Shown here piece by piece: positions 1-54,778 of a stretch of DNA of 54,778 nucleotides. A program made the position numbers and the translations under genes. Position 1 is the stretch's first letter, and every line of letters begins with the position of its first letter. The stretch is from positions 1-54,778 of the forward strand of contig JAIPDZ010000002.1 of assembly GCA_021737425.1 (NCBI GenBank). Reading direction: 5' to 3'. This stretch comes from Deltaproteobacteria bacterium. Lineage in GTDB: Bacteria > Desulfobacterota > DSM-4660 > Desulfatiglandales > Desulfatiglandaceae. Below the pieces are notes generated by a model. The model had not been told where the DNA came from. It ran no database searches and saw only the letters and a program-made list of their open reading frames with translations.

Positions 1-2
1 CT

Positions 3-347
3 GGAAGACATACCCGGTACAATGCCAACACGCTCATGAGAAACCCGGCGTGGAATGAGGGAAAGAGGGCCTGTACCGTGTCGCTGAGTCCGGCTGATGC
101 CGATGCCCTCGGGCTCCATGACGGCCAGAGGGTCCGGGTCATAACCGATGCAGGAAGTGAGGTGGGGGAACTCCAGGTGACCGATCGGGCGAGGGAGGGC
201 ATGGTGCTCATTCCCCATGGTTTCGGCCTGATCTATGACGGAGCGGTTTTTGGCATCAATGTGAATCGCCTGACCAAGAATACGCACCGGGACCCTATCG
301 GAACGCCCCTGCACCGGTACGTACCCTGCCGAGTGGAAGGAGTTTGA
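3..347 (+). CDS. Molybdopterin oxidoreductase, C-terminal fragment (molybdopterin dinucleotide-binding domain), truncated by window start
   Basis: Open frame runs to the window edge (GRHTRYNANTLMRNPAWNEG...VSLSPADADALGLHDGQRVRVITDAGS...); typical MoCo dinucleotide-binding domain pattern. Confidence 0.8.
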   Translation, partial: GRHTRYNANTLMRNPAWNEGKRACTVSLSPADADALGLHDGQRVRVITDAGSEVGELQVTDRAREGMVLIPHGFGLIYDGAVFGINVNRLTKNTHRDPIGTPLHRYVPCRVEGV

Positions 348-544
348 TCACATGGCCAGCATGTGAGAGAGGAACGAAGATGCCACTTCGTCGTTTTTCA
401 CAAAGACTGTTCTGGGTTCGGCCCGTCTCAACGTTTGCATTCTGCTACACCTAAGGCACCCATAACAGTTTAGGCCTCTGAAACGGGGTTCCAGGCCATG
501 AGGGGGTCTTTATTTCAACATGCTAAGGTAATACAGGCACCCTA

Positions 545-711
545 ACGGCGGCAACCAAAATAGTGGCCGGATTTCAGGTTTCGGCAAAGGAGCTCCCGCT
601 TCTTTTTTCTGAACTCTGTAACCTGAAACCATAACATCTAATGAACCGTACGGCTTAGCTCTAACAAGATATCTTCGCTGCTCGCGTTGAAGTTACAAAC
701 AAAGGTTCTGA
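545..711 (+). repeat. Dispersed ~160-bp repeat, copy A
   Basis: Shares gGC.GCAACCAAAAT.agtggcc..ttCAGGTTTC and a 3' part atcttcgct...gaagttaca with copies at 1537-1704 and 17200-17358. Confidence 0.6.
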
Positions 712-893
712 TCCAATGATGGCGATCCATATGCGAGACTGTTGATTTTCTGAGCAATGGCTCTTAAATCATGTCCAGGCTTATGGCGGGTCGCGCTGAT
801 CATTCTAAATGATAGCATTGACGAGGCTTTTGACGCCCGTCCCGCTTGGGATCGAATACCATCATGTCCAAAACCCATTTGGAACCGCTTGCT

Positions 894-1511
894 TCATGGG
901 ATGGGGTAATGATCCAGCGCCCCCGCCTCGATCAGGGCCTTGATCACCGCACACAAGGGGAGTCCCACCACATTGGTATAGGAACCAAAGATGGCCTCCA
1001 CCATAAAGGCCCCCATCCCCTGGATGGCGTATCCGCCTGCCTTACCCTCAGGTTCGCCGGTGGCGGTGTAGGCGTCAATCTCCTGGGAAGTCAAGGACTT
1101 GAACCGCACATCGGTGGTCACCGCCTCACAGTGTTCCCCATCCCCTGATGGCGTCAAAATGCAAAAACCGGTGATCACCTGATGGGATCTGCCCCCCAGC
1201 TGCGTGAGCATGGCCTGAGCATCAGCGGCATCCCCGGGTTTGCCCAAGATCCGGTTCTCCACCACCACCATGGTGTCGGCACCCAGAACCCAGGAAGCGC
1301 CTATGAATGAAAAGGCCCTCCTGGCCTTTTTTTCGGCGAGGCCGCACGCCTGGGTGGCGGGGTCCCCGTCCATATCCGTTTCCTCCACCCCGCTGACCAC
1401 CACCCGGTGAGGGATCCGGGCCTGGGCCATGAGCCGCTTCCGGCGAGGGGATGCAGAGGCCAGGATCAGGGGGTAGGTGTCACTGATAGATGGAAAATGA
1501 GGGGCATTCAT
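894..1511 (-). CDS. maf: Maf family nucleotide pyrophosphatase
   Basis: Motif LILASASPRRKRLM; Maf-typical length and the GADTMVV motif; start chosen at internal Met. Confidence 0.9.
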   Translation of the reverse strand: MNAPHFPSISDTYPLILASASPRRKRLMAQARIPHRVVVSGVEETDMDGDPATQACGLAEKKARRAFSFIGASWVLGADTMVVVENRILGKPGDAADAQAMLTQLGGRSHQVITGFCILTPSGDGEHCEAVTTDVRFKSLTSQEIDAYTATGEPEGKAGGYAIQGMGAFMVEAIFGSYTNVVGLPLCAVIKALIEAGALDHYPIP

Positions 1512-1536
1512 GTTTGCCAACCTAAGACAGGCTACC

Positions 1537-1704
1537 GGCCGCAACCAAAATGAGGTGTCAGTGTTCGGGTGTCAGGTTTCAGAAAAAAAACAAACCCTGA
1601 CACCCGAAACCCGACACCTGAAACCTTTATCTGTAATCAATTCATTGGGTTCGCATCGACAAAACTTCTTGGCTTCCGGCGTATAAGTTACGATTTAAGA
1701 CTCT
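1537..1704 (+). repeat. Dispersed ~160-bp repeat, copy B
   Basis: GGCCGCAACCAAAAT...GTGTCAGGTTTCAG...CCCTGACACCCGAAA...CACCTGAAACCTTTATC...; homologous to 545-711 and, inverted, 17200-17358. Confidence 0.65.
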
Positions 1705-2482
1705 ACTGGAACACCCCCTCCAGGCCGAAGAGATATGCCGCGTTTTGAGTGGTCTGCCGGGCCACTTCAGCCAATTCAAGCCCCCGTAACCGGGCCACCT
1801 CCCGGGCCGTGTAGGTGACAAAAAGGGGCTCATTGCGCCGGCCCCGGTTGGGCACCGGGGTGAGAAAGGGCGCATCGGTCTCCACCAGCAATCGATCCAG
1901 GGGCAGGGACGCGGCCACCTGCCGGGTGATAGTCGCTGTTTTGTAGGTGACGGTTCCGGGAATGGAAATATAATATCCCAAATCCGTAAATGCCCGGGCC
2001 AGGGCCAGGTCTCCTGAAAAACAGTGGATCACTCCTTTCCGGTCCCCTTTCCCCATCTTTTTGAGCGCCCCGTAGACCGCCTCATGGGCCTCCCGGTCAT
2101 GGATGACCACCGGCAGACCCAGGTCATGGGCCATGGTGAGCTGCTCTTCAAACACGGGCTGCTGGGCCTGGGGATTCGAATACTCCCGATAAAAATCGAG
2201 TCCGATCTCCCCCCAGGCCACTACAGCCGGATCTTCGGCCAGGGGGGCCAGTTCCGCCAAATCGGCGGGGGTGCATCCTTGGGCATTATGGGGATGGTAC
2301 CCGATGGCCGCCTTCACGCATGGATATTTTGCGGCCAGTTCAATGGCACGAACCGAGCTCTTTCTGTCGATTCCCACACTGATGATGCCGTGCACGCCGC
2401 CTTTCAGGGAACGATCCACAACCGCGTCCCGATCCGCATCAAATGCCTTCATGTCGAGATGGGCATGGGTATCAATGAGCAA
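1703..2482 (-). CDS. tatD: TatD family metal-dependent hydrolase/DNase
   Basis: MLIDTHAHLD, GEIGLDFYR, LLVETDAPFL motifs. Confidence 0.92.
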   Translation of the reverse strand: MLIDTHAHLDMKAFDADRDAVVDRSLKGGVHGIISVGIDRKSSVRAIELAAKYPCVKAAIGYHPHNAQGCTPADLAELAPLAEDPAVVAWGEIGLDFYREYSNPQAQQPVFEEQLTMAHDLGLPVVIHDREAHEAVYGALKKMGKGDRKGVIHCFSGDLALARAFTDLGYYISIPGTVTYKTATITRQVAASLPLDRLLVETDAPFLTPVPNRGRRNEPLFVTYTAREVARLRGLELAEVARQTTQNAAYLFGLEGVFQ

Positions 2483-2616
2483 AACCGTATCTCCCTATTG
2501 TCGATGTGAGTGAAGGCCCTTATACCCCATCGGCCTTTGCATGGCAAATAATTCCATTGCACCCCTGCCGGATGTTTTTGTATGGTTACCTGTGGACCCC
2601 TCCAAGGAGCGAATCA

Positions 2617-4908
2617 ATGGCCGATGAAACCAAATCGATCGAGAAGCGACTTGAATACCAAAAAAGGCTCAACACCATTACCAATGAAATCCACGCCGCC
2701 GGCGATACCAATGAAATCCTGCTGAACCTGCAGGGAAGGATCCTGGGCCTGTTTGATGCCGATCGCATCACCATATTTGTGGTGGATCGGGAAAAGCGGC
2801 AACTGGTCTCCCTGCTCAAGACCGGGGATGAGGTCCAGGAGATCCGGGTGGGGCTCAACAAGAAAAGCATTGCCGGGTTTTGCGGGGTCACCGGAAAGAT
2901 CCTCAATATCGCGGATGTGTACGATGACCAGGCCCTTCAGAGAATCAGCCCGGACCTGCGATTTGACAGGAGTTGGGATGAACGGACCGGCTACCGGACC
3001 CGTCAGGTCCTGGTGTCGCCCATTGTCCATGCCCGGCAGCTGCTGGGGGTCATCCAGCTCCTCAACAAGACCCATGGAACCCGCTTTACCCGTGACGACC
3101 ACGCCGCGCTCCTGGACATCCTCAAGGTACTGGGGTTGGCCTTTTACAAGAACCAGAAACTGGCCCAACAGACCAAGCCCACCAAATTCGACTTTCTGCT
3201 CACCCATAATATCGTCTCCGGCAATGAACTGAACCAGGCCATGTCCCGGGCCAGGAGTGCCCAAAAGAGTGTGGAATCCGTACTGATGTCCGACTTCAGC
3301 GTATCCAAGGCGGATATCGGGAAGTCATTGGCCAACCATTACAGGACCCGCTTTATCCCCTATGTGGACAGAATGGTTATCCCGGCTGAGCTCATAAAAG
3401 GGCTCAAGGCCAGTTTTCTGAAGACCAATGCCTTCGTGCCGGTGGGCCAGGCAGACGGAAAGGTCATCGTGGTCATGGAAGACCCGGACTATCTCCCGGC
3501 CAGAGATGCCATCAAGCGATTTCTGCCCGGACGGGAATTCGAATTCTGCGTCTCCCTGAGAGAGGATATCCATAAGATGATATCGCATTTTTTTGATCTC
3601 AGCTCTAAGGAGATGCTGAGCGGCACCGGCAGCATAGAGGACATCCTGGGACAGCTGGACACCTCAGAGGACGAGGGAGAGGAAGAAGCCCGGGGCGGCA
3701 TGAGTGAAAACGACAGTGCCATTGTCCGGCTGATCAATAAGATGATTGCGGATGCCTACTCCAGAAACGCTTCGGATATCCACATAGAACCCAGGCAGGG
3801 CAAGGCCAGTGCCGTGGTAAGGTTCCGCATAGACGGGGCCTGCCAGGTGTATCAGACCATCCCTTACACCCATAAGCGGGCCATGGTCTCCCGCCTCAAG
3901 ATCATGTCGGATCTGGACATTTCTGAAAGACGGCTTCCCCAGGACGGAAAGATAAAATTCAGTAAGTTTGCCCCATTGGATATTGAACTCCGGGTGGCCA
4001 CCATCCCCACGGCCGGGCAAAATGAGGACGTGGTCATGCGCATCCTCTCTGCCAGCAAGCCCATGCCCCTCAAGGCCATGGGCATGACCCAGAGGGACTA
4101 TGACGAGACCATCAACATGATTACCCTGCCCTACGGCATCGTGCTGGTGGTCGGTCCCACCGGGAGCGGCAAGACCACCACGCTCCATGCGGCGCTGCAT
4201 TACATCAACACCCCGGAGAAGAAGATCTGGACCGCCGAAGACCCTGTGGAAATCACCCAGGAGGGGCTGCGCCAGGTCCAGGTGTACCCCAAGATCGGGT
4301 TTGATTTTGCCAGGGCCATGCGCTCATTTCTGCGGGCGGATCCGGATGTGATCATGGTGGGGGAGATGAGAGACCGGGAGACCATGACCACCGGCATTGA
4401 GGCCTCCCTCACCGGGCACCTGGTCTTCAGCACCCTTCATACCAACAGTGCGGCGGAGACCATCACCCGTCTCCTGGACATGGGGATGGACCCCTTCAAT
4501 TTCGCGGACGCCCTTCTCGGGGTCATTGCCCAACGACTGGCCCGGACCCTGTGTCCCAAATGCAAGGAAAAATATCATCCCTCCCAGGAAGAATACGATG
4601 CCCTGGTCAGGGCGTACGGAAAGGGATTCGAACAGCTCGGGGTGGAATACAATGAAGATTTTTGTCTCTACCGGCCCAAGGGGTGCCCCGAGTGTAACCA
4701 GACCGGTTATGCGGGCCGCACCGCACTCCACGAGGTACTGGTGGGAACGGACGAGATCCAGCAACTCATACAGGGTCGGGCCAGGATCAGGGAGATCCTG
4801 AACCAGGCCGTGGCAGACGGCATGACCACGCTCATGCAGGACGGGATCCGGAAAGTCTGTCAGGGGATCACCGATTTCACCCAGGTCAGGAGCGTATGCA
4901 TTCGATAG
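2617..4908 (+). CDS. GspE/PilB-type secretion ATPase with N-terminal GAF domain
   Basis: N-terminal GAF-like region (ADRITIFVVDREKRQLVS...); T2SSE_N/MshEN-like middle; Walker A GPTGSGKTTTLHAAL; Asp/His boxes; CPKC...CPEC zinc motif; start chosen at MADETKSIEK. Confidence 0.9.
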   Translation: MADETKSIEKRLEYQKRLNTITNEIHAAGDTNEILLNLQGRILGLFDADRITIFVVDREKRQLVSLLKTGDEVQEIRVGLNKKSIAGFCGVTGKILNIADVYDDQALQRISPDLRFDRSWDERTGYRTRQVLVSPIVHARQLLGVIQLLNKTHGTRFTRDDHAALLDILKVLGLAFYKNQKLAQQTKPTKFDFLLTHNIVSGNELNQAMSRARSAQKSVESVLMSDFSVSKADIGKSLANHYRTRFIPYVDRMVIPAELIKGLKASFLKTNAFVPVGQADGKVIVVMEDPDYLPARDAIKRFLPGREFEFCVSLREDIHKMISHFFDLSSKEMLSGTGSIEDILGQLDTSEDEGEEEARGGMSENDSAIVRLINKMIADAYSRNASDIHIEPRQGKASAVVRFRIDGACQVYQTIPYTHKRAMVSRLKIMSDLDISERRLPQDGKIKFSKFAPLDIELRVATIPTAGQNEDVVMRILSASKPMPLKAMGMTQRDYDETINMITLPYGIVLVVGPTGSGKTTTLHAALHYINTPEKKIWTAEDPVEITQEGLRQVQVYPKIGFDFARAMRSFLRADPDVIMVGEMRDRETMTTGIEASLTGHLVFSTLHTNSAAETITRLLDMGMDPFNFADALLGVIAQRLARTLCPKCKEKYHPSQEEYDALVRAYGKGFEQLGVEYNEDFCLYRPKGCPECNQTGYAGRTALHEVLVGTDEIQQLIQGRARIREILNQAVADGMTTLMQDGIRKVCQGITDFTQVRSVCIR

Positions 4909-4957
4909 CCCCATGAGCCGGGCTGTTTATGGACCTCAGAGACGTTTGAAAAATGTC

Positions 4958-6019
4958 TCAGGGATAAATTCCCGGATGCAGCAGCCCCTCGGTTTCATCC
5001 AGCCCGAACATGAGATTCATATTCTGGACCGCACTCCCGGCCTGCCCCTTCACCAGATTATCGATCAGGCTGACAATGATCACATTACCGGTCCGCTCAT
5101 CCACGTGGAGGGAGATATTGCAGAAATTGCTTCCTCTCACGTGGGTACTGATCTGGGGCGTTTCAGGACCGAACACCCGCACGAATCGATCCGCCTGATA
5201 AAAGGCCTGGTAGGCATCGATCAGGGTGTTGACATTCACCCCCTCACGGATCCGGGCGTAAATGGTGGTCAATATCCCGCGGCTGAGGGGGACCACATGG
5301 GGGGTAAAGGTGATGGCGACCGGGTCGCCCGCCATCCTGCCCAACTCCCTTTCAACCTCATACACATGCTGGTGACCGGAAACCTTGTAGGCATTCATGG
5401 CATCATAGCGGGCAGGGTAGTGAAAGGTGGGATTGGGGTTTTTGCCGGCCCCGGAGACCCCGGTCTTGGCGTCACAGATGATGGTTTGGGGGTCAACGAG
5501 TTTTTCTTTTACGGCCGGAGAGAGCCCCAGGATGCAACTGACCGCAAAGCAGCCCGGGTTCCCCACCAGATTGGCGCCCTGGATTTCTGCACGATGGAGC
5601 TCGGCCAGCCCGTATACGGATTGAGGCAGAAGATCGGGGGCGGCGTGTCCTTGATTCCGACCGATTCTGGCGGCATACCCTTTATAGGTCTCGAGATCAT
5701 TGAACCGGAAATCACCGCTGTAATCAACCACCTTCATGCCTTTTTCGAGCCATGCCCCCGCCTCGGTCTGACCCACCCCGTCCGGGGTGGAAAAGAAGAC
5801 CACCTGCGCATCCTCGGGGCACTGGGCTTGGCGGGGGTCCAGGATGGGCATATCGCAGAATCCCTTAAGATGCGGATACAAATCGCTGATGGGGCGCCCT
5901 ACCTGTTCCTTATCAATAAGGGCGCAGATCTCTGCCCGGGGGTGCCCCAGCAAGAGCTCAATGGCCCCACAGCCGCCATACCCTCCTGCGCCCACAATAA
6001 CCACCTTTATCTTTTCCAT
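4958..6019 (-). CDS. argC: N-acetyl-gamma-glutamyl-phosphate reductase
   Basis: VVIVGAGGYGGCGAIELLLGHP, GNPGCFAVSCILGLSP, HxHVYEVE motifs. Confidence 0.93.
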   Translation of the reverse strand: MEKIKVVIVGAGGYGGCGAIELLLGHPRAEICALIDKEQVGRPISDLYPHLKGFCDMPILDPRQAQCPEDAQVVFFSTPDGVGQTEAGAWLEKGMKVVDYSGDFRFNDLETYKGYAARIGRNQGHAAPDLLPQSVYGLAELHRAEIQGANLVGNPGCFAVSCILGLSPAVKEKLVDPQTIICDAKTGVSGAGKNPNPTFHYPARYDAMNAYKVSGHQHVYEVERELGRMAGDPVAITFTPHVVPLSRGILTTIYARIREGVNVNTLIDAYQAFYQADRFVRVFGPETPQISTHVRGSNFCNISLHVDERTGNVIIVSLIDNLVKGQAGSAVQNMNLMFGLDETEGLLHPGIYP

Positions 6020-6102
6020 GCCAAATCCCTCGTATGTGGAATATAAACCGTCCTTGGGTACCAGGGCCCGGCCGGCCTGCCACCTGAAACCGGAACCCTC
6101 AT

Positions 6103-7152
6103 TTACACATTGAAGCGGAAATTGATGATATCCCCGTCCTCGACCGTGTACTCCTTCCCTTCCAGCCGTACCAGGCCCGCCTTTTTGGCCGCCTTGAAAC
6201 TCCCCTGGGCTTTAAGGTCCTCAAAAGAAACCACCTCAGCCCGGATAAAGCCCTGCTGGATATCCGAATGAACCGCCCCCGCCGCTTCCAGGGCCGGCGT
6301 GCGGGACCGGATGGGCCATGCCTTCACCTCGTCGGAACCCACCGTAAAAAAGCAGATCCGATTGAGGATCCTAAAGGAACTGCTGATGACCCGGTCCAGG
6401 GCCGATTCCGTGATATGGTAGGCCTCCAGGAATTCCTCGGATTCCTCGGGTGACATCTCGGCGATATCCATCTCCAGCTTGCCTCGCACCACGATCAGCT
6501 CCATCCCCTCGGGCCTCTGGGCCCACGCGGGCATCTCCTCGGTCTCATCCTCGTTGTTGACGACCACCAGCCGGGGTTTTGCGGAGAGAAATGTGAACCC
6601 CTTGAGCATGGGATCTGATGCCAGTTCAGGGGAATGACGAAGGGGCATCCCTTTTTCCAGCAGTTGACGGCATGACTGGAGCAGGGGCGGTTCTTCGGGT
6701 GGCGGTTTTTTCCCCCGTTTTTGGTCCAGATCGATTCTCTCCATCCGTTTCTCCACCACCATCAGGTCGTTGAAAATCATTTCCTGTTCCAGCTTGGAAA
6801 AATCAACGTCAGGCGTGGAGGGCGACCCCACAGGCCCTTCAAAATTCCGCACCACCTGCACCAGGGCGTCGCAGGTACGGACCTGGCCCCAGAATTCCCC
6901 TTCCGAAGCAGAACCGGAAGCGCCTCTGCCCACTTCAGAAGGGAGGAGGTATTCGATTTTGGCATAGGTGGTCTTTTCAGGGGCATACATATCCGCCAGA
7001 AAATCGATCCGATCATCAGCCACCGTAATGGTGGCCAACCTGGCGCCCTTTTGGAAGCTGTCAGTGCCCCCTTTTTCCCCTCTGGCCCCGGTCAGTGCGG
7101 CAAACACCGTTGATTTTCCCGCCTGTGGAAGACCTATGATTCCCAATTTCAT
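6103..7152 (-). CDS. YchF-related GTPase/ATPase (DUF933/TGS C-terminal domain), divergent
   Basis: P-loop GLPQAGKSTVFAALTG; C-terminal AEVVSFEDL...EGKEYTVEDGDIINFRFNV as in YchF. Confidence 0.85.
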   Translation of the reverse strand: MKLGIIGLPQAGKSTVFAALTGARGEKGGTDSFQKGARLATITVADDRIDFLADMYAPEKTTYAKIEYLLPSEVGRGASGSASEGEFWGQVRTCDALVQVVRNFEGPVGSPSTPDVDFSKLEQEMIFNDLMVVEKRMERIDLDQKRGKKPPPEEPPLLQSCRQLLEKGMPLRHSPELASDPMLKGFTFLSAKPRLVVVNNEDETEEMPAWAQRPEGMELIVVRGKLEMDIAEMSPEESEEFLEAYHITESALDRVISSSFRILNRICFFTVGSDEVKAWPIRSRTPALEAAGAVHSDIQQGFIRAEVVSFEDLKAQGSFKAAKKAGLVRLEGKEYTVEDGDIINFRFNV

Positions 7153-7239
7153 GGTTTTTTCCTGTATATCAATGGATAAAGGGACCCAGAGTTGTCACGG
7201 CTCCCGAGGTTCGCCGGTTACATGGTCCTATTCAGTGGT

Positions 7240-7968
7240 CTATAGGGCCTTGCCGCTCCGTCTTAAGAGCACATACATGGCCCCGGTTCCGCCATCATAG
7301 GCCCTTGCAGTGGAAAAGGCCAGGATGATTTTTTTGACCGGCCCCCGGCTCAGCCACACCGGCACCCGGGTTTTGAGGACCGGAATATGGTTTTCAGAAT
7401 TGAGCCCTCTGCCATGCACCACCAGCACACACCGCAGTCCGTGGCGATAACTGTCCAAGAGAAAATCCCGGATACTGATTTCCGCCTCCGGTTGGGTCAG
7501 GCCGTGGAGATCCACATGGTCCTGGATAGGGAACTCTCCCTTCCTCAGCTTTTCCATCAGCCTGCGGTCCATGCCCGGCACGGCCCCCTCCATGTATTCA
7601 TCAGAGAAGGTGATATCCATTTCAGCGGCCCCGCTCACCAGATCGGAAAGGTGGGCCAGGACCTCCAGATCCCCGCTCCTGGGGGGATGGGGCGGTCTCA
7701 GGTCACGGGGAGGCAGCCGCACCACCCTCCCCCGGTCCTGGGACAACGGATCCACATCCCACATGGCCTCAATGAAGCGATCCTCTTCTGTAACAGGGGC
7801 CTTCCCAGCCACCGGTTCATGGTCGACTGTCTCTCCATCGGATGGGACCCTCTCTTTGGGCCCCAGGGAAACAGGCCTGTCCAGGGCAGGATTGAACGGG
7901 GCCTCAGGACGGTTCTTCGCAGGCTTGTGCCGATTCAAGCGCCTCTGTTTCTTCTTTCTCTGGGCCAT
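7240..7968 (-). CDS. Smr/MutS2 domain-containing protein
   Basis: VDLHGLTQPEAEISIRDFLLDSYRHGLRCVLVVHGRGLNS...: Smr domain; start set at MAQRKKKQRRL. Confidence 0.87.
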   Translation of the reverse strand: MAQRKKKQRRLNRHKPAKNRPEAPFNPALDRPVSLGPKERVPSDGETVDHEPVAGKAPVTEEDRFIEAMWDVDPLSQDRGRVVRLPPRDLRPPHPPRSGDLEVLAHLSDLVSGAAEMDITFSDEYMEGAVPGMDRRLMEKLRKGEFPIQDHVDLHGLTQPEAEISIRDFLLDSYRHGLRCVLVVHGRGLNSENHIPVLKTRVPVWLSRGPVKKIILAFSTARAYDGGTGAMYVLLRRSGKAL

Positions 7969-8125
7969 TGGTCTCCCCTGGTTTCCCCGCCCCCTGCACG
8001 CAATCACTTGACGAACTCCGGACTTGCCATTACCATTAAACCAGTATAACACACACCGTAGCATTTTGTAAGCGGAGCGCCAACCTCAAGACCATGATCT
8101 TTTGGCCCAAAAAAGGAGAGTGGGT

Positions 8126-8761
8126 GTGGCAAGAGTGGATGATTATAAAAAGGCGGTTGAACTAAGCAGGCAAGGGCTGGCCACAAGGGATGCCCAAGAG
8201 ATTGCAACGCACAGCGGGGCGACCATGGAGCAGGGACCCGATGGCCATCCCCTGCTTGCCCTGCCCTTCCTTCAAAAAAGGGTCCTCCTGGAGGGCCCCG
8301 GGTTCCAAATGACGTTTCGAGAATCCGGAGAGGAACCGAATTTGCAGGAGCAGGTCCTGATCCTCCATTACCTCAACGGCGCAACCGGAGCCGCTCCAAC
8401 CGGCGAATGGGTGGCTTATCAGGAGATCCCGGACGGAAAGTTTTACATAGATGCCTTTCTCCGCAGGGCCAAAAACCCCATGGTGAATACCTTCGGGGAC
8501 CAGCCTGAGGTATTCATAAAACTGGCCAAGGAGGTCTATGATGCACAACCCCTGGATCAGGGGGACGCGGCCGTGACGGTCCAGGCCTTTCCCCGGGTGC
8601 CGGCGGCCCTGATTCTGTGGCGGGGGGATGACGAATTTCCGCCCGAAGGGACCATCCTGTTTGACCGCAGCATCGGGGACATCCTATCGGCAGAGGACAT
8701 TGCCTGGCTGGCGGGGATGATCGTCTATCCCCTGATGGGCATGGCCAAGGGGAGAACATAA
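8126..8761 (+). CDS. DUF3786 domain-containing protein
   Basis: Resembles DUF3786 proteins (YQEIPDGKFYIDAFLRRAKNPMVNTFG); GTG start after AGGAG. Confidence 0.65.
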   Translation: MARVDDYKKAVELSRQGLATRDAQEIATHSGATMEQGPDGHPLLALPFLQKRVLLEGPGFQMTFRESGEEPNLQEQVLILHYLNGATGAAPTGEWVAYQEIPDGKFYIDAFLRRAKNPMVNTFGDQPEVFIKLAKEVYDAQPLDQGDAAVTVQAFPRVPAALILWRGDDEFPPEGTILFDRSIGDILSAEDIAWLAGMIVYPLMGMAKGRT

Positions 8762-8780
8762 ATGGTATGGGGAGGAGAGG

Positions 8781-9290
8781 ATGGGGCCTAATAAGAGATT
8801 GATCGGCGTGGTCATGGGAAGTGCTTCTGATTTTGAGGTGATGAAGGGGTGTACGGTCCTCCTGGATGGTCTCAACATACCCTATGAGGTGAAGGTGTTA
8901 TCCGCCCACAGGACCCCGGAGCAGGCCAGGATATATGCCACCGGCGCCATGGATCAGGGCATTGAGGTCCTCATTGCCGGTGCTGGATGGGCAGCCCACC
9001 TGGCCGGCTTTCTGGCCGCCCACACCACCCTCCCGGTCATCGGCATCCCCATTGATTCATCCCCGCTGAACGGAATGGACGCCCTGCTTTCCACCGTACA
9101 GATGCCCCCGGGTATTCCGGTGGCCACGGTCTCTGTGGGCAAAGGCGGGGCCAAAAACGCCGCGGTCTTGGCCGCTCAAATCTTGGCCTTGAAACATCCC
9201 GAGGTGTCAAAGGCCGTACGCAGATACCGAAGCGAACTTACCCAAGAGGCCGCTTCCAAAGTGGACTCCTGGTATCAATCAGGGCAGTAA
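8781..9290 (+). CDS. purE: 5-(carboxyamino)imidazole ribonucleotide mutase
   Basis: [50 protein letters not shown]. Confidence 0.95.
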
Positions 9291-9292
9291 CC

Positions 9293-9928
9293 TTGGTGAG
9301 ACTCAGTCTGGAATCCGGTTTTGAACTTCCGGTCCAAAAGGCCGGGAAGATCCTCTTGTCCGGAGGCCTGGTGGCCTGCCCCACGGAATCCGTTTATGCC
9401 ATTGCCGCGGATGCCACCAATGAGACGGCGGTTCAGAGGGTCTTCACCCTGAAACAGAGAAAACCCGACCGTCCCATTCTGATCCTGATCCCTTCCCTGC
9501 AGGCACTCAACCGGTATGTGGCAGAGATTCCGCCCGTAGCCCGGCCTTTGATGAATCGATTCTGGCCCGGGGGCCTGACATTGATATTTGAAGCCGGACC
9601 CCGAATCTCGCCCCTGTTGACCGCAGGAACCGGCAAAATCGGGGTCCGGCTCTCCAGCCACCCCGTTGCCACCGCCTTGGCCAGGGAAATCCAAAGGCCG
9701 ATCACCGGCACCAGTGCCAATATTTCAGACACGCCGCCGTGCCGGGATCCCGAGGAGATCCTACGGGTATTCGGAAAAGGGATCGATCTGCTCTTGGATG
9801 GGGGGCGTTTACAGAGCGGCAGCCTCTCCACCGTCCTGGACATTACCACAGAGCCGCCACAGATACTGAGACAGGGGGCCATTGAAGACCCCTCCAACGA
9901 GCTGCAGGGAATGCGCTCGCCTTGTTAA
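9293..9928 (+). CDS. tsaC: L-threonylcarbamoyladenylate synthase (YrdC/Sua5 family)
   Basis: GGLVACPTESVYAIAADATNE, KxRKPDRPILILI, GTSANIS motifs. Confidence 0.88.
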   Translation: MVRLSLESGFELPVQKAGKILLSGGLVACPTESVYAIAADATNETAVQRVFTLKQRKPDRPILILIPSLQALNRYVAEIPPVARPLMNRFWPGGLTLIFEAGPRISPLLTAGTGKIGVRLSSHPVATALAREIQRPITGTSANISDTPPCRDPEEILRVFGKGIDLLLDGGRLQSGSLSTVLDITTEPPQILRQGAIEDPSNELQGMRSPC

Positions 9929-9964
9929 ACCCTCCACAGGAGGGCCGCAAAGCGGCGTTTAACA
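9923..9964. other. Three-way-junction inverted repeat overlapping the tsaC stop codon
   Basis: tgttaaac / gtttaaca outer stem (8 bp perfect) enclosing cctcc-aca-ggagg and gccgc-aaa-gcggc hairpins. Confidence 0.7.
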
Positions 9965-10012
9965 GGGCTCGCTGAGCATTTTGAAAAACACCACCTGAGA
10001 CAAGGAGCATAC

Positions 10013-10945
10013 ATGAGTCCGTCCGCACACCACGACCCGGAGATAAAGGAGCAGATCAGGGGGCTCCTTAAAAACCGCAATGCAATCCTTTTGGCCCATA
10101 ATTATCAACGTCCGGAAATTCAAGATATTGCAGACCTTTGCGGTGACTCCCTTGAGCTTTCTATGAAGGCTTCACAGACCGAAGCAGAGGTCATTGTCTT
10201 CTGTGGCGTCAATTTCATGGCCGAAACCGCATCGATCCTGTGCCCGGATAAGACCGTTCTCCTCCCGGTGGCGGGTGCCGGATGTCCCATGGCGGATATG
10301 ATCACCGCCCGGGCCCTACGGGAAAAAAGGAAAGAGATCCCCGATGCCTACGTCATCAGTTATGTCAATACCACTGCGGAGGTCAAGGCCGAAAGCGATA
10401 TATGCTGCACCTCGGCCAATGTGATCCAGGTGGTCAACGCCGTGGACCCCCACACCCGAATCCTCATGACGCCGGACAAAAACCTGGCCCAATACGCGGC
10501 CCATCATACCGAGAGGGACATTACCTGGTGGGAGGGATACTGCCCGGTTCACAACAATCTTACAACAAAACAGGTGGAACGGGTCAAAAAGGAACATCCC
10601 GAGGCCCCATTCGTGGCCCATCCGGAATGCCCCCCTTCGGTTCTGGAACTGGCTGATGCCGTGAAAAGCACTTCGGGGATGCTCTCCTATGTCCAACAAT
10701 CAGAGAAATCCGCCTTTATCATCGGTACCGAGACCGGCATCCTTTATCCCCTTGAAAAGGCGAATCCTGGCAAGCGGTTTATCCCCGCAGATCCAGGGAT
10801 GGTCTGTGCAGATATGAAAAAGACCCGGTTGCCGCATATCCTCGCTGCCCTGGAGACCCTGCAGCCTGAGATACGCGTGCCAGATGAAATCGGGATCAGG
10901 GCCAAGTCTGCGGTGGAAAAGATGCTGGCGGTTCCCATCAAGTGA
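10013..10945 (+). CDS. nadA: Quinolinate synthase A
   Basis: ILLAHNYQRPEIQDIADLCGDSLELS; HPECP; cysteine positions of the 4Fe-4S enzyme. Confidence 0.95.
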   Translation: MSPSAHHDPEIKEQIRGLLKNRNAILLAHNYQRPEIQDIADLCGDSLELSMKASQTEAEVIVFCGVNFMAETASILCPDKTVLLPVAGAGCPMADMITARALREKRKEIPDAYVISYVNTTAEVKAESDICCTSANVIQVVNAVDPHTRILMTPDKNLAQYAAHHTERDITWWEGYCPVHNNLTTKQVERVKKEHPEAPFVAHPECPPSVLELADAVKSTSGMLSYVQQSEKSAFIIGTETGILYPLEKANPGKRFIPADPGMVCADMKKTRLPHILAALETLQPEIRVPDEIGIRAKSAVEKMLAVPIK

Positions 10946-10972
10946 ATACCACCCTTCATCCGTAAAGATCCC

Positions 10973-12670
10973 ATGAACCGAGCCCCCAAGGTCAAATCAA
11001 ACCTGGAATACCTGAGAAAGCTCTTTATCATGCCCGACTCCCCGGACAAGTTTATCGAGTTCGGGCACGAACTTCTGGAGATGATCCACGATTTTTTCAA
11101 AGAAAAGGGGGGCATTCACAGCAGCATCACCCTCCCTGAGCTGAATTACATCTTTGATAAGACCGCCATACCGGATGAGCCCCACCTCATTAAGGACGTG
11201 CTGAGCGAGATCAAGACCAAGATCATCGCCCATTCGGTCAAAGTGGGGAACCCGTATTATATCGGGCACATGATCAGTGCCATCCCCTATTTCATGATCC
11301 TGCTGGAGATGATCACGGCCGCCTTGAACCAGAATCAGGTCAAGATCGAAACGGCCAAGGCCTCCAGCTTTGTAGAACGGGAGCTGGTGGCCTGGCTTCA
11401 TCGGCTCATCTATGAAAAGCCGGAACAATACTACCGGAAAAATATTCAGAACCCCCAGGTGGCCATCGGCAATGTCACGGCAGACGGGACTCTCGCCAAT
11501 CTGACTGCACTACTGGTGGCGAGGGAAAAGGCGTTTCCGGCCCAAAAGAACTTTCCGGGGGCGCGGACCGCGGGCATGGCCCGGGCCCTGGCCCACTACG
11601 GCTATGCCCGGGGGGTGGTCATCGTCTCCACCCGGGGGCATTATTCCATCAAGAAGGCCGGAAATCTTCTCGGCATCGGAGAGGAAAACATCCTGAGTAT
11701 CCCTGTGGATAAACACAACCGCATGGATCTGGGAAAACTGGACCGAAGGTTGAAAACACTGGAGAAGGGGGATGACGCCGGGACCAAGCTGATCGCCGTC
11801 GTCGGGATCGCCGGCACCACCGAAACCGGGAACGTGGACAATCTAAAGGCCCTGGCTGAAATCGCCCGTGAAACCGGGGCCCACTTTCACGTGGATGCCT
11901 GCTGGGGGGGATCCGCCATGCTGGTGGACGAATACCGTCCGCTCTTTAAGGGCATCGAGCAGGCCGATTCGGTCTCCATTGACGCCCACAAACTCCTTTA
12001 CTGCCCCATGTCCATGGGCATCATTTTGATGCAGAACGAAAGGGATCTCAATCTGATTCGCCATTCCTCCCAATACATCATCAGGAAAAACTCGGTGGAT
12101 ACCGGACGATTCACCATTGAAGGATCACGCCCCTTTGCCGCCCTCAAGCCCTGGGCGGCCTTAAAGATCATCGGCAGGGAAGGATACGGACTTCTTCTAA
12201 AGCAGGCCAAAAAATCGACCACCACCCTCCAAACCCTGATCGACGGGTGCGGCAATTTCGAGACGTTGAACCTACCTGAATTGTTTATCCTCAATTATCG
12301 TTTCATACCCGAAACCGTAAGACAAAAAATCACCTTCCTGCAAAACCGAACCGGGTCTGCGAGCGCCGAAATAAGCCCGAAACGACGGGAACAACAGATC
12401 AGAAAGGTGAACCACCTGATCAACGGACTCAACATCAAACTCCACAAGGCCCTCAGGCGGGACGATACCTCGTTCGTCTCCAGGACCACCCTGGAATCCA
12501 CCCGCTACCGGCCCCAGCGCATCGTGGTGCTACGGGCGGTGGTGGTTAACCCGCTCACCAATGCCCAGATCCTGGAGGAGATCGTGGACACCCAAAACCG
12601 TATTGGATTGGAGATCTGGGAGGAATTCAAGCCGGTATACAAGCGGATCTGTGAGGAATATCAACTGTGA
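10973..12670 (+). CDS. panP: PLP-dependent group II decarboxylase, PanP-like (putative aspartate 1-decarboxylase)
   Basis: Group II decarboxylase architecture: HVDACWGGSAMLVDEYR, SVSIDAHKLLYCPMSMG (PLP lysine), NVTADGTLANLTALLVARE; N-terminus resembles PanP. Confidence 0.75.
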   Translation: MNRAPKVKSNLEYLRKLFIMPDSPDKFIEFGHELLEMIHDFFKEKGGIHSSITLPELNYIFDKTAIPDEPHLIKDVLSEIKTKIIAHSVKVGNPYYIGHMISAIPYFMILLEMITAALNQNQVKIETAKASSFVERELVAWLHRLIYEKPEQYYRKNIQNPQVAIGNVTADGTLANLTALLVAREKAFPAQKNFPGARTAGMARALAHYGYARGVVIVSTRGHYSIKKAGNLLGIGEENILSIPVDKHNRMDLGKLDRRLKTLEKGDDAGTKLIAVVGIAGTTETGNVDNLKALAEIARETGAHFHVDACWGGSAMLVDEYRPLFKGIEQADSVSIDAHKLLYCPMSMGIILMQNERDLNLIRHSSQYIIRKNSVDTGRFTIEGSRPFAALKPWAALKIIGREGYGLLLKQAKKSTTTLQTLIDGCGNFETLNLPELFILNYRFIPETVRQKITFLQNRTGSASAEISPKRREQQIRKVNHLINGLNIKLHKALRRDDTSFVSRTTLESTRYRPQRIVVLRAVVVNPLTNAQILEEIVDTQNRIGLEIWEEFKPVYKRICEEYQL

Positions 12671-12708
12671 CAGGGGTTCACCAGGGTGTGGATGCCCTGG
12701 AGAGATTT

Positions 12709-13317
12709 TCAGGACATAAAATCAAACATCCTTCTGATTACCGGCAGCTGACGGGGCGTCCTGAGACGCGCAGATACGATGACGGCCTCCACCTCTGAGA
12801 CGGCCTTTTCCAAATCATCGTTGATCACCATATAATCATACCTTTTACACTGCCTGATTTCCTCTGCGGCCTGTGCCAACCGGGTCTGCATGGCGGTCTC
12901 CCCGTCTGCATCCCGGGCCCGCAACCGCGCTTCCAGCACTTTCAGGGAAGGGGGAATCAAAAAGATCAACACGCTTTCCCTGAACCGGTGCTTGATATTG
13001 CTGCCGCCCCGGGTATCCACATCCACCAGCACATCCCTTCCAGCAAAGATCTGATGTCTGAGGCCTTCAACCGAGGTCCCGTAAAGATTTCCATAGACCT
13101 CGGCCCATTCCACAAAGGCCCCTTTATCCGCCATCTGCTGGAAGGTGTTGCGGTCCACAAAGAAATAGTCCACCCCTTGGGTTTCCCCGGGCCTGGGCGC
13201 TCGGCTGGTATGAGAAATACAATAGCCAAGACCTTCCACCCGTTGCCTCAGGGCCTCAACGATAGTGGATTTCCCCCCTCCGGACGGTGCGGAGATAACG
13301 AACACCCCCCCCTGCAT
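12709..13317 (-). CDS. gmk: Guanylate kinase
   Basis: GGVFVISAPSGGGKSTIVEAL, SHTSRAPRPGETQGVDYFFV. Confidence 0.95.
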   Translation of the reverse strand: MQGGVFVISAPSGGGKSTIVEALRQRVEGLGYCISHTSRAPRPGETQGVDYFFVDRNTFQQMADKGAFVEWAEVYGNLYGTSVEGLRHQIFAGRDVLVDVDTRGGSNIKHRFRESVLIFLIPPSLKVLEARLRARDADGETAMQTRLAQAAEEIRQCKRYDYMVINDDLEKAVSEVEAVIVSARLRTPRQLPVIRRMFDFMS

Positions 13318-13319
13318 GA

Positions 13320-13592
13320 CTATTCCTCCAGGTCCTCCATGTGCAGCGTCCCTTCCGGATTGAACCGCTGGGCAATGGTTTCGGACTGGATGGCCGAGAG
13401 GATCACATGATTACTGTCCGTAATGAGCACGGACCGGGTGCGCCTTCCCTGGGTAGCATCGATCAATCGTTTTTCGTCACGCGCCTCGTCCCGCAACCGC
13501 TTGGTGGGGGCAGCCCCCGGCGAAATAATGGCGATCACCCGTCTGGAGACCACTGAATTTCCAAAACCGATATTGACAAGCTTTGGACTCAT
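13320..13592 (-). CDS. remA: DUF370/RemA-like regulatory protein
   Basis: [33 protein letters not shown]...[26 protein letters not shown]; typical DUF370. Confidence 0.88.
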
Positions 13593-13684
13593 AAGACACT
13601 CTCCTTTCACCCCATGATGAGACCTTTGAAAAATGTTCACTTTTGGTCGATCTCGGCGTCAGACCAATGAGGGCGAAAAATCGG

Positions 13685-14566
13685 TTATTCCACATTCTGG
13701 ACCTGTTCTCGTAATTTCTCCAGCTCCGCCTTCATTTCCACCCCCATCCTGGAAATCACCGCATCGGATCCCTTGGCGCTCAGGGTATTCACCTCCCTGT
13801 TCATCTCCTGGATCAGGAAATCGAGTCTCCGGCCCACTGCATCGTCCACCCCAAGATAGGTCTCGAATTGCTGGATATGGCTCCTGAGCCGGACCATTTC
13901 TTCAGTAATGTCGGAACGGTCCGCATAAACAGCCACCTCCTGGGCCAACCGGGCCTCGTCCGCGCTCATCCCGTTCAACATCTTCTCCATATTGCCCTCA
14001 AGCCGTTTTCGATAGGCCTCCATCACCACTGGAATACGATCATGGATTTGATCCACATATCGAGAGAACCGATTGAGTCTTTTTATGAAATCGTCCTCCA
14101 TTGCATCTCCCTCTCTGATCCGCATTTCATCAAGGGAATCGAGTCCCATACTGAGACTCCTGCACACACCTGACCGGGCCTGATCCAAGTCAACGGTTTG
14201 CGGTTTGAGAGATATCACATCCTTCATCTGAAAAAGGGTGTCCAAACGAAGCTCTGGCTCCATGGACCAGCGATCCGCCAACCGTCTGGCGATATCCATG
14301 TACGCATCCACCAGGGGTTCATTGAGCTCAAGTTCAAAGGCGGGTGCGTCCCCGCCCTTTTCCATCTGGATGGATACTTCCACCCGGCCCCTTCTCACCC
14401 TGGAGATGACCAGGGTTCTGATATGGTCTTCCAAGGGCTGAAGGGCCTTGGGGATCCTGACAACGATATCCCGGTGGCGATTGTTTACCGACCGGATTTC
14501 CGAGATAAACTGGGTATCTCCTTCCCGGATCTCACCCCGGCCGTAAGCCGTCATGCTCTTAATCAA
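13685..14566 (-). CDS. yicC: YicC family endoribonuclease-like protein
   Basis: MIKSMTAYGRGE...EIRSVNNRHRDI...; C-terminal LDFLIQEMNREVNTLSAKGSDAVISR. Confidence 0.93.
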   Translation of the reverse strand: MIKSMTAYGRGEIREGDTQFISEIRSVNNRHRDIVVRIPKALQPLEDHIRTLVISRVRRGRVEVSIQMEKGGDAPAFELELNEPLVDAYMDIARRLADRWSMEPELRLDTLFQMKDVISLKPQTVDLDQARSGVCRSLSMGLDSLDEMRIREGDAMEDDFIKRLNRFSRYVDQIHDRIPVVMEAYRKRLEGNMEKMLNGMSADEARLAQEVAVYADRSDITEEMVRLRSHIQQFETYLGVDDAVGRRLDFLIQEMNREVNTLSAKGSDAVISRMGVEMKAELEKLREQVQNVE

Positions 14567-15098
14567 TCCGTTTCCTTTCCCTCAGTTGCTCCCGATAGGC
14601 GGCTCTGATGTCATTGAAGTATTGAACCATCTCAGGATCGGCATAATCCCTGTAGGTCCATTCCAGGGATCTGTAGGACCCTTTCACAAATATCAGGGTA
14701 AGATCCGCATAGATCCCCTGTCCCAGGTATATGCGGTGGATATAATTTTTCCCCGTGGCCAGGACCAGCCGCTCAGCAGAGATAATCCCGGGATCGATAT
14801 TGATCCGCCGCTTTCCATCTTCCGCATATTCGGCCTCAATGCGGTTGGTGGTGAGCTTTATCTCCACCAGGCCTTCAGGCGGTACCAGCCGTTTGAAAGA
14901 GACAAAGCGCCTGTGAAGCGGCCATCCCATTTCCCTGGCATAATAGGGGGTCCGGTCAAAAAAAAGCTCGGGGCTCTCCCACTCCACAGGCCCGTAGATC
15001 TCCTTGAGCCGCTCAATGGCCTGGTCGATACATGGCCTTTCAGGGGAAAACAGGCTGGAGATCAGCTTCACCTCATCCGGGGGGGTAGGCTCGCTCAT
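14559..15098 (-). CDS. DUF4416 family protein
   Basis: ERLKEIYGPVEWESPELFFDRTPYYAREMG and KLTTNRIEAEYAEDGKRRINIDPGII match the DUF4416 pattern; syntenic with yicC/rfaE1. Confidence 0.75.
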   Translation of the reverse strand: MSEPTPPDEVKLISSLFSPERPCIDQAIERLKEIYGPVEWESPELFFDRTPYYAREMGWPLHRRFVSFKRLVPPEGLVEIKLTTNRIEAEYAEDGKRRINIDPGIISAERLVLATGKNYIHRIYLGQGIYADLTLIFVKGSYRSLEWTYRDYADPEMVQYFNDIRAAYREQLRERKRID

Positions 15099-16138
15099 GG
15101 GGTAATGGCCTTTTTCAATGCCGCCGCATCCACCGCAGATGTCCCCACCTCGCCCACCACGATCCCTGCTGCAAAATTGGACAGGATGGCCGCTGATTTC
15201 AGATCCAGACCCGCAGCCAGCCCCAGGGAGATGGTCCCGATGACCGTATCCCCGGCCCCGGTGACATCAAAGACCCGCTTGGCCACAGTGGGGATATGGG
15301 TAACCTCCCCCCCCTTTTCAAAAAGCGTCATCCCCTCCTCACCCTGGGTGATCAGCACGGAACGGCAGTTAAGGTCGTGGAGCATCCGGGTCCCTGCACG
15401 CAGGAGACTCTCCTCGTCCGTGATTTCAAACCCGCAGTACACACCGGCCTCGTAATGGTTGGGGGTGATCACGTCCACCCCCTGGTAGTACTGGAAGTTG
15501 CCGACCTTGGGATCAACAGAGATGATCACTGGCGTACCGGCCTTTGAACGGACCAGGCGGTTGAGGCCGGTCATCAACGGATCGGAGATCACCCCTTTGC
15601 CGTAATCAGAAATGACAATCGCATCCATTTTATCTATATTTTGGTTAATAAACCCGAGGAGTTGATCCACACTTTCCGCCTCAATGCGCCTCAGGGTTTC
15701 CCGATCAAACCGCACCACCTGCTGGTGGTGGGCCACCACCCGGGTCTTGATACTGGTGGGCCTTTCCCTTTCCCTTACCACCCCGTCCACCCTGAGCCCC
15801 ATTCTCCGAAGCTCTGATACGATCTGATCCCCGGCCCTGTCATTGCCCACCACCCCGCACAGCACCGGCACGGCGCCTAAACTCGCCATGTTTCGAATGA
15901 CATTGGCCGCTCCCCCCAGCATTCGGGTCTCCCGGTTCACATTGACCACCGGGACCGGGGCCTCGGGAGAGATCCGCGATACGACGCCCCACATAAACTC
16001 GTCCATAATAACGTCGCCCACCACGAACACCCGTGCCCGGGTAAATTGGTCCACATAGGATTTCAAGGTATCGGCTGAATAATAGTTTCCGTTAATCTCG
16101 GCCATGTCCGCGGTCCATACCTTTTCCACATTTTCCAT
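15095..16138 (-). CDS. rfaE1: D-glycero-beta-D-manno-heptose-7-phosphate kinase (PfkB family)
   Basis: VFVVGDVIMDEFMWGVVSRISPEAPVPVVNV; VFDVTGAGDTVIG; exact start uncertain. Confidence 0.9.
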   Translation of the reverse strand: MENVEKVWTADMAEINGNYYSADTLKSYVDQFTRARVFVVGDVIMDEFMWGVVSRISPEAPVPVVNVNRETRMLGGAANVIRNMASLGAVPVLCGVVGNDRAGDQIVSELRRMGLRVDGVVRERERPTSIKTRVVAHHQQVVRFDRETLRRIEAESVDQLLGFINQNIDKMDAIVISDYGKGVISDPLMTGLNRLVRSKAGTPVIISVDPKVGNFQYYQGVDVITPNHYEAGVYCGFEITDEESLLRAGTRMLHDLNCRSVLITQGEEGMTLFEKGGEVTHIPTVAKRVFDVTGAGDTVIGTISLGLAAGLDLKSAAILSNFAAGIVVGEVGTSAVDAAALKKAITP

Positions 16139-16297
16139 TATGAGTGGTCGGGAAGGCCTATATAACACCATGCACCCTGGTTGTAAACAGGATATTGAGG
16201 CGGGTGAAGCTCGCTCAACGGTTGACTTGACTTTTCAGTCCAGCTCTTTTAATAAGCGCTTGAAGAAGCTTGTCACCGTCAGACTGGGATTTTTTTG

Positions 16298-16490
16298 ATG
16301 CATCTTCCGATCGTACTGCGATTTATCGCCATTTTATCCTTTTTCTGGGATGTTCCATGAGCGGACCGCTTTTGGCCTCCTTTCTTTTCCATGACGGCAC
16401 TACCCGGGCCATTCTCATCTCCATGGCCATAGCCATCCTGACCACCACCGGGTTCGTGACCGCCGATTATGACCGCTGGCCCGCCCTGTC
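16298..16490 (+). pseudogene. Frameshifted, truncated 5' remnant of a TrkH-like potassium transporter gene
   Basis: MHLPIVLRFIAILSFF in one frame continues as LGCSMSGPLLASFLFHDGTTRAILISMAIAILTTTGF in another; reads like a TrkH N-terminus; runs into the rpe 3' end. Confidence 0.5.
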
Positions 16491-16507
16491 CAGACTTCGG
16501 GCCCCCC

Positions 16508-17197
16508 TCACCCCATCTCTCCCCGCATCACACCAATGGTCTCTTGGTAGTCCTCGCTGTAATAGATGGCGGAGCCGGCCACAAATACGTCAGCGCCCGC
16601 AGACGACACCATCTTTATATTCTTTTCACTGATGCCTCCGTCCACCGCGATCTCGGTGTTCAGTTCCAATTCGGTGATCCGCTTTCTCAGGGCCTCTATC
16701 TTGGGAACCACCGCTTGAATAAAGGTCTGCCCTTCAAAACCGGGATTTACGGTCATCAACAGGACCATGTCCAAATCCCTCAACACATAGTCCAGGGCAC
16801 TCAGGCCCGTGGCCGGATTCAGGGCCACACCGGCCCGGATTCCCCGATCCCTGATTCGCTGGATGGTCCGGTGAAGATGGGTTACCGCCTCTGCATGGAC
16901 CGTAAGAATGGAGGCCCCTGCCTCCACGAATGCGTCGATAAACAGATCCGGATCAGAGATCATCAGGTGAACGTCGAGCGGCAGGCCGGTGACCCTGCGT
17001 GCGGCCTTCACAATCATGGGACCGATGGTGATATTGGGGACAAAGTGACCGTCCATCACGTCCACATGGATGTAATCCGCCCCCCCCTTTTCCACTGCCT
17101 GAATCTCCTCACCCAACCGGGTGAAATCCGCGGACAATATTGACGGTGCTATTTTTCCCATGCTTTCTCCTCTCCTGGGGTTTTTGTTTGTGGGCAT
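16508..17197 (-). CDS. rpe: Ribulose-phosphate 3-epimerase
   Basis: IAPSILSADFTRLGEEI, DYIHVDVMDGHFVPNITIGP, TVNPGFEGQ, VDGGIS. Confidence 0.95.
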   Translation of the reverse strand: MPTNKNPRRGESMGKIAPSILSADFTRLGEEIQAVEKGGADYIHVDVMDGHFVPNITIGPMIVKAARRVTGLPLDVHLMISDPDLFIDAFVEAGASILTVHAEAVTHLHRTIQRIRDRGIRAGVALNPATGLSALDYVLRDLDMVLLMTVNPGFEGQTFIQAVVPKIEALRKRITELELNTEIAVDGGISEKNIKMVSSAGADVFVAGSAIYYSEDYQETIGVMRGEMG

Positions 17198-17199
17198 TA

Positions 17200-17358
17200 G
17201 ATTCTTAGATTGAAACTTCTATGCAAAAAGCGAAGATGTTTTATTGAGGGTAACGCCTTTGAATCATTAGCGATAAAGGTGTCAGATTTCGGGTGTCAGG
17301 GTTTATTGTTTGCTGAAACCTGAAACCTGAACACTGGCCACTGATTTGGTTGCGGCCG
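17200..17358 (-). repeat. Dispersed ~160-bp repeat, copy C (inverted relative to A and B)
   Basis: Reverse complement GGCCGCAACCAAATCAGTGGCC...CAGGTTTCAGGTTTCAG...CCCTGACACCCGAAAT.TGACACCTTTATC...AAACATCTTCGC...AAGTTTCAATCTAAGAATC aligns along its length with 1537-1704. Confidence 0.65.
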
Positions 17359-17419
17359 TAGGCCTGCATTGGGGTACCCTTTTTAAAAGCGAGTAAGGGA
17401 CGCAGACCTTCAAGGGGTA

Positions 17420-18769
17420 TTACCGCCCGGTAAAAAGCGCAGCAAAAAACCCCTCCATGTGGTGACGGTGGGGCAGGGTCCTCAGATACCCCTGTGCATC
17501 AATGAGGCGGCGTCCCCACTCCGGGATATGTTCCGCCCCATTCTCCAGGGTCAGCCGGGGGTGTCGGGCCAGGCATGCCTCAACCACCTCCTCGTTTTCC
17601 GCCCTGGAGAGGGTGCAGGTCACATAAAGCATTTTTCCCCCTGGTTTGAGCAGGGGCACGGCGCAGTCCACCATGGTGCCCTGAAGATCGGACAATCTTC
17701 TGATATCATTTTCCGTCCTAAATATCTTGATATCCGGGTGCTTGGAGATCACCCCCAAGCCCGAACACGGGGCATCGATCAGGATCCTGTCAAATGAGGC
17801 ATGTAAGCCCAACGGCAGGGGAGCCGCTGCATCCGCTGCCACCGGCAAAACAGACTTTACGCCCAAACGGGCTGTGTTCTTGAACAAACGCACCAGCCTT
17901 CTGGGTTGGCTGTCCACTGCCACCACTGGCCCTTGATCTTTCATGAGGCATGCCAGATGGGTCGATTTCCCTCCCAGACCGGCACACACATCCAAGACCG
18001 ACTCTCCCGGCCGGGGAGCCAGAAGATGTGAACAGACCTGAGCCGCCTCACCCTGGACCTGAAACCATCCCTGTTGAAAAGCCCTGAGCCGGTGGATGGG
18101 ACCGGTGAGATGATCGATGGCGATCCCTTCCGGTGAAAACCTCGCCGGGCGCCCCTCCACCCCTTCGGCCCTGAGACATGGAAGAAGTCCCTGCCGAGAG
18201 CATTTCAGGGTGTGGGTCCTCACCGTGAGTGAGGGGATGGCGTTTCCGGCCTCCAGGAGACGTTCGCTTTCCCGGGCCCCCATCTCCCGATTCCACTGTT
18301 TTACCAGCCACAGGGGATAGGAATACTTCACGGAGAGGTATTGCTCCGGGTCCTGCTCACGCTCCGGCAAGGCGATCCCATGCTTGTTCCTGCAGACATT
18401 TCTGAGGACCCCGTTGACCACCCCTGCCACATGCCTGGGTCCGGTGCGTTTGGCCTGTTTTACCGCCTCGTTGACGGCTGCGGATTCAGGGACCCGGTCC
18501 ATGAAAAATATCTGGTAAAGGGCCAGACGGATGAGGTTCAACACCGGGACTTCCATTTGCCTGAAAGGAAACCGGAGGACTTGTCTGATGACCCAATCCA
18601 GCCGAATCCGCCACCGATAGACCCCCTGCACCAGATGCACCACAAAGGCCCGGTCCCGCTCGCTTAATTCCACGTGACGGTTCAGGGCGGCGTCTACGGA
18701 ATTGAGCTTACGATCCGGGCCTTCCTCGGCCTGATTCAATAGGAGCAATGCCAGGTCCCTGGAGTCCAC
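17420..18769 (-). CDS. rsmB: 16S rRNA (cytosine-C5)-methyltransferase RsmB-like
   Basis: NusB-like N-terminus (RDLALLLLNQAEEGP...), SVLDVCAGLGGKSTHLA, DAPCSGLGVISKHPDIK, YVTCTLSRAENEEVV. Confidence 0.92.
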   Translation of the reverse strand: MDSRDLALLLLNQAEEGPDRKLNSVDAALNRHVELSERDRAFVVHLVQGVYRWRIRLDWVIRQVLRFPFRQMEVPVLNLIRLALYQIFFMDRVPESAAVNEAVKQAKRTGPRHVAGVVNGVLRNVCRNKHGIALPEREQDPEQYLSVKYSYPLWLVKQWNREMGARESERLLEAGNAIPSLTVRTHTLKCSRQGLLPCLRAEGVEGRPARFSPEGIAIDHLTGPIHRLRAFQQGWFQVQGEAAQVCSHLLAPRPGESVLDVCAGLGGKSTHLACLMKDQGPVVAVDSQPRRLVRLFKNTARLGVKSVLPVAADAAAPLPLGLHASFDRILIDAPCSGLGVISKHPDIKIFRTENDIRRLSDLQGTMVDCAVPLLKPGGKMLYVTCTLSRAENEEVVEACLARHPRLTLENGAEHIPEWGRRLIDAQGYLRTLPHRHHMEGFFAALFTGR

Positions 18770-18772
18770 GGA

Positions 18773-19594
18773 TCAATGCCCCAGGAAGGTCTTGATCCCC
18801 TTTTCCACCAGTTCCAAATCCACATCCGTGTCAAAGCAGGGGCCGAATGGTCTTCTGTTAAAAATACCGAATACGGGGATAGGGTAGCTGTCCTGAATGC
18901 CGCTGGTCAGATCCCGCTCACATGCCACGGCGATGATGAGCTTGGGCTTCCGCTCCACCACAATCCGTCTCGCCAGGGTCCCGCCGGTTGCCACCGCTAT
19001 GGGGATGTCATAGGCCTCAGCCAGCAGGGTCAAATCTTTGATTTTGCATTTGCCGCACCGCTTGCAGTTCTGCACATTGGCCGTGATCCGGACCGTGCAT
19101 TCATGATTCTGCAGGCAATGGGGGAGAAGGATGAGAAGCTGATGGGGAGATACGGTGCTGGACTCAGCCAGGACCAATTCATTGTTGATGGCGATAAAGG
19201 AACGGCGGATTTCGCTCTTCCCAATGCCGAAACAGCGCCCCACCACCACCAAAAGAGGGGAGAGGACCCGGATCACCACCCCCCGGATGCGGCGATTAAA
19301 AAAGAGGTTCCTCCCCCTGACGATGGTCAGAACCAGTGTGAGGGCCCCTCCCAGGCCGAACAGGACCAGGGCGCCCAAAAAAATGCCCAGCAACAAAGGG
19401 AGGCTTTCGTGTATGGCGGTAAGTCCCACATAGGGCACCCACCAGAGTAAAAAGGCCGCCCCTACCAGGGCGCCACAGGTGACCAGGAGCAGAAACACGA
19501 ATATCCGCTTCTTGGGTCGGTGCTGGTTTTCCAGGTCCGCATCCGGGGGGCGCTCTTGCCCCTCCATGGCCCTTATCTGCTCGCCACTTACCAT
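18773..19594 (-). CDS. DUF116 domain-containing membrane protein
   Basis: N-terminal TM segments plus LPHCLQNHEC...NCKRCGKCKI...YDIPIAVATGGTLARRIV; DUF116 pattern. Confidence 0.8.
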   Translation of the reverse strand: MVSGEQIRAMEGQERPPDADLENQHRPKKRIFVFLLLVTCGALVGAAFLLWWVPYVGLTAIHESLPLLLGIFLGALVLFGLGGALTLVLTIVRGRNLFFNRRIRGVVIRVLSPLLVVVGRCFGIGKSEIRRSFIAINNELVLAESSTVSPHQLLILLPHCLQNHECTVRITANVQNCKRCGKCKIKDLTLLAEAYDIPIAVATGGTLARRIVVERKPKLIIAVACERDLTSGIQDSYPIPVFGIFNRRPFGPCFDTDVDLELVEKGIKTFLGH

Positions 19595-19616
19595 TCCTTA
19601 CAATCCCGCGACGTCA

Positions 19617-20582
19617 TCATCCTAGGACGGTCCCTTCAGCCACCGGGAACCCCCTCAAAAAATCATCAAATGAAAGCCTCCGCTTTCCAGGGGCCTGCAG
19701 TTCCCGGATGGCAATGACCCCCTTCCCGGTCTCCACCATAAGCCCGTGTTCCGAACGACCCTTCATCCTCCCGGGCTCAAGACCGGTTCGGGTGCTATCC
19801 ATTATGTGGGGGGAAAAAAGCTTGATCCGCTTTCCCCTGATCCCTGTGATCGCCCCTGGCCAGGGGTCTAATCCCCGGATCAATGCGGACACCTTCCCCG
19901 CAGGATGTCCCCAATTGATGACGGCCATATGCTTGTCTATCTTGCCGGCATAGGTGGCCCGGCCATGTGCCTGGACCGTTTCCGTAACAGATCCGGCCTT
20001 CAGTGCATCCAGGGTCTTGAGTAAGAAACCTCTGGAGAGGACCGATAGTCTGTCGTGCAGTTGCCCAGCCGTTTCCTCCGCGCCTATGGGACACACTTCC
20101 TGGAGCAGAACGGGGCCCGTATCCATCCCTTCATCCATTCGCATGGCCGTAAGTCCGGTCCTTTTTTCATCATTGATAATGGCCCACTGGATGGGGGCGG
20201 CCCCCCGGTAGTGAGGCAGGAGCGAGGCATGGATGTTAAGGGCCCCCCATCGGGGGATATCCAGTACCCCCCGTGTAAGCATCTGGCCGAAGGCGACCAC
20301 CACGATCACGTCCGGGGTCATCTGTCGCACCCGGGTCACGAATGCCGCATCGGAAGCCTTTTCCGGCTGCAGGACCTCCAGTCCCAATGCCTGGGCCGCC
20401 GTCTTGACCGGCGGGGGGGCCGGGGTTCGTTTTCGTCCCTTGGGCCGATCCGGTTGGGTCACCACGGCCCGAACCCGATATCCCTCTTCCACAAGCCCCT
20501 TGAGTGAGGGAACAGCATAATCCGGGGTCCCCATGAACACCATCACAGGGTCCTGACCCAACCGTGTGTTATCTCCTCGCAT
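19617..20582 (-). CDS. fmt: Methionyl-tRNA formyltransferase
   Basis: VFMGTPDYAVPSLKGL, NIHASLLPHYRGAAPIQWAI. Confidence 0.95.
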   Translation of the reverse strand: MRGDNTRLGQDPVMVFMGTPDYAVPSLKGLVEEGYRVRAVVTQPDRPKGRKRTPAPPPVKTAAQALGLEVLQPEKASDAAFVTRVRQMTPDVIVVVAFGQMLTRGVLDIPRWGALNIHASLLPHYRGAAPIQWAIINDEKRTGLTAMRMDEGMDTGPVLLQEVCPIGAEETAGQLHDRLSVLSRGFLLKTLDALKAGSVTETVQAHGRATYAGKIDKHMAVINWGHPAGKVSALIRGLDPWPGAITGIRGKRIKLFSPHIMDSTRTGLEPGRMKGRSEHGLMVETGKGVIAIRELQAPGKRRLSFDDFLRGFPVAEGTVLG

Positions 20583-20602
20583 ATCCGATCCCGCAAATGG
20601 CG

Positions 20603-21100
20603 CTACGTTTCTTTTTCCCGTTTCTTCAGTTTCTTCTTGTATAAGGCCCGCTTCAGGCTGCTGATGTGGTCAATAAAAAGCGTGCCGTTGAGGTGATCAA
20701 TCTCGTGCTGGAGGCAGACGGCGAGAAGCTCTTCCGCTTCCATATCCACGGGCTTTTCATATCGGTCGAATCCACGCACTGTAACCTGGGCCCTTCTCAC
20801 CACCTCTGCTGAAAAATCAACCACGCTGAGACAGGCTTCTTCCCACCGGATGGTGTCCTCCCCCACCACAATCTCCGGGTTGATCAGCACAGCCGGGTCT
20901 CTCCCTTCTTCTCTCGGCGATTTGTCAAACACGATGACCCGCTTGAGCACACCCACCTGGTTGGCCGCAAGCCCTATACCCGGGGCCCCATACATGATCT
21001 CCAGCATCCGGTCTATCAGGCCCTGCAACTCCCCATCGATGTTTTCCACCGGCTTTGCATGGGCTTTTAACACCGGATCCGGATAGGTACGTATATCCAA
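20603..21100 (-). CDS. def: Peptide deformylase
   Basis: GIGLAANQVGV, EACLSV, LQHEIDHLNG motifs. Confidence 0.95.
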   Translation of the reverse strand: MDIRTYPDPVLKAHAKPVENIDGELQGLIDRMLEIMYGAPGIGLAANQVGVLKRVIVFDKSPREEGRDPAVLINPEIVVGEDTIRWEEACLSVVDFSAEVVRRAQVTVRGFDRYEKPVDMEAEELLAVCLQHEIDHLNGTLFIDHISSLKRALYKKKLKKREKET

Positions 21101-21330
21101 AGGTCGAATCCCCTTTTTTCAGTGAACATCCCCAACAAGCTTCGGTTTCTGAAAAAGACCCCCTCATGGCCTGCAACCCCTTTCAACCACCTAAACGGTT
21201 ACGAAAAAGTAAACCTTTCCCGAGAGCAAGGGGCCTTTCCGTTCCTTATCATACTAACTCCTGAGGCCCAAGAAATCAAGAAACGCCGGGACCTTTTCGC
21301 ATGAAAGGATCTCTGTCCGCCACATCGGGG

Positions 21331-21359
21331 TTGACTTTTCAATCCATGGTCCCTATTCA
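21331..21359 (+). promoter_or_regulatory. Putative sigma70-type promoter (TTGACT-17-TATTCA)
   Basis: ttgact tttcaatccatggtccc tattca immediately upstream of the HD-domain gene. Confidence 0.35.
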
Positions 21360-21365
21360 AGGGAT

Positions 21366-21977
21366 ATGTTTATGCGTGCCATTGAATTTTTGTTTGAAGC
21401 GGGAATGTTGAAGAGGACCCCGAGAACCGGCTACCAGTTTTTGGGAACAGGAAAGGAGTCCGTGGCAGACCATTCCTTCCGGACTGCAGTGACAGGATAT
21501 GTACTTGCGTCCCTTGAACCGGATGCGGATCGGGCCAGGGTGGTTATGATGTGTCTCTTTCACGACCTGCCTGAGGCCAGGACCGGCGATCACAATTACG
21601 TGAACAAACGGTATGTGGCCTCTGATGAGCAACGGGCCCTGCTGGACCAGGTCCAGGGGCTCCCTTTCGGCGCCCACATATCAGAGGTGGTTGAGGAGTT
21701 CAATGCCACCCAGACCCTGGAGGCCCGGATTGCCAAAGATGCCGATCAAATTGACCTGATTCTGGAACTCAAGGAACAGCTGGACCTGGGCAATGCCCGC
21801 GCACAGGAGTGGCTCTCTTTTGCCATGAAACGCCTGACCACCCAAAACGGGAAACAGATGGCCCAAGGCATCCTGGACGCGGAAAGCGATGCCTGGTGGT
21901 TCGACAAGAAGACGGACTGGTGGATCAACGGCCCGGAAGACCGAAAACCGTTGAAGGCCCCCGTACCCGAAAAATGA
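21366..21977 (+). CDS. HD domain protein (YfbR-like 5'-nucleotidase family)
   Basis: ADHSFRTAVTGYVLA, CLFHDLPEARTGD, AKDADQIDLILELKEQ. Confidence 0.83.
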   Translation: MFMRAIEFLFEAGMLKRTPRTGYQFLGTGKESVADHSFRTAVTGYVLASLEPDADRARVVMMCLFHDLPEARTGDHNYVNKRYVASDEQRALLDQVQGLPFGAHISEVVEEFNATQTLEARIAKDADQIDLILELKEQLDLGNARAQEWLSFAMKRLTTQNGKQMAQGILDAESDAWWFDKKTDWWINGPEDRKPLKAPVPEK

Positions 21978-22714
21978 GCTTCATCCAAGGGATCCAGTAC
22001 AATATCAAAGGCCTTCTGTTGGGCATCAAGACCCCCAAGCTCTTGTTCTGGGGGGTATTGCGGTTTGGGGTGGTAATTCTCATCACCTTGATCTCCGCCA
22101 CCATTATCCTGATCTACCACCAGGAAATCCTGGACCTCATCTGGGTGAAACCGACCAGCCTCTGGGTCCTCTGGCTTTGGTACCTGGTCTCATGGCTCCT
22201 GTCCCTCTGCTTGATAGGGATTTCGGCCATCCTCTCCTACCTGGTCTCCCAACTCCTTTTCAGCGTCCTCATTATGGATCATATGTCCCGCCTCACCGAG
22301 GTCCATACCAGAGGCCGATCCGAAACCGACGAGACGGGCCTCTCCTTTACACTCTTTGTTTACCTTCTGACCCAGGAGATCCCCAGGACCGTCATCCCCG
22401 TACTGCTGATACTCCTGCTTATGTTCCTGGGGCTGCTGACCCCCCTGGGGCCGGTTCTGGCAGTCATATCCTCTCTATTGGCCGCCGTATTTCTGGCCTG
22501 GGACAACACGGACCTCATCCCTGCGCGTGAAATGCGCCCTTTTAAGGAGCGCTTCGGGTTTTTGATGAGAAACATTCCCTTTCACTTGGGGTTCGGGATC
22601 CTCTTTTTGATCCCGGTCCTCAATATGGTGCTTCTCTCATTCGCCCCTGTGGGGGCCACGCTCTATCGGGTGGAAAAGGGGCATAAGACATGGCGGCCAC
22701 CGGAAAGTATCTGA
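21974..22714 (+). CDS. EI24 domain-containing (CysZ-like) membrane protein
   Basis: Multi-TM; MSFIQGIQYNIKGLLLGIKTPKLLFW start, NMVLLSFAPVGATLYRVE end; ATGA overlap with the HD gene. Confidence 0.75.
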   Translation: MSFIQGIQYNIKGLLLGIKTPKLLFWGVLRFGVVILITLISATIILIYHQEILDLIWVKPTSLWVLWLWYLVSWLLSLCLIGISAILSYLVSQLLFSVLIMDHMSRLTEVHTRGRSETDETGLSFTLFVYLLTQEIPRTVIPVLLILLLMFLGLLTPLGPVLAVISSLLAAVFLAWDNTDLIPAREMRPFKERFGFLMRNIPFHLGFGILFLIPVLNMVLLSFAPVGATLYRVEKGHKTWRPPESI

Positions 22715-22828
22715 AAAAGTGTGGAAAAAAGCCCTCTCACGCCGCCATATCGGCTTGACTTATCTCTCCTTATGATTAACATTTTGTCAAACAACTTACG
22801 TTTCCGACAGCACTAACCCGCATTTAAA

Positions 22829-23740
22829 ATGGCCGGAAAAGATTATTATAAAATTCTGGGGTTGACCCGATCCGCCTCTTCGGGGGAGATCAAGAAGGCA
22901 TACCGCAAACTTGCCCTTAAGTACCACCCGGATCACAACAAGGGGGATGCTGCCGCTGAGGCCAAGTTCAAGGATATCAGTGAAGCGTATGCGGTATTGA
23001 GCAACCCTGAGAAAAAGAAGCAGTATGACATGTTCGGGGCCGAGGGGTTTCAGAACCGCTACTCCCAGGAAGACATTTTCAGAGGGTTTGACCTGGGAAG
23101 CATCTTTAAAGAGTTTGGTTTTGGCGGCGCCGGCAGGGGTCACAATATTTTCAACCAGATGTTCGGCGGCATGGACAATCACGGGTATAGCGGTTTCCAG
23201 GGCGCCCCACAGGGCTACAAAGGCCAAAATCTGGTGTACGAACTCCCCATGTCCCTCGAAGAGCTGTGCCAAAACACCAGCAAAACCATTACCTATCAGA
23301 TCGATGGTCGCCAGGAACGCATTTCCGTCAAGGTCCCTGCAGGCATGTCCGGGGGCCAGAAACTGAGACTCCACGGCAAGGGCCAACCCGGCCCCAACGG
23401 CGGTCCCGCCGGGGACCTGTACATTCAAATCAAGGAACTGAACCATCCTCTTTTTAAAAGGGATAACAGTAACTTGTATCTGAAAAAGAAGCTTCGATTC
23501 TCAGAGGCGGTCCTGGGTTCTGCCATTGAAGTCAAAACCATTGATGGAAAGGTCCTCAACCTCAAGGTACCGCCGGGCACCCAGGACGGGGCCAAATTCA
23601 GGCTCAAGGCGTATGGGATGCCCAAATACGGCGGCGCCGGAAGGGGCGATGCCTATGTGGAAATTCGCATTGACGTCCCCAAAGACCTTACAGACACACA
23701 AAAGCACCTGATCAGCAATTTACAGGATGCGGGGTTATAA
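22829..23740 (+). CDS. DnaJ/CbpA-type J-domain co-chaperone without the zinc-finger domain
   Basis: [32 protein letters not shown] plus DnaJ C-terminal domain; no CxxCxGxG repeats. Confidence 0.9.
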
Positions 23741-23765
23741 AACCGAACCACAGCGTTGATCTCCT

Positions 23766-24737
23766 ATGAAGGCCTTATCTGTTTTTTCAGGAGGCCTCGA
23801 CAGCATGCTGGCTGCCAGCCTGATAAGGGCGCAGGGCATGGATGTCCTGGCCCTTTTTTTTGAAACCCCCTTTTTTACTGCAGAACGTGCGGAAAAATCG
23901 GCACAAGACATCGATCTCCCCCTCAAAATCGTGGACATAACGGCACGTCATCTCAGCATCGTCAGAAATCCGAGATACGGATACGGCGAAAACATGAATC
24001 CTTGCATTGATTGTCATGCCCTTATGGTCCGCATGGCAGGGGAAATGCTCCAAAGTGAACAGGCCCACTTTGTCATCACCGGAGAGGTCCTGGGGCAGAG
24101 ACCCATGTCCCAGAACAAAAAATCCTTAGACCTGGTGGCCGCGGAAAGCGGCCTCAACGGTCTTCTCCTGCGTCCCTTATCCGCGAAGTGTCTTGCGCCC
24201 ACCATACCCGAGACCGAGGGATGGGTGGACAGGGAAACCCTGATGGGAATTCAGGGCCGTTCCAGAAAACCCCAAATGGAAATGGCCAACCGCCTTGGCA
24301 TTTCCGATTACCCCTCACCCGCGGGGGGTTGCCTCTTGACTGAGAAGGGTTTTTCGCGGCGTCTGCAGGACCTTTTTTCCTTCCAAAACCGTATCGACCC
24401 AAAAGACCTACGTCTGTTGAAGCTGGGAAGGCACTTTCGAATTGCGCCTGAAACCAAAGTGGTGGTAGGCAGGAATAAGCGGGAGAATGCTCTGATCAAC
24501 GAGCTGTGCAAAGCAGAGGATACCACCCTTTATTCCGCCTCGGTTCCGGGCCCCACGGTCTTGGTCTCGGGGACCCTGTCTGCTGAAGCGCTGGAGACGG
24601 CAGCGGCCATCACCACCGCTTACAGCGACACTGCGGATGCCGGCGTAAATGAGGTCAGAGTGGCGGATAGAAATGGAACCTGGTTGGTGAGGGCGGAAAT
24701 TCGTGACAAAAAGGATTTTAGATGTTACATGATTTAG
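23766..24737 (+). CDS. PP-loop ATPase (ThiI/MnmA-related) with a C-terminal NFACT-R/DUF814-like region
   Basis: PP-loop SGGLDSMLAASLI; CIDCHALM; VITGEVLGQRPMSQ; SPAGGCLLTEKGFSRRL. Confidence 0.75.
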   Translation: MKALSVFSGGLDSMLAASLIRAQGMDVLALFFETPFFTAERAEKSAQDIDLPLKIVDITARHLSIVRNPRYGYGENMNPCIDCHALMVRMAGEMLQSEQAHFVITGEVLGQRPMSQNKKSLDLVAAESGLNGLLLRPLSAKCLAPTIPETEGWVDRETLMGIQGRSRKPQMEMANRLGISDYPSPAGGCLLTEKGFSRRLQDLFSFQNRIDPKDLRLLKLGRHFRIAPETKVVVGRNKRENALINELCKAEDTTLYSASVPGPTVLVSGTLSAEALETAAAITTAYSDTADAGVNEVRVADRNGTWLVRAEIRDKKDFRCYMI

Positions 24738-24758
24738 GGGAGTTTGGTAGGATAATGG

Positions 24759-25136
24759 GTGTTCAAAAGGCTGCACAACGCCCCTGCACGGGGAAGAAGG
24801 CCAAAAGGAAAGGGTTGGGTTGTGGCACATCATGAAAGGGAAAATGAGGACCTGGAGCAGGCTGAGCTGCCACAGGACTTGGGAGAATCAACCCAGGACC
24901 GCCCGGGAAAACCGAAGACCTACTACGACCCCATCATCTTCCGGGATTGGTGCAAGTCCTGTGGCATATGCATCGCCTTTTGTCCCAAACACGTCATCGG
25001 CCGCGGCAAAGACACAAAACCGGTCATTGAACGGCCGGACGATTGTATCGGCTGCCGGTTCTGTGAATTGCACTGTCCCGACTTTGCCATCACCGTCAGG
25101 GAACGCCCTGTGAAAGGCATTTTGCATGAGGCCTAA
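24759..25136 (+). CDS. korD: 4Fe-4S ferredoxin subunit of 2-oxoacid:ferredoxin oxidoreductase (delta)
   Basis: CKSCGICIAFCPK ... CIGCRFCELHCPD; overlaps the start of the alpha subunit; real start may be GTG at 24822. Confidence 0.8.
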   Translation: MFKRLHNAPARGRRPKGKGWVVAHHERENEDLEQAELPQDLGESTQDRPGKPKTYYDPIIFRDWCKSCGICIAFCPKHVIGRGKDTKPVIERPDDCIGCRFCELHCPDFAITVRERPVKGILHEA

Positions 25137-26277
25137 GGCAACCCCAAAAAGACAACTGCTTCAAGGCAATGAGGCCATTGTAGAAGGTGCGCTGGCCGCG
25201 GGATGTACGTTTTTTGCCGGATACCCCATCACCCCGGCATCTGAAATCAGCGAAATCCTTTCGGTTCGACTTCCCCGGCAGGGGGGGACCTTTATCCAGA
25301 TGGAGGATGAGATTGCGAGCATGGGCGCCATTATCGGGGCCTCACTAACGGGCGCCAAGAGCATGACCGCCACGAGCGGCCCGGGATTCTCACTCATGCA
25401 GGAAAATCTGGGGTTCGCCTGCATCACTGAAGTCCCCTGTGTCATCGTCAACGTAATGCGCGGGGGTCCCAGCACAGGTCTTCCCACCAATCCGGCCCAG
25501 GGCGATGTCATGCAAGCCAGATGGGGGACCCATGGCGATCATCCCATCATTGTAATGGCGGTCTCCACGGTCAGGGACTGTTTTGACATCACGGTCCAGG
25601 CCTTTAATTTTTCAGAGGAGTACCGGGTCCCGGTGATTGTGCTCTCCGATGAGATGGTGGCCCATACCCGGGAAACCGTTGTCCTCCCTTCCCGGGAGGA
25701 GATCACGGTGTTTGATCGCATTCGCCCGGATATGCCGGCCGAATGGTACATCCCCTATGAGGGAGACAGCCGGGGCGTGCCTCGCATGGCCGCCTTCGGG
25801 GACGGATTCAGGCACCATGTGACCGGCCTCGTTCATGATCCCCGCGGGTTTCCCACCCAGCGGCCGGATGAAATCGATCACTTCATGCACCGTCTATTCA
25901 AAAAAATCAGCAAGAATCTTAAAACGATACAGCTCACAAAATCATTTTTTTTAGACGATGCCGAGATTGCGGTGGTGGCCTACGGTTCGGTGGCCAGGTC
26001 GGCCCACCGGGCCGTTTTGGAGGCCAGAGAAATGGGAATCCGAGCCGGATTGCTGCAACTCTGCACCCTGTTTCCCTTTCCCAGGGAGAGCGTGGAGCGC
26101 GTGGCTCGGCAATGCAGGGCCATAGTGGTCCCTGAGATGAGCATCGGCCAGATGAGCAGAGAAGTCAAACGGGTCAATCAAGGATTCTGCCGGGTGGAAA
26201 AACACAGCCGCATTGACGGGCAGCTCATCACCCCGGATGAGATATGCAATCGGCTGATACAACTCCATCACTCCTAA
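25126..26277 (+). CDS. korA: 2-oxoacid:ferredoxin oxidoreductase subunit alpha
   Basis: LLQGNEAIVEGALAAGCTFFAGYPITPASEISE; TSGPGFSLMQE; GPSTGLPT. Confidence 0.92.
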   Translation: MRPKATPKRQLLQGNEAIVEGALAAGCTFFAGYPITPASEISEILSVRLPRQGGTFIQMEDEIASMGAIIGASLTGAKSMTATSGPGFSLMQENLGFACITEVPCVIVNVMRGGPSTGLPTNPAQGDVMQARWGTHGDHPIIVMAVSTVRDCFDITVQAFNFSEEYRVPVIVLSDEMVAHTRETVVLPSREEITVFDRIRPDMPAEWYIPYEGDSRGVPRMAAFGDGFRHHVTGLVHDPRGFPTQRPDEIDHFMHRLFKKISKNLKTIQLTKSFFLDDAEIAVVAYGSVARSAHRAVLEAREMGIRAGLLQLCTLFPFPRESVERVARQCRAIVVPEMSIGQMSREVKRVNQGFCRVEKHSRIDGQLITPDEICNRLIQLHHS

Positions 26278-26317
26278 TCCTGCTCGGGCGTATGAATCAG
26301 ACGTCCTGGGAGCGCAA

Positions 26318-27166
26318 ATGCCGAAAGAAGTTACCAAACTCATTCACAAATACCTGAGGCATGACAAAAAATTCCCTCATGTGTGGTGCCCCGGATGCGG
26401 CAACGGCATCATATTGGGGGCGTTGATTCGGGCCATTGATGACCTGGGCCTGCAAAAGGATGAGATTGTGCTGGCATCGGGCATCGGATGTTCCGGGAGG
26501 ATGCCGGTGTACGTGGACTTCAATACCCTCCACACCACACACGGACGTGCACTGACCTTTTCTACAGGGATCAAGATGGTCAATCCGGATCTGACCGTCA
26601 TCGCCGTCATGGGGGATGGGGACGCAACGGCCATCGGGGGAAATCATTTTATCCATGCGGCAAGGCGAAATGTGAACCTGACCGCGCTGGTCATCAATAA
26701 TCAGATCTACGGCATGACAGGGGGACAGCATTCACCGGCTACCCCCTATGACGCCCTTTCCACCACATCCCATTACGGCCACATTGAACAGCCGTTCCCC
26801 ATTGCCGAGCTGGCCGTAACAGCCGGGGCCTGTTTTGTGGCCCGGGGAACGGTGTACCATGTGAAGCTCTTGGAATCCCTCATCAAAAAGGCAGTCAAAA
26901 AGCGGGGATTCAGCATCGTGGAGGTCATGTCCAACTGCCACATTCAGTTCGGCAGACGCAACCAACTCGGCGGCCCCGTGGAAATGCTCAAGTGGCTGAG
27001 ATCGCATGCGGTGCGGGTGGATAAGGCCCGGGAGATGTCTGCCCAGGACATGGCAGGCAAATTTACCATCGGGGTCTTGGCGGACCGGGAATACCCCAGC
27101 TATGTGGAGGAATATGAACGGGTCAGAAAAAAGGCCCGAGACTCTGCGCACAAGGAATCCCCATGA
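26318..27166 (+). CDS. korB: 2-oxoacid:ferredoxin oxidoreductase subunit beta (TPP-binding)
   Basis: WCPGCGNGIILGAL, GDGDATAIGGNHFIHAARRN, NNQIYGMTGGQ. Confidence 0.93.
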   Translation: MPKEVTKLIHKYLRHDKKFPHVWCPGCGNGIILGALIRAIDDLGLQKDEIVLASGIGCSGRMPVYVDFNTLHTTHGRALTFSTGIKMVNPDLTVIAVMGDGDATAIGGNHFIHAARRNVNLTALVINNQIYGMTGGQHSPATPYDALSTTSHYGHIEQPFPIAELAVTAGACFVARGTVYHVKLLESLIKKAVKKRGFSIVEVMSNCHIQFGRRNQLGGPVEMLKWLRSHAVRVDKAREMSAQDMAGKFTIGVLADREYPSYVEEYERVRKKARDSAHKESP

Positions 27167-27750
27167 ATGACCATCGATATGAAATCCGTCTGAGCGGATC
27201 CGGCGGCCAGGGGATCATCCTGGCCGCCCTCATCCTGGCTGAAGCAGCAGGGGTCTATGCCAAAAAAGAGGTATGTCAGACCCAGAGTTACGGTCCTGAG
27301 GCCAGGGGGGGGAAAAGCAGGGCCGATGTGGTGATCAGCGATGCGCCCATCGACTACCCCAAAACCAGGGCATTGGACCTCCTGTTGGCCATGAACCAGG
27401 TCTCATGCGACGCCTATTTTCAGGACCTCAAGCCCCATGGCCTGCTCCTGGCAGACAGTATCCTGGTGGAACAGCTTCCCACGGACAGGGCGGTGAGCAT
27501 ACCGTTTAAGGAAATCGCGCTGAACAAAATGGGCAATGAACTGACGGCCAATATGGTGGCCCTGGGTGCACTGGGAACCCTGTCCCAGGCCGTTACAGTG
27601 AAAAGTCTGGAAAAGGCCCTCGCCAACCGGGTTCCCCCCAAGAGCGCGGAGATCAATCTGAAGGCCTTGCGCGAAGGGGCAAAGGCGGCCCGCAAAATCG
27701 ATCTTGACGCCCTCCCGCCCACAGTCACCCCGGACGAAGAAGAGGTGTAA
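27163..27750 (+). CDS. korC: 2-oxoacid:ferredoxin oxidoreductase subunit gamma
   Basis: RLSGSGGQGIILAALILAEAAG; YGPEARGGKSRADV. Confidence 0.92.
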   Translation: MNDHRYEIRLSGSGGQGIILAALILAEAAGVYAKKEVCQTQSYGPEARGGKSRADVVISDAPIDYPKTRALDLLLAMNQVSCDAYFQDLKPHGLLLADSILVEQLPTDRAVSIPFKEIALNKMGNELTANMVALGALGTLSQAVTVKSLEKALANRVPPKSAEINLKALREGAKAARKIDLDALPPTVTPDEEEV

Positions 27751-27770
27751 GACCGGGGCGCGGGGCCGGT

Positions 27771-29144
27771 TTACAGATGGTATTCTTTGATCTTGGAAAT
27801 GAGCATGGGCCGGCTTATCTCCAGTAACTCCGCGGCCTTTGTTCGATTGCCGCCCGTTTTTTGTAAGGCCTTTCGGATAAGGGTCTGTTGCATCTGTTTG
27901 GTAGCCTCCTTGATGGACAGGGTATCTTCCGGATAAATGGAAGGGATATCCCGTTGGGAGGCAACCACCCTGGAGGGCAGTTCCTCCGGGGTGATCCACC
28001 GGTCAGGGGCCAACAGTACGGCCCGTTCCATCACGTTTTCCAGTTCCCTCACATTGCCCGGCCAGGAATAGCCCATGATGATGGACATGGTTTCCGAGGA
28101 AAGCCCCTCCACCGCCTTGTGCAGCTTTTGGTTGAATTGATCGATGAAATACCCGGAGAGAAGGGAGATATCTCCCCGCCGTTCCCTCAACGGCGGGAGA
28201 TGAATGCTCAATACGTTGATCCGGTAATACAAATCCTCCCGAAAGCGCCTTGCCTCCACTTCAGTGCGCAGATCTTTTGCAGTGGCCGCAATCACCCTCA
28301 CGTCGATCTTTTTGGCCCCAAACCCACCCAGAGGGGTGATCTCCTCCTCCTGCAAAACGCGCAGCAGTTTCACCTGCAGCGGGAAGGGAAGTTCACCGAT
28401 CTCGTCTAAAAACAGGGTCCCTCCGTCCGCTTCTTCGAAACGGCCCGGTTTGTCTTTGGCAGCATCGGTAAATGCCCCTTTTTTGTACCCGAAGAGCTCA
28501 CTCTCCAGGAGGTTTTCAGGAATTCCACCACAGTTGATACTCACCATGGGCGCTTTGGACCTGGGTCCGTTGGAGTGGATGGCCTTGGCAATCAATTCCT
28601 TGCCCGTACCGCTCTCCCCGGTGATCAGTACGGTGGTCTTGTGCTCCGCTACCCTTTCCACCAGATCAAACACCCGGACCATGGCCTCACTCCTGGAGAT
28701 AATATTCCCAAAGGACCGACGTTGTTCGATGGCGCCCAACCGGTCTTTCAGATTGACATTCTCTCGCTGGAGCCGTTCCCGTTCTTCGGCCTTTTTCAGG
28801 GTAAGCAGCACCTCATCGGTTTTAAAGGGCTTGGAGATATAATCATAGGCCCCTTCCTTGATGGCCTTCAGGGCTGTTTCCACAGTCCCGTAGGCAGACA
28901 TCATGATATAGGTCTTTTCAGGATATTTTTCCAGGGCCTGTTTAATAAAGGTCATCCCGTCCATTCGGGGCATCCGCAGATCGCAGAGGATATAATCGAA
29001 CTCTTCCCTTTCCATGCGTTCAAGGGCCTCAACGCCGTCTTGGGCCGTCTCCACCTCATATCCGGCCTTCTCCAGCATGATTTTCAGCATATGCCGCATG
29101 TTTTCTTCATCATCGATAATCAACAACCGTTGCCCGGACATACA
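27771..29144 (-). CDS. Sigma54-dependent response regulator (NtrC family)
   Basis: REC domain (IIDDEENMRHML), AAA+ GESGTGKE, GAFTDA loop, C-terminal Fis-type HTH (GNRTKAAELLEISRPML). Confidence 0.92.
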   Translation of the reverse strand, partial: CMSGQRLLIIDDEENMRHMLKIMLEKAGYEVETAQDGVEALERMEREEFDYILCDLRMPRMDGMTFIKQALEKYPEKTYIMMSAYGTVETALKAIKEGAYDYISKPFKTDEVLLTLKKAEERERLQRENVNLKDRLGAIEQRRSFGNIISRSEAMVRVFDLVERVAEHKTTVLITGESGTGKELIAKAIHSNGPRSKAPMVSINCGGIPENLLESELFGYKKGAFTDAAKDKPGRFEEADGGTLFLDEIGELPFPLQVKLLRVLQEEEITPLGGFGAKKIDVRVIAATAKDLRTEVEARRFREDLYYRINVLSIHLPPLRERRGDISLLSGYFIDQFNQKLHKAVEGLSSETMSIIMGYSWPGNVRELENVMERAVLLAPDRWITPEELPSRVVASQRDIPSIYPEDTLSIKEATKQMQQTLIRKALQKTGGNRTKAAELLEISRPMLISKIKEYHL

Positions 29145-29146
29145 CA

Positions 29147-30760
29147 TTACCCCCTTGAGGTCTTCCATTGAGCTTCCTCTTCGGCCAGCGGAATGGTGAT
29201 CCGAACCGTGGTGCCTCGGCCCTCTTGGCTTTCCACCTCGATGCTTCCGCTCAGGGCCTCCATGATGGTGTGACAGACACTGAGTCCCAGTCCGGTCCCT
29301 TTTCCCGGGGCCTTGGTGGTAAAAAACGGATCGAATATGGCGTTCATGTCCGTGGAGCGGATTCCCGTGCCGGTGTCTGATAGGGTCAGCACAATGGCCC
29401 CTTTTTGGTTTTGGGTCACCACTTTCAATTGCCTCGGCACGGGTGGGCCCGAACCCTCCTCCCCGGCGGCCAAGGCGTCGGCCGCGTTTATGAGGATGTT
29501 TACCAACACCTGTTTTACTTTGTCGGCATCCGCCCGGATCAGGTCCTGTGTGGCCCGGAACTCCAGATGGATATGGAGGCCTTCCATCAGGGGTTGGGGC
29601 TGCAACATATCCAGGACCTCCTTTATCAATGGATGAAATCTTACCGGTTGAAGTGCATCGGCGGAGGGCCGCGCAAAATCAAGGAGTTCTTTCAAGATCC
29701 GGCTTATGCGGGTCACTTCGGACTCCACACGGTTCAGAAAGTCCGTCTGCTCCTCTCCCTTCAAATCTCCTCCCTTAAGCAACTCCACGTAGCCCAGGAT
29801 GATCCCTATGGGATTGCCGATTTCATGTGCAATTCCAGTGGCGAGACGACCTACGGAAGCCAGCTTTTCCGATCGGATGATTTCATCCTGTGCCTGCTTT
29901 ATCTTCAGATTGGCCGCCTCCAGGGAGGCGATGGTGCTCTGCAGCTGTTGCTTATTCTCTTTTAGCCTCTTGAGCATGCCGTTGAGGGACCGGTAGAGCT
30001 GACCGATTTCGTTCTGGCTGGTACGCTCCTCCAGAAAGAGTTGCCCGTCCGCCTCGAATTGTTCCGTAACCCTTAGCAGCCTGTAGATAGGCCTTACCAC
30101 GGTCCGTGAGAGCAGATAAAGCCCGAAGAAAACCAAAATCAGGGTATTCAGACCAATATATATCAAAATGATCTTTTCAGATTTTCTGAGCTCCTCATAC
30201 ATGGGATGTAAGGACAGGAAGACCGTAACCGCGCCCGCCGGTTTCCCTTTCAGGGCTATGGGCCCGGACACCTGCATGGTTTCGGGCCCAAACCAAATCA
30301 CCCCCCAGGTGCGCCCCGAAAACTCCAAAGACCATTGACCGGTTGTGCGTACTTTTTCAAGGGCCGACTCGACCTCATCCCCCTGAATCCGCCCCATCCC
30401 TGTCTTTAGAACACGGGTATTGTGCGCATCCACCATCAGGAGTCCCTGACAACCAGACCACTGCAACAGACGAAAAACAGGGCCCTGATACCGCTCTTCT
30501 CTTGCCACATCAGAGAGGGGTTTGCCATCCCCCTGCAGGTAATGAGCGGTCCACTGGCCTATGGCCCCAACCATCAAACGGCCCATCTGAAGCCTGGACT
30601 CAGCCAGATCCCGCTCTGCGAGTTTCATCATCACCACATTGATGAGGAGCATGGCAAGGAGGATCAGAATGGTCAAAGCACTCAGGATTCCCGTCCTCAG
30701 ACTGTAAATGGGGAAACGCAAAGCCACCTCACCAATCAGGAGAACAAACCCAAATACCAC
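29147..30760 (-). CDS. Sensor histidine kinase (TM, HAMP, HisKA, HATPase)
   Basis: SVGRLATGIAHEIGNPIGIILGYVELL (H box), GTGLGLSVCHTIMEAL (G box); upstream part of the ORF is antifunctional overlap with pilD, so start set near GTG 30760. Confidence 0.88.
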   Translation of the reverse strand: MVFGFVLLIGEVALRFPIYSLRTGILSALTILILLAMLLINVVMMKLAERDLAESRLQMGRLMVGAIGQWTAHYLQGDGKPLSDVAREERYQGPVFRLLQWSGCQGLLMVDAHNTRVLKTGMGRIQGDEVESALEKVRTTGQWSLEFSGRTWGVIWFGPETMQVSGPIALKGKPAGAVTVFLSLHPMYEELRKSEKIILIYIGLNTLILVFFGLYLLSRTVVRPIYRLLRVTEQFEADGQLFLEERTSQNEIGQLYRSLNGMLKRLKENKQQLQSTIASLEAANLKIKQAQDEIIRSEKLASVGRLATGIAHEIGNPIGIILGYVELLKGGDLKGEEQTDFLNRVESEVTRISRILKELLDFARPSADALQPVRFHPLIKEVLDMLQPQPLMEGLHIHLEFRATQDLIRADADKVKQVLVNILINAADALAAGEEGSGPPVPRQLKVVTQNQKGAIVLTLSDTGTGIRSTDMNAIFDPFFTTKAPGKGTGLGLSVCHTIMEALSGSIEVESQEGRGTTVRITIPLAEEEAQWKTSRG

Positions 30761-31524
30761 CGGGTCAGCTGGTTCCCCCACAGAATTTGGAGCACTGCAG
30801 CGAGGGAGAGAAAGGGCCCGAAGGGGATTCTGGCCCGGTACCCCTTGCCGGCCCAAAGGAGGAAGAGGGTGCCGATCACTGCCCCGGTCAGGGAAGAGAT
30901 GAGCAAAATCAGCGGGAGGGCCCGCCATCCCATCCAGGCACCGATCATGGCCATAAGCTTTATGTCGCCACCTCCGATTCCTTCCCGCCCTGTCAGTTTT
31001 TCGTAGCCATACGCCACCGACAACAGGGCCCCGCCACCGGCTGCACTTCCGATGAGTGAATCCAGCCAGAACCCATGGGCCCAAAACAGCGATACGCCCA
31101 ATCCCATCAAGATTCCAGGCAAGGAAAGGATGTCCGGGATAATCTGATGTTTCAAATCAATAAAGCTGATGGCCACCAGGAGGGCCACAAAGGCCAGCAT
31201 GAAGAGATATTGAAAACTCAACCCGTATCTGATATATAAAAATAGACTCAAAAGACCGGTCAATCCCTCTACCGCAGGGTATTGCCAGGAAATCGGGCGA
31301 CCGCAGTGTCTACACCTGCCTCTTAAAAGGAGGTAGCTCAACAGGGGAATGTTGTCATAAAATCGAATCCGTTTTTCACAGTACGGACAGGAAGAGGGGG
31401 GGGTGATAATCGATTTTTTTTCGGGAATGCGATAGATGCAGACATTCAAAAAGCTCCCGATTGCGAGCCCGAACACTACAGAAAAAACGTCACCGGCCAA
31501 TGGAAGATCCATCATCATCAACAC
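30736..31524 (-). CDS. pilD: Prepilin peptidase (A24 family)
   Basis: CPYC...CRHCGRPISWQYPAVE; catalytic FIDLKHQIIPD and GGGDIKLMAM. Confidence 0.93.
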   Translation of the reverse strand: MLMMMDLPLAGDVFSVVFGLAIGSFLNVCIYRIPEKKSIITPPSSCPYCEKRIRFYDNIPLLSYLLLRGRCRHCGRPISWQYPAVEGLTGLLSLFLYIRYGLSFQYLFMLAFVALLVAISFIDLKHQIIPDILSLPGILMGLGVSLFWAHGFWLDSLIGSAAGGGALLSVAYGYEKLTGREGIGGGDIKLMAMIGAWMGWRALPLILLISSLTGAVIGTLFLLWAGKGYRARIPFGPFLSLAAVLQILWGNQLTRWYLGLFS

Positions 31525-31539
31525 CTTGAGGAGTTCAAA

Positions 31540-32169
31540 ATGACCAAGACCACCACTTCAAAAGCAGGGAATAAGCCCGTGTTGCTGGCCATCAACCCGG
31601 AAAACCCCCAGCAGCGCCTGATGAATCGCGTCAGCGAGGTGCTGGAGGAGGGCGGGCTTATCGCCTATCCCACTGACACCTTTTACGGCATTGGATGTGA
31701 TCTTCTCAATAAAAAAGGGATTCAGCAGATCTATAAACTCAAGAATCGTCCCCTCAAAAAACCGTTTTCCTTTGTCTGTGACGATCTCAAGGAGATAAGC
31801 CGCTATGCCATTGTTTCCAATTATGCCTACAAGACCATGAAGCGTCTCCTCCCCGGGCCCTACACCTTTATCTTGGAAGGGACCCGGTTGGTGCCCAAGA
31901 TCATGCTCACCAAAAGGAAAACCGTGGGAATCAGAGTGCCCGACAACCCCACGGCATTGGGCATTGTCCGGACATTCGGCAGACCGATCATCAGCACCAG
32001 TGCAGGCTATGACGATCCCTACGAAATAAAGGAAGCGTATGGTCCGTATTTGGATGTTGTAATTGATGGCGGAAGGCTCTATCAGGATGCTTCCAGTGTG
32101 GTCTCATTGATCAATGATAAACCGGAAATCATAAGAGAAGGGAAAGGGGATATCGCTACCTTTCTTTAA
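31540..32169 (+). CDS. YrdC/YciO family L-threonylcarbamoyladenylate synthase-like protein
   Basis: GGLIAYPTDTFYGIGCDL, KNRPLKKPFSFVCDDL, KRKTVGIRVPD, ISTSAGYDD. Confidence 0.85.
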   Translation: MTKTTTSKAGNKPVLLAINPENPQQRLMNRVSEVLEEGGLIAYPTDTFYGIGCDLLNKKGIQQIYKLKNRPLKKPFSFVCDDLKEISRYAIVSNYAYKTMKRLLPGPYTFILEGTRLVPKIMLTKRKTVGIRVPDNPTALGIVRTFGRPIISTSAGYDDPYEIKEAYGPYLDVVIDGGRLYQDASSVVSLINDKPEIIREGKGDIATFL

Positions 32170-33082
32170 TATCTTGCGGCACAAATCCATTCCATCGGTA
32201 TTGGATTGTCTCTGCAGCCTCGTTGATTTGGGAAAGAAACAATCTGGCTCCTGATCTGAACACCAGATCCCAGAGCGCTGATTTTTTGCCTTCCCCGTGG
32301 ACCAGCGTCGCCTCCCCTTGAATGCCCGCCATCTCTTTGGCCAATTCAACCGTGTCCTGGAAATTCCCCAGTTCATCCACCAGGCCCAGTGCTTTGGCTC
32401 GAGCCCCGGAAAACACCCGCCCGTCCGCGATCTGTTCCACCTTTTCCACGGAAAGGTTTCTGCCCATGGCCACCGCCTCCACAAACTGCTTCTGCAGGTC
32501 CATGATCAATCGATTTAAGATCTCGCGATCTCGGTCAGTCAGTTTCCTGTCCGGAGATCCGATATCTTTAAATTCGCCGCTCTTTAAGATTTCAAGATCA
32601 ACCCCGATCTTTTTCAGAAGCTCTTCCACCCGTACAAACTCCATCAGCACGCCGATACTCCCCGTAATGGTCCCGGGGTTGGCGACAATCTTGTGGGCGG
32701 CGGATGCGATGTAATATCCGCCCGAGGCCCCGACCGCACCCATGGACGCGACCACCTGTTTGTGCGGGAGCATTTTCTGGACTTCCCTGTAGATCTCCTG
32801 GGTGGGACCGATGGATCCTCCCGGGGAGTTTATACGCAGCACAACCGCCTTGATACGCTTGTCTTTTCTGAACTTGACCAGCTGAGAAGTAACCGCGCGG
32901 GAGTCGAGAATGGCGCCGTCTATGGTCACGATGCCGATTTTTTCATGGAAGAACAGGGGAGAAGAAGGTGCCAGAATCTTGAGGGCCGCCACCATGGTGC
33001 CCCCTAATACCAAGGCTATGGCCACCAAAATCACCAGGACCGTAAGTATGGGGTGCTTCCTACCCGCCATTGATAAGGACAC
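32156..33082 (-). CDS. sppA: Signal peptide peptidase SppA (67K-type short form)
   Basis: LRINSPGGSIGPTQEIY, VASMGAVGASGGYYIASAA, TITGSIGV; N-terminal TM. Confidence 0.92.
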   Translation of the reverse strand: MSLSMAGRKHPILTVLVILVAIALVLGGTMVAALKILAPSSPLFFHEKIGIVTIDGAILDSRAVTSQLVKFRKDKRIKAVVLRINSPGGSIGPTQEIYREVQKMLPHKQVVASMGAVGASGGYYIASAAHKIVANPGTITGSIGVLMEFVRVEELLKKIGVDLEILKSGEFKDIGSPDRKLTDRDREILNRLIMDLQKQFVEAVAMGRNLSVEKVEQIADGRVFSGARAKALGLVDELGNFQDTVELAKEMAGIQGEATLVHGEGKKSALWDLVFRSGARLFLSQINEAAETIQYRWNGFVPQDIKER

Positions 33083-35103
33083 TATTCGGTTTCAGTTTTT
33101 TCCGAAGAGGCGGTTTCTGATGCGGTTTCTTCATCCTCAGTTCCGGCCCCGGTCTCAGTCTCGGTCCCCTCCTGCTCCTCGGTCTCCTCTGATCCCGTCT
33201 CTTCGGCGGCTGCCTGATTTTCCCAGTTCAACATCTCTTCTCTGAGCAGTTCACCGAGGTTGGAGGTGGCTTCCTGATTGTTGTCGAGATAGCTCTTGAA
33301 AATATCCTTCTCATTGGTTTCATCCAGTTTTCGAATGGAAAGACCAATCTTTTTTTCTTCGCGGGAGACATTGATCACCTTGGATTGAATCACATCATCG
33401 ATCTGGAACTTTGACAGAGGGTTCCCCTTCTTATCCGTTGAGATCTCAGAGATATGTACGAGACCCTCTATTCCTTCCTCAATTTCCAGAAACAAACCGA
33501 AATCGGTGATATTGGTCACCGTACCGGTTACCCGGGTGCCTGGCCGGTACTTGTGGGGTATCTCATCCCAGGGGTCCGGCGCCATCTGTTTGATTCCCAG
33601 GGAAAACCGCTCGTTTTCCTTGTCGATGTTCAATACCACGGCCTGCACTTCCTGCCCTTTTTTGTAGACCTCTGAGGGATGTTTGATCCGTTTTGTCCAA
33701 GACATATCCGAAATATGCACCAGGCCATCGATCCCCTCATCGATCCCTATAAAGGCGCCGAAATCGGTTATGTTCTTTATTTTTCCCTCAATGGTGGTTC
33801 CCACAGGGTATTTTTCCTCAATGACGTCCCAGGGATTGGGCGCTACCTGTTTCATGCCCAAAGAAATGCGCTTTCGGGCCACGTCCATGTTCAATACGAT
33901 GCATTCCACCGTGTCGCCCACGGTCAACATCTGTGAAGGGTGTCTGACCTTCCGGGTCCATGACATCTCAGATACATGGATGAGTCCTTCCACCCCCTCT
34001 TCAACCTCCACGAAGGCCCCGTAATCGGTCAGGCTGACCACGCGCCCGGTGATTTTGGTCCCGATGGGGTAACGCTCTTCCACCTGGGTCCACGGATCCG
34101 GGGTCAGTTGTTTGATGCCCAGGGATACCCGTTCTCTTTCGCGGTCGAAATTGAGGACCTTGACATCGATTTCATCCCCGATCTGGTGCATCTCCGAAGG
34201 GTGGCTCACCCTTCCCCAGGACATATCCGTGATGTGGACAAGCCCGTCAATGCCGCCCAGGTCAATAAACAGCCCGTAATCCGTTATGTTTTTGACCACG
34301 CCGTGCAGTACCGCGCCCTCTTCGATGTGTTCAAGCGTCTCTTCCTTGAGCGCCATACGCTCTGCTTCCAGGATGGCCCTCCTGGAAAGCACGATGTTTC
34401 CTCGACGCTTGTTGTATTTCACAATCTTGAATTCATGCTCGGTACCCACCAGTGCATCCATATCACGCACCGGCCTTAGATCCACTTGCGATCCGGGCAA
34501 AAAGGCCTGAAGTCCGATATCCACGGACAGCCCCCCTTTCACCCTGGAAATGATGGTCCCTTTGACGGTTCCGTCATTTTCATAAATCTCCTTGATCTCA
34601 TCCCAAATCTTGATCTTGGCAGCCTTTTCCTTGGAGAGCCGGATGACGCCTTCGTCATCCTCCCGTCGCTCCAGAAGGACTTCGATCTGGTCTCCCACCT
34701 GGGCAGTCAGGTTCCCCTCTGAATCAATGAATTCATGGATCCGGATCTGCCCCTCAGACTTATACCCGATATCGACCAGGACATATTCCTTGTCTATCTG
34801 AACGATCTCTCCGGTGACCACCTCCCCTTCCTGGATGCTCTTCAGGCTCTCCTCGTAGAGCTGCATGAAATTTTCACGATCCTGGATCTCCTCTTCCGCT
34901 TCTTCTCCCATAGTTTCCGGAGCATCATCAGATGTGTCTTCACCACTCTCAGACGAGGCATCAGGCTGCAACTGGGTCTCCTTTTCAGGCTCCCCCTCGG
35001 TGGTTTCCGGGTTTATAGCCGCCTGTTCATCATCCGGGTTTACAGTCGATGGATCGGGCTCATGGGTCATGTCTTGGGCTGCAAAGTTTGATTCTTTTTC
35101 CAT
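33082..35103 (-). CDS. rpsA: 30S ribosomal protein S1 (six S1 domains, acidic low-complexity tails)
   Basis: Repeated S1 motifs (GxVxxITDYGxFVxxxEGxEGLVHISEMSW); N- and C-terminal Glu/Thr-rich tails. Confidence 0.95.
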   Translation of the reverse strand: MEKESNFAAQDMTHEPDPSTVNPDDEQAAINPETTEGEPEKETQLQPDASSESGEDTSDDAPETMGEEAEEEIQDRENFMQLYEESLKSIQEGEVVTGEIVQIDKEYVLVDIGYKSEGQIRIHEFIDSEGNLTAQVGDQIEVLLERREDDEGVIRLSKEKAAKIKIWDEIKEIYENDGTVKGTIISRVKGGLSVDIGLQAFLPGSQVDLRPVRDMDALVGTEHEFKIVKYNKRRGNIVLSRRAILEAERMALKEETLEHIEEGAVLHGVVKNITDYGLFIDLGGIDGLVHITDMSWGRVSHPSEMHQIGDEIDVKVLNFDRERERVSLGIKQLTPDPWTQVEERYPIGTKITGRVVSLTDYGAFVEVEEGVEGLIHVSEMSWTRKVRHPSQMLTVGDTVECIVLNMDVARKRISLGMKQVAPNPWDVIEEKYPVGTTIEGKIKNITDFGAFIGIDEGIDGLVHISDMSWTKRIKHPSEVYKKGQEVQAVVLNIDKENERFSLGIKQMAPDPWDEIPHKYRPGTRVTGTVTNITDFGLFLEIEEGIEGLVHISEISTDKKGNPLSKFQIDDVIQSKVINVSREEKKIGLSIRKLDETNEKDIFKSYLDNNQEATSNLGELLREEMLNWENQAAAEETGSEETEEQEGTETETGAGTEDEETASETASSEKTETE

Positions 35104-35183
35104 TCAGTTAGATACCCCCTACGTATTTTTACCAGTCAACAAATCACTTAAAGTTTTCAATTTATCAAAACCCAGGTTGAATA

Positions 35184-35882
35184 TCAACTATTTATTTTAG
35201 AAAAACCGTATAATATACCCCCTTCCCGCAAATGATGTAGAATAAGGCCCAGTACCCCCTCCAAATCAATGGCCGTGGAATCAATGACTGTGGCATCCGG
35301 TGCAGCCCTCAACGGCGCAGCGGAACGGCTCCGATCCTGCTCATCCCGTTTCTCCATCTGCTCTGCCACCCGCGTTATAGAGGAACGTTCTCCCCGTTCC
35401 ACCCGCTCACGATAGCGTCTTTCCGCCCGCACGGCCATGGAAGCGGTGAGAAAAAATTTGGCCTCTGCACACGGGAAGACCACTGTACCCATATCCCTTC
35501 CTTCAGCCACCAGGCCTTCATGCCTGTCGGCCATCTTGCGTTGCAGGGTGGTCATGGCCTCCCGGACGACCCTTACTGCGGACACCTTGGAGGAAAGCAT
35601 ATCCATCTCCGGGGTGCGGATCAGAGGGGAAATATCCTCCTGACCCAGGCAGATGACCGACGTGCCCCCATCCGGTATCAATCGGATATCCAGGTTGGCA
35701 CACAAGTCTCTCAGTCCTGGTGTATCTGTACCATCGAGACCGCCCCTTTTGGCAGCAAGCGCAACTGCCCGGTACATGGCTCCCGTATCCAAGTAGGCAT
35801 AGCCCAGTCTTTCGGCCAGCATACGACTAACAGAGGTCTTCCCCGAGCCGGCCGGACCGTCAATGGTGATGACACATCCCAT
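35184..35882 (-). CDS. cmk: Cytidylate kinase
   Basis: ITIDGPAGSGKTSVSRMLAERLGYAYLDTGAMYRA; VAEGRDMGTVVFPCA. Confidence 0.95.
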   Translation of the reverse strand: MGCVITIDGPAGSGKTSVSRMLAERLGYAYLDTGAMYRAVALAAKRGGLDGTDTPGLRDLCANLDIRLIPDGGTSVICLGQEDISPLIRTPEMDMLSSKVSAVRVVREAMTTLQRKMADRHEGLVAEGRDMGTVVFPCAEAKFFLTASMAVRAERRYRERVERGERSSITRVAEQMEKRDEQDRSRSAAPLRAAPDATVIDSTAIDLEGVLGLILHHLREGGILYGFSKINS

Positions 35883-36115
35883 CCGCCACCCTATTTCTCT
35901 TTCCCCGGTCTCCCGCAGGGTCTTCAATCCCAACGGGGTTCACAGGGTTACTTCAATCGGTTAAAAGATGTTGCCGGCCATCTCGCCGGGGCCGGATCGC
36001 GCTACCCAAGAGACACAGGATGCCTTATAACGCAACAGAAAATAAATGTAAACGTCGCGGTCACCCAAATGAGAGCGCTTTTCAGCTTTTACCAAATATT
36101 TTTGACGATTTGGCC

Positions 36116-36144
36116 TTGACTTGCAGCCTTTGATCATCTATTTT
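36116..36144 (+). promoter_or_regulatory. Putative sigma70-type promoter for the HU gene (TTGACT-17-TATTTT)
   Basis: ttgact tgcagcctttgatcatc tatttt, about 110 bp upstream of the ATG. Confidence 0.35.
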
Positions 36145-36256
36145 TCAATCAGCTTGAGTAATGGGGTGGGGGTTCTCTGATATCCTTAGCAGGGCATCCT
36201 ACGACCTTTGAGAAAACCCGAAGGAGAGGATTCGGCAGGATTTCACAGGAGGGAAG

Positions 36257-36535
36257 ATGAACAAATCACAATTGATACAAGCCTTGGCCAAGGAAGAGGA
36301 TTTGCCCCTGAAAAAGGCGGAAGAAGTGGTGAACACCGTCTTTTCAGAGATGGAATCTGCTCTCATCAGGGGAGAAAGGGTTGAAATCAGGGGTCTGGGA
36401 AGTTTTAAAGTCAAGCAGTATGAAGGATACAAAGGAAGGAATCCCAAATCAGGGGAGGTGATTGAAGTGGCCCGAAAAAAACTCCCCTTCTTCAAGGTCG
36501 GCAAAGAGCTGAAAGAGAGAGTGGACGTCTACTGA
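36257..36535 (+). CDS. HU/IHF family DNA-binding protein
   Basis: MNKSQLIQALAKEEDLPLKKAEEVVNTVF...VEIRGLGSFKVKQYEGYKGRNPKSGE. Confidence 0.94.
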   Translation: MNKSQLIQALAKEEDLPLKKAEEVVNTVFSEMESALIRGERVEIRGLGSFKVKQYEGYKGRNPKSGEVIEVARKKLPFFKVGKELKERVDVY

Positions 36536-36540
36536 TTTTT

Positions 36541-36790
36541 ATAGCCCTTGGTCGTGCTAGACGGGGAGTTAGCGGTGCCCTGTAACCCGAAATCCGCTTA
36601 AGCGGGGTTGAAAAGCCTTCAAGAGGACCTTTACTGGAGTTGATCCCCGGCCGCCTCTGGCGTTGACATGGACCTCACGTGACAGGCGCCTACGAACCCC
36701 GTCAGGTCCGGAAGGAAGCAGCGGTAAGTAAGGAGGCCTGTGTCGTGGCGGTATCTATGCCAGAACGCCGGGTGGCAAGGACACTCGATT
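36541..36790 (+). ncRNA. ffs: Signal recognition particle RNA (apparently long form, with 5' Alu-like region)
   Basis: Core GTCAGGTCCGGAAGGAAGCAGC (GGAA loop and asymmetric loop); flanking helix cccggc..tctggc / gccaga..gccggg; 5' segment ggggagttagcggtgccctgtaacccgaaatccgcttaagcggggttgaa; ends approximate. Confidence 0.88.
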
Positions 36791-36829
36791 CAGGGTTCAA
36801 TTAAGGCTGCACGGCCAAGGACTACCAAA

Positions 36830-37723
36830 ATGACCCACCGGGCCCCTCCCTCTCAATTCGCATCCATCCCATCCTTGCCCCCCCACCCATCCGAGGATCT
36901 TTTCCAGACATCAGAAGGGACTCCTTTTTTAGGCTACCGTCTTTTGACCCGCTATCCCAATCTCACCCACGGGGTCTTCACCAGGATCGGCGGGATCAGC
37001 AGTCCCCCCTATGACCGTCTCAACGTCAGTTACTCGGTGGGTGATCGACCGGGTGCAGTCTCCTTTAATCGCAATGCCATTCAAAAGGCGATTAAGGCCG
37101 GCCGCCTGGTGTTCATGAAGCAATCCCACAGTGACACCATTTTCGTGGTGAGGCCGCAGCATGTTCAAACCAATTGGGTCCCTCCCGTTGCGGATGCCAT
37201 GATAACCGATGTCCCCCAAGTGGCCCTCTTGGTCAAGCAGGCGGATTGTCAGTCGGTTATCCTGTTTGATCCTGAAAGACAGGTCGTGGCCAACGTTCAC
37301 TGCGGCTGGCGAGGGAATGTGAGAAATATTTTGGAACAGGTCGTCCGCCGCATGAACCAGGAATTCGGTTCAGATCCACACCACATGGCAGCCGCCATCG
37401 GTCCCTCCCTGGGGCCCTGCTGTGCGGAATTCGTTAATTTCCAGGAATACTTTCCAGAATCATTCAGATCATTCAGAGTCGGTCCAAACCGATTCGACCT
37501 GTGGGCCATCAGCCGTCAACAGCTGATCCGCGCGGGTCTTACAGGACACCACATCGCCTGTGCCCGGATCTGCACCCGGTGCAGAACCGATCTTTTCTAC
37601 TCATACAGGGGAGAAGGGACCACAGGGCGGTTCGGGACCGTGGCCATGTTGAACTCAGACAGGGGAGAAGACCCAACAGACCCGTTCACCTCCATGCCCG
37701 CTCCCGATTTATTCCTTGACTAA
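36830..37723 (+). CDS. pgeF: Peptidoglycan editing factor PgeF (multicopper polyphenol oxidase/laccase domain)
   Basis: THGVFTRIGGISSPPYDRLNVSYSVGD; KQSHSD; ANVHCGWRGNVRNI; AAIGPSLGPCCAEF. Confidence 0.93.
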   Translation: MTHRAPPSQFASIPSLPPHPSEDLFQTSEGTPFLGYRLLTRYPNLTHGVFTRIGGISSPPYDRLNVSYSVGDRPGAVSFNRNAIQKAIKAGRLVFMKQSHSDTIFVVRPQHVQTNWVPPVADAMITDVPQVALLVKQADCQSVILFDPERQVVANVHCGWRGNVRNILEQVVRRMNQEFGSDPHHMAAAIGPSLGPCCAEFVNFQEYFPESFRSFRVGPNRFDLWAISRQQLIRAGLTGHHIACARICTRCRTDLFYSYRGEGTTGRFGTVAMLNSDRGEDPTDPFTSMPAPDLFLD

Positions 37724-37793
37724 GACCCGGAGCAGACAGTAAATTTAAAATTTTAAGGCTACGAAACCACCAATCGTCAGCAACAGGTACAAA

Positions 37794-39374
37794 ATGCCCA
37801 CAAAATACATCACGGTTACAGGCGGAGTGCTTTCTGGTCTTGGCAAAGGAATCGCCGCCGCATCCATCGGCCACCTCCTCTCCTCCAAGCTCAAAATTAT
37901 CCCCATCAAATGTGACGGTTACCTGAATGTGGATCCAGGCACCATGAACCCGTTCGAGCACGGGGAGGTCTTTGTGTTGGATGACGGGGGGGAAGTAGAT
38001 ATGGATTTCGGTCATTATGAGCGATTCCTGGGGGTGACCTGCAAGTCCCAGTGGAATTTGACCATGGGCAAGGTATTTGACCGGGTCCGCAAAAAGGAGC
38101 GAAGGGGCGATTATCTCGGAAAGACAGTCCAGTATATCCCGCACGTGACAGATCTCATAAAAGATCACATATTTCAGGTGGCCCGGGAAGAAAGACCGGA
38201 CATGGTCATCATCGAGATCGGCGGCACGGTGGGAGATATTGAAAATGAACTTTTTCTGGAAGCCGTCAGGCAGATGAGAGAGGATGTGGGCAAGCAGAAT
38301 ATCATCTACATCCATCTCACCTATGTGCCCATACCCCACGGTGTCAATGAGCAAAAGTCCAAACCGACCCAGCAGAGCGTCAATCTCCTGAAACAGCGGG
38401 GTATTTTTCCAGACATCATTATCGGCCGATGCAAAGCGTTTCTGACCCCGGAAATCAAGACCAAAATCTCCAATTTTTGTGATGTGGATCCCTCGGCGGT
38501 CATCACCGGTCTCGACGTACAGGACATCTACGAAATCCCCATTATCTTTGAACAAGAGGGCCTGCCCGAAAACATCCATAAAAAACTGAACATCTACAGC
38601 CCGCCGGATCTCAGGAGATGGAAAAAGCTGGTGGATAACATACGAAATCCCCATCAGGAAATCACCGTAGCCATGTGTGGAAAGTATACCAAATTGGAGG
38701 ATTCCTATGCCTCCATTGTGGAATCATTCAACCACTGTTCCGCGCATTTAAGCTGCAAGATAAACCTGAGGTGGGTGGAGACCACCGATTTGAAAGACGC
38801 CTCACTTCTGGAGAGCATAGACGGACTGGTGGTCCCCGGTGGTTTCGGGGCCCGGGGGACCGAGGGGAAAATCGAAGCCATCCGGCTGGCCCGGGAACAG
38901 AACATCCCCTTTTTGGGTCTCTGCCTGGGGCTGCAATTGGCGGTGATTGAATTTGCCCGGAATGTGTGCGGCCTGAGAGGGGCCAATTCCACGGAAATGG
39001 ATCCGGACACCCCCCATCCGGTCATCGATATCCTTCCGGAGCAAAGGGCGGTCACCGAAAAAGGAGGGACCATGAGGCTGGGCGCCTATCCAGCCATCCT
39101 CCAGGAAGGATCCGTGGTGCATGCACTGTACGGGGCATCAAAGGTGTCGGAGAGACACAGGCACCGGTATGAAGTCAATCCTGAATACCACCCCGTCCTC
39201 CAGGAAAAAGGCCTGTGTTTCTCGGGCCTGTCCCCTGACGGAAAACTGGTGGAGTTCATTGAATTGCCCCAACTCAAATTCTTCGTCGCCACCCAGGCCC
39301 ATCCTGAACTCAAATCCAGAATGGAAACACCCGCCCCCCTGTTTTACGGTTTTGTCAAGGCCTGCCTGTATTGA
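37794..39374 (+). CDS. pyrG: CTP synthase
   Basis: KYITVTGGVLSGLGKGIAAASIG; GGTVGDIE; amidotransferase FLGLCLGLQLAVIEFARN. Confidence 0.97.
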   Translation: MPTKYITVTGGVLSGLGKGIAAASIGHLLSSKLKIIPIKCDGYLNVDPGTMNPFEHGEVFVLDDGGEVDMDFGHYERFLGVTCKSQWNLTMGKVFDRVRKKERRGDYLGKTVQYIPHVTDLIKDHIFQVAREERPDMVIIEIGGTVGDIENELFLEAVRQMREDVGKQNIIYIHLTYVPIPHGVNEQKSKPTQQSVNLLKQRGIFPDIIIGRCKAFLTPEIKTKISNFCDVDPSAVITGLDVQDIYEIPIIFEQEGLPENIHKKLNIYSPPDLRRWKKLVDNIRNPHQEITVAMCGKYTKLEDSYASIVESFNHCSAHLSCKINLRWVETTDLKDASLLESIDGLVVPGGFGARGTEGKIEAIRLAREQNIPFLGLCLGLQLAVIEFARNVCGLRGANSTEMDPDTPHPVIDILPEQRAVTEKGGTMRLGAYPAILQEGSVVHALYGASKVSERHRHRYEVNPEYHPVLQEKGLCFSGLSPDGKLVEFIELPQLKFFVATQAHPELKSRMETPAPLFYGFVKACLY

Positions 39375-39429
39375 AACCCACGGCATTTTAAAGAGGGATG
39401 TGTGGCACCCGGGGGAAACAGTCCCACTA

Positions 39430-39609
39430 AGGGCCCGCACAAAAATAACTTCACATTTTCCCATCTCGGCTTCGGGCCGTCTTCGGCCGCCACTCAATCT
39501 TGAAGTCCTCGAAATAGTTCACTATTTCTGTGGCTCCGCTCAATCGCGACAACCAAATCCGCCCCAAATCTGAGCGGCAATTCTGGGAACTTATTTTTGC
39601 GCGAGCCCT
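39430..39609. repeat. ~180-bp foldback (imperfect palindromic) intergenic element
   Basis: Arms of 88 nt each around gaaatag-ttca-ctatttc; outer ends agggcccgcacaaaaataacttc / gaacttatttttgcgcgagccct complementary at 17 of the first 19 positions. Confidence 0.65.
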
Positions 39610-39618
39610 GACCGTATG

Positions 39619-40950
39619 TCAGGAAGAAAAGTAATGGTCGATGATGTACCGGCCGAGCATATTGGCCCGGATCCCGAGCCGCTTGCCATGCACCCCCATA
39701 ACCGATAGGCAAATGGCCTTTTCCCTGTCAGGGCCCAGTACAAAAGCCGTTAACCAGTCATATTTGAATCGATCCGTACGGTCGTTAATGGTTCCGGTCT
39801 TGGCCCCCATCTCCACCCCCCTGAAGCAGTTTTTCCGTCGTATTTTCCAGAACGTCCGCCTGCAGGTCCCGGAGGTGACGGTGCTCTGCATGAGGGTCTT
39901 CATATCCTGTGCCGTGTGCCGGGTCATGGCCGCACCGAGACTTTCGGGTTCATTTTGGTAAAGGAGTTCGCCGTTTTCTCCGAACACCCTCTTGATCAGC
40001 CACGGCTTCATCATGATCCCGTCATTGGCCACGGTCGCGGCCAGGAGCGCTGCGTGCAGGGGGGATATCCGGGTCATTTTATTGAAACCCGTGGCGATCT
40101 CCGCCAGTCCGAACTCGTGGGACGGGACCTCCACCACACTCTTTTGAAGGGGGAGATCAAAGGGAATGGCCTCGTTAAAATGAAATTTTTCCGCACACGC
40201 CGTCATACGTTCCCGGCCCAAATGGTATATTCCCAGTTTTCCAAAAACCGGGTTTATGGACAAGCCAAAGGCCTTCATGAAGGGCAGCTCCCGGGTATAA
40301 CGATTGTGCTGCTGCTTCAACTGCTGTTTGTAGAGGGTGTATTTGCGGCCGTTGTAGTAGACCGGTTTCTGAGGGGTAAATCCTGCGGTTTCCAGTGCAG
40401 CCGCCGCTGCAACGATCTTAAAGAGGCTGGCGGCCGGAAAATCGGCTTTTAAACAGAGTTCATCTCCATTTCCATTTTTATCATAACTGACCATGGCCAG
40501 GACTCTCCCGTCATCCGGCCTTACCACGACCACCGCGGCCTGGAGCGTCTGGGATCGCCCTAAAAGATCTGTGATATAGTTCTGAAGCCCGGGATCCAGA
40601 GTCGATTCCACGGTCATGGAGGAACCGTTGTGGTCAAGTACAAAATGATCCGACAGCTGTGCAGATGACCAGTCCAGTTCATCCAGGGCAAAGGCCTCCG
40701 GCGACTGGGGGCCCTTCCCTGCTGATGGCGCACCCGGTGCCGGCGGGTCAGGATGCCCTCTTTCTCCGGGACCGATCATCCCGTAGATCCACGTCCCCGC
40801 AAAGAAAAGGAGCAGAACTGCGCCCAAGACGGCCCCGGCCCAAAAGAACAGGGACGCGCCCCGGGCGCCCGGACGCTTCGGGAAGGGTCTTGACCCGGTT
40901 CCCTGCCGCCTGTCCCGCCATCCATAAGAGTAGCGATTGTTAAGGCTCAT
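39619..40950 (-). CDS. Penicillin-binding transpeptidase domain protein
   Basis: TM anchor; SLFK (SxxK), SIN (SxN), KTGT motifs; VESTLDPGLQNYI. Confidence 0.85.
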   Translation of the reverse strand: MSLNNRYSYGWRDRRQGTGSRPFPKRPGARGASLFFWAGAVLGAVLLLFFAGTWIYGMIGPGERGHPDPPAPGAPSAGKGPQSPEAFALDELDWSSAQLSDHFVLDHNGSSMTVESTLDPGLQNYITDLLGRSQTLQAAVVVVRPDDGRVLAMVSYDKNGNGDELCLKADFPAASLFKIVAAAAALETAGFTPQKPVYYNGRKYTLYKQQLKQQHNRYTRELPFMKAFGLSINPVFGKLGIYHLGRERMTACAEKFHFNEAIPFDLPLQKSVVEVPSHEFGLAEIATGFNKMTRISPLHAALLAATVANDGIMMKPWLIKRVFGENGELLYQNEPESLGAAMTRHTAQDMKTLMQSTVTSGTCRRTFWKIRRKNCFRGVEMGAKTGTINDRTDRFKYDWLTAFVLGPDREKAICLSVMGVHGKRLGIRANMLGRYIIDHYFSS

Positions 40951-41011
40951 GGTCTTAATGGGTCATGGTGTTGTGGGCGAAAGTACCTTTGAAGGCCTGC
41001 ATGGGCATGGT

Positions 41012-42283
41012 CTACGGTATGGTGTCAACCCCCCCCATGTGAGGACGTAACGCCTTTGGAATGGTCACCCGGCCGTCAGCCTGCTGATAATTCTCCAAAA
41101 TGGCCACCAGGGTTCGACCCACTGCCAGGCCCGACCCGTTCAAGGTGTGGACCAGTTCTGAGCCGCCGGCCCCTTTCCTTCTGAACCGAATCCCGGCGCG
41201 TCTGGCCTGAAAATCCGTAAAAGTACTACAAGAGGAGATTTCACGATAGAGTCCCTGACCGGGTAACCACACCTCCAGGTCATAGGTCTTTGCTGCGGAA
41301 AATCCCAGATCTCCGGTACACAGGGAGACCACCTGATAGGGGAGTTCAAGGCGCCTCAGGATCTCTTCAGCGTCTTGGGTGAGCTTTTCCAGTTCATCAT
41401 GGGAGTCCTCGGGCCTCACGAATTTGACCAGCTCCACTTTGTTAAACTGGTGCTGCCGTATAAGTCCCCGGGTATCCTTTCCATAGGAGCCGGCCTCAGA
41501 CCGGAAACAGGGGGTATAGGCCACGTACCGGATGGGAAGATCTTGCTCCTCCAGGACCTCGTCCCGGTGAATATTGGTGACCGGGACCTCTGCCGTGGGG
41601 ATCAGATACAGGTCCCATCCTTCTGCCTTAAACAGATCTTCCTTGAACTTGGGCAGCTGCCCCGTACCGGTCATGGACGCCGCATTCACCAGGAAAGGGG
41701 GAAGGATTTCCTCGTATCCGTGATCCTCGGTATGGATTTGAAGCATAAAATTGATCAGGGCCCTCTCCAGTCTGGCACCGGCGCCCCGATACAGGGCAAA
41801 CCTGGCCCCGGCCAGCTTGGCGGCGCGGCCAAAATCGAGCATCCCTGAATTCTCCCCCAGTTCCCAGTGGGGGGCGGGTTCAAAATCAAAATCCCGGATC
41901 TCCCCCCAGCGACGGAGCACCGGATTGTCGGTTTCATCTTTTCCGATCTGAACCGAGGCGTCGGGCATATTGGGGATCACCATCCGCATCTCATCAAGGG
42001 CCTTTTCCACCTCGGGGAGCGCCCTCTCTTTTTCTTTGATCTGGGCAGATACGGCCTTCATTTCCGCTATGATCCCGGAGGCGTCCTCTCCCTTTTTTTT
42101 CATGACCGCGATTTCATCACTCACCTCATTGCGGCGGTGGCGCAGGGCCTCAAGTGCGGTCAGCTGCTCTCTGCGGTCTTTGTCCAGGACCTCAAACCGG
42201 GAAAGGTCCAGATCATACCCTCTGTCTGCCACCATTTTCTGGACGGTTTCAAGGTTGGATCTGATAAATTTTAGGTCCAGCAT
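41012..42283 (-). CDS. serS: Serine--tRNA ligase
   Basis: [61 protein letters not shown]. Confidence 0.97.
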
Positions 42284-42578
42284 GGGATCTCCTCGATAGG
42301 AACAATAAATAGCTTGCTTGAGAGTTTAATACAGGATTCTGAAAAGATGGTCAAACGGTTTACCCTCAATTCGGAAAAAATATTGGGAGCCCCGGGCCCC
42401 TTTCGGGTAAAACGGGGGCCACACAAAATTAAGATTGAGGTGTTGGGCCAACTCTGCTATAGAGGCTCAAGTTGTGAACCGAGGCTCGGATGTCGGCTTC
42501 TTTGTCTGCCCGTATCCGATCTTTGACACTCGGACCGGGTCGGGTTTCGACCCTGAGCCTGTACTCTTGCATATGCCC

Positions 42579-43991
42579 ATGAAAAGACAGTCTCCAAAAG
42601 GCCGGCCCAACATCGTATGGGCCTTTTTCAGTTCGGTCAAACTGACGGTGGCGCTCCTGATTATTCTGGCCACGGCCTCTGTGGTGGGAACCCTGATCCC
42701 TCAGACAGAGGGAGTGGCTCAATTCGCACAGGGCCTGAGTCCGGCCATGCTCAAGCTCTTTGTGACGCTGGACCTCTTTGACGTGTATCATTCCCTCTGG
42801 TTCAGAATCCTGTTGGGCGCACTCACCGCAAACATCGTGATCTGTTCCCTGGACCGATTTCCGGGGACATGGAAACGGTTCACTTCACGCCCCAAACCGG
42901 ACCGGGAAAAACCCTTCCAGGACCTGGCTGAGGAACAAACCTTTGTCATACACCATCCTCCGGCAGACGTCACAGAACGGGTTCACGATTACCTGGCCGA
43001 CAAGTATCGAAAACCAAGGGCCAGGGAAGTGGGTACTGAGCGCTATTTTTATGGGGAAAAGGGAGGATATTCCCTTTTCGGGGTCTATCTGGTCCATATG
43101 AGCGTGCTGTGTATCCTGGTGGGCGGATTGGTAGGGTCTTTCTTGGGATTTGAGGCCTATGTCAATATTGTTGAAGGGCAAACCATTGATACCGTGGTCT
43201 CCAGAAAAGAACGGACTCCCATAAAACTGGGATTCGGGGTGCGATGTGATAATTTCACCGTGGATTTTTATGAAAACGGCGCCCCCAAGGAATATCGGGC
43301 GGAGGTGACCTTCATGGTGGATGGAAAGAGGGCCAAACAGGAGACCCTCTTGGTCAACCATCCGGCCACCTTTAAAGGGGTCACCTTCTACCAGTCCAAC
43401 TATGGGACGGTTCCCGGCAATGCAGTCCATCTCAGCATATCGCAGCAGGGCAAAGCGCCCATATCCATGCAGGTTGAACCCAAAACACCCTATCCGCTCC
43501 CGGGCGGAGAAGGCACCTTCAGCATCGTTGATTTGCGTAGCAATATCATGGACATCGGACCTGCCGCCATGGTATCGGTCCATCCCGAAGACGGAGAGGA
43601 AATCAACTTCTGGATATTCGAGTACCGGGACAGGGCCAAAAAGATCCTTCCGGGCCCCATGCTCAATTCCCCCAAATTCAACGCCTCCGCCTACGGGCCG
43701 TACACATTTGTTCTGACGGGTTTGGAAACCCGATATTATACCGGGCTTCAGGCCAATAAAGACCCCGGGGTTTCCATCGTATGGATGGGATGTTTTTTTA
43801 TGGTGATCGGCCTTTTTGTAACATTTTTCACCTTCCACAGGCGGGTATGGGTCAGGGTGTCAGACCAGGGACAGGATCTCGTTGTCAGTGTGGCAGGGAC
43901 ATCCAGCAAGAATCCGGTGGGACTGGAGAGGGAGTTGAACACCCTCGCCCGTAGTCTGGAAAAATTACTTCACAAGGACCCAAGGATATGA
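42579..43991 (+). CDS. resB: Cytochrome c biogenesis protein ResB
   Basis: FFSSVKLTVALLIILATASVVGTLIPQ; DLFDVYHSLWFRILLGALTANIVICSLDRFP; VTFYQSNYG. Confidence 0.92.
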   Translation: MKRQSPKGRPNIVWAFFSSVKLTVALLIILATASVVGTLIPQTEGVAQFAQGLSPAMLKLFVTLDLFDVYHSLWFRILLGALTANIVICSLDRFPGTWKRFTSRPKPDREKPFQDLAEEQTFVIHHPPADVTERVHDYLADKYRKPRAREVGTERYFYGEKGGYSLFGVYLVHMSVLCILVGGLVGSFLGFEAYVNIVEGQTIDTVVSRKERTPIKLGFGVRCDNFTVDFYENGAPKEYRAEVTFMVDGKRAKQETLLVNHPATFKGVTFYQSNYGTVPGNAVHLSISQQGKAPISMQVEPKTPYPLPGGEGTFSIVDLRSNIMDIGPAAMVSVHPEDGEEINFWIFEYRDRAKKILPGPMLNSPKFNASAYGPYTFVLTGLETRYYTGLQANKDPGVSIVWMGCFFMVIGLFVTFFTFHRRVWVRVSDQGQDLVVSVAGTSSKNPVGLERELNTLARSLEKLLHKDPRI

Positions 43992-44827
43992 TCAACTCCA
44001 TTATCCTGAGCTACACCACATTTATTTATTTTTTGGCCTTCTTTTTGTATCTCCTGTTCATGGTGATGGGGCGGGCCGGGTTCGGCCGACTGGCCACCCT
44101 GGTCACGCTGCTGGGCCTCATTGCCCAGAGCTTTGCCATTGTGTTCAGATGGATTGAATCCTACCAGTTGGGAATCGGGCATGCCCCCTTTTCAAATCTG
44201 TATGAATCCCTGATCTTCTTCACCTGGACCATTATATTCCTTTATATGATTGTGGAATGGAGGACCAAAAACCGGACCCTGGGGACCTTTGTAACCCCTT
44301 TGGCATTCCTGGCCATGGCCTATGCTTCCTTCTCGCCCGGCATCAGCAGCAAGATACAGCCCCTGGTCCCGGCCCTTAAGAGCAACTGGCTCATCAGTCA
44401 CGTGATCACCTGTTTTTTTGGCTATGCGGCGTTCGGTCTCTCCTTTGCCCTCAGTCTCATGTACCTGTTGAAACAGAGGGATACCCCCCTGAGACAGAAT
44501 CTCTTTTTGCGACTCATTCCCGGGCAGGCCATCCTGGATGAACTCAATTACCAGATGATTGTCATCGGGTTTTTGATGTTGACCCTGGGCATCATCACGG
44601 GGTCGGTCTGGGCTCACTCCGCATGGGGCAGCTATTGGAGCTGGGATCCTAAGGAGACCTGGTCCCTCATCACCTGGCTCATCTATGCATCCATCATCCA
44701 CTCACGCCTGGTCAGGGGATGGAGGGGAAAGCGGATTGTCTTTCTTTCGTTCATCGGTTTCTGCTGCGTCCTGTTCACTTATTTCGGGGTCAATTATTTA
44801 GCCGGTCTTCATAGTTACGCCAAATAG
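43988..44827 (+). CDS. ccsA: Cytochrome c biogenesis protein CcsA/CcsB (ResC)
   Basis: WAHSAWGSYWSWDPKETWSLITWLIYASIIHSRL heme-handling WWD-type motif. Confidence 0.94.
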   Translation: MINSIILSYTTFIYFLAFFLYLLFMVMGRAGFGRLATLVTLLGLIAQSFAIVFRWIESYQLGIGHAPFSNLYESLIFFTWTIIFLYMIVEWRTKNRTLGTFVTPLAFLAMAYASFSPGISSKIQPLVPALKSNWLISHVITCFFGYAAFGLSFALSLMYLLKQRDTPLRQNLFLRLIPGQAILDELNYQMIVIGFLMLTLGIITGSVWAHSAWGSYWSWDPKETWSLITWLIYASIIHSRLVRGWRGKRIVFLSFIGFCCVLFTYFGVNYLAGLHSYAK

Positions 44828-44909
44828 AGATTGCTTGACAACGCGCCCCTTATTGTGGTAGACAGCTGTGCAGTCTGTTTTCCGCCAACCATTAGCCGGG
44901 AGTCAGGGG

Positions 44910-45413
44910 ATGAACACCGATCAAGGGCCATTCGAATATACCGAGAAGGAGCAGGAGGAATCCCCTTCAATCGCCCCCCAAGGCCTCTCCGAGGAGACCG
45001 ATCCCTCCCATGACCCTATCATTGAACTGACAGACGTGATCAAAAAGGGCGAGCAGTTCAAGGAGATGGAGGACAATTTTCAGTTCGAACACCCGGAACC
45101 GGAGGCAGTTCGGAAAAAGCAGGATGTCCTGGGTCCCAATGATGACGATCTGGAAAAGATCATCGCCGGATTGGAGACTGAGTTGGAGGCCGAGGAACCA
45201 GAAGATACCCAGGCCCACGCCATGGAACCGTCGGCCCCCCACACCGACCCGTTTCCGGCCCTCTCCCGGCAACAAATTGAGGCCCACTTGACCGAGGTGG
45301 TGCGGGAGGTGGTGGAAAAGGCGGTGAGAGAAACAGTGGCCGAGGTGACTGAAAAGGTCATTCGGGAGGTCATTGATGCATTAAAGGAGAGCCTCGATAC
45401 ACAACCCGAGTGA
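44910..45413 (+). CDS. Hypothetical acidic protein with amphipathic C-terminal helix
   Basis: ORF between ccsA and valS; Glu/Pro-rich N-terminus; C-terminal LTEVVREVVEKAVRETVAEVTEKVIREVIDALKESL. Confidence 0.7.
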   Translation: MNTDQGPFEYTEKEQEESPSIAPQGLSEETDPSHDPIIELTDVIKKGEQFKEMEDNFQFEHPEPEAVRKKQDVLGPNDDDLEKIIAGLETELEAEEPEDTQAHAMEPSAPHTDPFPALSRQQIEAHLTEVVREVVEKAVRETVAEVTEKVIREVIDALKESLDTQPE

Positions 45414-45457
45414 AACCACAAGGGATCGGAACAGCTCGGCACAGCGAATTGCGAGGA

Positions 45458-45491
45458 GGGGGTTGTAGAGCAAGTGCAGCCCCCTTTTTTT
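45458..45491 (+). terminator. Rho-independent terminator
   Basis: gggggttg-tagagcaagtg-cagccccc followed by ttttttt. Confidence 0.75.
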
Positions 45492-45513
45492 ATCACCAGC
45501 GGTGTAAAGGAGT

Positions 45514-48174
45514 TTGAAGTACATGAACACGGAATTAATCGCCAAGAGTTATGAACCTCAACAGGTAGAAAAAAAATGGTATGACTATTGGGAGAAAAAC
45601 GCCCTTTTCAGGGCTGAAAGCACCTCTACGAAGCCGCCCTATTGCATCGTAATTCCCCCGCCCAACGTGACCGGGACCCTGCACATGGGTCATGCCCTCA
45701 ACAATACCCTGCAGGATATCCTGTGCAGGTTCAAACGGATGCAAGGGTTTAATGTTCTGTGGCAACCGGGCACGGATCACGCAGGTATTGCCACCCAGAA
45801 CGTGGTGGAGAAGGACCTGGCAGCGAGAGGAACGGACCGACATGCGGTGGGACGGGAGAAGTTTATTGATCTGGTGTGGGAATGGCGCCGGAAATATGGG
45901 GGACTCATCCTCAATCAACTGAAACGCTTGGGGTGTTCGTGCGATTGGAGCCGTGAGAGGTTCACCATGGATGAAGGACTGTCCAGGGCGGTGAAGGAGG
46001 TATTTGTCCGGCTCTATGAAGAAGGGCTTATCTATCGGGGGGATTACATCATCAACTGGTGCCCCAGATGCCATACGGCCCTGGCCGATCTCGAGGTGGA
46101 ACATCAGGAAAAGGAAAGCCAGCTTTACCATATCCGCTATCCCTTTGAAACCGGCACCGGGCAGTTGATCGTGGCCACCACCCGGCCGGAGACCCTTTTG
46201 GGAGACACGGCAGTGGCGGTCAATCCGGAAGACAAACGATACAAAGGGCTCAAGGGGGTGCGGGTGCTGCTTCCCGTACTCAATAAGCCCATCCCTATCA
46301 TCTTTGATCCTTACGTGGATACCCAGTTCGGCACCGGGGCCCTCAAAATCACCCCGGCCCATGATCCCAATGATTTTGAGATCGGAAACGTCCATCACCT
46401 GGAGCGGGTCAAGGTCATTGACGAGCAGGGCCTCATGAATGAGCTGGCCGGTCCCTACCAGGGCATGGACCGGTTCGAGTGCCGGGAGAGGATCGTTCAG
46501 GACCTGGAGAAACTGGGTCTTCTGGAAAAAATCGAGCCCTACCAGAATGCCATCGGGCACTGTTATCGATGTAAGACCATGATCGAACCCCTCTTGTCCA
46601 AACAATGGTTTGTCAAGACCGCCCCCCTGGCCAAGGCAGCCGCTGATGCGGTACGCTCAGGCCGAACCCGAATCTATCCGGGGAACTGGGAAGGGGTCTA
46701 TTTTGAATGGATGGACAATATCCGGGATTGGTGTGTCTCCAGGCAGATTTGGTGGGGGCACCGGATTCCGGCATGGTATTGTACGGCCTGCGGTGAGGTC
46801 CACGTGGCCAAAGCAGCCCCTGAGCGATGCGCCCGGTGCAGCAGCCAGGAGCTGGTGCAGGAGACGGATGTCCTGGACACCTGGTTCAGTTCCGCCCTCT
46901 GGCCGTTTTCAACCTTGGGCTGGCCTGATACCAGTGCGGAGCTGTCCACCTTTTATCCCACTTCGGCCTTAGTGACCGGCTTTGATATCCTCTTCTTCTG
47001 GGTGGCACGGATGATGATGATGGGGCTCCACTTCATGGGAGACGTTCCGTTTCAGGATGTGTACATCCATGCCCTGGTCAGAGATGCCGAGGGGAAAAAG
47101 ATGAGCAAATCAAAAGGAAATGTGATCGATCCCCTTGAAGTCATGGATCAATACGGAACAGACGCGTTTCGGTTTACCTTGGCGGCCCTGGCGGCTCAGG
47201 GGCGGGACATCAAGCTCTCTGAGGAACGGATATTGGGCTATCGCCATTTTGTCAACAAACTATGGAATGCAGCTCGATTCGTGCTTATGAATATTGAGCC
47301 CGTGAAAACCCCGGACACGCCAAAAGCCCCTGCCACACTGGCGGATCGATGGATTTTCACCAGACTGGCTCAAATCAGCGACCAGGTGTCCCAGGCCATA
47401 GCGGATTACCAGTTTAACGAGGCCGCAGATCTATGTTATCAGTTTGTCTGGCACGAGGTCTGCGACTGGTATCTGGAAATGGCCAAATACCACCTGTATG
47501 GAGAAGCGCCTGAATTGAAACAGGCCACCGCAGACAGTGCCCAGGAGATCCTCAGGGCCTCTCTCAAACTGCTGCACCCCTTTATGCCCTTTGTCACCGA
47601 AGAAATCTGGCAGAAAATGCCGGGGACAAAAGGGAGTATCATGAGTGCCGCGTTTCCCCTGGCCACCGATTTTCCCAGGGATGATACCGCCCTAAAGGAG
47701 ATGGATATTCTGACGGGGGTTATCTCGGGGATCCGCAATATCCGGGGAGAAATGAACATCCCTCCGTCCAAAACCGTCACCGTGGTGGTGGATGCGGCCC
47801 AGGCCGGCCACAGGGAAATCCTCGATCGGAACCTGGATCATCTCAAGGCCCTGGCAAAGGTGGATGGAGCGTCGGTGGGGAAAGACCTGCCTAAACCCGA
47901 GGCATCGGCCACTGCGGTGTTTGAAGAGATCTCGGTGCACGTGCTGCTCAAAGGGCTCATCGATTTTGAAGAAGAAAAGAGACGGATAACAAAAGGCATC
48001 CAGAAGCTGGAAAAGGAATGGGAAGTTGCCGATAGGAAACTCTCCAACCAGGGGTTTTTGGACAAGGCCCCTGCGGACATTGTCTCCGAGGTCCGGGAAA
48101 AAGCGGAGACCCTTTCCGTCAAGTTGTCAAAGCTAAAGGAGAATCTCTCATTTTTGGAGGGGATTGGTGATTGA
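45514..48174 (+). CDS. valS: Valine--tRNA ligase
   Basis: PPPNVTGTLHMGHALNNTLQD; KMSKSKGNVIDP; full length 886 aa. Confidence 0.97.
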   Translation: MKYMNTELIAKSYEPQQVEKKWYDYWEKNALFRAESTSTKPPYCIVIPPPNVTGTLHMGHALNNTLQDILCRFKRMQGFNVLWQPGTDHAGIATQNVVEKDLAARGTDRHAVGREKFIDLVWEWRRKYGGLILNQLKRLGCSCDWSRERFTMDEGLSRAVKEVFVRLYEEGLIYRGDYIINWCPRCHTALADLEVEHQEKESQLYHIRYPFETGTGQLIVATTRPETLLGDTAVAVNPEDKRYKGLKGVRVLLPVLNKPIPIIFDPYVDTQFGTGALKITPAHDPNDFEIGNVHHLERVKVIDEQGLMNELAGPYQGMDRFECRERIVQDLEKLGLLEKIEPYQNAIGHCYRCKTMIEPLLSKQWFVKTAPLAKAAADAVRSGRTRIYPGNWEGVYFEWMDNIRDWCVSRQIWWGHRIPAWYCTACGEVHVAKAAPERCARCSSQELVQETDVLDTWFSSALWPFSTLGWPDTSAELSTFYPTSALVTGFDILFFWVARMMMMGLHFMGDVPFQDVYIHALVRDAEGKKMSKSKGNVIDPLEVMDQYGTDAFRFTLAALAAQGRDIKLSEERILGYRHFVNKLWNAARFVLMNIEPVKTPDTPKAPATLADRWIFTRLAQISDQVSQAIADYQFNEAADLCYQFVWHEVCDWYLEMAKYHLYGEAPELKQATADSAQEILRASLKLLHPFMPFVTEEIWQKMPGTKGSIMSAAFPLATDFPRDDTALKEMDILTGVISGIRNIRGEMNIPPSKTVTVVVDAAQAGHREILDRNLDHLKALAKVDGASVGKDLPKPEASATAVFEEISVHVLLKGLIDFEEEKRRITKGIQKLEKEWEVADRKLSNQGFLDKAPADIVSEVREKAETLSVKLSKLKENLSFLEGIGD

Positions 48175-49012
48175 ACAACACCTCATTGTGGAGCGCACCG
48201 TACGCATGGCCCTGGCCGAGGATCTGGGACCGGGCGACGTGACCACCCAGGCCGTCCTGGACGATTCCCCCCGGGGAACGGCCTCTCTTATGGCCCGCGA
48301 GCCACTGGTCCTGGCCGGCATGGCCGTGTTCGAGGCCACCTTTATAAGGGTTTGTCCGGACATCCGCATTCACACCGAATTCACCGACGGGGCCCTGATC
48401 TCGCCCGGCCAGGTGGTCTCTACGCTCCAAGGGCCCCTGGATGCCATCCTCAAGGGGGAGCGTACGGCCCTCAACTTTATCCAACGGATGAGCGGTATTG
48501 CCACCCTGACCCGGCGATACGTGGAAAAGGTCAAAGGAACCCGGGCCAAGATCCTGGATACCCGAAAAACCGCCCCCGGCCTCAGATGGTTGGATAAATA
48601 TGCGGTCCGAACCGGGGGCGGCCATAACCACCGTTTCGGCCTGTTCGACGGGGTGCTCATCAAGGACAACCACATCGCATCTGCCGGCTCCATTGCCCAG
48701 GCCCTGGAAAACGCCAAAAGGCGCATCGCCCATACCTTGAAAATCGAGATTGAGGTGGAAGATATGGCAGGGGTAAAGGAGGCCTGTGGTGCAGGAGCCG
48801 ATGTCATACTCCTGGACAACATGGACCCTGCCCTCCTCAAAGAAGCGGTGACATGGATCAATGGCACTGCCTTGGTGGAGGCCTCGGGCGGGATTACCCT
48901 CGACACCGTAAAAGCGGTGGCCGACAGCGGCGTAGACATGATTTCCATAGGGGAACTGACGCACTCCGCAAAGGCCTCGGATTTCACGCTCAGGATCGAA
49001 CCCCTTCTCTGA
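48164..49012 (+). CDS. nadC: Nicotinate-nucleotide pyrophosphorylase (carboxylating)
   Basis: EDLGPGDVTTQAV; LNFIQRMSGIATLT; DTRKTAPGLRWLDKYAVRTGGGHNHRFGL. Confidence 0.95.
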   Translation: MVIEQHLIVERTVRMALAEDLGPGDVTTQAVLDDSPRGTASLMAREPLVLAGMAVFEATFIRVCPDIRIHTEFTDGALISPGQVVSTLQGPLDAILKGERTALNFIQRMSGIATLTRRYVEKVKGTRAKILDTRKTAPGLRWLDKYAVRTGGGHNHRFGLFDGVLIKDNHIASAGSIAQALENAKRRIAHTLKIEIEVEDMAGVKEACGAGADVILLDNMDPALLKEAVTWINGTALVEASGGITLDTVKAVADSGVDMISIGELTHSAKASDFTLRIEPLL

Positions 49013-49062
49013 GTTGAGCCACAGACCCATTTTTTGCGCCACATCCGAAACAGAAGCTCATA

Positions 49063-49827
49063 ATGAACCACGTACCTGCCATTGAAGTCAAAAACCTATG
49101 GTTCTATTTTGAAAAGGCCCCTGTCCTTGAAGGGGTCACCTTTACCCTGGAACAGGGTGATTTCTTAGGTATCCTGGGGCCCAATGGGGGAGGCAAAACC
49201 ACCCTGCTCAAGCTCCTTCTGGGGATGCTCAAACCCGCCAAAGGGAGCATCAGGATTCTGGGACAGAACCCTCACGATGCCCATCACCGGGTTGCCTATG
49301 TCCCCCAAAACACCGATTTCAACCTCAGCTTTCCCATCTCAGTCATGGAGGTGGCGCTCATGGGCCGGCTTTCCAGGGCCCGTATGGGGCGGGGATACAG
49401 TGGTGAGGATCGGGCCAGTGTGCAAGAGGCCCTGAAAAAGGCCGGCATGTGGGCCTACAAGGACAGACCCGTGGGGAGCCTTTCGGGCGGGCAAAGACAG
49501 CGGGTTTTTATTGCGCGCGCCCTGGCCACCGAGCCTGAGATCCTCTTCTTAGACGAACCCACAGCCAGCGTGGATCCGGAATTCGAAACCGACCTCTATG
49601 AATTCTTAAAAGAGTTGAATCGATATGTCACCATTGTCACCATCACCCACGATGTGGGGGTGATATCGAGATATGTCAAGTCAGTGGCCTGTGTCAACAG
49701 GCGGCTCATCTTTCACGGAGAGGGGAAAATCACCAAAGAAATGTTGGACATGGCCTATCAATGCCCTGTGGACCTCATCGCCCACGGCATTCCCCACAGG
49801 GTGCTTCCCGAACATGAGGAGAAATGA
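49063..49827 (+). CDS. Metal (Zn/Mn-type) ABC transporter ATP-binding protein
   Basis: GPNGGGKTTLLKLLLG, LSGGQRQRVFIARAL, LFLDEPTASVD; ZnuC-like. Confidence 0.92.
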   Translation: MNHVPAIEVKNLWFYFEKAPVLEGVTFTLEQGDFLGILGPNGGGKTTLLKLLLGMLKPAKGSIRILGQNPHDAHHRVAYVPQNTDFNLSFPISVMEVALMGRLSRARMGRGYSGEDRASVQEALKKAGMWAYKDRPVGSLSGGQRQRVFIARALATEPEILFLDEPTASVDPEFETDLYEFLKELNRYVTIVTITHDVGVISRYVKSVACVNRRLIFHGEGKITKEMLDMAYQCPVDLIAHGIPHRVLPEHEEK

Positions 49828-49828
49828 T

Positions 49829-50635
49829 ATGTGGGAGGCCCTCCAGTTCGGCTTTATGCAAAACGCCCTGTTGGCGGGTGTCTTGGCCAGCATATCCTGC
49901 GGTATCATCGGCAGTCTCATTGTGGTCAACCGCATGGTTTTTATTTCCGGCGGCATTGCACACGCGGCCTTCGGCGGCATCGGGCTGGCCATTTTTCTGG
50001 GGTTTTCCCCCTCCCTCGGTGCGGCCCTGTTTGCCTTGGGGGTTTCCTTGATCATGGGGGTGGTCAGCCTCAAAAGCAAACATCGGGCAGACACCATCAT
50101 CGGGGTACTCTGGGCCGTGGGCATGGCCGTCGGCATCATCCTCATCGATTTGACCCCCGGGTATCACGCCGATCTCATGAGCTATCTATTTGGCAGCATT
50201 CTCGCCGTAACAGAGCTGGATCTCTGGCTCATGAGTATACTGGACGGGATCATTTTTTTGGTCATCCTCACCCTTTATAAAGAATTTATCGCCATGTCCT
50301 ATGATGAAGAATTCGCCTTTGTGGTGGGGGTCCCGGTAACCCCGCTCTATTTCGCCCTCCTCTGCCTCACCGCCCTCTCCATCGTGATCATCATCCGTAT
50401 CGTAGGCCTGATCCTGGTAATTGCCCTCCTCACCATCCCCCCCTATATTGCGGAGAAGTATACCGGATCGCTGAGAAAAATGATGATTTTCTCGGCAGTC
50501 CTGGGGACTTTTTTCACCCTTACCGGTTTGGCCATATCCTATTATTATGACCTGACCTCCGGGGCCACCATCATCATGGTTGCAGGAGTGACCTTCCTAT
50601 GCATAGAGGGACTTGATGTGATCAAGCGAAATTGA
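49829..50635 (+). CDS. Metal ABC transporter permease (ABC-3 family, ZnuB-like)
   Basis: NALLAGVLASISCGIIGSLIVVNRMVFISGGIAHAAFGGIGLA; multi-TM. Confidence 0.92.
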   Translation: MWEALQFGFMQNALLAGVLASISCGIIGSLIVVNRMVFISGGIAHAAFGGIGLAIFLGFSPSLGAALFALGVSLIMGVVSLKSKHRADTIIGVLWAVGMAVGIILIDLTPGYHADLMSYLFGSILAVTELDLWLMSILDGIIFLVILTLYKEFIAMSYDEEFAFVVGVPVTPLYFALLCLTALSIVIIIRIVGLILVIALLTIPPYIAEKYTGSLRKMMIFSAVLGTFFTLTGLAISYYYDLTSGATIIMVAGVTFLCIEGLDVIKRN

Positions 50636-50694
50636 TAAGCTTCAAATTCAGGGCCGTGTACAACAGGATTGGCTTTAGAAAGGAGGGATGCTGA

Positions 50695-51105
50695 GTGCTT
50701 ACGGATATCTTCTCCCCGGTCAAAAAGAGGAAGAGGGGTCGAAAGGCCAAGGATGAGTTTGACGCGCTCACCCATATCATTGACAAATCCGCCCCCCGTG
50801 AACACCAGGGGGAGCGTGAAATCTATTACTACAATTACAAAATGATGGCCCAATACCGAGGGCCCCTCCTGCAACTGCTTGAGACCTTGGCGCAAACCGG
50901 CCGGCAAAAAACCGAGCCCGACGCCCATGCCCGGGAATTGTTCATCAAATTGAAGGCCTTTTATGATATTAAAGACCGCTTAAGCATGTCCGAGGCGGTG
51001 GAAGATATAAATCTGAAAAAGCGATTTCGGGACCTTTTTCGCTTCTTTTACGGCCGAAAAGACCTCTCCGGCGACACCATAAGAGATTGGTTGACCCAGA
51101 TATGA
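50695..51105 (+). CDS. Hypothetical protein, 136 aa
   Basis: GTG-start ORF with an AAGGAGG-like RBS upstream; collinear with neighbours; no recognised domain. Confidence 0.65.
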   Translation: MLTDIFSPVKKRKRGRKAKDEFDALTHIIDKSAPREHQGEREIYYYNYKMMAQYRGPLLQLLETLAQTGRQKTEPDAHARELFIKLKAFYDIKDRLSMSEAVEDINLKKRFRDLFRFFYGRKDLSGDTIRDWLTQI

Positions 51106-51132
51106 AATGGCCTTTCAGCGTCAAAACCGCCC

Positions 51133-51882
51133 ATGAAAACAAAAAAGATCCTCAGCCGGGACAACCCCACATTCAAGACCTGGCTTCGCATCAGACGGAC
51201 CCGGGGGATCAAAAAGGAGGGGGTGGCCCTTCTCTCCGGGCCCAAACAGGTCCGTGAGGTCCTGGCTGCGTCCCCCGAACGATGTGCGGGCATCATTTTC
51301 ACACCGCACCACCCAACGCCTGTGGTACCGTCCACCCTCCCCCGCTATTCCCTGAGCCCCGATCTTTTCCGGCTACTGGACCTGTTTGATACGGGACAGC
51401 CTTTATTGCTGGTCCGGGTCGATCCTTTTCCCCCATTCACCTCCGGGCCATGTCCGTCCGGATGCCTCTTGTGCATCCCGTTTCAGGACCCGCCCAATGT
51501 GGGCGCGGTCATCCGCACTGCTGCCGCCCTGGGTGCAGCAGGGGTGGTTATGCTCAAGGAAGCGGCCCACCCCTTCCATCCCAAATCGCTCAGAAGCGCG
51601 GGGAGTGCCGTATTCCGAATACCCATCCTGGAAGGCCCTTCCATAAACAGTCTCGATGCCGGGGAGATACCCCTGATTACCCTCTCCCCGAACGGTCAGG
51701 ACCTTCAGGATTTTGAGTTTCCCTCCACCTTCTGCCTCCTTCCCGGCCTGGAAGGACCCGGCCTGCCCGGGCGGTTACAGGCATCGGCCCAACTCGCCAT
51801 CCCCATGGACCGACAGGTGGAGTCCCTAAACGCAGCCACCGCCACGGCCATCGTCCTCTATTGCTGGCGAAGAGGTCGCTGA
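51133..51882 (+). CDS. TrmH/SpoU family RNA methyltransferase
   Basis: SpoU motifs IPFQDPPNVGAVIRTAAALGA, LLPGLEGPGLP, IPMDRQVESLNAATATAIVLY. Confidence 0.9.
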   Translation: MKTKKILSRDNPTFKTWLRIRRTRGIKKEGVALLSGPKQVREVLAASPERCAGIIFTPHHPTPVVPSTLPRYSLSPDLFRLLDLFDTGQPLLLVRVDPFPPFTSGPCPSGCLLCIPFQDPPNVGAVIRTAAALGAAGVVMLKEAAHPFHPKSLRSAGSAVFRIPILEGPSINSLDAGEIPLITLSPNGQDLQDFEFPSTFCLLPGLEGPGLPGRLQASAQLAIPMDRQVESLNAATATAIVLYCWRRGR

Positions 51883-52128
51883 TCATTGTGCCACACTTCC
51901 GTATTGCGCGGAGTGAAATTGAATGGGGTATTTTTCAAAAGTCTCGCTTGCAAAGGGAGAAAAATGCATTAGAGTTTTAATTGAGGTATAAAAAGGCGAA
52001 TGAGAGAGAATGGCTGTACCCGGTAAACGGGTGATTTCTGGTGGCCAATGGTGCACCCCAACAGGTTTCATGCATTTCCCCAAGACAATCGGTTAACCCC
52101 GCAGTTTCAATTTTCTCCCCCATATGTA

Positions 52129-52306
52129 GAGTCAACTTCAATGTCATTAACTTAAGCAAGGTTCCAATAGTTCGATCGTCACCCCGGCGAAAGCCGGGGT
52201 CCAGAGGTATTTGAAAAGACTGCTGGATTCCGGGTCAAGCCCGGAATGACGTTTGCGCTAGTGATAAAGCGATAGAGCCTTAAGTTAATGACATTGGAGT
52301 CAACTT
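52129..52306. mobile_element. MITE-like element, 158 bp (52139-52296), with 18-bp perfect TIRs and flanking 10-bp direct repeats
   Basis: gagtcaactt|caatgtcattaacttaag ... cttaagttaatgacattg|gagtcaactt; internal hairpins accccggc-gaaa-gccggggt and attccggg-tcaag-cccggaat. Confidence 0.75.
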
Positions 52307-52407
52307 AGCAAAGTAGGGGGGGCTATGCAGGATCGGCCACAGGGATAACCTTCGAAACGCATTCGACCATTCATCAATTATTAAACCCATAACATAAGGA
52401 GATATGC

Positions 52408-52836
52408 ATGACTGAAGCAAAAAACGGCGACACGGTCAAAATTCACTACACGGGCAAGTTAGAAGACGGAAATGTATTCGACACTTCCCTGGAACGGGAA
52501 CCCCTGGAATTTAAAATAGGCGGCGGACAGGTCATTGAGGGCTTTGAAGAGGCCGTTATCGGTATGAGCCCTTCAGATACCAAAACCACCACCATTCCAT
52601 CGGATAAGGCCTATGGGGAATACCGGGAAGATATGGTGATCGAGGTGGACAAAGGCCAGTTTCCCGATCATATCGAACCGGAAGTGGGTCAGCAACTGGA
52701 GTTAAAGCAGGAAAACGGCCAAACCGTGGTGGTTTCCATCACGGATATCAATGACCCGGTGGTGACATTGGACGCCAATCATCCGCTGGCAGGCAAGGAT
52801 CTCACCTTTGAGATCCAACTCATGGAGGTTGAATAA
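52408..52836 (+). CDS. FKBP-type peptidyl-prolyl isomerase (SlyD-like)
   Basis: KNGDTVKIHYTGKLEDGNVFDTSLEREPLEFKIGGGQVIEGFEEAVIGM. Confidence 0.94.
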   Translation: MTEAKNGDTVKIHYTGKLEDGNVFDTSLEREPLEFKIGGGQVIEGFEEAVIGMSPSDTKTTTIPSDKAYGEYREDMVIEVDKGQFPDHIEPEVGQQLELKQENGQTVVVSITDINDPVVTLDANHPLAGKDLTFEIQLMEVE

Positions 52837-52884
52837 TATCCCATCCACCAGTCTGGGATCAGCCCCCGGACGCACCCTTGTGCG

Positions 52885-53463
52885 TCAGGGGGTTTGTGGA
52901 TGACCTTCCAATTCAGCCCGAATTTCTTTCAGGATGGGGCCGTCCTCCCCCCATAGTTTGCAGCTGTTCACCAGGGTGGAGAGGCCCTGAAACCCATCCA
53001 GGGTCCGGGGGAGTTCGCGAGGCTCTCGGGAGTAGTGGGTCCAGTAGCCATGCAGAGCAGCCGTTCCCATGACCACTATCAGATGGGTCATATGGTTGCA
53101 TCCCTTGACCCCGCCCAACAGCTTTTTGACCTGCTCGGTGTACCCGGAAATAATCTTGACGCCCACCAGTCGTTTCACCCCCTCCAAAGTGGTGGGGCAC
53201 ATTTCGTGGGGAATCCGAGGCATTTCAGCCTCCACATCCAGGATGGTGACGGGCCATCCGCCCACCAAAAAGCGAACACACATATGGTGGACCACATCCG
53301 CGGGCCGGGGCTTACCGTTCCAGTGATATCCGGATACGAACCGTTCGTCCCTGAGCCAACCCTCCACCACCAATCGTTCCTTTTTGACCGGATAGGTCCG
53401 CAACTCCAGCCGTCGCTCATGGACCGGAGCAACCCCTTTGATCATGTCCTTTAAACGACTCAC
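52885..53463 (-). CDS. DUF2889 domain-containing protein
   Basis: LRDERFVSGYHWNGKPRPADVVHHM..., EAEMPRIPHEMCP, GCNHMTHLIVVMG, NSCKLWGEDGPI. Confidence 0.8.
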   Translation of the reverse strand: MSRLKDMIKGVAPVHERRLELRTYPVKKERLVVEGWLRDERFVSGYHWNGKPRPADVVHHMCVRFLVGGWPVTILDVEAEMPRIPHEMCPTTLEGVKRLVGVKIISGYTEQVKKLLGGVKGCNHMTHLIVVMGTAALHGYWTHYSREPRELPRTLDGFQGLSTLVNSCKLWGEDGPILKEIRAELEGHPQTP

Positions 53464-53511
53464 AACATACTCCTGTTCCCATCCCCATGCGGAGGTCCCC
53501 TCGAACCGGGG

Positions 53512-53889
53512 CTATTTGATACAGGCCATTAACAGGATCCCGAACACAAACGCGAGCAGACCCCAGAAGCGGATGGTTTCCGGGGTGGCCTTTGAAAACC
53601 ACCACTCCAGAAGCCCTTTGATCTGGGTCGAAGGCGCCATGACCCAATAGACCCCCTTGGACAGGCCCAAGATCCCCAGGATAAACACAAACCAGAAGGG
53701 GTCAGTGCTGGTAAAGGCGCCGATGATCAGAACCGCCCCGAAAACCAAGGGGAGCAGGGAAAGCGCCTTTATCCGCTCCACAACAAACACGCGTCCGAGG
53801 GTGTCCCGTGTTCTATCGGTAAACACGATCAGAAATGTCCCCAGTGCAATCCAGAGAATGGCAATGATGTAGAGTATGGGTGTCATCAT
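53512..53889 (-). CDS. Small integral membrane protein, apparent tandem duplication of a two-TM (DUF2065/YjeT-like) unit
   Basis: 125 aa, four hydrophobic segments; halves ILWIALGTFLIVFT... and ILGLSKGVYWVMAP...FWGLLAFVFGILLMA align. Confidence 0.7.
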   Translation of the reverse strand: MMTPILYIIAILWIALGTFLIVFTDRTRDTLGRVFVVERIKALSLLPLVFGAVLIIGAFTSTDPFWFVFILGILGLSKGVYWVMAPSTQIKGLLEWWFSKATPETIRFWGLLAFVFGILLMACIK

Positions 53890-54238
53890 GAAATCCTCCT
53901 GATCCGGGCGCCTCTGTCAACCCTTTGATATTGTGCCATATTAAGGATATCGCCAGAATACGGAAACACGGTGAATGGATGACAATGAAGGATAAGGTCC
54001 ATTCCGATTGAAGCGGCTGTCCCCATCAGGGGAAAAGGCACTTTCTTTCGATAAAACGCGGTGGGTAGCGAGGTTTACGGTTCAGCCTGTCGCAACCATC
54101 AGACTCTCGGGTTACAAATCGAACCGGTCTCAAGGGCGCAAGAAAAAAAACCTATGGGCAATCGATCCACTGCACCATGCCACTCTGCCCGTAAAGACAA
54201 AGCTGCCCTCTCATAAGACCTGACGCAGGGATCGAATA

Positions 54239-54742
54239 TTATACGGAAGCCCGGGCCTTCTTTATCATGGCTGCGGCAAAATCCTTGCCGTCTTCTAAAT
54301 CCGCTGTGTCTGGATGTCCCATGGCCCCCTGGGCCTCCATGGCCCATGCCTGATGCTCAGCCTTCTGCATGAGGGCGTCAATGATCTGCTGTTTTACCTT
54401 GCCCTGGCAGCCAAAGGTTCCGATGATGGTGGCCTGCTTGGCCACGGTCAGGGCATCATAAAATGCGGTAACCGCCAACTGTCCTCCCCTGAGCGAGCCG
54501 TGGGTGGCAAAGAGGGCCAACTGCTTTCCTTCCGGAACCTTTTTCAAAAATTCCCGGGCCTTTGCGGGAACACTGTGAGACTGGACCGGGAACCCATAAA
54601 AAATGACATCATAGGCATCCAAATCAGTGACATCCCGTACAGGCAAAATCTCCTTTTTGGCCTGTTCAATACCGTCATAAATGGCATGGGCCAGCTTTTC
54701 CGTGTTTCCGGTCTCCGAGTAGTACGTGACAAGGGCCTTCAT
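54239..54742 (-). CDS. Flavodoxin family protein
   Basis: ALVTYYSETGNTEKLAHAIYDGI; YDVIFYGFPVQSHSVPAKAREFL. Confidence 0.88.
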   Translation of the reverse strand: MKALVTYYSETGNTEKLAHAIYDGIEQAKKEILPVRDVTDLDAYDVIFYGFPVQSHSVPAKAREFLKKVPEGKQLALFATHGSLRGGQLAVTAFYDALTVAKQATIIGTFGCQGKVKQQIIDALMQKAEHQAWAMEAQGAMGHPDTADLEDGKDFAAAMIKKARASV

Positions 54743-54778
54743 ATTTTGTTCCTCCACACAATGATTTTGCCGTTTTTT

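Follow-up and report, generated by a model that had tools for sequence, protein, structure and literature searches.

An IS4-subgroup MITE whose core consists of two CGTC-tagged REP units placed head to head in a Deltaproteobacteria bacterium

What is the short element with perfect inverted ends that lies in front of an FKBP gene in a Deltaproteobacteria bacterium, and how did a pair of hairpins come to sit between those ends? We addressed these questions in the window, i.e. the whole stretch of 54,778 nucleotides that was analysed, and in the genome from which it derives (an assembly of 4.14 Mb in 309 contigs, 95.9% complete). In this report, we found that the element is very likely a MITE of the IS4 subgroup, with two 18-bp recognition ends, no gene and, as a portable core, two CGTC-tagged REP units in a polar, head-to-head arrangement.

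The IS4-type MITE in the window is 158 bp long (52139-52296) and has a 10-bp duplication on either side. The left target-site duplication (GAGTCAACTT, 52129-52138) abuts the left TIR, an 18-bp IS4-subgroup end on the plus strand (CAATGTCATTAACTTAAG, 52139-52156). The right TIR, on the minus strand (52279-52296), is its perfect complement, with 18/18 positions matching, and the right target-site duplication, again GAGTCAACTT, follows at 52297-52306. Inside, a left linker (52157-52176) leads to REP unit 1 on the plus strand (52177-52204), which reads CGTC ACCCCGGC GAAA GCCGGGGT CCAG and contains hairpin 1 (ACCCCGGC-GAAA-GCCGGGGT, 52181-52200, 8-bp stem). A spacer (52205-52222) separates this unit from REP unit 2, which lies in the opposite orientation on the minus strand (52223-52251; reverse complement CGTC ATTCCGGG CTTGA CCCGGAAT CCAG) and contains hairpin 2 (ATTCCGGG-TCAAG-CCCGGAAT, 52227-52247, 8-bp stem); a right linker (52252-52278) completes the element. 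The coordinates, the 18-bp TIRs, the 10-bp direct repeat and the two 8-bp hairpins had all been given in the initial annotation, and they proved exact to the base. We estimate the chance that a perfect 18-bp inverted repeat arises within 200 bp at any point of the window at ~1.6e-4, to which the abutting 10-bp direct repeat adds a further factor of ~1e-6. The window's ORF listing contains no frame of at least 100 aa that overlaps the element. Its gene neighbours encode a SpoU-type methylase (51133-51882) and an FKBP protein (52408-52836; FKBP_C by Pfam); the latter gene, placed about 110 bp downstream in the earlier description, has its start codon 112 bp past the element and 102 bp past the duplication. 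Folded as DNA, the element reaches -40.9 kcal/mol (z = -8.95), and 0/200 shuffles were as stable.

Together, the two inner hairpins make up a head-to-head dimer of REP units with the CGTC tag. Members of this class have a CGTC tag, an 8-9-bp stem with A-T first pairs, a 4-5-base loop and a CCA tail (PMC3733652). The 8-bp stems, 4-5-base loops and CCA tails observed here fit that published class, in agreement with the REP reading first given to the double hairpin; unit 2 has every feature of a CGTC REP, and unit 1 has A-T as its first pair and C-G as its second. A strict pattern located 74 CGTC REP units in the genome (reversed control, 0), and a comparison of element and unit coordinates placed 31 of these inside elements with IS4 ends. 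The strict pattern detected 15 ACCCC/GGGGT units in this genome, every one of them inside an IS4 shell, and the free units are of the ATTCC/GGAAT type. The hairpins show little compensatory change, and RNA-level selection on them is not demonstrated by covariation this weak. REP-like hairpin inserts are present in the loops of some REP units (L015 1533-1712, L016 242-441, L041, L043, L348 and L362). According to the survey that defined CGTC REPs, these repeats lack a dedicated transposase, and the matter of how they move was deferred to later studies (Di Nocera et al., PMC3733652).

The ends of the element point to a specific transposon family. Members of the IS4 subgroup have ends of the form -AATR--------WTW---- and generate 10-13-bp duplications; the autonomous elements are 1.4-1.65 kb in length and encode a DDE transposase whose complete YREK motif is spaced as Y-(2)-R-(3)-E-(6)-K (PMC2266710). 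CAATGTCATTAACTTAAG agrees with the pattern -AATR--------WTW at every stated position. Further, several pairs of these ends in other genomes, including some in the same taxonomic family, are 1380-1497 bp apart with one transposase gene between them. Full-length elements with the same ends include L248, L155, L120 and L220, whose duplications match at 10/10 bases, and L249. The transposases of these five relatives reached 168-186 bits with NF033592, the IS4 model of NCBIfam (cut-off, 115 bits), matched PF01609 as well, and align with InsG of E. coli IS4, with the Y-(2)-R-(3)-E-(6)-K spacing in the aligned block. The 10-bp duplication in the window and in L248, L155, L120 and L220 is within the range of the subgroup. 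Judged by these sequence features, the ends of the element can be assigned to the IS4 family and, within it, to the IS4 subgroup.

The 18-bp end is widespread. It occurs in 22/46 genomes and 12/23 genera of the taxonomic family (reversed pattern, 0), and a scan of GTDB genomes found it in at least 114 stretches from Desulfobacterota, Gammaproteobacteria, Bacteroidota, Bacillota and others. The initial annotation had proposed a search for a full-length transposase element with the same TIR; other genomes supplied such elements, of the IS4 family, and the element's own assembly did not. In that 309-contig, 95.9% complete assembly, no intact IS4-type transposase or autonomous partner was found, and the transposase search returned two partial DDE_Tnp_1 matches only, which bear no real similarity to IS4-type proteins. 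Repeats are often missing from fragmented assemblies, and for this reason we do not read the absence as proof of extinction; the IS4 partner may have escaped assembly, or it may be lost or extinct in this genome.

Evidence that the element has been mobile comes from its copies. A search of the genome with the element gave 40 matches, and ~20 copies or remnants are present. The best full-length copies are 93-95% identical to the window copy, with similarity that ends at the TIRs, and the TIR pattern (two or fewer mismatches) occurs at 38 sites (reversed control, 0). Thirteen complete copies have both TIRs and duplications that match at 8-10 of 10 bases, and the 10-mer mostly differs from site to site. 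The mobile reading had been staked at the outset on further copies with the same TIRs, which are indeed present with different 10-bp duplications, and on empty sites in which the target 10-mer occurs once. The latter exist in the same genome for two targets, both occupied by copies other than the window copy, as such comparisons (n=2) were possible where copies had landed in other repeats. The first target is repeat P, which reads ...CAGGTTTCAGGTTTCAGCAAACAATAAACCC... on the minus strand of the window (17197-17376), with one GGTTTCAGCA (17311-17320) at the junction; the site is unoccupied here, and its counterpart in contig C247 is filled by a related element, as GGTTTCAGCA-element-GGTTTCAGCA. 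The second is repeat Q, of which a copy on the minus strand of the window (467-537) has a single GGCCTAAACT and is likewise unoccupied. Contig C230 (L031) has TTTCAGAGGCCTAAACTGTTAC in this repeat, again with one GGCCTAAACT, and the site is filled in C294 and C139, as GGCCTAAACT-element-GGCCTAAACT, and in C254, which also has two GGCCTAAACT. Thus, the composite of IS4 ends and REP pair transposes as one unit with 10-bp duplications.

Both P (window 1520-1710 and 17197-17376) and Q (window 467-537 and 21150-21196) are dispersed repeats that have served as MITE insertion targets. The same position was hit by three copies in Q and by two in P, and therefore either there is a target preference or duplication followed insertion. 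Thirty-nine target duplications of such elements display a loosely palindromic preference, ~ASYTNNAACT.

An alignment of 19 elements from six genera and two taxonomic families resolves the composite into parts. Mean pairwise identity is 0.92/0.88 in the TIRs and 0.96/0.89 in the REP units, against 0.51 (poor) in the left linker, 0.66 in the middle spacer and 0.38, the lowest of all parts, in the right linker; the set was gathered in part with a REP-containing query, which biases the REP and end figures upward and affects their contrast with the linkers less. The place of the REP pair within the IS4 shell is constant across genera. The ends and the REP core, as opposed to the linkers, thus appear in the alignment as two conserved modules.

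These modules are also found apart. A second MITE family in the same genome is ~133 bp long and has an unrelated 19-bp TIR, GAYGGTCTCGTAAAAAGTC, which occurs at 21 sites (reversed control, 0). This second shell has 6-bp duplications, perfect (6/6) in 7 of 12 copies, and 9 of the 12 contain two CGTC tags. Copies from this genome include L033 974-1106, L034 489-621, L039 972-1104 and L351 1501-1633, and L354 1390-1519 is a copy of the second shell with a different, REP-free interior. Many more CGTC units of the genome belong to at least two further repeat contexts, and few look solitary. One recurring context, the third, encloses CGTC-REP pairs as GTTGATATCATTAGATGCAAAGATTCCGTGA ... AGAGAACTTTGGACTCTCAAG (L031, L037, L368, L369, L372 and L386), and a fourth has the end GATT(T)ATTGAGAAGATAC (L370, L373, L376, L382, L383 and L384). 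In four other genomes (G008, G070, G074 and G003), the core that IS4 ends enclose there is also present without these ends in at least one copy each. In Parabeggiatoa (G075; L317 and L318), where a first look gave several hundred candidates, the palindromic core of CAATGCCATTAACTTAAG shells also resides in a shell with the ends CAATGCCACCTTCGTTAAG. Core and shell are interchangeable in both directions: the same type of core is found in other shells, and in other bacteria the same IS4 shell encloses other palindromes.

We propose that the two 18-bp ends would be recognized by an IS4-type DDE transposase acting in trans, which would move the element by cut-and-paste with a 10-bp target duplication. 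The REP pair would be a passenger payload that hitchhikes in the IS4 shell and in at least one unrelated shell of the same genome, and this role could give CGTC REPs, for which no transposase is known, a route of dispersal. For these particular copies, the mover was probably an IS4 transposase in trans. The core may have entered the shell by insertion of a REP or by recombination between REPs. The loop insert GCTTGTCCCGGACTCCGATCCGGGA occurs in REP units of both the IS4 and the second shell, and because it is common to both, exchange between REPs is suggested. No copy of the IS4 shell devoid of any REP, as would show REP entry, was found among these elements; L044 is a deletion derivative. We discarded the idea that the shell arose as a mirror image through template switching at the REP arms, because the right linker is not an inverted copy of the left one.

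Other accounts of the composite must be weighed. In one, modeled on how QMITE2 has been read, the REP pair is the stable middle of the MITE and the free REPs elsewhere are truncated MITEs. Truncated copies that still have REP arms do exist (C101, C102, C150 and C219), and the share of CGTC units in the IS4 shell is large (31/74). However, a similar REP pair occupies the second shell, with its unrelated ends and other duplication length, as well as at least two more repeat contexts, and the MITE's ACCCCGGC/GCCGGGGT unit is missing from the free set (ATTCC/GGAAT); we consider this account improbable. Equally little credence can be given to the notion that REP units insert alone, for example by means of a tyrosine HUH transposase, with the IS4 shell as an incidental target and no co-mobilization. 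The two Y1_Tnp-type genes of this genome and the REP-in-REP-loop inserts in both shells would accord with it, but the surroundings of the tyrosine transposase genes contain no CGTC unit, and the position of the REP pair in the shell is unchanging across genera. Moreover, complete copies with the REP pair have their own 10-bp, IS4-type duplications, and therefore the composite itself has moved. Finally, the inverted repeat upstream of FKBP could be imagined to have arisen by chance or to be a structural feature such as a terminator or attenuator. This idea draws on the element's strong structure and its position 112 bp before the start codon, but it is refuted by the dispersed copies with their distinct duplications, by the empty sites and by full-length transposons that share these ends, and we regard it as very nearly out of the question. 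Scans gave no terminator-like site inside the element, no sigma-70-like promoter around it or in the interval to FKBP, and no Rfam match. A role at the FKBP locus alone is possible; the initial annotation had suggested that the element could affect FKBP expression.

The preferred reading, a REP pair carried as passenger within IS4-subgroup ends, may have a wider counterpart. Of the short elements with IS4 ends and duplications, 61 are distinct, and 47 of these have interiors that fold with z < -3, as compared to 9 of 115 control stretches, which were neighbouring sequences rather than other MITE families; when the cores are grouped by similarity, the median is below -3 in 17 of 23 independent cores. 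Labels such as 'GTAG-like' were attached to some of these cores by eye and are not relied on. This excess of structured cores across phyla is suggestive, as a hint that a palindrome benefits the MITE. One could imagine, then, that IS4-subgroup ends are a general shell that has repeatedly enclosed the host's dispersed palindrome in unrelated bacteria, with the core kept as an aid to movement of the miniature element or to its tolerance where it inserts; we offer this extension tentatively, as an idea with a real but lesser chance of being right. If it is true, REP families without a transposase of their own are spread by several different transposon shells.

An important question left open by the main survey of CGTC REPs, which found no attached transposase, is how these repeats spread (PMC3733652). 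In the genome studied here, 31 of 74 CGTC units are carried by the shell of a DDE transposon whose insertion footprints are clear, and a second shell holds a related pair. These facts suggest that hairpin repeats without a known transposase can spread by borrowing the ends of another transposon. It is now testable whether an IS4 transposase moves REPs in trans and whether the hairpin core alters the rate. Further, surveys that keep REP and MITE as separate classes will miscount both.

Compared with known systems, the element resembles the IS4 subgroup in its end pattern, its 10-bp duplication and its 1.38-1.50-kb full-length relatives with a single-orf DDE transposase (PMC2266710), but it is geneless and retains the 18-bp end only. 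The ends of E. coli IS4 itself match the element's end at 12-13 of 18 positions; that transposon starts with TAATG, and the duplication of its K-12 copy is longer (~12 bp) than that of the window element. The core resembles CGTC REP families 1 and 2 in its tag, its CCA tail, its loop of 4 or 5 bases and its 8-bp stem that begins with A-T, and also in the occurrence of head-to-head dimers and of tens of units per genome (PMC3733652). Unit 1 is ACCCC/GGGGT, whereas the usual CGTC REPs are ATTCC/GGAAT. REP dimers nested in a longer inverted repeat, as here, have been described in A. variabilis, T. roseum and H. neapolitanus, but they were ascribed neither to a transposon family nor a target duplication, and their embedding sequences differ from the IS4 end (PMC3733652). 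In the open-licence PubMed Central literature, the only near precedent for a composite of IS4, MITE and REP is QMITE2 of Coxiella burnetii. This MITE, 150-190 bp in length with TIRs and duplications of 7-11 bp, has a REP inside it, and short, REP-only copies exist too (PMC5896051). A REP inside a MITE with TIRs and target duplications is thus already known from this one precedent; in that literature we did not encounter the link to IS4, the presence of the CGTC class within an IS4 shell or the two-way modularity, and these appear to be new. The REP of QMITE2 is of the GTAG class and no IS4 link was named for it (PMC5896051), whereas the REP here is CGTC; and the short copies of QMITE2 were read as truncated MITEs (PMC5896051), whereas the core described here resides in more than one shell.
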